Positions 1 through 33,070 of a DNA stretch of 33,070 nucleotides are shown here, piece after piece. A program made the position numbers and the translations under genes. This DNA comes from Gemmatimonadota bacterium (GTDB lineage Bacteria > JBHIER01 > G020348925): NCBI GenBank assembly GCA_020348925.1, contig CP070758.1, positions 4,683,224 through 4,716,293 on the forward strand, read 5' to 3'. Below the pieces are notes generated by a model. It made no database searches, was not told the origin of the DNA, and worked only from the letters and a program-made list of their open reading frames with translations. The first letter of the stretch is position 1; each line of letters opens with the position of its first letter.

Positions 1-123
1 AATCAAGCAGCCGGTTTCCATTCGATCCAGTGGAATGCTTCGGATTTAGCCAGCGGAGTCTATTTCTACAGACTTGAGGCTGGTGAATTCGTGGCCACAA
101 AGAAGATGTTATTGTTAAAGTGA
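1..123 (+). CDS. 3' end of a T9SS-exported protein (Por-type C-terminal sorting domain), 5' end outside window
   Basis: The first 40 codons run in frame to a TGA at 121-123. They read as the last half of a Por secretion-system C-terminal sorting domain: WNASDLASGVYFYRLEAG followed by a lysine-rich end, KKMLLLK. This matches the end of the 1062-residue protein at 21621-24809 (WDATDVASGVYLYRLTAG...MVLLK) almost residue for residue. In T9SS bacteria this domain directs cargo across the outer membrane and is cleaved or used for surface attachment. The mature protein's function is unknown because the gene starts before the window. It converges with the minus-strand gene at 233-1159, and no clear terminator was seen in the 109 bases between them. 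Confidence 0.85.
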   Translation, partial: NQAAGFHSIQWNASDLASGVYFYRLEAGEFVATKKMLLLK

Positions 124-232
124 TTTCTGTGATTCTTGGGGAAATCTAACAATAATCAAGGTTCACCTTCACCAAGTCCTAAATTGTGTTGAGCAGTGTA
201 TCTCTGTTCACCAATGGATTCTCCAGGCACTA

Positions 233-1159
233 TCAGTCTTTGATACAACGAACCGAATATCCGCTGCGCTTATTGATGCTACCGCGAGCAACCTGTGTGT
301 AGGTGTAATACAGGGCCCGATACCAAGCCATGGTACCAGACTGCTCTGAAGAAGACCAAAAGCCGGCATATCTTCCAATAGAGGTGAACTGCCCAGGACT
401 GCTGGTACGGTGTCCACCAGGCAACGCGGTAAAGCCGCTTTCGTTAGTGGCGCCTGTATTAGGGTTGTCCCAATGAGCTGTTCCGGCTTCTTTCATTTTG
501 CCACCTTCATCTGTCCCACGGTATCCTGTAGTATCAGCTTCTGACTGACTCATACCCAGGTACATTTCCAGTTCCTTCCACTCTTCATCAGTAGGTATAT
601 GCCAGCCAACAGGTGCTATATTTCGGCTGTCATGAACGGCATACCCGTTGTATAATCGTCCATAAATTGGAACATTATTGTCCTCGTTGTTATAATTGCA
701 GTAAGCTCCATTTGTCAGCCCGATCCATGTTGTGCTGTCAGTAACATTTGGTATGGCATCGCCATTGCGATAGTGAGTGACCCTCAGGTTTTCGACCATC
801 CATACTTGTGTACCAATGGTTACGGTTTGGTATACGTTTCCGTCAATATCGGTTACAATCGTGCTTGGACAGACATCAATTCCAAGACTTATATTTGCTA
901 TTTTTACTATGTCAAGTAAGTCAACACTCCCATCACCCTCGCAACTGCCGACAGGGGCATTACAGTCGGCTCTCCAGAACTCATTATTATTGGGCGTTTT
1001 CGTGCCTAAAACAATATTAACTGCTTCTAAAATATCCAAAAGGTCTATCGTTCCGTCATTATTCACATCACCCTTTTCGCCTTCATAGGGTTGGGCCAAC
1101 AGATTCATGGAAAGGCAAACCAGAATGACGATTACTGTTACTATTTTATGGATTTTCAT
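233..1159 (-). CDS. Exported protein with dockerin-type repeats and a C-terminal FISUMP domain
   Basis: The 308-residue protein begins with a signal peptide (MKIHKIVTVIVILVCLSMNL, ending near LLAQP). Residues about 29-95 hold two dockerin type I calcium-loop/helix repeats: GDVNNDGTIDLLDILEAVN and GDGSVDLLDIVKIAN. Residues about 102-308 match the FISUMP (Fibrobacter succinogenes major paralogous) domain: TDIDGNVYQTVTIGTQVWM, ENL, GRLYNGYAV, APVGWHIPTDEEWKELE, GFWSSSE and a YSVRC end. FISUMP domains are common in surface lipoproteins and secreted proteins of FCB bacteria, but their biochemical role is not established. Unlike other secreted proteins here it lacks a T9SS sorting domain. The ATG is preceded by a GGAGG SD, and a 16-bp palindrome lies just upstream. 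It probably has an extracellular binding or structural role; no catalytic residues could be assigned. Confidence 0.85.
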   Translation of the reverse strand: MKIHKIVTVIVILVCLSMNLLAQPYEGEKGDVNNDGTIDLLDILEAVNIVLGTKTPNNNEFWRADCNAPVGSCEGDGSVDLLDIVKIANISLGIDVCPSTIVTDIDGNVYQTVTIGTQVWMVENLRVTHYRNGDAIPNVTDSTTWIGLTNGAYCNYNNEDNNVPIYGRLYNGYAVHDSRNIAPVGWHIPTDEEWKELEMYLGMSQSEADTTGYRGTDEGGKMKEAGTAHWDNPNTGATNESGFTALPGGHRTSSPGQFTSIGRYAGFWSSSEQSGTMAWYRALYYTYTQVARGSINKRSGYSVRCIKD

Positions 1160-1175
1160 GCGGTCACAACCTCCG

Positions 1176-1191
1176 CCTAATAAATATTAGG
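1176..1191 (-). promoter_or_regulatory. Perfect palindrome beside the ribosome binding site of the FISUMP gene
   Basis: CCTAATA-AA-TATTAGG is a perfect 7-bp inverted repeat with a 2-base centre. It lies 17 bases before the start codon of the gene at 233-1159 and ends within about five bases of its GGAGG SD. It could be a repressor operator or an RNA hairpin affecting translation. The sequence does not say which. Confidence 0.35.
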
Positions 1192-1556
1192 TTTTCCCAG
1201 AAAAATGAAGTGTCATTTTGGGTTTTAAGCTGTTGTTTTTTAAATATAACGTAATCTCTTCGAATCCTTTACATGATGGGTGAATGATAGTCTTTGCCGA
1301 GGTTCACTTTCTGTTCCATTTGAGGTACTGACATACCATTCTCAACATCAAGAATAACAATCAAAAGAGTCGTTGTCAAGTAATTTTTAATTCTTCACCA
1401 ATTCTTTCCGGCGTGTATCCACCGAGCATTCAGAGATTTATCAACCTCTTGAATCCCCTCTCGTTCAAAACAACACAACTTTTCTCATAGTATACCATAC
1501 GATGATATCATGACATGAAAACTGAATAGAATGGTATAATATAATCGAAAGGATTT
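1192..1556. other. Intergenic stretch without a recognisable gene
   Basis: About 365 AT-rich bases separate the FISUMP gene from the DUF5683-like gene. No frame of either strand gives a protein with family features. No tRNA or convincing rho-independent terminator was seen. The part nearest 1192 probably carries the promoter of the FISUMP gene, but no clear -35/-10 pair could be assigned. Confidence 0.5.
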
Positions 1557-2108
1557 TCAAAGATCAAAGGAGAAGGTGAGCTTACATTCTGAATCTTCAA
1601 AGGAAGACCGTATTTTGAGGGACGATCGGTCCTCATCAAATCCGAACAGATGGGCGTCAACGTACGCATCGATCATACTGAAAACAATCACACCCGCAGT
1701 CCACCAGAGATACCCGTTCCGTCGATCGAGCCGGTCAAGATATTCCTCATAATCAACAGCATAGGCATCCCGCGCCTTCTTATCCTGGACAAGGGCCGAG
1801 ATGACGAGTCCGGACTCGATGCAGAAGATCAGACCACTTTTGACATAGTGCTCCGTATAGAATTGTCCCCATCCGGGGACAACGGCGGACCGGATCATCG
1901 CACCTGTCGGAGATTTCGTTCCCGGCACTCCTTTCCGGGGCTCAAGTTTCACAGTCTCTCCGCGGGGTGATGTGAGGGTGTCCCGGGCCATTTCCTGCCA
2001 CTGTGCCGATGTGACTCCGAAAAGAAGCAGGAAACTAAAAACGATCCGAGTAAAAAAGAGAAGAATACGGAAAAATATATTTTTTGAAATCGAAAAGCTC
2101 CTATACAT
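1557..2108 (-). CDS. DUF5683-like membrane protein
   Basis: The longest frame begins with TTG at 2111. The ATG directly after it (2108) gives a 183-residue protein and is preferred. Residues 10-35 form a signal peptide or membrane anchor. Residues 74-84 contain SAVVPGWGQFY, followed by a hydrophobic segment (KSGLIFCIESGLVISALV) and a second one near YLWWTAGVIVFSMIDAYVDAHLFGFDED. This order (P-G-x-G-Q-F-Y, hydrophobic helix, charged loop, helix with D-A-Y-V-D-A-H-L) is typical of DUF5683, a family of unknown function in Bacteroidota and relatives. It starts 15 bases after the stop of the radical SAM gene and is probably co-transcribed with it. No function can be given. Confidence 0.75.
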   Translation of the reverse strand: MYRSFSISKNIFFRILLFFTRIVFSFLLLFGVTSAQWQEMARDTLTSPRGETVKLEPRKGVPGTKSPTGAMIRSAVVPGWGQFYTEHYVKSGLIFCIESGLVISALVQDKKARDAYAVDYEEYLDRLDRRNGYLWWTAGVIVFSMIDAYVDAHLFGFDEDRSSLKIRSSFEDSECKLTFSFDL

Positions 2109-2123
2109 CAATCTTCGTCAAAT

Positions 2124-3323
2124 TCATGAAAACAGCGGTTCTTGCGCTGTCCGAGCTCTCTCTCTGGTCCAGCTGCGATAGTCGGACAGCTTGAATCCGG
2201 GTTTCTGCCAATCGATCTTTCCCAAAGCGAGATCCTCAACTCCACAAAGAGGATTCTCGCAGGAAAGGCATGCGCCATCGCACTCGGCTGCGGGTTCGAA
2301 GCGATCTCCGTTTCTAACATACAGAGGAATATCAATCCCTTCGCAATTCGTTGAGCTCATGAATTCTCCGTTCAACCCGACGGGGATCCCGTCCCCAAGA
2401 TCATACTCCATGCATAATGCAAAGGTCACGCCGAGGCTATCGCAAGAATTGCGCAAATGATCGAACAGTCGTTTTCGATAACCGATGTCAGCGTGCAGAC
2501 CATTATCGATCCGTTGGGAAAATAACCTCTTCATGTCGAAAACAACACCCTGGCCGAACACCGAGAATTTCTTGTACACTTCACTCACCATCGAAAGCGG
2601 GATGTCCATGACACTGGCCACAATGTGGCTCGCCCCGGAATCGACAGCGCGCTCGATAAGGCCCTCAAGACCTCTCACATCATCCGTAATATACGGAATT
2701 ATGGGATCAACTCGACAGACGGTGTGTACTCCGCTCTCAGCCATCCGAGTCATGCAGTCGAACAGATCATCGGTCGTGGCTCCGCCCCGCATGAGGAGGC
2801 GACGCTGTGTTTCCTGTAACGTCAATACGGAGAATTGACCGAAGGAATGGGATTGCCTCTTCAACAGACCGATGACACGATCGCTGACGGCCTCCTTCGT
2901 AATAAACTCCACAGGAATGTTTCTGCCCACAAATTCCTCGATGATCTTTTCGGAGAGGTGATACGTATGATTCACCGGCTGAAAAGGATCGGTTACCGGC
3001 GAGAGATATCCGCACGATGCCAGGTCGATACTGTCCAGCTGCTTCGCTACGACTCGATCGAAGTCCCTGCAGACAGTGACAACTCCGCGTTCCCGGTAAT
3101 TCTGAAAATAACCGGGCAGGGCCTTTGCGTAACAGAATGAACAATCGATGGAGCACCCGTTGTACGGATTGACGAGCAGCCGTTCCGCCGTGCATTCCCT
3201 CTTCCCCGGCCACCATCCATGTAATTCTTTGCGAGAATCGACCACAACATGAGGCACGGGATTTTCTATGACATCAAGAACTTTCAATCCCTTACCGAAT
3301 CGAACTTCGATTTTTTCAGGCAT
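2124..3323 (-). CDS. SPL-type radical SAM protein with an extra C-terminal cysteine cluster
   Basis: The start is placed at the ATG at 3323 (399 residues), which follows an AAGGAAA SD; the longer frame would need a TTG five codons upstream. Residues 52-66 contain NPYNGCSIDCSFCYA, giving the radical SAM CX3CX2C motif (Cys57, Cys61, Cys64) that binds the 4Fe-4S cluster used to cleave S-adenosylmethionine. The NPYxGC context and the following SPVTDPFQP segment are characteristic of the spore photoproduct lyase-like/Rv2578c-type radical SAM group. Near the C-terminus Cys348, Cys352, Cys355 and Cys360 (CX3CX2CX4C) could hold a second iron-sulfur cluster or a zinc ion. The substrate is unknown. DNA photolesion repair is known only for true SplB proteins and should not be assumed. 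It probably forms a two-gene operon with the DUF5683-like gene. Confidence 0.85.
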   Translation of the reverse strand: MPEKIEVRFGKGLKVLDVIENPVPHVVVDSRKELHGWWPGKRECTAERLLVNPYNGCSIDCSFCYAKALPGYFQNYRERGVVTVCRDFDRVVAKQLDSIDLASCGYLSPVTDPFQPVNHTYHLSEKIIEEFVGRNIPVEFITKEAVSDRVIGLLKRQSHSFGQFSVLTLQETQRRLLMRGGATTDDLFDCMTRMAESGVHTVCRVDPIIPYITDDVRGLEGLIERAVDSGASHIVASVMDIPLSMVSEVYKKFSVFGQGVVFDMKRLFSQRIDNGLHADIGYRKRLFDHLRNSCDSLGVTFALCMEYDLGDGIPVGLNGEFMSSTNCEGIDIPLYVRNGDRFEPAAECDGACLSCENPLCGVEDLALGKIDWQKPGFKLSDYRSWTRERARTAQEPLFS

Positions 3324-3802
3324 GCGGTTTCCTTGCAAGCCTCTTTCGAGGCAGACATTTCAATCACTCCCCATGAAGCCCGGTCACCATCTCATGGGAG
3401 ATACCACTTCGTACATTTTAATACAATTCCTTTACCTTGTCAACCCAAAATTTTTGAACCATAGAATCAGCCCATTGTTCCAGACGGTCACCTTTCTATG
3501 ATATTCTTTCACCAGTATGACTGAGATGTGGCCATATTGACACAATCGCAAACAAAAAAGCTGTCAGTCATGCTGTCGTAAATTCTTGAAATATTATGCC
3601 ATTTTGACCGCCATCATTTGCAGATGAGAGTGACAGTGAAAAAACAAAATTTTTCAATATTTTATTAAGTCATTCTTTATAATAAAGTTGGGTTTTTTTA
3701 ATGTGGACTATGGAGAGTGGATTTCCGTTTTGGCACGAAATTCGCTTTCTCTGATTTGAGAATGTCAAAAAAAGGAAATGAACACGAAAGGAGGTGACAA
3801 GA
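3324..3802. other. Upstream region shared by the divergent radical SAM and hsp20 genes
   Basis: About 480 bases carry no plausible gene. They include an imperfect inverted repeat (CTCCCCATGA ... TCATGGGAG, 3367-3398) and a short palindrome CTTTAT-A-ATAAAG (3675-3687) that contains a TATAAT. There is also a weak heat-shock-type promoter candidate (separate entry). No CIRCE element (TTAGCACTC-N9-GAGTGCTAA) was found here. Confidence 0.5.
3585..3616 (+). promoter_or_regulatory. Weak candidate sigma-32-like promoter upstream of hsp20
   Basis: CTTGAAA (3585-3591) matches the sigma-32 -35 element exactly. CGCCATCA (3609-3616) resembles the CCCCATnT -10 element, with a 17-base gap that is slightly long. 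It lies almost 190 bases before the hsp20 start. It is listed because no CIRCE operator was found, and it is only a candidate. Confidence 0.2.
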
Positions 3803-4246
3803 ATGACACTCGTGAGGTATCGTCCAATGACGAATCTATTCAACTTCAGGGATGAGATGAACCGTCTCTTCGATGGTTTCTTCCGCGGGGTTCCGGATGT
3901 GAACGAGCATTTCACTACGTACGGTCCGGACGTGGATATCAAAGAAACTGATAATGATGTTCTTGTCTCCGTGGAAATTCCTGGAATGGATCAGAAGGAC
4001 ATCAAGGTCAATGTCCGGGACAACGTTTTGACCCTGAAGGGTGAGAAGAAGCGGGAGCAGGAGGTTGAAAATACGAATTACCACCTCAGTGAACGTTGCT
4101 TCGGCGGTTTTGAGAGATCCTTCACGCTGCCGACGAATATCCAGAACGATAAATTGACTGCGACATATAAAAACGGTATTCTGAACGTAACGCTGCCAAA
4201 AGCGGAAGAGGCAAAACCCAAGGAGATCTCAGTAAAGGTGGCGTAA
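3803..4246 (+). CDS. Small heat shock protein, Hsp20/alpha-crystallin family
   Basis: The start is the ATG at 3803, seven bases after a perfect AAAGGAGGT SD; an in-frame GTG at 3794 overlaps that SD and is rejected. The 147-residue protein has a short N-terminal arm (NLFNFRDEMNRLFDGFF, typical of bacterial class A sHsps). The alpha-crystallin beta-sandwich spans about residues 41-133: VDIKETDNDVLVSVEIPGM, ITLxGEKK-type strand and the YKNGILNVTLPK hallmark. The tail carries the I-x-V anchoring motif (EISVKV). These proteins form ATP-independent oligomeric holdases that keep unfolding proteins soluble for refolding by other chaperones. It lies directly upstream of groES-groEL in the same direction, although hairpins separate them. 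Confidence 0.95.
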   Translation: MTLVRYRPMTNLFNFRDEMNRLFDGFFRGVPDVNEHFTTYGPDVDIKETDNDVLVSVEIPGMDQKDIKVNVRDNVLTLKGEKKREQEVENTNYHLSERCFGGFERSFTLPTNIQNDKLTATYKNGILNVTLPKAEEAKPKEISVKVA

Positions 4247-4256
4247 GAACCTCGTC

Positions 4257-4286
4257 GGAGAGCGCCTCTCCTGAGAGGCGCTCTCC
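4257..4286 (+). terminator. 14-bp perfect hairpin after hsp20
   Basis: GGAGAGCGCCTCTC-CT-GAGAGGCGCTCTCC is a perfect 14-bp inverted repeat starting 10 bases after the hsp20 stop. It is GC-rich but has no T-run after it. It may be a processing or mRNA-stabilising hairpin, or the first part of a double terminator with the hairpin at 4305-4351. Confidence 0.5.
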
Positions 4287-4304
4287 GTGGAAACCACCCG
4301 GAGA

Positions 4305-4351
4305 CCCCCCTCCCTCTGTTCATTTCGAAAAGATGAAATGAGGGGGTTTTT
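4305..4351 (+). terminator. Possible rho-independent terminator between hsp20 and groES
   Basis: TCATTTC ... GAAATGA forms a 7-bp stem. It can be extended past a bulge by a C-run (4305-4314) pairing with GGGGG, and is followed by TTTTT. With the 14-bp hairpin before it, this probably ends or attenuates hsp20 transcription. The bulge makes the call moderate. Confidence 0.45.
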
Positions 4352-4428
4352 CCATGAGAAGACACGGAGAGAACCACACGCTGATTTAAATGTCGGTGAA
4401 AAGCTGGAACAAGGAAAGGAGATGCAAG

Positions 4429-4716
4429 GTGAAGATAAAGCCTTTACGGGACAAAGTCGTCGTCATGAGACTTGAGGAGGAGGAGAAAAAGGTCGGTGGT
4501 ATCATTATCCCCGATACGGCTAAAGAGAAACCCATGCAGGGTAAAGTGATGGCTGTTGGACCCGGTGCCATGGATAAGGCCGGCAAACGAATCCCGATGG
4601 AGGTTAAAAAGGGAGACACAGTACTTTTCGGGAAATACTCAGGGACAGAAGTGTCCATTGACGGAAAAGAATACCTCATCATGGATGCAAGCGATATCTA
4701 TGCCATTATCGGTTGA
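4429..4716 (+). CDS. groES: Co-chaperonin GroES (Hsp10)
   Basis: The start is the GTG at 4429, six bases after an AAAGGAGA SD. This gives the standard 95-residue length and N-terminus ([12 protein letters not shown]); the in-frame ATG at 4390 would add 13 unconserved residues. Conserved features include the [22 protein letters not shown] mobile loop at about residues 14-34 that contacts GroEL, the VGPG turn, and [16 protein letters not shown]. GroES caps the GroEL ring as a heptameric lid, closing the folding chamber in the cytoplasm. groEL follows after a 35-base gap with its own strong SD, which is the usual groESL operon order. Confidence 0.97.
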
Positions 4717-4736
4717 GTATGTTCCAAATATTCTAA

Positions 4737-6368
<1,632 letters not shown>

Positions 6369-6398
6369 TTTCAGGGTTGGCATAAAGAAAAACCTTAC

Positions 6399-6432
6399 GG
6401 GGAGGAACCTCTCGTTCCTCCCCTTTCTTTTT
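6399..6432 (+). terminator. Rho-independent terminator of groESL
   Basis: A perfect 10-bp stem GGGGAGGAAC / GTTCCTCCCC with a CTCTC loop is followed by TTTCTTTTT. It lies 30 bases after the groEL stop and is a textbook intrinsic terminator. Confidence 0.92.
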
Positions 6433-6525
6433 AACAGTCTCAAGCGATCCAAGGCTGCCCTGGGATCAAGAGATCTGGGATAAGAAACCCGAGGCAGCCA
6501 TATTTTTTCAGTCGAATGAAAAACA

Positions 6526-7494
6526 TTAGTATTTGCGAAACGCGACCTGCAATGCCTGGCATATCTCATCAATCGCGTCCTGAGCTCGATCGAATATACC
6601 GGGTAAGATCACAAAATCGTGAAGCATGCCCTCATACCGGGTGCATAGCACTGGTATCCCTTTTTCTCTCAAACGATGTGCGTAAGCTTCCCCCTCATCT
6701 CGAAGAACGTCAAATTCTGCGGTGATAACGAACGCCGGCGGTAATCCGCCCAAATCATCCGCAAGTATTGGTGAGACGGACGGACTCATGGCCTGTCCCT
6801 TGTTCTGTAAATAATGATTGCGATACCACTTCATATTCGCCGCAGATAGCCATAATCCGTCACCAAAATAATGGTATGATTCCGTTGCAAACGAAGAAAG
6901 ATTCAGCCAGGGGCAAATGAGCACCTGAAAGATCAACGAGGAAAAACTCTGATCCCGAGCAAGAATCGAGGAGACTGCCGCGAGATTGCCACCAGCACTG
7001 TCGCCCGCGATAGCAATTCGAGCGGGATCACCTTGAATATTCTCGGCATTTTCGAAAATCCATCTCACAACCGTCACAGCATCCTCAACCGCTGCCGGAT
7101 GCTTATACTCCGGTGCCAATCTATAGTCGACAGAAACCACCGCACACGATGCGCCGCTTGCCAGAAACGTGCAAAATGGATCGAACTCATCCAGAGTACC
7201 CAATACAAAACCACCACCGTGAAAAAAAATTAGTATCGGATATGGTGGATTTCCATTAGGTTGATAAACGCGTAGAGGTATTTGACCTGTGGAACTTGAG
7301 ATACACAGAGTTTTTACCGCGATACCTTCATTCGGTGTTCCAAGCCAGGATTCTTCAAGAAAACACTCACGAGCTTGTTGCGGTGTGAGCGAGGACAGTG
7401 GCGCCGCCCTTGTTTCAGAGATCTTCCTCAGAAGAGTCCCCGCTTGAGGGTCGAGATGCCCCTGAGTGTATGATGGGTACAGAGCCTTCACCAT
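6526..7494 (-). CDS. Alpha/beta-hydrolase-fold esterase/lipase, hormone-sensitive-lipase (family IV) type
   Basis: The 322-residue protein carries the family IV signature HGGGF (residues 92-96, oxyanion hole) and the nucleophile motif GDSAGGN with Ser166. The likely remaining triad members are Asp262 (EFDVLRDEG) and His292 (GMLHDF). DYRLAPEYKHPAAVED is the conserved block between them. No signal peptide is present, so it is probably cytoplasmic. Family members hydrolyse carboxylesters of short to medium acyl chains; the natural substrate is not predictable. It lies 97 bases downstream of the isochorismatase-family gene on the same strand, and the two may be co-transcribed. The SD is weak. Confidence 0.92.
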   Translation of the reverse strand: MVKALYPSYTQGHLDPQAGTLLRKISETRAAPLSSLTPQQARECFLEESWLGTPNEGIAVKTLCISSSTGQIPLRVYQPNGNPPYPILIFFHGGGFVLGTLDEFDPFCTFLASGASCAVVSVDYRLAPEYKHPAAVEDAVTVVRWIFENAENIQGDPARIAIAGDSAGGNLAAVSSILARDQSFSSLIFQVLICPWLNLSSFATESYHYFGDGLWLSAANMKWYRNHYLQNKGQAMSPSVSPILADDLGGLPPAFVITAEFDVLRDEGEAYAHRLREKGIPVLCTRYEGMLHDFVILPGIFDRAQDAIDEICQALQVAFRKY

Positions 7495-7591
7495 GATTTT
7501 TCATTTCCCCAGCTGTTCCGTTCAAAGCTTCATTGAAAGAAATGAAGGCAACGTCCCCACGCGTATGGAGCAAACGGGGGGTTAACTTCAA

Positions 7592-8260
7592 TTATTGTAA
7601 TTGTTCAATGATTTCATCGGCGGCCATCACCCTTGCAAAACCTTTCCTCAATACCCTCAATTCGGGCTCTTGCATCTCCGGATCGTCGGTTGACGTCACA
7701 TCGCTTCCGAAGATGACTTTGAAGCTCCTCTCATAGGCCTGCCGCGCCGTGGCTCCGCAACAATAGTTCGTTAATGTCCCGCATATGATAACCGTATCTT
7801 TATCCATATTTTTGAGTATTGTTTCCAAAGGAGTATCGTAGAAGGCCCCGTAAGAGGATTTTTGAATCACGATCTCCTCCTCTCCGGGTGCCAGCTCATG
7901 CCACACCCGTCCTTCGACATAAAATAAGGAAAAATCGATATCCAGCTCCGAATATCGCCCTGGCATCAACGCTCCGGTTTTCGGGCGGTCCAAGTAATTA
8001 TGTGTCTTTGAATAGACCGTATATATGACCGGGATATTCTTGCTCCGACAGTGTTCGATGAGCATCTTGATACGGGGGACTTGTCTCGTTGCTTCCGGCA
8101 CCCAATCGGGAGACCAATGGGGTTTCACAAATTCATCCTGCATATCTATGACCAGTAAGGCACAATTACCCGGCACAATTTCAAATTGTGCGTCACCTTC
8201 TTCATAGGCTTTTCTGGCTAAATTCAGCACATCCTGTTCAGAGAAGTTACCGATTTTCAT
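7592..8260 (-). CDS. Isochorismatase-family cysteine hydrolase
   Basis: The 222-residue protein has the isochorismatase-like fold: a first strand CALLVIDMQDEF with catalytic Asp39, VIQKSSYGAFYDTPLE with Lys134, and GTLTNYCCGATARQAYE with nucleophile Cys167. The fold ends with the usual GSDVTSTDDPEMQ region. The family includes nicotinamidases, N-carbamoylsarcosine amidases, ureidoacrylate and biuret amidohydrolases and true isochorismatases. No siderophore genes are nearby, so an amidohydrolase role is more likely than isochorismate hydrolysis, but the substrate is open. An AGGA SD lies just before the ATG. It is cytoplasmic, and the downstream esterase may share its transcript. Confidence 0.92.
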   Translation of the reverse strand: MKIGNFSEQDVLNLARKAYEEGDAQFEIVPGNCALLVIDMQDEFVKPHWSPDWVPEATRQVPRIKMLIEHCRSKNIPVIYTVYSKTHNYLDRPKTGALMPGRYSELDIDFSLFYVEGRVWHELAPGEEEIVIQKSSYGAFYDTPLETILKNMDKDTVIICGTLTNYCCGATARQAYERSFKVIFGSDVTSTDDPEMQEPELRVLRKGFARVMAADEIIEQLQ

Positions 8261-8440
8261 TTTCCTCTGCCTTTATGAATTACGTGTGAATTACGTGCTT
8301 CATACCATGTCGATTTCCATATATCTCTGAGTCCTTATGCCTCAGGGACGAACAATCGCAGCGAAGATTTTCGAAGTTGAAATCCTCGATTTTCTCTTTC
8401 AGAACGATCTTACGGTGGAATCGAGAGGTGCCTTCACGAC

Positions 8441-9505
8441 TCACTTCTTCTTGTTGTGTTTCATCGCCGATTTGATGAACCTTCCGAACTTCCTGTCCTT
8501 TTTGCGTTTTTCGGCGTAAGACATATCATGGTACTCGGATTCACTGAGTAGTTTCAGAAAACTTCGGTAACGCCCTCCGCTCAATTCCCCGGTCTCAACC
8601 GCCTTCAGGAGTGCGCAGCCAATTTCCGTAGTATGAGTGCAATTGGTGAAACGACACTTTTTGGAGAGTTCCCGAATCTCGAAGAAGCTCTCGTCTATCC
8701 CACTGCTGACACCGATAGTACCCAGTTCCCTCATGCCAGGAGTGTCGATTACTATTGCGCCCTGATCAAGAGAGATCAACTGGCGACGCGCTGTCGTATG
8801 GCGTCCCTTTCCGTCTTTTTCACGAACCGTGTTTGTCTCAAATAGATCTCGGCCCACGAGACGGTTCAAGAGCGTCGTTTTGCCCACTCCCGACGATCCG
8901 AGCAGACAATACGTCTTACCCCTTTCCAAAATACTTCGGATTCGATCCAGTCCGAAGCCGGTTCTATTGCTGAGCGCAATGACGGTACACGCGATGTTCG
9001 ATTGTCTGACCTCTGAGATCCACTGCTCTACATCCTCTGAACTGACCAGGTCGCTCTTCGTTAAGAGGAGTACGGGCTCAATCCGACCTTCGTTGACCAT
9101 GACCAAATAACGTTCCAGTCTGCGCACATTGAAATCGAAATCGCACGCTTGGACAATGAAGGCCACATCAATGTTGGACGCAATCATTTGATAGTCGATT
9201 CTTTTCCCCGGTGTTTTCCGTCGCAAAACCGATCTCCTTGGAAACAGATCATGAATAGTGGCAAACGTATCATAATTGTGGTACCGGACAAAGGCCCAAT
9301 CTCCTACGCAGGGAAAGTCCATGCTCGACTCGGCGGAAAACACAAGATTGCCTGCAAGTTCAGCCAAAACTTCACTCCGTTCATTTCTGACGAGGTAGTT
9401 ATCCCTGTTGACGGCGGTTACGCGAGCGACGCGATACTCAGTTCTCTGCAATTTTTCACGCTGTTCCTGAAACCAGCAGTCAAATCCGAGGTCTCTCAGT
9501 TCCAT
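8441..9505 (-). CDS. rsgA: Ribosome small-subunit biogenesis GTPase RsgA
   Basis: This is a circularly permuted GTPase. The N-terminal OB-fold spans about residues 25-90. The G domain follows in the order G4 (TKSD 149-152), G1/P-loop (GSSGVGKT 203-210) and G3 (DTPG 254-257). The C-terminal zinc-binding region has Cys284, Cys289, His291 and Cys297 (CRFTNCTHTTEIGC). RsgA (YjeQ) binds the 30S subunit late in maturation and helps release assembly factors such as RbfA on GTP hydrolysis. The ATG at 9505 (354 residues) is nine bases from a GAGAG-type SD and is preferred to the GTG at 9511. The C-terminus is lysine-rich, which suits rRNA contact. Confidence 0.95.
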   Translation of the reverse strand: MELRDLGFDCWFQEQREKLQRTEYRVARVTAVNRDNYLVRNERSEVLAELAGNLVFSAESSMDFPCVGDWAFVRYHNYDTFATIHDLFPRRSVLRRKTPGKRIDYQMIASNIDVAFIVQACDFDFNVRRLERYLVMVNEGRIEPVLLLTKSDLVSSEDVEQWISEVRQSNIACTVIALSNRTGFGLDRIRSILERGKTYCLLGSSGVGKTTLLNRLVGRDLFETNTVREKDGKGRHTTARRQLISLDQGAIVIDTPGMRELGTIGVSSGIDESFFEIRELSKKCRFTNCTHTTEIGCALLKAVETGELSGGRYRSFLKLLSESEYHDMSYAEKRKKDRKFGRFIKSAMKHNKKK

Positions 9506-9629
9506 GTGCACGATCTCTCTTCCATAAGCTCTCTACCGTATAAAACGCGCCTAATATTGAAACCTGTTCAATACATTCATCCCAGGCAAAGGAAAGAAAA
9601 AAAATGTGACCCTGCCATGACACATCAAA

Positions 9630-10046
9630 TCAGTTACGAGCCTTTATATCAACCAATTTCCTAACGCTCTGCCTGTCTTTGGAATTCTTCACGCCGACCG
9701 TCAAACCCCGACCCTCCGCATATTTCTTCGCACTCAAGAGTGCTTTGATAAGATCTCCGGGTATATCACTTTTCTCAACTTCGAAAACGGCTTTGTCACC
9801 GAAGACAAATGTTACGCGGAAATATCCCTTATGAGGTGTCATGAAGAAAAGGTTCCGCTTCTTTCGCAGGAGTTTCATGGTCCATCCCGACTTCTGGCTG
9901 TAGAACTTCCAATCCTCAACCAATTCACCGTACTCATCCTCAAGATCGCTTCTCAGTCTGTCCCAAAGCTTTGCGGTTTTTCCCAAAGCCCTGGCCAGGG
10001 ACTCTTTTTCAGGTTTTACGGATTTGTCCATAAAAAAGCTTGTCAT
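9630..10046 (-). CDS. DUF3788-family protein
   Basis: The 138-residue cytoplasmic protein matches DUF3788 by its layout: an N-terminal helix (LARALGKTAKLWDRLRSDLEDEYG), a central WKFYSQKSGWTMKLLRKKRNLFFMTPHKGYFRVTFVFGDKA beta region, and a C-terminal EGRGLTVGVKNSKDRQSVRKLVDIKA segment. These are small alpha/beta proteins of unknown function, often single-gene units. A GGGAGGA SD precedes the ATG. It lies 124 bases upstream of rsgA on the same strand, too far for clear coupling. Confidence 0.85.
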   Translation of the reverse strand: MTSFFMDKSVKPEKESLARALGKTAKLWDRLRSDLEDEYGELVEDWKFYSQKSGWTMKLLRKKRNLFFMTPHKGYFRVTFVFGDKAVFEVEKSDIPGDLIKALLSAKKYAEGRGLTVGVKNSKDRQSVRKLVDIKARN

Positions 10047-10385
10047 CGTTTCTGTCCTCCCCTTTTTATATCAACTGCCAATAAGGTAAATAGGGGTTCG
10101 ATCCCAACATGCTTTGTTAAAAAGAAACTTATGGGAGCCGACATCATTTATAGCTTTTTGAATATAGTAAAGAACTGCGAACAAAGCAAATTATTGCTCC
10201 TTGCATAACAAATGCAACAGAAAACTGTTATGAAATCCATGGTATTCCCACCTGTTGGAGAAGCTCTTACCTTTTTATAATGCAAAAGGGCATAAAGAGG
10301 AAGCTGTGGTACCAGTCAAGGTTATCATAGAGATAACCGTTTGGTGATCTCATTAAAAATCCAGATATGCTCATGTATCGTACAC
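10047..10385. other. Intergenic stretch without a recognisable gene
   Basis: About 340 AT-rich bases lie between the DUF3788 gene and the 3' end of the T9SS cargo gene. A short inverted repeat GGTTATC-ATAGA-GATAACC (10320-10338) is present but lacks a T-run on either strand. A tRNA T-loop-like GGGTTCGATCCC near 10093-10104 is not part of any foldable tRNA. Confidence 0.5.
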
Positions 10386-12041
10386 TTAACGTAACAGAAC
10401 CAGTTTCATTGTCTCGCTAAACGTATTCCCCGCATGCATGACACAGAAATATATCCCGCTTGCATGTTGACTTGCATCAAAACAGATAACATAGGAATCG
10501 GCTTGCTGAAACTCGCTCACCAAAGTTTGTATTTCTCTCCCAAGCAGATCATATACTTTCAGTGTCACGAAACTCGAACGGGGAATTGAATATGAGATGA
10601 GGGTTGTGTTGTTGAACGGATTTGGATAATTGTGATGCAGACGAAATTGATGAACAACGGATTGGTCTGTTTCAACAGAAGATTGATCTATTTCATTCGT
10701 ATCTTCCCATGCAAAATGTAGCAGGTTGCATGCATATTGCGTCTCCTCGGTGGTCACCAGTTCCTGTCCGACAACATGTATTGTATCGGTCGCCTCCGAA
10801 ACGAGCAAACACATCCCATGCATCTCGACGGCATTGAAAAAACCGACGGGCAACGGCTGACGGTAAATTGTCGTAAAATCCCAGGCTCCGTTTTTCAAAA
10901 TGCCGTATCGTATATTGCCCACATTCAGACGTTGCGTGCCCGGCCAATGGGTTGAAGCAATATCCGAAAAAATGATATGAGGTGTGTTATTCTTATCAAA
11001 AACGAGATGAGACAAACCGCCCGTATATTTCCTGCCGTCACCTCCATAATACCCGTCATCGCGTTCGGCAATTATTTCGGAGCCCCAACCATGATCTCCC
11101 AGTCTCTTGAGCAAAAACAACTTGCAATATACAGCGGAGTGGGTTAATACGCGATTGACGTACATGCAGGAGATGTAGGGCGTTCCGCTATTATCCAGGC
11201 ATAATGAAGGGTACCAGCCTGCATCATCTTTGGCTCCGTAATCATTATTCAAAGCGATCTCCATTTCCCAATTCCCTGTTTTATTTGTTGCATACCACAA
11301 TCGGGAGGGATCGTCCGTCGCATGGATCTGCTCTGCAAAGATCACATGGACATAACCCTCATCATCCACCTTAATATCCTGCCGAATGGACGATTTAATG
11401 TACATATCATATGTATAGGCCATATCATAGTGATGCACCAAATCCTTTTCCCAATTTCCCGTCCCATTGGTCAGGTGATACAAATTGGAGCCTATCCAGG
11501 CGTCCATGAAATCTTCAGAGTCAACATCGGAGCGTGTCTTCAAAATCAATAAATGGAATGAATAATCAGGACCTGTATCGGCGGAGAGCTCGTATATGAA
11601 TTTTCCTCCTTCGTTGTAGAAGTGGATGAGTGTTTCGTTGTGCCAGTGATTTGTACTATTCTTGTAATAGTGGTCGATGACTTGATCGTGTTCATCCGAC
11701 CGTGCGACAAAAATATGAGGATCGGATTCTGCGTCAAACAATAAGACGGATTTCTCAAGCCGTGTCCCTGAAGTTACTGTATCAATATTCTCAGATCCGT
11801 CAGGATGGATTGTCTTGTAGAGAAGTGTGCCTTCATCATCGCTTTTTTCAAAACGTTGAAAATACGAGATCCCGACAAACCCGTCGTTATTTATCTGCGC
11901 CCAGCTCCTGCTGTGACTGTCGTTCAGGCCATAATATATTGTGATCTGCGAACCGTTCGTTTTCTGATCTTGAATTCCAGCGGCTACAAACTGGCTGTCG
12001 ATCATCAATAGGCATGTTATCATTTGAAGACAATTTCTCAT
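10386..12041 (-). CDS. T9SS-exported beta-propeller-like protein
   Basis: The start is the ATG at 12041, after an AAAGGGAAAG SD; the longer frame needs a TTG 27 bases upstream. The 551-residue protein has a short signal peptide (MRNCLQMITCLLMIDSQFVA). A long region of repeated units follows, each a strand such as LCLDNSGTPYISCMYV or LVFDKNNTPHIIFSD next to LWYATNKTGNW-type strands. This pattern is typical of sialidase-like (BNR) six-bladed beta-propellers. Residues about 468-551 are a Por-type sorting domain (HHNYPNPFNNTTLISYSIP, LKVYDLLGREIQTLV, ASGIYFCVMHAG). The protein should reach the cell surface or medium. No catalytic residues were identified, so binding or an unknown enzymatic role is possible. 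Confidence 0.85.
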   Translation of the reverse strand: MRNCLQMITCLLMIDSQFVAAGIQDQKTNGSQITIYYGLNDSHSRSWAQINNDGFVGISYFQRFEKSDDEGTLLYKTIHPDGSENIDTVTSGTRLEKSVLLFDAESDPHIFVARSDEHDQVIDHYYKNSTNHWHNETLIHFYNEGGKFIYELSADTGPDYSFHLLILKTRSDVDSEDFMDAWIGSNLYHLTNGTGNWEKDLVHHYDMAYTYDMYIKSSIRQDIKVDDEGYVHVIFAEQIHATDDPSRLWYATNKTGNWEMEIALNNDYGAKDDAGWYPSLCLDNSGTPYISCMYVNRVLTHSAVYCKLFLLKRLGDHGWGSEIIAERDDGYYGGDGRKYTGGLSHLVFDKNNTPHIIFSDIASTHWPGTQRLNVGNIRYGILKNGAWDFTTIYRQPLPVGFFNAVEMHGMCLLVSEATDTIHVVGQELVTTEETQYACNLLHFAWEDTNEIDQSSVETDQSVVHQFRLHHNYPNPFNNTTLISYSIPRSSFVTLKVYDLLGREIQTLVSEFQQADSYVICFDASQHASGIYFCVMHAGNTFSETMKLVLLR

Positions 12042-12260
12042 TGTTCTTTCCCTTTTTAAAGATAACAATACTTTCTAATAATCGACCCTCCTTAAGAGCT
12101 CCAGGGATTCACATCTTGAAGAGTCTTGAAAAGGGTTGAACCTTTAATTTTAGATTTTCTCAACACCTTCACAAGATTTTCAATGAGTGTCAACCTTTTA
12201 AAAACCAACACGTAAATTTAGGAATCAGCCCTCTAAAACTCTGAAACTCCCACTTGTCAT

Positions 12261-13076
12261 TCATCCTCCCGGCGCAGTCCGGGATACTCCGTCGATGAAA
12301 GATCTTATGACACTGAAGAGTTGTTTCGGATTCTCCGTGGCCATCGAATGTCCGGCGTCTTTGATATAGAAGATTGGCACACCTGCCGCCTGGAGAAGAG
12401 CCTCACCCGGATAGAGCCCTCTATTTTTCTCTCCGTAAATAAAACAGACATTCCTGATTCGGGAAAGTCTCTCAACGAGTGGAGTCGACGATACTTCGAC
12501 AGTATGACAGGCACTTGTATAGAGCGCTTCTGTCGACGCCGCGGCAAATGTATTCACATATTCACGCATAGATGGGTCTTCGAGACCGGCGTCCCTGAAT
12601 AGCACCTCGAGTTTCCGCCTTCCCTTCTCAACAAATTCCTCAAAAGTTCTCTCCGCAACCTGTCCTGAGATGAAACAGTCCTCCGGCGTGAGGTTGCCCT
12701 CCATATCAATCAGCGACAACACCCGAAACGGTTCCATTTCCGCCATGTTCATAGCAATGAGTCCGCCCATTGAGTGGGCACAGAGGTGGAACGTCACGAT
12801 CTCCAAACGGTCGAGGAGCTGGAGAATGACAGCGGCCTGGTCCTTCATACGGTATCCGAATTCTTCAGGTCCCCGGCTCTGTCCGAATCCCACGAGATCG
12901 GGAACGACCAGTGAAAATCCTTCGAGAGATGGTGAATCGAAGGCGTATCGAAAATGCTCCTTGGCAGACCCGAATCCATGTATAAAAACAACAGTAGCAC
13001 CGTTACCTGACAGACGTCTCGTGCACGCGATGTCGAAGTCTCCTCGGACATTGATAATTGTGTTTCCGATCTTCAT
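12261..13076 (-). CDS. Alpha/beta hydrolase
   Basis: The 271-residue protein has the alpha/beta hydrolase core: VVFIHGFGSAKEHF (oxyanion region, residues 29-42), VVPDLVGFGQS, the nucleophile elbow AHSMGG with Ser102, and His243 in DAGHSM. At the usual acid position after strand 7 the motif reads YGEKNRG, with Asn in place of the Asp of GEKD. The acid is therefore either Glu216 or a residue after strand 6 such as Asp124. No signal peptide is visible. It lies 219 bases downstream, in the sense of the minus strand, of nothing obvious and upstream of the T9SS cargo gene. The SD is weak. The substrate is unknown. Confidence 0.88.
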   Translation of the reverse strand: MKIGNTIINVRGDFDIACTRRLSGNGATVVFIHGFGSAKEHFRYAFDSPSLEGFSLVVPDLVGFGQSRGPEEFGYRMKDQAAVILQLLDRLEIVTFHLCAHSMGGLIAMNMAEMEPFRVLSLIDMEGNLTPEDCFISGQVAERTFEEFVEKGRRKLEVLFRDAGLEDPSMREYVNTFAAASTEALYTSACHTVEVSSTPLVERLSRIRNVCFIYGEKNRGLYPGEALLQAAGVPIFYIKDAGHSMATENPKQLFSVIRSFIDGVSRTAPGG

Positions 13077-13438
13077 ATTGATTACGAATTTTCCAGAGGT
13101 TTGGTACGATAATAACTAATTTCGACCGAATGGCTGATTCAGGCGCGATCGGATTATTATTCGAGCAGGTTCACTCAGAAAGCGATATGGAAACCACTTC
13201 TGAAACCTTCAGCGAAAAAGATCGGCCTCTCTTCTTGAGACATCTCCTTCCATGACCCGTTCATTTCCGACCGGCAGAGTCTGAGATCGTCTCTACAATC
13301 GGATAATGTTGGATCGAAAACGCAGACAAAATGTTTCACTTTTCAGAAACTCGTCTGTAGAAGGAGTGCCCAGGTTTGGCAGTCGAGGAGTGAAGGTTTG
13401 TTATTTTTTCGGTAAGAGTTTTACACAGGGTTCGTCGT

Positions 13439-15814
13439 TCAGTTTTTTGCAGGATTCTGCGCCCTCATTTTCTCCAACATCTGCACCGCATTCGTATTAT
13501 CAGGATTCAGCTCGAGTGATTTTTCATAATATTGCATTGAAAGATCATATTGCTTCATATGATAGTAGCACTCCGCCAGACTGTCCCAGGTGTTCCAATA
13601 TCCGGGTACCACCATGGTGTTGAGTTTGAAGAGTTCCAAGGCGGACTCCAATTGACCGGCTGCCAATAGTTCGTAACCTTCTGAGTTAATTTCGTTCATG
13701 AATTGACCGGCGCTCAATCCGAACCACCACAGCATATCCCCATCTTCCAATCTCTTGAAATATTCGAATCCTGCCTCGGCGCCTAACTTCTCGACGACTT
13801 CCGTGACAAAGGGCAGATCTTCGAGTCGCAGATCGTCGACGAATGTCGCTTGTTTAACGGCTTGCTCGAGCAGGACAGCAACGTCTTCATCCAGTAAAAA
13901 ACGCTGCTGGTTCAATTCCAAAAGAGACTCTGTCACTTTAAAGAGATAGTCCTCTTTGGTGGGGTAAAGCTCACTTATTGATTTTCTGGGATCATCGTTC
14001 TTTTCACGCTCATCCCTCGTTCGAGGGAAAGACAGCGTTCTCCCCCTATTAATCCTTAACGTGTTGGAAAACGAAGGGGAACGCATGTGCCAACCCAGAA
14101 ATGTCGCCAGCGGTACCGCGATTTCGGGCAGATGAATGCCCGCAAGCTCATTGCCGTCGTCATTGACTTGGGGAACCAGACAGACATATCGAGGTCCAAC
14201 CTTCGGGGGCACATAATCCGCGATACCTTCAGTCTGCCAGCGGGGTCCCAGATCCAGACGGTATGGATTATAAAATGATTCCGGCGTTTGAAGCCCCGGT
14301 ATATCAGGTAAAGTGCTCAGATAGGCTTCCAGGCTGACCAGAGTGCCATCGGATATTCGGGGTATCCGTGACTCGGGCGGTTCGATTCCATAACTGACCC
14401 AGTGGTCCAAAGCCGTCAAAAGGGCACGCCCGATAATACCGATACGAGCATCGACATGAGTCCTTCCGGCAATAAAATACATCCGTACTTCCGGATCAAT
14501 CTCCGCATCCTTCATGCCCTCAACATCGGTATGTAAAAGTGATGCCGCTCGGGTCCAGTAATCCGTTGTTGTATTGATAAAAAACATTTTGGGTAAAAAT
14601 CCCGATTTACGGGCTCGTGCACATGCGTCACCTCGTTCTTCCGTATTCGGATCGTACTGCTCGACCGTCGTAAAGGGAAAGGTATCCACCGGGTACAGAT
14701 TGTTCTCATGATGACTCCCGTGACGGGTCGTCTGGGCGAAACGACTATTAAACAGTCCCTTTCCGCTTCCCGGGCAATTCGCAATGAGACCGTCAAGCAC
14801 GTTTCTCCTCTGTTCGTCGCCGTTGAAATCCTGAAAAATATAATGATATAGAAGACGACCCGACTGCGAATGCCCCCAGGCAAATGCATAATCAATGACA
14901 TCGGCCAATGGATTGCGGAAGCCATATTCATCGGTTTTTTCATATTTGAAAAACGATACCACATCACGAATGGCAGCCAGACCAAGACCCGTCACCTTAG
15001 GATCCTTTCCCCTATAGACCAGATCGTATAACCAGCCTGGCTTGAAACCCTCTTTGATATATACATAACCGGGATCAGACACCACCAGACCGTTTTCAAA
15101 ACGGGCGAAGGACCAGTGATCGTTCGGAACCTCAACCGGCTCTTCCCAACGGTACTGCTGCATCGTCAAGGTGGCATGTGCATTGTCCATGGACACGGGA
15201 ACGTATGCGATGGAGTTATCCCTGACCAGCGGTAGGCTGTAGACCAGGTCATCCGCGTAAGAGATGATTTCGGAATATATCTCACCTTCTATGGTTTTAC
15301 CATTCTCCGTCACTACGGGTACTTGAATGTTCAATTTCCGGTCGTCTTCCTTCACATCGCAATTCCATCCGCACCAAAGATACGACCACCCTTCGCTGTA
15401 CAGCCAATTCCTGCCCGCCATTTCGGTAAAATGCCCTATGCCCATTTTGTGTCCCCGGTTGTTAACAAAATAGATAAGCCTGCGATTTCCACGGCCGGCA
15501 TCGACCGGTTTGTGCAGCTCGAACTCCGTGGAGAACTCAACATTGCCGCGCTCGTTGCGATCGGTCAGGTTCAAATCCACGATCAGCTGATTCGCCGAAT
15601 TTTCCGGATCCACTTCAAGGTAGATCATTCCCTTAATCACCTCGTAGGGACCGGAGCTGCCGTGATCAGGGGAGTCGGCTGCCACCTCCCGGCTGCTCAC
15701 CTCCACGCGAACGACCTTCGCAGTAACCATCGCTGGTATAAACATCAGGCCAATAATTGTAGTTAGAAAAAACAGAGTCGAAATTTTGTAGTATAGAGAG
15801 GATAAGTATCTCAT
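13439..15814 (-). CDS. Large exported alpha/beta-hydrolase-domain protein with C-terminal TPR
   Basis: The ATG at 15814 (791 residues) is nine bases from an AAAGGA SD and is preferred to the ATG at 15832. Residues 1-33 are a signal peptide ending near MVTAKV. The main body (about 34-600) resembles the alpha/beta hydrolase domain family PF20091: GYVYIKEGFKPGWLYDLVYRG, LGLAAIRDVVSFFK, and the nucleophile elbow AWGHSQSGR with Ser316. It is followed by NCPGSGKG and the AGRTHVDARIG segment that may supply the histidine. The last ~65 residues form TPR-like helices (ALELFKLNTMVVPGYWNTW, AECYYHMKQYDLSMQYYEKS, LELNPDN). A periplasmic or surface hydrolase is likely; the substrate is unknown. Confidence 0.85.
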   Translation of the reverse strand: MRYLSSLYYKISTLFFLTTIIGLMFIPAMVTAKVVRVEVSSREVAADSPDHGSSGPYEVIKGMIYLEVDPENSANQLIVDLNLTDRNERGNVEFSTEFELHKPVDAGRGNRRLIYFVNNRGHKMGIGHFTEMAGRNWLYSEGWSYLWCGWNCDVKEDDRKLNIQVPVVTENGKTIEGEIYSEIISYADDLVYSLPLVRDNSIAYVPVSMDNAHATLTMQQYRWEEPVEVPNDHWSFARFENGLVVSDPGYVYIKEGFKPGWLYDLVYRGKDPKVTGLGLAAIRDVVSFFKYEKTDEYGFRNPLADVIDYAFAWGHSQSGRLLYHYIFQDFNGDEQRRNVLDGLIANCPGSGKGLFNSRFAQTTRHGSHHENNLYPVDTFPFTTVEQYDPNTEERGDACARARKSGFLPKMFFINTTTDYWTRAASLLHTDVEGMKDAEIDPEVRMYFIAGRTHVDARIGIIGRALLTALDHWVSYGIEPPESRIPRISDGTLVSLEAYLSTLPDIPGLQTPESFYNPYRLDLGPRWQTEGIADYVPPKVGPRYVCLVPQVNDDGNELAGIHLPEIAVPLATFLGWHMRSPSFSNTLRINRGRTLSFPRTRDEREKNDDPRKSISELYPTKEDYLFKVTESLLELNQQRFLLDEDVAVLLEQAVKQATFVDDLRLEDLPFVTEVVEKLGAEAGFEYFKRLEDGDMLWWFGLSAGQFMNEINSEGYELLAAGQLESALELFKLNTMVVPGYWNTWDSLAECYYHMKQYDLSMQYYEKSLELNPDNTNAVQMLEKMRAQNPAKN

Positions 15815-16312
15815 CGTGATTGATCCTTTCATCTCTCGATCATTTCAATATTCATGAGTTCTTCTCTTGACAATACTTTCAGTTTCTAACGGATTCCCTG
15901 AAACGCTCTCTTCATCATTGGATTTTTAAACATTAGACATTTCCTCATATAAGTGTGTTTCATTGGTCTGTAAAATAAAACCAATAGAGATTGAGCAGGA
16001 TATGTATCTTGTGTGAGATGGAAAGGGATATACATCCCTCAATGATTTTCGTCCAGCATACATATACTGGACAATCAAGTTTTCAATTAATGTGCTTCAT
16101 TGAATAGTGAAATAAGGACACACTTTTTTCAATCTCGATGTAATGAATACTATGAAATTGAACGGTAGATTGCAGATACATTTCAGATGTGTGGCATGTC
16201 GTTTACTTAGATAATAGGAGACTCCTTCAAGACAATGCTGTAAAATTTTTGTAGACTTTTTCTCCGGTTTTTACGTTTATATTAGTAAAAGTTATAATAA
16301 AAGGTCCTGTTT
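15815..16312. other. Divergent intergenic region upstream of the hydrolase and ECF sigma genes
   Basis: About 500 AT-rich bases hold no gene. The stretch contains copy 1 of a two-copy hairpin element (16024-16077, separate entry). A perfect TATAAT (16293-16298) stands 17 bases after TTTACG just before the sigma gene. The latter pair is a weak promoter candidate because the transcript would start within about ten bases of the start codon. Confidence 0.45.
16024..16077 (+). repeat. Hairpin element, copy 1 of 2
   Basis: AGGGATATACATCCCT is followed after 11 bases by GTCCAG-CATACATATA-CTGGAC-AATCA. The same arrangement occurs on the minus strand at 20718-20770 with a different stem sequence but an identical CATACATATA loop. 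A small self-complementary GGGAT-ATAC-ATCCC also forms at its left end. See the finding on covariation. Confidence 0.6.
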
Positions 16313-16873
16313 ATGAATGAAGATGTTCTCATCCTACTAGCCAAAGACGGCAGCGAATCAGCATTTCGTTCCCTGTACGAACGATTCCGCGAGCCCATCT
16401 ACCTCCTTGCTTATCGCTACACCCGCAACCGTGAGGAAGCCGAGGATATTCTTCAGGAGACATTTATTAAAGCCTTCAGGCACATAGATTCTTTTCGCAA
16501 TGAGCGGGACGGCAGGTTTCAGGCCTGGCTGCAGCGTATCTGCGTGAACAATTCTATCAGCCATTTGAGGAAGACGAAACGGCGAAGAGACAATTCCCTC
16601 TCCCTGGCGGACATCCAGACAGAACCAACAGCCAAGAATTCATCGCCCGAGGAGAAGATGGAACATCAGCACGTCCTGATCCTTGTGGAGCAGGCTGTGA
16701 ACCGTCTGTCGTCCAAGCAGAAGGTTATTTTTGACCTGCGTTACAACCAGCACAAGACTATCCGCTCGATTGCCAATCTTCTTGGATCGAGTGAAAGTAA
16801 CGTGAAGACACAGCTTTCCCGCTCCGTGAAAAAACTGAGGAAGTCCCTCAAACCCTTATGGGAGGAAACATGA
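16313..16873 (+). CDS. ECF-family RNA polymerase sigma factor (sigma-70 group 4)
   Basis: The 186-residue protein has only the two domains of extracytoplasmic-function sigma factors. Sigma region 2 (about residues 10-85) includes the RNREEAEDILQETFIKAF core-binding/-10 recognition block and FQAWLQRICVNN. Sigma region 4 (about 125-180) includes LSSKQKVIFDLRYNQHKTIRSIANLL and the helix-turn-helix GSSESNVKTQLSRSVKKLR that reads the -35 element. A weak AAAGGT SD precedes the ATG. Its stop overlaps the start of the anti-sigma gene (ATGA), so the two are translationally coupled. It is expected to be held inactive at the membrane by that anti-sigma factor. The target genes are unknown, but the downstream exported protein is a likely one. 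Confidence 0.95.
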   Translation: MNEDVLILLAKDGSESAFRSLYERFREPIYLLAYRYTRNREEAEDILQETFIKAFRHIDSFRNERDGRFQAWLQRICVNNSISHLRKTKRRRDNSLSLADIQTEPTAKNSSPEEKMEHQHVLILVEQAVNRLSSKQKVIFDLRYNQHKTIRSIANLLGSSESNVKTQLSRSVKKLRKSLKPLWEET

Positions 16874-17583
16874 ACTGCGGAGAATTTAAAGAGCTGCTCA
16901 TAATCCGCCTCTGCGGTCGCCTCACGAAAGTACAGAAAAACTTCCTGGAGGAACATGCGGTGTCTTGTCCTGCCTGTGCCCGGCTGGTGGATAGAGTCAA
17001 ATCAATGCCTGTCAATGAACCTGCCGGGGAAGTCCCAAGACCCGACTGGGAGGTCTCGTGGCACATCATTCGTGATCGCTCGCTGAAACGCAAAGGGCGC
17101 CTGCCGTTGTTCCTTACGTCAAGACGGTTTGCCCTAATTGCGGCCGCCGTGATCGTCGCGTTCGTCCTCGGAATAGTTGCTGAACGATCGGTCTTTTTTC
17201 CCACGACGGCTCCACTTCCACTGAAAGCGGAGCAACCACACGAGAGCGTTGCGTCCATCGCCGCTTACACCGAGACCATCGAACCACTATTGATCGATTT
17301 CATGAACCGCGGTGCCCAACCAACTCCTGGCGAGATAACGGAACTTACCAACCGCGTCATTGCCGATATGCTTTCGCAAACGCGACTCCTGAAATTCGCG
17401 GCAGCGCGATACGGAGACGGAAATCTGTACCAGCTTCTGGACGATGTCGAGCTGGTACTCATCTCGATCTCGAATCTGGGCGGCCAGAACGGCAACATCA
17501 CCGCCCAACTGAACCACTTCATTCGTAACAAATCGCTACTATTCCGGCTCAGACAGTTGCCGAGAGAAAACGAACCAATTTAA
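16870..17583 (+). CDS. Zinc-type (ZAS-like) membrane anti-sigma factor
   Basis: The ATG at 16870 overlaps the sigma factor's TGA (ATGA) and follows a GGGAGGAA SD; an in-frame ATG at 16858 would overlap it further and has no better signal. The 237-residue protein has Cys3 and the H-x3-C-x2-C zinc motif (His29, Cys33, Cys36; EEHAVSCPAC) at its N-terminus, which binds the sigma factor. A single transmembrane segment follows (RFALIAAAVIVAFVLGIVA, about residues 86-104). The C-terminal part of about 130 residues would lie outside the membrane and is largely helical (ITELTNRVIADMLSQ, YQLLDDVELVLISISNL). That part resembles no domain I recognise and presumably senses a signal or triggers regulated proteolysis. 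Confidence 0.88.
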   Translation: MNCGEFKELLIIRLCGRLTKVQKNFLEEHAVSCPACARLVDRVKSMPVNEPAGEVPRPDWEVSWHIIRDRSLKRKGRLPLFLTSRRFALIAAAVIVAFVLGIVAERSVFFPTTAPLPLKAEQPHESVASIAAYTETIEPLLIDFMNRGAQPTPGEITELTNRVIADMLSQTRLLKFAAARYGDGNLYQLLDDVELVLISISNLGGQNGNITAQLNHFIRNKSLLFRLRQLPRENEPI

Positions 17584-17596
17584 ATGGAGGGCGAAA

Positions 17597-19087
17597 ATGA
17601 GAAGCATACTATTCCTAACGGTCGGACTCATCATACTACTCAACAGTGTATCCTTCGCCGGATCTTATTACGGCGATACGGAAACAGAATTCTTTCTCAA
17701 GGCCAAAGAGTTCGCTTTCGAAAGAAAATGGGAACAGGCCCGGGCCAGACTTGAGGAATATTTGAACCGATACCCCTCAGGCCAGTTTGAGGCGGAAGCG
17801 TACTACTGGCTGGCTCGAAGCTTGAATCAACTCTCTGATGAAGTAAAACAGGCAGACGACATGGTCCGGTTGAAAGAACGTGCCATTGAGAATCTCAATA
17901 GTCTCTTCGAGCGCCATCCCGACAGCATTTGGCAGGACGACGCCAAGGTACTCAGGATCAAAATTGCGTCTGCGCTCGCCCTGCTGGGACGGACGCAGTA
18001 TAAGAAGTATATTGAAGAGGTCGTCTCGGATCAGGACGGGGGAGATCCGGACTTGTTGATGGCCGCGCTCGAAGCACTGACCGATCTGGAACCTGAGGCG
18101 GCCCTGCCTTTGATTGAGGACGTTTTGAATACTCAGGACGATGCGGCGATCCGTAAACAAGCATTGTTTCTTCTCGGAGCGTATCACGGACAGGCGGGAC
18201 TATCCATCCTGCATCGCGTGGAGACCTCAGATCCCGACGAATCCGTCCGAAAAGAGGCGGCCTTATGGCAGAAACAAATCGAAATGGAGTCGATTCCGGT
18301 TCAACTGAACTACTACGGCTACACCGCCCGTCTCAAGAAGGATCGCCATCTCATACAGGAGGGCACATTACACGTGTATGATTTTCCCGCTCTCCGTTCT
18401 CCCGGCAGTAAGAAGGTCGAAAAAGAGATTAAAAAACTCTTTAACGGGAAGCTTTCCGACGTCAAGTTCACCATGGGATTGATCGGCGGCATCGAATCCC
18501 AGCGGATCTTGCGCTCACAGGGATTATCTCTGCACGTCACGCACAACCTTCGGGGATTCAAGGTAGAGATTCCCGAAGATGCTATCAAGAAGGATTACTT
18601 CCGAGTTCAAGGAACGGTGAGTTTCTTCGACACGTATCGAAATAAGGAGCACTTGAAGGATTTCGCCGTAAACGAGGACCACGGTCAGCTGATGGCAATG
18701 CGGTATGGCGAAGACGTTGCCATCCTGGTGCTGCAGTTCGAATCACTCGAGGAACCTCTGGACGTCTCGGAGGAGCCTGTTTATCACACGAAGTTCACGA
18801 ACGTATTTGGAGCCCTCGTCCATTCGTCCCGGCAATCCTGGAACCCGGAGGAGATGCTTGGAGCGGTGCAGGGATCGGTCGTTGAATACGGTCGCGCCAA
18901 AGCCGAGATTCCGGGGAAGGAGGGCAAGTGGATCCTCATAGGTGACATTCAGCTTCATAGTAAGGAGCACCTCTTCATCGGTCGCGGTGCCGTTCTGTAT
19001 GACCCAAAGCAGAACGTTGTGGCGGAAGCGTCCGAAATCATCGTACCCTCCGATGCACCGGAAAAGTACGAGATCAAAAATAAATGA
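17597..19087 (+). CDS. Exported TPR/HEAT-repeat protein in the sigma/anti-sigma operon
   Basis: The 496-residue protein follows the anti-sigma gene after 13 bases with a GGAGG SD, so it is the third gene of the operon. Residues 1-21 are a signal peptide (MRSILFLTVGLIILLNSVSFA). Residues about 28-110 form TPR-like helices (FFLKAKEFAFERKWEQARAR, LNRYPSGQFEAEAYYWLARS). Residues about 135-225 form HEAT-like repeats (ALEALTDLEPEAALPLIEDV, AIRKQALFLLGAYHGQAGLS). The remaining ~270 residues are rich in predicted beta strands and match no family I know. A periplasmic or outer-membrane-associated scaffold, perhaps linked to the stress sensed by the anti-sigma factor, is plausible. This is inference from position only. 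Confidence 0.8.
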   Translation: MRSILFLTVGLIILLNSVSFAGSYYGDTETEFFLKAKEFAFERKWEQARARLEEYLNRYPSGQFEAEAYYWLARSLNQLSDEVKQADDMVRLKERAIENLNSLFERHPDSIWQDDAKVLRIKIASALALLGRTQYKKYIEEVVSDQDGGDPDLLMAALEALTDLEPEAALPLIEDVLNTQDDAAIRKQALFLLGAYHGQAGLSILHRVETSDPDESVRKEAALWQKQIEMESIPVQLNYYGYTARLKKDRHLIQEGTLHVYDFPALRSPGSKKVEKEIKKLFNGKLSDVKFTMGLIGGIESQRILRSQGLSLHVTHNLRGFKVEIPEDAIKKDYFRVQGTVSFFDTYRNKEHLKDFAVNEDHGQLMAMRYGEDVAILVLQFESLEEPLDVSEEPVYHTKFTNVFGALVHSSRQSWNPEEMLGAVQGSVVEYGRAKAEIPGKEGKWILIGDIQLHSKEHLFIGRGAVLYDPKQNVVAEASEIIVPSDAPEKYEIKNK

Positions 19088-19234
19088 ACACCGACCCGAT
19101 CATCCTCTATGTATCCAATGCGGGGGATGGAAAGGAGTATACGTTTTTCAAACTTGATCTTTTTTAATTCATGTCAAGATTAAAGAAAAAAATGTGGCTT
19201 ACGACTGAGGACAAGCTCGAAGCATTCGGATCTT

Positions 19235-20692
19235 TCATCTCCTTCTCTGCAGCGAATACCCCGGCATAATGATTCCGGACACCTCTCTATCGTCATTTTC
19301 TTCGAACCTGATCAGCTCGCCCTCCTGCCACTGATCGAGCATTTTAAACGTGTTCCCCGAAACATATTTGAGCCTGACCCGATCCCCCCACGGATCATCA
19401 CTTGCGGGATCGACAAGGGACAATTCGTTGTTGAGCAGCATGACATGCATGACGGAACCATCGCTCCATTCGTAGGCTCCAACAAATCTCATCCAGGACG
19501 GATCGGCTTGAGCCGGTTTTTCTTCGGTTTCAGTAGCCTTCCTGACAACCGGAGCAATAAGTGTCCAGGCTTGTGCTGTAATCTCTCCCGGCTTACCGTC
19601 ATCACCATTTGTCAAGACAACAACACCGAATTTATCGGCAGGTGCAGCGGAAATCGCTGATTTAAATCCGGGCACAGAGCCCCCGTGTTGAATTCGTACC
19701 TGATCACTGACACGAGCCACACCCCATCCCAGACCGCGACCGCCATTCCAGTCATCATAAAGCCAGTGGGGGCGGTGCATCTCTTTCAGCGTGGATCCTT
19801 TCAGGATCTGGGCACCACCGGCGGCACCATCTCGAAACTGCAGCGATAAGAATTTAGCCAGATCCTCAACGGTAGAAGCCATATTTCCCGATGCGACCGC
19901 GGCCTTTTTGTCAAAGAAAGGTGCAATTTCTCTCGATCGTCCCGGTCTCCGTGAATAATATCCCGTTGCTAAATGAGACATTTCAGAAGACGGGGTGACC
20001 GATGTCGAGGTCATCCCCAGCGGGTTCAGAATATGGTTTGTCACGTACTTAGCGTACGATTGGCCAGAGACAGCCTCAACGACAAAACCTAAAACATTGA
20101 AAGCGACGTTTGAATACTTGAATTTCGACTCACGCGGAAGGATCGTCGAAGACTCCTGGAACATCTTGATCAACGTTTCTCGATCCGGGAACTCCATGTC
20201 ATCCCAATAGAGCGCCTCGAACTCGCGGGGCAGGCCGGATGAATGTGTCAGAAGATGGCGAATGGTGATGATCGGGCTGTCGCTGTACTCATCATTCAGA
20301 TGAAACCAATCAAGATGTTTTGCCACCGGATCATCCAATTGCAATTTTCCCGCATCGCGAAGATGAAGTATGGCCGTTGCGGTGAAAAGTTTCGTCAGCG
20401 ACGCAATCCGGTATGCGGTCGATGGCGTAGCAGGTGTTTTTCTTTCAAGATTGGCATAGCCGTACCCTTTCGCCCAGATAAGGTCCTGATCGTAAACAAT
20501 GCCGACAGACACGCCGGGCAGTTCTTCCTGATACAGCCGGTGCTGAACCCAGGCATCGAACACATCGATCGCTGCTTGCACCTCGGGATTATCCAGGACT
20601 GATTCCGACTCAGACCAAACAGTCCACAAACCTGAAACGGCAAAGAAAATGGTCACTACAACTATCGTACTTTGTAACTTTCTACATCGCAT
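19235..20692 (-). CDS. Exported serine hydrolase of the class C beta-lactamase/D-Ala-D-Ala carboxypeptidase fold
   Basis: The 485-residue protein begins with a hydrophobic export signal (residues about 8-28). It carries the three active-site motifs of the beta-lactamase PF00144 family: S-x-x-K (Ser98-Leu-Thr-Lys101), Y-S-N (Tyr193-Ser194-Asn195), and HGG (His336) in place of KTG. ITIRHLLTHSSGLP and GFVVEAVSGQSYAKYV are typical of this group. Most such proteins are esterases, peptidases or peptide amidases rather than antibiotic-resistance enzymes, so resistance should not be inferred. The C-terminal ~90 residues form an extra beta-rich domain (FVGAYEWSDGSVMHV...) as in DUF3471-type fusions. 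An AAAGGAG SD precedes the ATG. Copy 2 of the hairpin element lies in its leader. Confidence 0.92.
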   Translation of the reverse strand: MRCRKLQSTIVVVTIFFAVSGLWTVWSESESVLDNPEVQAAIDVFDAWVQHRLYQEELPGVSVGIVYDQDLIWAKGYGYANLERKTPATPSTAYRIASLTKLFTATAILHLRDAGKLQLDDPVAKHLDWFHLNDEYSDSPIITIRHLLTHSSGLPREFEALYWDDMEFPDRETLIKMFQESSTILPRESKFKYSNVAFNVLGFVVEAVSGQSYAKYVTNHILNPLGMTSTSVTPSSEMSHLATGYYSRRPGRSREIAPFFDKKAAVASGNMASTVEDLAKFLSLQFRDGAAGGAQILKGSTLKEMHRPHWLYDDWNGGRGLGWGVARVSDQVRIQHGGSVPGFKSAISAAPADKFGVVVLTNGDDGKPGEITAQAWTLIAPVVRKATETEEKPAQADPSWMRFVGAYEWSDGSVMHVMLLNNELSLVDPASDDPWGDRVRLKYVSGNTFKMLDQWQEGELIRFEENDDREVSGIIMPGYSLQRRR

Positions 20693-20717
20693 TTTTGGCT
20701 CCTTTGTCTTTTATCCC

Positions 20718-20770
20718 TGATCGCCCGATATATGTATGCCGGGCAAAAAGTGGTACAGGGATATATATCT
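20718..20770 (-). repeat. Hairpin element, copy 2 of 2, in the leader of the beta-lactamase-fold gene
   Basis: On the minus strand the copy reads ATATATATCCCT, a 12-base spacer, GCCCGG-CATACATATA-TCGGGC, then GATCA. It ends about 25 bases before the start codon at 20692. It matches copy 1 at 16024-16077 in layout and loop, while the stem bases differ in a paired way. Confidence 0.6.
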
Positions 20771-20826
20771 CTACTCCGTTCTTTTTTAGGAGCTTCCAAG
20801 GGAAATTCCTCTGCAAGTAAGTTAAG

Positions 20827-20915
20827 CGAATATTAACACCTACATCCCTGTTTATAATAAAAGCTCATCAAACTTCCCATGCCTTGAAAGAAAAAGACTG
20901 GCAGAAAGTGTCTTT
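20827..20915 (+). repeat. Dispersed repeat, copy A of 3
   Basis: This copy reads ATTAACACCTACATC, then AAACTTCCCATGCCTTGAAAG, and ends GAAAGTGTC. It aligns over about 85 bases with copy B at 26115-26202 and copy C at 26823-26900, all in the same orientation. It lies just downstream of the orphan antitoxin gene. Confidence 0.7.
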
Positions 20916-20947
20916 TTGTTTCCTGATATGAGTACGCGTTATGTCTC

Positions 20948-21232
20948 TTATCCATGGATTACCTCAGCCAGTGCATCTTTGATGATCGAAGCACTGACGC
21001 CCCGCCGTTTGAGACTGGACACCAAATCTGTAACAGCATCATTGTCCAATCTTTCCAAATCCCTTCTCAGGCATTGTCCAACGTAAGCCCGTATCAAAGG
21101 TTGATATCCTGAAATTCCCAGCAGAGGTGCTACCCTTTTCAGGTCTTCAATGACATCAACAGGCATGCGAAGTGTAACCGACATCATGGGACGTTTTTGG
21201 TCCAACCGTTTTTTTAATTTCTCAATCTTCAT
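20948..21232 (-). CDS. CopG/BrnA-like ribbon-helix-helix antitoxin without an adjacent toxin
   Basis: The start is the ATG at 21232, after an AAAGGAAA SD; the longer frame would run through its own promoter. The 94-residue protein has a basic N-terminus (MKIEKLKKRLDQKRP). A ribbon-helix-helix-like segment follows (MSVTLRMPVDVIEDLKRVAP), then LLGISGYQPLIRAYVGQCLRRDLE, typical of BrnA/CopG-type antitoxins that bind operator DNA as dimers. The C-terminal tail (about 65-94) is helical. Toxin genes normally lie next to such genes, but neither the 75 bases between promoter and start nor the 255 bases downstream encodes one. It is either a solitary regulator or a remnant of a broken toxin-antitoxin pair. 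Confidence 0.75.
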   Translation of the reverse strand: MKIEKLKKRLDQKRPMMSVTLRMPVDVIEDLKRVAPLLGISGYQPLIRAYVGQCLRRDLERLDNDAVTDLVSSLKRRGVSASIIKDALAEVIHG

Positions 21233-21293
21233 ACAATTTCCTTTCGAATCGAGTCGCCTTGCGAGCTGATATGATTCTGATCCATTGGGATTT

Positions 21294-21325
21294 AAGATAG
21301 TAGGATGTATTGACAATGTCAATAC
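21294..21325 (-). promoter_or_regulatory. Promoter with overlapping palindromic operator of the antitoxin gene
   Basis: On the minus strand, TTGACA (21317-21322) is followed after exactly 17 bases by TATCTT (21294-21299). A perfect 19-bp palindrome GTATTGAC-ATT-GTCAATAC (21307-21325) covers the -35 box. This is the arrangement expected for autorepression by the RHH protein encoded 60 bases downstream. Confidence 0.75.
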
Positions 21326-21361
21326 GTTTTTAAAAGAGATGCTTTCCATTGCACGTCTCAT

Positions 21362-21563
21362 TCGGGGACACCATACTCATTTTCAAACCATCTTGCACTT
21401 TATCTCTCCCCTTGAGGGGAGACAAAGAGGGGTGTTCTCCACTGGATTCGAAAGCACATTTAAAACTCATTGTTAATACCTCAAAATCAACTCAAATTCC
21501 TATTCACATAAAAATTGGATCGAAGACTACTCAAAGGCAAATAAACAGGTATGGTGTCCCCGA
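21362..21563. mobile_element. MITE-like element with 15-bp perfect terminal inverted repeats
   Basis: TCGGGGACACCATAC (21362-21376) and its exact complement GTATGGTGTCCCCGA (21549-21563) bound 202 bases with no plausible protein. The left part (21368-21471) shares a pattern with 25718-25792. The GGGGACACC end sequence recurs at 25617, 26058 and (inverted) 26190. This fits a non-autonomous element or a remnant of IS ends; no target-site duplication was recognised. Confidence 0.55.
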
Positions 21564-21620
21564 GTTTGCAAACCAACATTCTAAATAAGTAAATAAAAAT
21601 TTGACCCCGAGCGCATGTCC

Positions 21621-24600
21621 TTATTTCAACAGCACCATCTGACGCGTGGCCGTGTAGTCACCGGCCGTCAATCGATACAAGTACACACCACTGGCCACAT
21701 CAGTTGCATCCCACACCAGGGTGTATGCACCAGGTACCTTCACCTCATCCACCAACGTCACAAGCTCCTGTCCCAATATGTTGTACACCTTTAACGTCGC
21801 CCGTACGTTCCCGGCCACCGAATACTCGATGCACGTGGCAGGATTGAAGGGATTCGGATAATTTTGAACCAGCCCGTATTCAACCGAAACCATCCCCTTG
21901 AATACGATGGATCTCACCTCGGGAAATATCGCCTCGGTGCAACTGTGGGCCAAGAGCACCTCGCCGAAAGTCAACTCAGGATCACCAGTATCAATGACCT
22001 TGAAGGATACCTTGACCAATTCTCCTTCGTAAGCATCGATGGCGAGACCATCCGGACTGTACAGAACAACCCTCAACTCACCGGATCTGGTATGGTAAAA
22101 CATCTCCATTCCCTCGCACCGGGCTGAGAGGGTTACCTGAACAGGAACAACCTTAGTTGCATTGTACTTGAGATCAAACTGTGCCCCGGCCATTGAGATT
22201 TCAGAACTCAGCGAAATATTCACTTCCACGCTGTGATGAGAAGAAACCGTCTCAGCCCACACGGTGGCCTGAGATGTACCGAGAACCGCCTTGGCCCCCA
22301 CGGGTCGACACTGATCAAAACCAAGAATCACGTTCACAATACCCAAGACATCCAGCACGTTGAGGGTACCGTCGGAATTGCAGTCGCTACAACAGAAACC
22401 ATCTCCTTCCAATTCCACCATACCCAAAATATGGTTCACGGCTGCCAGGGCATCCAGGATGTTAATCTCTCCATCACCCGTAGGATCACCTCTTCTTCCC
22501 TGACACATGCAACCGCAGTTTCCGGGCCAGGCGATACCGAGTCTGAGCGCATAGTCATCATCGCTCCGGATGAAGCGGAATGACTCAGAATCGTATGTGA
22601 AGCAACCGCTTGGTGGATCCGGATCCTCGTAACAAGGTATCAAACCGCTATGGCCTTCCCCATGCTGGATGAAAAGAAAAACGTCTCCCTCCATACATTT
22701 CAGATTCTCTTCCCCGGAAAGATCCACACCGTACCAATCCTGTCCCCACAGTCCGAAGCCTGATGGAACATCTGGGATAGGCCAGTCGTCCAATGTGCTC
22801 TCATCGGTGTGTGTGCTCACCGCTGCCAGCAATTCAACACCGTCACCGGGGTAATCGATCGTATCTTCAGTATCAGAGAAGGGACCGGTAAAAATATTCA
22901 CCGTGTATGGACCCTCACCGCTATTATACCTGACTGCTCCCTCCGTAATACGATACGTTCCCAACCAGTGTGGAGGAAAAAGGTGAACGGCTACCCCGTT
23001 GCCATCTCCGAACCCCGAAGCATTCCCGGTCAAGAAATGATGGTCAAACAGTGCCCCACCGTTGGCAGGAAACACATTGACCCAGGCTGAATATAGGCTG
23101 TCGTTCGGTCCGTAGTAGTCCTCGCCTGCGAACAGAAATGCGAGGACTCTGTATAAGCCTGCCGCAGCAGGCGTCCAGTCAAAATAGATTTTTCGAATCT
23201 CACCGGTCTCAAAAGAATCAGCCACTCCCGGTGTTAACGGTATAACTTCGTTGTTCTCTTCGTCCAAAATCTGATAGAAAAAGTACCCGTAGGCTTTGAG
23301 CTGACCGAAGTTTCTGATGGTTAACGTCACTCGGGTTTGAGATCCCACAGCGTTGGGTGTGGAATAATCGATCCGATCGACACCCATATCATACGGAGCC
23401 GATTCTCTGCCCACAATCTCAATATTGTCGAGCCACAGCCCGGTTCCATTGCCGCAATCGTCATTCGTGTCCGAGTGTGTCAGCCAGCGCAACTTCACCG
23501 TTCTTCCGCTGTAATTCCACAACGTCATCCGGCCATTGTACATCAGATCATCATTGACGTATGACCACCACGTTTCAAAGTGGCACGTCTGATCGTATCC
23601 GGTTATGTCGGAAAAACCTTCCGTCATCCTGGGCCAATGGTGATAGAGAGCGGTCCAGGCCATCCCGTCTTCGCTGATATGAACCTCGTAGTAGTCTTCA
23701 AGGTCGGTATCGTGGTCTCCATCGAAGTCCGGCATGTCGCACTTGAACCAATACCTCAGCTCCGGGAACCACCCTTCGGGAATCTCAAACCACGGTGATT
23801 CCAACCAGACCGATTCCAGATTCCACTCATCGTCGGCGTCGGCGACCCAGGCATGGGTCGGACTGGGGGCATCGGCGGCACCGTCAACATAGTGCCAGAT
23901 ATTGTTTCGTGATGTCACACTAGGCACCAAATGGATCTCATCATCTCCATTGTCGAAGAAGATATTGGAACCACCATCGTCCACTGAGATGTTATCAATG
24001 AAGAAACCGTGGAAGGATGTATCCTGGCCACAGCTATATTCGTCAAATGTGGATAGACATTCATCAGAGCAGAAGTGCATCCGTAAAACAACATTGCCCG
24101 TCTTATAATTGTCGAGAGGATACTCCATATGCCGCCACCCCTCGCTGTTTCCGTTCAGCCCTTTGATACCACCGGGGACAAAATATCCCGTCGCCACCTG
24201 ATGGGAGTAAAGTGTCCCGCACACGCACACGTGAGTCAGATCCGTTGGCAGAATGAAGTTTTCCGGAGGATATGTTGCTCCTCCGTCAGTGGACACATAG
24301 ACAACCAGACCGTCCCAATCGCCTTGCAGGATACCATCTACAAAACAATCGGCATACGTGTTGAAATCGGAACCCTCACAACTCCATCTGGCGTCGAAGG
24401 AGAGCACAGGATTTGAGGTTCCTGATAAGTTGACGGCCTGCTCCATGTCCAATGTCTGGGACCATGCGCTACCGTATCCCCAGACGTCGGAAAAATTATT
24501 GGCTGCATCCCGAGGCGTCCCGCACCACCAGGCATTACTCCCGTCATACGTCCAGTACTCATCGGTGGTATGCCACATGGCTCCAATATCACTCATGTTC

Positions 24601-24809
24601 TTACATGTAAACCCACCAGCTCCATCCTCGAAATCCCAGAAGTAAAGTGTATCCAGTTCCTGCGTAACAATTGGAACTGATGGTATTTTTGCCTGCGTGT
24701 TGATTGTTTCGGTGCTGTAATTAGGCTTCTTCTCAGCCAGGGCCACGACGGTCACACCAACAGCCACACACAGAGAAACAATAGCAACACAGATATGCTT
24801 ATTTCTCAT
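21621..24809 (-). CDS. Large T9SS-exported protein with dockerin pair and cohesin-like domain
   Basis: The ATG at 24809 follows an AAAGGAG SD and gives a signal peptide (MRNKHICVAIVSLCVAVGVT, ending near ALA), so the upstream extension is rejected. The 1062-residue protein has an N-terminal region of jellyroll/MAM-like repeats (LYFWDFEDGAGGFTC, SFHGFFIDNISVDDGG, GLWLDNIEIVGRE). A CARDB-like Ig segment spans about 480-600 (RVTLTIRNFGQLKAYGYFFY). Two dockerin repeats lie at about 774-834 (GDGEINILDALAAVNHILG; SDGTLNVLDVLGIVNVILG). A cohesin-like beta-sandwich spans about 850-975 (MAGAQFDLKYNATKV, ELVKVSFKV). A Por sorting domain covers 979-1062 (QNYPNPFNPATCIEYS, WDATDVASGVYLYRL). No catalytic domain was recognised; a surface scaffold or adhesin role is inferred. 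Confidence 0.88.
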   Translation of the reverse strand: MRNKHICVAIVSLCVAVGVTVVALAEKKPNYSTETINTQAKIPSVPIVTQELDTLYFWDFEDGAGGFTCKNMSDIGAMWHTTDEYWTYDGSNAWWCGTPRDAANNFSDVWGYGSAWSQTLDMEQAVNLSGTSNPVLSFDARWSCEGSDFNTYADCFVDGILQGDWDGLVVYVSTDGGATYPPENFILPTDLTHVCVCGTLYSHQVATGYFVPGGIKGLNGNSEGWRHMEYPLDNYKTGNVVLRMHFCSDECLSTFDEYSCGQDTSFHGFFIDNISVDDGGSNIFFDNGDDEIHLVPSVTSRNNIWHYVDGAADAPSPTHAWVADADDEWNLESVWLESPWFEIPEGWFPELRYWFKCDMPDFDGDHDTDLEDYYEVHISEDGMAWTALYHHWPRMTEGFSDITGYDQTCHFETWWSYVNDDLMYNGRMTLWNYSGRTVKLRWLTHSDTNDDCGNGTGLWLDNIEIVGRESAPYDMGVDRIDYSTPNAVGSQTRVTLTIRNFGQLKAYGYFFYQILDEENNEVIPLTPGVADSFETGEIRKIYFDWTPAAAGLYRVLAFLFAGEDYYGPNDSLYSAWVNVFPANGGALFDHHFLTGNASGFGDGNGVAVHLFPPHWLGTYRITEGAVRYNSGEGPYTVNIFTGPFSDTEDTIDYPGDGVELLAAVSTHTDESTLDDWPIPDVPSGFGLWGQDWYGVDLSGEENLKCMEGDVFLFIQHGEGHSGLIPCYEDPDPPSGCFTYDSESFRFIRSDDDYALRLGIAWPGNCGCMCQGRRGDPTGDGEINILDALAAVNHILGMVELEGDGFCCSDCNSDGTLNVLDVLGIVNVILGFDQCRPVGAKAVLGTSQATVWAETVSSHHSVEVNISLSSEISMAGAQFDLKYNATKVVPVQVTLSARCEGMEMFYHTRSGELRVVLYSPDGLAIDAYEGELVKVSFKVIDTGDPELTFGEVLLAHSCTEAIFPEVRSIVFKGMVSVEYGLVQNYPNPFNPATCIEYSVAGNVRATLKVYNILGQELVTLVDEVKVPGAYTLVWDATDVASGVYLYRLTAGDYTATRQMVLLK

Positions 24810-25676
24810 AATACCAATCTCCTTTGAAAAACATACGCCACAAACCATCTTAAGCAAGGGATATCCCCTTCACTTCAAAAACAAAAAGGCATGACACTTG
24901 AGAGCATCAGCCTTATATCCTGCGAACACGAAACAATCTTACCACTCCTTTCTCGTACATTGAGGTAGAAGTCAACACTTCGAGGAAATTTCTTCATGCA
25001 AGACTCCTCGGGGATCACACAAAAAGCTTCTGTTTTTCACCTCCTTTCAAAGCGTGTAAAATCAGGCTCTGAACCGTACAACAAGATGCAATTCTTCGAT
25101 TGGGCTCTTACCGTGTCTTCTCTCGTTTGTTTTTCATCCGTAGGCAAAAACCTTCTGCTTTCGGCTCCAACGTTATCTCCAAAAATTGTACTCTCGCATA
25201 TATGACGGTATTACTCATGGCTCACTCAGCGGTAAAAAAAATGTCACAGATCAATTCCGCTTTAATGAATCACTTTTATCCATCTTGATAGTTAAATCAC
25301 CTGTGCTTCGTGAAACCTCGCATATTATGACTATTCCTCGTATCTAAAACGCAAAGAATGTGCCATTACTATTCATCCATTACGTTTCATTGGTTTATGA
25401 ATACCCTGGAAATAAATGTATTGTAGGAATGTTCGTTTATGTTACAGAGAGTGTTCGTTACCGGTCACTAAAAAGATTTCTCAGATTGAAAAATCGATGG
25501 ATTGACACATTTTCGTGAATGCGTGTGTCGTGATGATGTGGGTTGAGAGTTTTCTCCCTCTGACCTTCCGTTCGACGCAGTGCATGATTTGAAGAATGTT
25601 CGTACCGGAAAGAGAGGGGACACCTTTTATGACGTATTCACTATAAACTGACAGAAAAGGAAATAGTCAATTCAAC
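24810..25676. other. Long gene-free region
   Basis: About 870 bases, continuing to the IS30 remnant, contain no frame with family features on either strand. Short frames such as that at 24996-25205 have no SD and atypical composition. A 10-bp palindrome GGGATATCCC lies at 24858-24867, near the start of the large T9SS gene. GGGGACACCTTTT (25617-25629) marks the beginning of the repeat-rich segment. It is probably decayed accessory DNA plus the promoter of the T9SS gene. Confidence 0.5.
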
Positions 25677-25717
25677 TTGATAATGTTGGATACATACAGT
25701 GTGCCAGAAATTCTGAA

Positions 25718-25792
25718 ACACCATACTCATTTCGATATCGTCTCGCACTTCAGCCTTCCCCTTGATTCGATGGTACATTCAAAAAACTCATT
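25718..25792. repeat. Diverged second copy of the inner part of the 21362-21563 element
   Basis: ACACCATACTCATTTC ... TCGCACTT ... CCCCTTGA ... GATTCGA ... AAAACTCATT follows the same order as 21368-21471 (ACACCATACTCATTTTC ... TTGCACTTT ... CCCCTTGA ... GATTCGA ... AAAACTCATT), with a shorter middle. It has lost the outer GGGG and any opposite end. Confidence 0.5.
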
Positions 25793-25808
25793 CCCGAGTT
25801 CAATGATT

Positions 25809-25842
25809 AAGTGTACCACTTGTGATTTCACTTGTTCAAGTG
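25809..25842. promoter_or_regulatory. Inverted repeats just upstream of the IS30 remnant
   Basis: AAGT-GTACC-ACTT (25809-25821) and the perfect palindrome CACTTG-TT-CAAGTG (25829-25842) share the ACTTG core and end 15 bases before the remnant's ATG. They look like the control region of the original transposase gene; this is unproven. Confidence 0.3.
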
Positions 25843-25857
25843 TTATCTTAAGTAGTT

Positions 25858-26063
25858 ATGAAAACAAAAAACTATGTTCATCTGACTGCCGACGAACGGT
25901 ATCAACTCAGTGCCATGCGAGCAACTGGTCAGAGCCTTCGACAGATCGCTCAAGTCCTGGGTCGTCATCATTCGACGATATCTCGATAACTCAGCGAAAT
26001 GCCCCACCCGTTCATACAGGCTATTATCTGAGACATGAGGCTCACGAGCTATATGGTTTTTAA
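25858..26063 (+). pseudogene. Truncated, frameshifted IS30-family transposase N-terminus
   Basis: From the ATG at 25858 the frame reads MKTKNYVHLTADERYQLSAM and continues through RATGQSLRQIAQVLGRHHSTISR. This is the N-terminal helix-turn-helix (HTH_38 type) of IS30 transposases, which binds the IS ends. The frame hits TAA at 25987, where the family continues with ELRRN. The sequence resumes one frame over as QRNAPPVHTGYYLRHEAHELYG (from 25992) and stops at 26061-26063. It therefore carries a nonsense change, a one-base deletion, and loss of the DDE catalytic domain (about 250 or more residues). It cannot encode an active transposase and marks an old insertion. Confidence 0.85.
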
Positions 26064-26114
26064 GGGACACCTTTTGCAACTGATTAGAGTATATATGAAT
26101 ACAAATATATTAGC

Positions 26115-26202
26115 CGATATCAACACCTACATCATCGTTTTTCTTAAAAGTGCATTAAACTTCCTGTGCCTTAAAAGGTAAAGACGAACAAAAGGTGTCC
26201 CC
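26115..26202 (+). repeat. Dispersed repeat, copy B of 3
   Basis: This copy reads ATCAACACCTACATCATCG, TTAAACTTCCTGTGCCTTAAAAG and ends AAAAGGTGTCCCC. It overlaps the last codons of the membrane-protein gene at 26171-26788 and shares its right end with the candidate IS segment. Confidence 0.7.
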
Positions 26203-26788
26203 AAACCTCACTTGCCGACACATATCCCAACCACTCCGTTTTCGCCCTACCCGCCAATACGAAAAATACAACGAGAGCAGATGCAAAGAGAAAAAAGGCG
26301 ATAACGGAAGCAATGGCAAGGTAGTATCGTTTTTTAACAGAAGCGTCCGCCACTTTCCAGCGTCTGATTGTGTAGCGAAGAAGCACGATAGAAAGAAAAA
26401 GAAAAATGCACTGGATACAGAAGAAGGTGTAGTGAGAAAACAGAAAACCGGCCGTAACCCAAGAATCGGGGAACTGCTGCGTAACTGCACGATAGATATT
26501 TAAAATGAGAAATCCGGGGACGAAAATGATAGCTGCTATTGAATTGGCTATGAGGAGCTTCAACTCTTGGCGATCACCAAAGATGAAAAAAAAGGCCGAC
26601 ATGAAGCCCAGCACAACAAGCGGAAAGAGAGGCTCGCTGTGATGTGATTTGGGGTAAGAGGGTGAATAACCGGCCCAGAGACTGTACAGTCCCCAGAATA
26701 AAAGCCAAATGAGCAGCTCGTGTGCCACCGATTTCGTAACATACCTGTCAATAAACGATCTCCGGCCTCTCGACGGCATAGAACCCAT
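26171..26788 (-). CDS. Small multi-pass membrane protein, bracketed by repeat copies
   Basis: The 205-residue protein starts with a basic N-terminus (MGSMPSRGRRSFIDRYVTKS). It has about five hydrophobic segments: ELLIWLLFWGLYSLWAG, LFPLVVLGFMSAFFFIFG, LIANSIAAIIFVPGFLIL, TFFCIQCIFLFLSIVLL and YLAIASVIAFFLFASALVVF. I recognise no family and no active-site motif. An AAAGGAG SD lies three bases before the ATG. The last ten residues (WGHLLFVFTF) and the stop are encoded by repeat copy B, so the original C-terminus has probably been replaced. Copy C lies 35 bases upstream of the start. The gene is probably real but may be a truncated form of a longer protein. Confidence 0.65.
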   Translation of the reverse strand: MGSMPSRGRRSFIDRYVTKSVAHELLIWLLFWGLYSLWAGYSPSYPKSHHSEPLFPLVVLGFMSAFFFIFGDRQELKLLIANSIAAIIFVPGFLILNIYRAVTQQFPDSWVTAGFLFSHYTFFCIQCIFLFLSIVLLRYTIRRWKVADASVKKRYYLAIASVIAFFLFASALVVFFVLAGRAKTEWLGYVSASEVWGHLLFVFTF

Positions 26789-26822
26789 GATCTCCTTTAC
26801 AGAAGAATGAAAGACTGCACCA

Positions 26823-26900
26823 CGCCTTCGTTATCGTTTTCTTAAAACCATAATAAACTTCCTATGCCTTAAAAGATAATAACTTAAAAAAAGTGTCCCT
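26823..26900 (+). repeat. Dispersed repeat, copy C of 3
   Basis: This copy reads ATCGTTTTCTTAAAA, AATAAACTTCCTATGCCTTAAAAG and ends AAAAGTGTCCCT. It is a direct repeat of copy B on the other side of the membrane-protein gene, slightly shorter at its left end. Confidence 0.7.
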
Positions 26901-27170
26901 CAGTTTATATTGTTAGTCGCTCTTTGAATTCCGCTTAAGTATAAGAAACATTATGATAAATGTCAGGAGTTTTTCGGCAAACATTTCGTACAGACTTTCT
27001 AAAGCTGAAAGCTGAAAATCTGAAATGTTAAAAAGTTGAAGCGTATATGCGTGTAAGTGTTGAAGCGTGAATGTGTAGAAGAGTCAAAGAATCAAAAAAT
27101 CTAAAAGTCAAAAAGTTGAAATGTTGAAAAAATCCCCCAATTTTAAAATCCACATGATTCTTATACCATG
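26901..27170. repeat. AT-rich gene-free stretch with short direct repeats
   Basis: No gene is visible. Between 27001 and 27130 short units recur: AAGCTGAAA twice, GTTGAAGCGT at 27035-27044 and 27059-27068, and AAAAAGTTGAA twice. GAAATGTT(A/G)AAAA also occurs twice. It looks like slippage-derived or simple-repeat DNA. Confidence 0.55.
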
Positions 27171-27509
27171 CTATTCCGATATCGCTTTTTTCAGCCTTTT
27201 CGTACAATAGGTGTTTAAGCTTTCCCCCTCATTTAAAGCTTTTACAACCAAAGCTTCATGCAATTCCTTCCCTGTTCTGAGGATGAATTTTCCTGAATAT
27301 CTCTTGCCTGCTGTTGCTTGAGGAAGAGGAATACCATCCTTTTTGTAGATCGCTATCCACTCATCAACAATCCGGCAAAGTTCTTTATAGACTCGAGTCT
27401 CATCATCCCCATGACAGCATTTTCCAATCCAGCCCGGAACCGAACCAACATAACACTGATCTTCTTCGGACCACTCAACAATTTTGAGATATTTATCGCT
27501 TTCTTTCAT
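27171..27509 (-). CDS. hicB: HicB-type antitoxin
   Basis: The 112-residue protein has the HicB layout. A partial RNase-H-like fold comes first (YLKIVEWSEEDQCYVGSVPG, then LCRIVDEWIAIYKKDGIPLP). A C-terminal DNA-binding ribbon-helix-helix/HicB-type segment follows (SGKFILRTGKELHEALVVKA, NEGESLNTYCTKRLKKAI). HicB binds and neutralises HicA and represses the operon. Its ATG overlaps the hicA stop by four bases (ATGA), so the two are translationally coupled. The hicA-then-hicB order is the usual one. Confidence 0.92.
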   Translation of the reverse strand: MKESDKYLKIVEWSEEDQCYVGSVPGWIGKCCHGDDETRVYKELCRIVDEWIAIYKKDGIPLPQATAGKRYSGKFILRTGKELHEALVVKALNEGESLNTYCTKRLKKAISE

Positions 27510-27700
27510 TTTATGGACTCCTCAATTTTCTGATTGACCAGTAACTCCTGATAGGGCTTCGCATCGTCTCCAAGCTTTCCCGATATTGTCAAGACAATGC
27601 CTTTCGGATGTATAAAATTTCGATGATCTCCCTTTCCTCCGCGGTTGATGAAACCAGCGCGTTTAAGATCTTTTATTAATGCTCTTATTTTTCTTGGCAT
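27506..27700 (-). CDS. hicA: HicA-type mRNA interferase toxin
   Basis: The 64-residue protein is a small basic double-stranded-RNA-binding-like fold. It has an N-terminal helix (KIRALIKDLKRAGF), the conserved GGKGDHRNFIHP segment in which His26 is the likely catalytic residue (His31 next to it is also conserved), and a final helix KPYQELLVNQKIEES. HicA toxins cleave mRNA independently of ribosomes and are blocked by HicB. A strong promoter lies directly upstream and the leader is very short, so no SD is seen. The pair appears intact: no frameshift and both key regions present. Confidence 0.92.
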   Translation of the reverse strand: MPRKIRALIKDLKRAGFINRGGKGDHRNFIHPKGIVLTISGKLGDDAKPYQELLVNQKIEESIK

Positions 27701-27705
27701 ATCAA

Positions 27706-27734
27706 ATAATACTACTTTGATACTATAAAGTCAA
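27706..27734 (-). promoter_or_regulatory. hicAB promoter with a probable operator between its boxes
   Basis: On the minus strand TTGACT (27729-27734) and TATTAT (27706-27711) are separated by exactly 17 bases, ending five bases before the hicA start. Between them lies the imperfect palindrome ACTTTGATA-C-TATAAAGT (27714-27731, plus strand), which suits repression by HicB. The transcript would be nearly leaderless. Confidence 0.7.
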
Positions 27735-27862
27735 GTAGAAAATCGATTCGAGTTCGCCATAGGATTTCTATCCCAGAGCTCGGGAATGAGGCGCCTTGGA
27801 TAAGATATTCAAGGTGATCACAGGCGATCGCAGTTAAAAAGGATATCCCATATTCAAATCTA

Positions 27863-28660
27863 TCAACACAATTCTTCTTTGAGAATTTTATAAAACTCTT
27901 CCCTGGCCTGCCGCTCAATCCAGGGCATGTGCCCGCAGTTCTCGAGCAACATAAATCGAAAACCTGTGAGCACGGCGGACAGGGGTTTTCGGACACCTTC
28001 AGCCGGATGGGGATCGTAAATGCCGTGGATCGCCACCACCGGACACCGGATACGCCTTCCGAGTTTCAGAAGTTCGCCACTTCTTCTCAGCTCCGCAGCA
28101 TCGTTCCATACACCCCGATAGACACGGTACCGGACCTCCAGATCTTCGGTTTCGAGAGTCGAAGGATCGAAGGCATCGGCCTTGGTGAACAGCTTCCCGA
28201 GTCGGGCAAAAATTGCGTCTTTGTCTCGTATGGCAGGATCTTTCAAGTTTTCGGTCAGAGAAAGGGCTTCATTCTTTTCATCCTCACTGAGTCGGTTCAA
28301 GCGAATCTCCTGAATTGCAGTGGCATACTTTTCTTTAAAGGGACCGCTTCCGATGAGGATCAACTTTTTAACCAAAGCAGGATAATGAGCCGCACAGAGA
28401 TAACTGAGCCACGCCCCCCAGGAGAATCCAATAACGGTCATAGGGAAATCTCCCTTCTCTTCAAGGACATTCTTTAATTCCTCGATCTGTCCTTGGACCG
28501 AAGTTTCTGTTTGAAGCGGTTCCAAAACACCCCACTCCGAGGAGAGTTCCCGTGCCACCGGGATCATGTGCCCCGGTGCACCCGGTCCACCATGAACGAC
28601 GGCTACGGTAAAAGGTTTTTGTCCATATGTTCTCAAATTTTTCACAGGTGTTTTCAGCAT
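27863..28660 (-). CDS. Alpha/beta hydrolase, proline-iminopeptidase-like
   Basis: The 265-residue protein opens with VVHGGPGAPGHM (residues 21-32), the HGGPG oxyanion motif typical of prolyl aminopeptidase-like hydrolases. The nucleophile elbow IGFSWGAW has Ser80, Asp216 lies in HGIYDPHP, and His244 in NCGHMPW. GRRIRCPVVAIHG is the usual strand before the acid. No signal peptide is present. Family members act as aminopeptidases, esterases or C-C bond hydrolases, so the substrate is uncertain. It lacks a clear SD. It lies upstream of hicAB on the same strand, but the toxin pair has its own promoter. Confidence 0.9.
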   Translation of the reverse strand: MLKTPVKNLRTYGQKPFTVAVVHGGPGAPGHMIPVARELSSEWGVLEPLQTETSVQGQIEELKNVLEEKGDFPMTVIGFSWGAWLSYLCAAHYPALVKKLILIGSGPFKEKYATAIQEIRLNRLSEDEKNEALSLTENLKDPAIRDKDAIFARLGKLFTKADAFDPSTLETEDLEVRYRVYRGVWNDAAELRRSGELLKLGRRIRCPVVAIHGIYDPHPAEGVRKPLSAVLTGFRFMLLENCGHMPWIERQAREEFYKILKEELC

Positions 28661-28755
28661 AAAAACCGATTGAAGGATAGTTGTTCGTTATAGGCGATGT
28701 TCCTCTTTCTCAAAAAGTATACGACTGTCGGAGTTAGGATATCCTATAAAAAGAA

Positions 28756-30072
28756 TTATCCCCGAACTGCCCAGCGAAAAATATTGGTCAGCTTCGGTGG
28801 TGTGCCCTGCATGAGAATGGCCACCCGGAAGATGCGTCCCCCCGCCCAGACAAAAAGAAAGGTAAAAAGCAAAACACCAACCAGACCGACATACGGCTGC
28901 CAGGCCGGTATCATTTCAGGCGTTCCCAGTCGGAGTACCATCAGCGTCGGTGTGAAGAGCGGAATCAGCGACATCCATGTCGAAAAGCCGCTCACCGGTT
29001 CCAGCACGACGGGAAAGTAAATAAACATGGGAACGATGGCCGGTAGTATCGACGGAAAGGTCAGGGATTGAGCATCCTTCGCCTCACTGCACACCGATCC
29101 CAGAGCCGCGGCCATGGCACCGAACATGATGATGGCCATGAGCATATAGGCGAAAAACCAGGGCAGGACATGAAAGGGAATATACTCCTCGAATCCCATC
29201 GAGCGCACAACAAAAATCCCACCGATAACATAAACGGCTGAACTCGTGAGGGAAACACCGACGCCCCCGAGCAATTTCCCCATCATGAATTCGAAGGGCT
29301 TGATCGAGCCGAGCAGCACTTCCGCAATGCGCTGTGTCTTCTCCTCCATGACGGAATGGAGCATCCCCGGGACACTCATCATAATCATCAGAAAAAGAAG
29401 CATCATGAGGATGATGGGAATCAATATGGCTTCGAATTCACTGGCCCGCTTGGCCTCCTGAATATCCCCCGTCGCTTCGTCCACGGTAACGAGACCCAAG
29501 CCATCCACATTCACCCAGTAAAACAGATCTTCGACTTCCGACTCATCAATACCCGCATCCGCCAGTCTCAGCTTGCGCAGATGATTATTGATGGGCCAGG
29601 ACATCCACTGGCGGACGTTGTCCATGGCCGCATTCTTCGCATAATACGAGATGCGGGACGCTTCGCTCTTCTCGCCGGGATGAATCACGTCAGGGCCAAT
29701 TTCGACAAAGGCGTGAAAATCAACGTTCCGTACCCGGTCCGAAAGCTCCAGTCGCTGGGCCCTCGGATCCTCATCATCAGGCTCCACCATTTCGAAATAA
29801 TAAGCCGGCTTGATCTTCTTACCTGTTTCAGCCTGATAGATTTCTTCTTTGTTTCGATGCTCCGCCGCTTCGATCAGAGCTTCCGCTAAAACACCACTCC
29901 GATCGATAATGACGACCGTCTTGTCCTTCGTATCGACCCGGTCCTTCAGAAGGGCGAAGGCGATGAGACTGCCACCCATCACCAAAGGCGCCAGAACGAG
30001 GCCGATGATGAAGCCTTTGGTCCTCACCGCCGCTTTGTATTCCCGCGTCGCGAGTTTTAACGTTTTACGCAT
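28756..30072 (-). CDS. ABC-2-type transporter permease
   Basis: The ATG at 30072 lies one base after the stop of the ATPase gene, with an AGGTGG SD inside that gene, and is preferred to the GTG at 30084. The 438-residue protein has one N-terminal membrane helix (GFIIGLVLAPLVMGGSLIAF). A periplasmic domain of about 160 residues follows, then five or six C-terminal helices (ILIPIILMMLLFLMIMMSVP, VYVIGGIFVVRS, YMLMAIIMFGAMAAALGSV, VGLVGVLLFTFLFVWAGG). The cytoplasmic coupling segment EEKTQRIAEVLLGSIKPFEFMMGK is a hallmark of ABC2_membrane_3/NatB-like permeases. With the ATPase it should form an exporter. Sodium efflux (NatAB) is one known role of the group, but the substrate is not predictable. 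Confidence 0.92.
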   Translation of the reverse strand: MRKTLKLATREYKAAVRTKGFIIGLVLAPLVMGGSLIAFALLKDRVDTKDKTVVIIDRSGVLAEALIEAAEHRNKEEIYQAETGKKIKPAYYFEMVEPDDEDPRAQRLELSDRVRNVDFHAFVEIGPDVIHPGEKSEASRISYYAKNAAMDNVRQWMSWPINNHLRKLRLADAGIDESEVEDLFYWVNVDGLGLVTVDEATGDIQEAKRASEFEAILIPIILMMLLFLMIMMSVPGMLHSVMEEKTQRIAEVLLGSIKPFEFMMGKLLGGVGVSLTSSAVYVIGGIFVVRSMGFEEYIPFHVLPWFFAYMLMAIIMFGAMAAALGSVCSEAKDAQSLTFPSILPAIVPMFIYFPVVLEPVSGFSTWMSLIPLFTPTLMVLRLGTPEMIPAWQPYVGLVGVLLFTFLFVWAGGRIFRVAILMQGTPPKLTNIFRWAVRG

Positions 30073-30073
30073 T

Positions 30074-30976
30074 TCAAGTCCCACCTGCTTCCGGACCGGC
30101 TATCCGAACAAAGATATCGTGCAGCGAAGGTTTGACGATGTCGAAGCTGCTGACGCGGGTCCGGAGCATTATCTCAGAAAGAATTCGATGCGGATCACTC
30201 CCCGCTCTCATGCGCACCTCCTGCATCTGACCGAAGTCGTTCACTTTCTCGACACCAGCAATATCCTGCAGGATACAAGCACCCTTTTCGGCCCGAACGC
30301 GGATGGTATCACTCCCATAGGTATCCTGGATTGAAGACAATGTCCCATCCAGAACCTTATTGCCCTTGAAGATCATGAAAATAAAGTCGCACATCTTTTC
30401 AGCCATGCTCATATCGTGCGTGCTGAATATCACCGTCGCACCTTGGGCCTGGAACTCCAGGATGGCGTCTTTGATGACGTCGGTATTCACCGGATCGAGG
30501 CCTGTAAAAGGCTCGTCCAGTAAAACCAGTTCCGGTTGGCCAACAACAGTAGCGATGAATTGGACTTTCTGGCTCATACCCTTACTGAGGGTCTCAATCT
30601 TTTTGTCGGCCCAATCATTCAGATCCAGTCTTTCCAGCCACTGATCGACTTGTGCACGAACATTCTTTCCGTTCTTGAGCTCACCGAAAAATTGTAAGAG
30701 ATCGCGAACCTTCATCCGTTTGTACAATCCCCGCTCCTCCGGCATGTACCCTATACGGTCTATACCTGGCCGACTGATCGGCTCATCAAATATCCGGATT
30801 TCACCCGAGTCCGGATAGAGAATATTCATAATCATGCGGAGCGTCGTCGTCTTGCCTGAACCGTTGGGACCGATGAATCCATACACGCTGCCTTTCGGTA
30901 CGGAGAGCGTTAAATTATTGACGGCGACGTGTCCGTTAAAACTCTTGATAACATCTTTGAGCTCGATGGCTTTCAT
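30074..30976 (-). CDS. ABC transporter ATP-binding protein, NatA-like
   Basis: The 300-residue protein has all ATPase motifs: Walker A GPNGSGKTT (residues 36-44), signature LSKGMSQK (from 130), Walker B LVLLDEPFTGLD with Asp154/Glu155, and the H-loop STHD with His187. MPEERGLYKRMKVRDLL is characteristic of the NatA/CcmA-type exporter branch. The last ~85 residues form a DUF4162-like C-terminal domain (KPSLHDIFVRIAG). It energises the permease encoded immediately downstream. A GGAAAG SD precedes the ATG. Confidence 0.95.
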   Translation of the reverse strand: MKAIELKDVIKSFNGHVAVNNLTLSVPKGSVYGFIGPNGSGKTTTLRMIMNILYPDSGEIRIFDEPISRPGIDRIGYMPEERGLYKRMKVRDLLQFFGELKNGKNVRAQVDQWLERLDLNDWADKKIETLSKGMSQKVQFIATVVGQPELVLLDEPFTGLDPVNTDVIKDAILEFQAQGATVIFSTHDMSMAEKMCDFIFMIFKGNKVLDGTLSSIQDTYGSDTIRVRAEKGACILQDIAGVEKVNDFGQMQEVRMRAGSDPHRILSEIMLRTRVSSFDIVKPSLHDIFVRIAGPEAGGT

Positions 30977-31178
30977 ACGGTCTTTCCGTTTCGTTTACGC
31001 GTTTTTCTCGGCTGAAATACCAGTAGAACATTTTTCATATCCCCTAATAGTAACAAATTCGACCGGTATTGTTTCAGGGAGTTTATATTTCAACTGGATT
31101 TTATGTATACACAGGAAACCCACAACCTGCAACCGTAGACATAGCAGCCGGATACTTTGTTTACCGTGAGGAGGTGAG

Positions 31179-33070
31179 TCACCGAACGTCATTCTCCGTC
31201 GCCGGTCGAAAGCGGATCGCCTGCCCACCACCCGGTGCCAGGCGGAGGGTGAGCATGGTACCATTATCAACCAGCCTCTCTTCGATCTCAATATCGTAAG
31301 GATTGGTGATCCAATCGGCCAGAGCTCCGTCCCGGTATATCTCGGCCACGTACTTCCTGGCAGGATCGAGAAATTGAAGCGGCGCTTCCAGCACACGGCC
31401 CTCCTCATCGGTGATGCTGCCCAGGTACCAGTCCTCACTGTTGCGGTCCTGCCTGACAACGGTCACGTAGTCACCGATCCGGCTGTGCAGCACCTTCGTG
31501 TTCTGCCAGTCCGTCGGTACGTCCACGATGAACTGGAAGGGCTCGAGGTTGGCCTCGTAGTTTTCGGGCAGGTCGGCGGCCATGTGGAGCGGGCTGTAGA
31601 GCACCACGTACAGGGCCAGTTGCTTAGCCAGGGTGGTATTGACCCGGTTGTCCGGCCGATTCGCCTCCTCAAAATGGAGGTCGAAAATGCCCGGTGTAAA
31701 GTCCATGGGGCCACCAAGGAACCGCGTAAAGGGCAGGATCGTCGTGTGCTCCGGGGGATTGCCGCCGTCCCCGCTCCAGGCGTTGAACTCCTGGCCGCGA
31801 GACCCCTCCCTCGTCATCATATTCGGATACGTGCGCCGGATGCCGGTGTCCTTGATCGGCTCGTGGACATTGAGCATGATGTGATGTTTCGCTGCTTCCT
31901 CGACCGCCTTGCGGTAGTACCTCACCATGAACTGTCCGTGGTGCCACTCCCCCTGTTCCTCACCCTTCTCATCGATGCGTTTGATCTCACGATCGTGGGC
32001 GACGTAGCCGCTCTTCACAATCCGCACTCCTAATCGCTCGTAATACGCATAGGCATCGGTCATCTGCCGATCGTAATTATTTATGCCCCCACCTGTTTCA
32101 TGATGGCCGATCAATTCAACGTTTTTCTCGGAAGCGTATCGGACCACGTCGTTGATGTCAAAATCCTCATGCGGTTCGGTGAACCGGAACTTGTCACTGT
32201 TCTTGATCCAGTCGCCGTCCCAGCCCACGTTCCAGCCCTCGACCAATACGCCGTCGAAGCCATACTTGGCTGCAAAGTCGATATAGCGCTTGGCGTTTTC
32301 CGTGGTCGCCCCGTGTGTGGGGCCAGATCCCCAGGTCGATATGCCCAGATGCATCTCCCACCAGATACCGACGTACTTGCCCGGCTTGATCCAGGAAACA
32401 TCGTCGAGTTTATTGGGTTCGTTCAGATTCAGGATGAGATACGAAGTGATGAGTCCGCCGGGTGTATCGGCGATCTGGATCGTCCGCCAGGGTGTTACCA
32501 TCGGGGCAGACGTTTTGACCCTCACCCCGTCGGACCAGGGGACAAGGTCGGCTTTGAGCGTGCAGTCACCTCTGCGTTCCAGGGTCATACTGGCGAAATC
32601 GGTCAGGGCGGCTTCGTGAAAACTCAAGAACAACCCGTCCTCAGTCTCCATGGTGACCGGCGTGTGTACCGTATCCATGGTGCTGACCGGCGATCGCCGG
32701 TAGAGGTACTCGTACCGGTTCCACCAGTAAGCCGGGATCCACCAGGCTTCGTGATCCCCGGTCAGGGCAAACTCCGTCAGCTCGTCCATGATCTCGAAAT
32801 CCGTAAGCTGCGGCTGCTCGGGAATCTCGTAACGGAAACCGAGACCATCGTCGTAAACTCGAAAGACCACCGTCATCTTCCGGGACGGTTTGGATGGCTC
32901 CACGAGATTGAGCCGAAGCTCGTTGTAGTGATTGCGAATATCCTTCTTCTCCCCCCACGGTTGCGTCCACGTCTCATCGACAGAGTTTGTCTCCTTGGAG
33001 GCGACAACAAAATCATAAGCCAGAGGTGGCTCGTTTTTCAGGATGAAACCGAGCCTGGAAGTCTTGATTA
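31179..33070 (-). CDS. Glycoside hydrolase family 97 (alpha-glucosidase, SusB-like), N-terminus outside window
   Basis: The frame stays open to the window edge. The apparent GTG at 32903 is internal, because the preceding codons encode a conserved GH97 stretch (VDETWTQPWGEKKDIRNHYNEL). Visible parts are the end of the N-terminal beta-super-sandwich (FRVYDDGLGFRYEIPEQ), the TIM barrel (KYVGIWWEMHLG, FDGVLVEGWNVGWDGDW, LIGHHETGG) and a C-terminal beta domain. NVHEPIKDTGIRRTYPNMM and RGQEFNAW supply the Glu residues 24 apart that act in the inverting SusB type. The Glu of GHHETG also points to an inverting alpha-glucosidase rather than a retaining enzyme with Asp there. Such enzymes release glucose from alpha-glucans, usually in the periplasm. 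The downstream ABC genes are probably unrelated. Confidence 0.93.
   Translation of the reverse strand, partial: IKTSRLGFILKNEPPLAYDFVVASKETNSVDETWTQPWGEKKDIRNHYNELRLNLVEPSKPSRKMTVVFRVYDDGLGFRYEIPEQPQLTDFEIMDELTEFALTGDHEAWWIPAYWWNRYEYLYRRSPVSTMDTVHTPVTMETEDGLFLSFHEAALTDFASMTLERRGDCTLKADLVPWSDGVRVKTSAPMVTPWRTIQIADTPGGLITSYLILNLNEPNKLDDVSWIKPGKYVGIWWEMHLGISTWGSGPTHGATTENAKRYIDFAAKYGFDGVLVEGWNVGWDGDWIKNSDKFRFTEPHEDFDINDVVRYASEKNVELIGHHETGGGINNYDRQMTDAYAYYERLGVRIVKSGYVAHDREIKRIDEKGEEQGEWHHGQFMVRYYRKAVEEAAKHHIMLNVHEPIKDTGIRRTYPNMMTREGSRGQEFNAWSGDGGNPPEHTTILPFTRFLGGPMDFTPGIFDLHFEEANRPDNRVNTTLAKQLALYVVLYSPLHMAADLPENYEANLEPFQFIVDVPTDWQNTKVLHSRIGDYVTVVRQDRNSEDWYLGSITDEEGRVLEAPLQFLDPARKYVAEIYRDGALADWITNPYDIEIEERLVDNGTMLTLRLAPGGGQAIRFRPATENDVR

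Follow-up and report, generated by a model that had tools for sequence, protein, structure and literature searches.

Dispersed GATC-tagged hairpins in a Gemmatimonadota genome are most likely old mobile DNA with a REPIN-like anatomy

Introduction

The closest described relatives of the hairpins analyzed here are repetitive extragenic palindromic repeats (REPs) and the doublets built from them. According to the accessible sections of PMC3116915, REPINs and BIMEs consist of two related palindromes in inverted orientation, measure about 100 bp, are mostly intergenic, and can form either a single long hairpin or separate ones; in Pseudomonas, the doublets are clearly better conserved than the singlets. 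In the available part of PMC3733652, REP super-families are defined by their tags, GTAG/GTGG and CGTC, and tagged REPs are described as dimers with the tags outside (HH type), heterodimers, and arrangements with small stem-loops in their spacers. The same part reports that CGTC families also occur without a dedicated transposase and that RAYT genes with flanking terminal inverted repeats have GGGGWSAS ends. The available part of PMC8266576 gives CT as the cleavage dinucleotide of REPs.

The window considered here is the whole analyzed stretch of 33,070 nucleotides from contig CP070758.1 (positions 4,683,224 to 4,716,293) of a Gemmatimonadota bacterium (GCA_020348925.1). A first-pass annotation of this DNA had pointed to two hairpins with a common loop and paired stem changes, for which it offered three readings: an RNA regulatory leader, a regulator site, or a structured repeat. 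The analysis presented below points to old mobile DNA as the most likely identity of these GATC-tagged hairpins, rather than a gene-control switch.

Results

Anatomy of the copies in the window

Both hairpins are present in the letters as annotated. Copy 1 reads ATCCCT, a spacer, the stem-loop GTCCAG-CATACATATA-CTGGAC, and then AATCA, and copy 2 (minus strand) reads ATCCCT, a spacer, GCCCGG-CATACATATA-TCGGGC, and then GATCA, with G-T as the innermost stem pair. Together they form the longest of the listed inverted-repeat pairs of the window (32 nt, 78%). With at most one mismatch allowed, GCATACATATA occurs twice in the window, both times exactly, against 0.18 expected, and at least two occurrences were seen in 2 of 100 shuffles.

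The copies extend beyond what had been annotated (Table 1). In both, ATCCCT belongs to a second palindrome, as its right arm; copy 1 has in addition a third palindrome, which is an inverted relative of the reported hairpin; the conserved end is GATC; and the window holds a decayed third copy. This third copy reached a local alignment score of 48, a value that none of 60 block-shuffled windows approached (maximum of 29), and was not recovered by covariance model R1 at E ≤ 0.1 or by R2 at E ≤ 1. The left end of copy 2 was placed by alignment, and the tag at that end has decayed to ACTT. Read from the outside inward, both tags of copy 1 are GATT.

Table 1. Features of the repeat family in the window (window coordinates)
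Feature	Position	Strand	Evidence
Copy 1, complete type-1 unit (A, B, C)	15986..16079	+	R2 and R1 matches, letters
Tags of copy 1: GATT left, AATC right	15986..16079	+	letters
Palindrome A of copy 1, inverted relative of C	15986..16019	+	R2, 31.7 bits
Central palindrome B of copy 1, GGGATATACATCCC	16025..16038	+	letters; part of R1
Palindrome C of copy 1 with outer tag (the reported hairpin)	16046..16079	-	R2, 49 bits
R1 match in copy 1	16024-16079		
Third copy (type-1), decayed and truncated: end of A, spacer, start of B	19108..19141	+	local alignment
Copy 2, type-2 unit: same B and C, different left arm AGGAATTTCCCTTGGAAGCTCCT	20716..20818	-	R1, R2, type-2 alignment
R1 match in copy 2	20716-20772		
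R2 match in copy 2	20716-20749		

A dispersed family confined to its own genome

The family was traced stepwise through its own genome (one contig of 5,037,917 bases, 5.04 Mb) by a loop search, a search for the third palindrome, and finally the covariance models, whose seeds (10 for R1 and 26 for R2) were chosen by eye and include the tag. R1 gave 32 matches at E ≤ 1e-3, which correspond to 29 loci after removal of 3 mirror readings; the gene-context analysis also included two weaker loci (E values of 0.001 and 0.023) and thus comprised 31 units. Copies 1 and 2 score 73.2 and 71.3 bits, respectively, and both belong to the ten seeds of R1, so that it is the further genomic copies that provide independent support. 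Of the three options in the first-pass annotation, the structured repeat is the one supported, in the form of a dispersed family of about 30 copies.

The type-1 unit spans 92 to 98 bp and consists of GATCGCACAGGATATGTATCCTGTGCG (palindrome A), a spacer, GGGATATATATCCC (B), a second spacer, and CGCCCRGCATACATATACYGGGCGATCAAG (C). Reversed, C is a relative of A, and the unit is thus an inverted doublet built from a single palindrome class, with GATC outside each foot. Type 2 shares the right half of type 1 and has another left arm, as in copy 2 of the window, whereas type 3 shares the right half and measures 177 to 187 bp where both ends were found. An adjacent GTAACCG-rich stretch was considered as a possible required component and rejected: it lies beside copies at five of eight places, and neither R1 nor R2 matches at the other three loci.

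R1 found no match at E ≤ 0.01 in 58 other genomes, all from outside the phylum, and no accepted copies in 385 other genomes, none of the same phylum, with 14 candidates scored per genome, a depth at which this larger search (386 genomes) could miss diverged families. Four of the 385 gave one weak match each (24 to 28.5 bits), which amounted at most to a B-like hairpin, with no palindrome C in the inspected stretches. Exact palindrome-C patterns retrieved nothing from genome and viral contig collections, from which the records of this very genome may be absent.

Sharp ends without target duplication

Both ends of the unit are sharp at GATC. The right end was aligned for 27 of the 31 units, and in this alignment the four tag bases G, A, T, and C have pairwise identities of 0.93, 1.0, 1.0, and 0.86 (26, 27, 27, and 25 of 27 copies carry the respective base); identity is about 0.6 over the following AAG and 0.23 to 0.38 just past GATCAAG. 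At the 13 left ends, identity over GATC is 1.0, 0.85, 1.0, and 0.72 (13, 12, 13, and 11 copies) and about 0.2 to 0.4 outside, except for a G two bases before GATC (0.59). The tag in the models favors tagged copies among their matches. The untagged loop word alone occurs at nine places, one of which is not an element, and the other eight end in GATC (six), GATT (one), or AATC (one).

The flanks of 12 units show no excess of direct duplications over shuffled flanks. This bears on whether the units are MITEs, that is, non-autonomous DNA transposons with terminal inverted repeats that are palindromic by chance and are moved by a DDE transposase. The unit sizes (92 to 98 and 177 to 187 bp), the inverted ends, and the ends common to the two length classes would suit such elements, but no target duplication was seen in the 12 units, the ends are hairpins themselves, and an unpaired tag outside the hairpin is conserved, which makes a MITE origin unlikely.

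Inverted pairing, covariation, and folding

R2 gave 47 palindrome matches at E ≤ 0.05, or 44 units after 3 mirror readings were dropped. These include 12 neighbor pairs within 250 bp, against a random expectation of 0.11 and a maximum of 2 in 2,000 simulations, and 10 of the 12 are inverted with the tags outside. The 44 units match REPs in the broad sense, namely, palindromes of 20 to 50 nt in many, mostly intergenic copies with a conserved tetranucleotide, here GATC, at the foot of the hairpin, and the preponderance of inverted doublets is that of REPINs. At this threshold 20 of the 44 units belong to inverted pairs; further partners are decayed or of other left-arm types. The mean score is 38.9 for the 20 units in the ten inverted pairs versus 36.7 for the other 24, figures that are model bits and not pairwise identities; a conservation advantage of the doublets is barely visible in them and is not demonstrated.

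The paired stem changes first noticed between the two window copies hold as covariation of the outer palindrome. Across 26 hairpins, 90.5% of the cells pair, and five pairs have changed on both sides in 31 cells, compared with at most 6 for slid structures. The covariation score and the number of cells paired exceed all 500 shuffles, whereas the counts of covarying pairs and of pair types, two of the five measures computed, do not rise above them (reached by 60 and 445 of 500). Because a fixed class difference between A and C makes up part of the covariation, the underlying events are fewer than the covarying cells. Palindrome B shows no covariation.

Paired stem changes could also come from template switching in replication, which would be silent on selection and would still leave the copies in need of a spreading route. 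Template switching during replication tends to perfect palindromes. Each A resembles its own C at 18.8 of 28 bases and other Cs at 18.2 (permutation P = 0.015), as concerted change would give, but template switching leaves the conserved tag outside the hairpin unexplained and the dispersal unaccounted for, and as a full explanation it is extremely improbable.

Folded as single-stranded DNA, eight of nine sequences are better than their shuffles (z of -2.6 to -7.6), and a 77-base piece of copy 2 is not (z of -0.9). One long A-C hairpin is preferred in copy 1 of the window and at loci L047 and L049, and separate hairpins are preferred in five others.

Gene context

The units are mostly intergenic: the midpoint lies inside an open reading frame (ORF) of at least 150 amino acids in 3 of the 31, and a few unit ends slightly overlap ORF ends, gene calls being ORF based. 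A doubtful R1 match at 1286255 (E value of 0.015) was left out of this count. The downstream gene is on the strand of the element in 17 of 31 copies (18 when an ORF that overlaps the L051 copy is included), and the neighboring genes lie on one strand in 20, diverge in 5, and converge in 5 of 30 cases. Orientation relative to genes looks random. A protein scan covered the products of 10 of the 17 same-strand downstream genes, with long products cut at 260 amino acids and at most nine used in full length; nine products are of nine unrelated kinds, and one had no match. Within the window, copy 1 lies 234 bases from the ORF of an ECF sigma factor and 154 bases from a divergent hydrolase ORF, and the ATG of a gene for a beta-lactamase-fold protein follows the end of copy 2 at a distance of 23 bases. 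An effect of copy 2 on that gene is possible because of this position.

A cis-acting RNA, such as a transcribed leader, riboswitch, or attenuator controlling the downstream gene, would account for covarying stems and a conserved loop, and copy 2 just before a start codon and the terminator-like site formed by B of copy 1 would agree with it. Over the family, strand agreement is that given above and the ten downstream proteins have no common function; the window has no Rfam match at gathering score; and the units are mirror symmetric. A terminator role, to which the site on B of copy 1 pointed, was rejected: the region has 6 terminator-like sites versus 5.7 in shuffles. A riboregulator is very unlikely.

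The same lack of a preferred gene context weighs against the regulator site. A DNA site for a chromosome-organizing or regulatory protein, be it a nucleoid protein or a regulator of ATATGTAT-like palindromes, would fit the similar A+T core of palindromes A, B, and C, but usual operators are far shorter than the conserved unit, and sharp ends and subfamilies that share one half speak against it; we regard a protein site as highly improbable, although a host protein may have made secondary use of copies after they had spread. The family evidence supports neither the RNA leader nor the regulator site. The first-pass annotation had made its case depend on further copies with stem covariation and on their nonrandom placement relative to genes; the former exist, and the latter was not seen.

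Transposase genes

One copy (905152-905247) adjoins a truncated REP-transposase-like frame. Its match to the NCBIfam model for REP-associated tyrosine transposases covers the final 27 model positions and is weak (19.6 bits and an E value of 6.6e-4, with a cut-off of 80); visual inspection of the translated flanks, about 700 bases to each side, did not reveal the rest of that gene. The best Pfam hit of the remnant, an unrelated DUF (E value of 0.098), was not convincing, and a search with the remnant as query retrieved a single partial match of 36 residues, in a contig from a Chloroflexi MAG, where no R2 palindrome is present.

Two intact Y1 transposase genes were found elsewhere in the genome, at 4954229-4954630 (above the family cut-off) and at 1246953-1247357 (above the Pfam and below the NCBIfam cut-off), together with a fragment at 4854006-4854167. 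Inverted repeats starting with GGGGTCAGGCATCAG and GGGGTCACATC flank the intact genes and fit the GGGGWSAS ends given in the available part of PMC3733652. No R1 or R2 palindrome of the GATC family is present at these three loci, and none lies within about 1.5 kb of the intact genes or of fragment L079. An intact RAYT flanked by GATC-family palindromes was not found in this genome.

Discussion

Dispersal, inverted doublets, the tag at the foot, the lack of target duplication, and a mostly intergenic position together give these units the anatomy of REP doublets (REPINs or BIMEs). We consider it probable that they form a genome-specific, REPIN-built repeat family, most likely spread by a REP-type Y1 (HUH) transposase. 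The units would have been copied around the genome as single-stranded hairpins by this enzyme, which would have recognized the hairpin plus the tag and left no target duplication; the enzyme would then have been lost or reduced to a remnant, with the copies drifting between genes. We infer the mobility itself, the class of the enzyme, and its loss, and spread by a lost RAYT would be the likeliest mechanism. Such orphans are known from CGTC families, which the available part of PMC3733652 describes as also lacking a transposase. Points against the REPIN-type reading are the missing cognate transposase, the weak match of the remnant, a tag that is neither GTAG nor CGTC, doublets that score barely better than the rest, the two covariation measures at shuffle level, and a palindrome B without covariation.

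The family extends REPIN-like repeats to a lineage in which one genome was examined, with a tag beyond those of the two described super-families, and is a case of a repeat family that seemingly outlived its transposase. It also illustrates that hairpins with covarying stems in front of genes are not necessarily riboregulators.

Compared with REPINs and BIMEs, the GATC family shares the inverted, related palindromes, the length of about 100 bp, the mostly intergenic position, and the folding into long or separate hairpins. In contrast to REPINs, which number in the hundreds, it comprises about 31 units; it also has a third palindrome within its spacer, the GATC tag, doublets hardly better conserved than the rest, and no RAYT that carries its palindromes. 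The two intact Y1 transposases of the genome are of the RAYT sort with long terminal inverted repeats, as described in the available part of PMC3733652, and have GGGGTCAG- and GGGGTCAC-type ends; these ends are unrelated to the GATC-tagged repeats. Like the TnpAREP/RAYT REPtrons, as far as the available parts of PMC8266576 and PMC6006769 describe them, the family has a CT just 5' of its tag (CTTGATC), and a truncated REP-transposase-like frame adjoins one copy, unlike a REPtron with its intact, flanked RAYT.

With the GTAG and CGTC REPs the family shares a short palindrome with a conserved tetranucleotide at its foot and dimers with the tags outside, and with the CGTC families the apparent lack of a dedicated transposase. 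Since the described tags are GTAG/GTGG and CGTC, it is called REPIN-like with a new tag and is placed in neither super-family. The word GATC is absent (count of 0) from the texts of PMC3733652 and PMC6006769, and a search of the available literature found no paper linking repetitive extragenic palindromic repeats to this tetranucleotide. A tentative extension, which we hold possible but doubtful, is a third tagged REP-like super-family marked by the self-complementary GATC, inverted doublets around a third palindrome, and a putative dedicated enzyme; because GATC reads the same on both strands, this enzyme could engage either strand, unlike those of the GTAG systems.

The repeat family and other sequence features

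The GATC-tagged REPIN-like palindromic repeats are often flanked, to the right of GATCAAG at their right end, by a GTAACCG-rich stretch (CGTCACCGTAACCGAAYGACGTAAC), as at L036, L042, L043, L055, and other repeat loci. This stretch occurs at eight places in the genome, five of which adjoin copies of the family. Two loci, L053 (about 1534740) and L061 (about 3043750), form a subfamily with the palindrome CAGGAGACATCTCCTG, which is still followed by GAACGATC. L056 and L057 are longer type-2 copies with additional sequence within the left half, bordered in L057 by short inverted repeats.

Both intact Y1 transposase genes are flanked by inverted repeats, starting GGGGTCAG and GGGGTCAC, and at L033 the end pieces are present several times around the gene.

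The window also contains a separate dispersed repeat (63 to 88 nt; mutual likeness, 71 to 79%), one copy of which lies immediately upstream of window copy 2, a type-2 unit, and a direct repeat that includes ACACCATACTCATTT.

Coordinates of the additional window repeats and the Y1 transposase genes
Feature	Sequence	Positions
Dispersed repeat (AAACTTCC..TGCCTT.AAAG)	Window	20825-20912, 26112-26199, 26837-26899
Direct repeat (56 nt, 77% alike)	Window	21360-21415, 25710-25765
Intact Y1 transposase gene (L032)	Genome (G000)	4954229-4954630
Intact Y1 transposase gene (L033)	Genome (G000)	1246953-1247357
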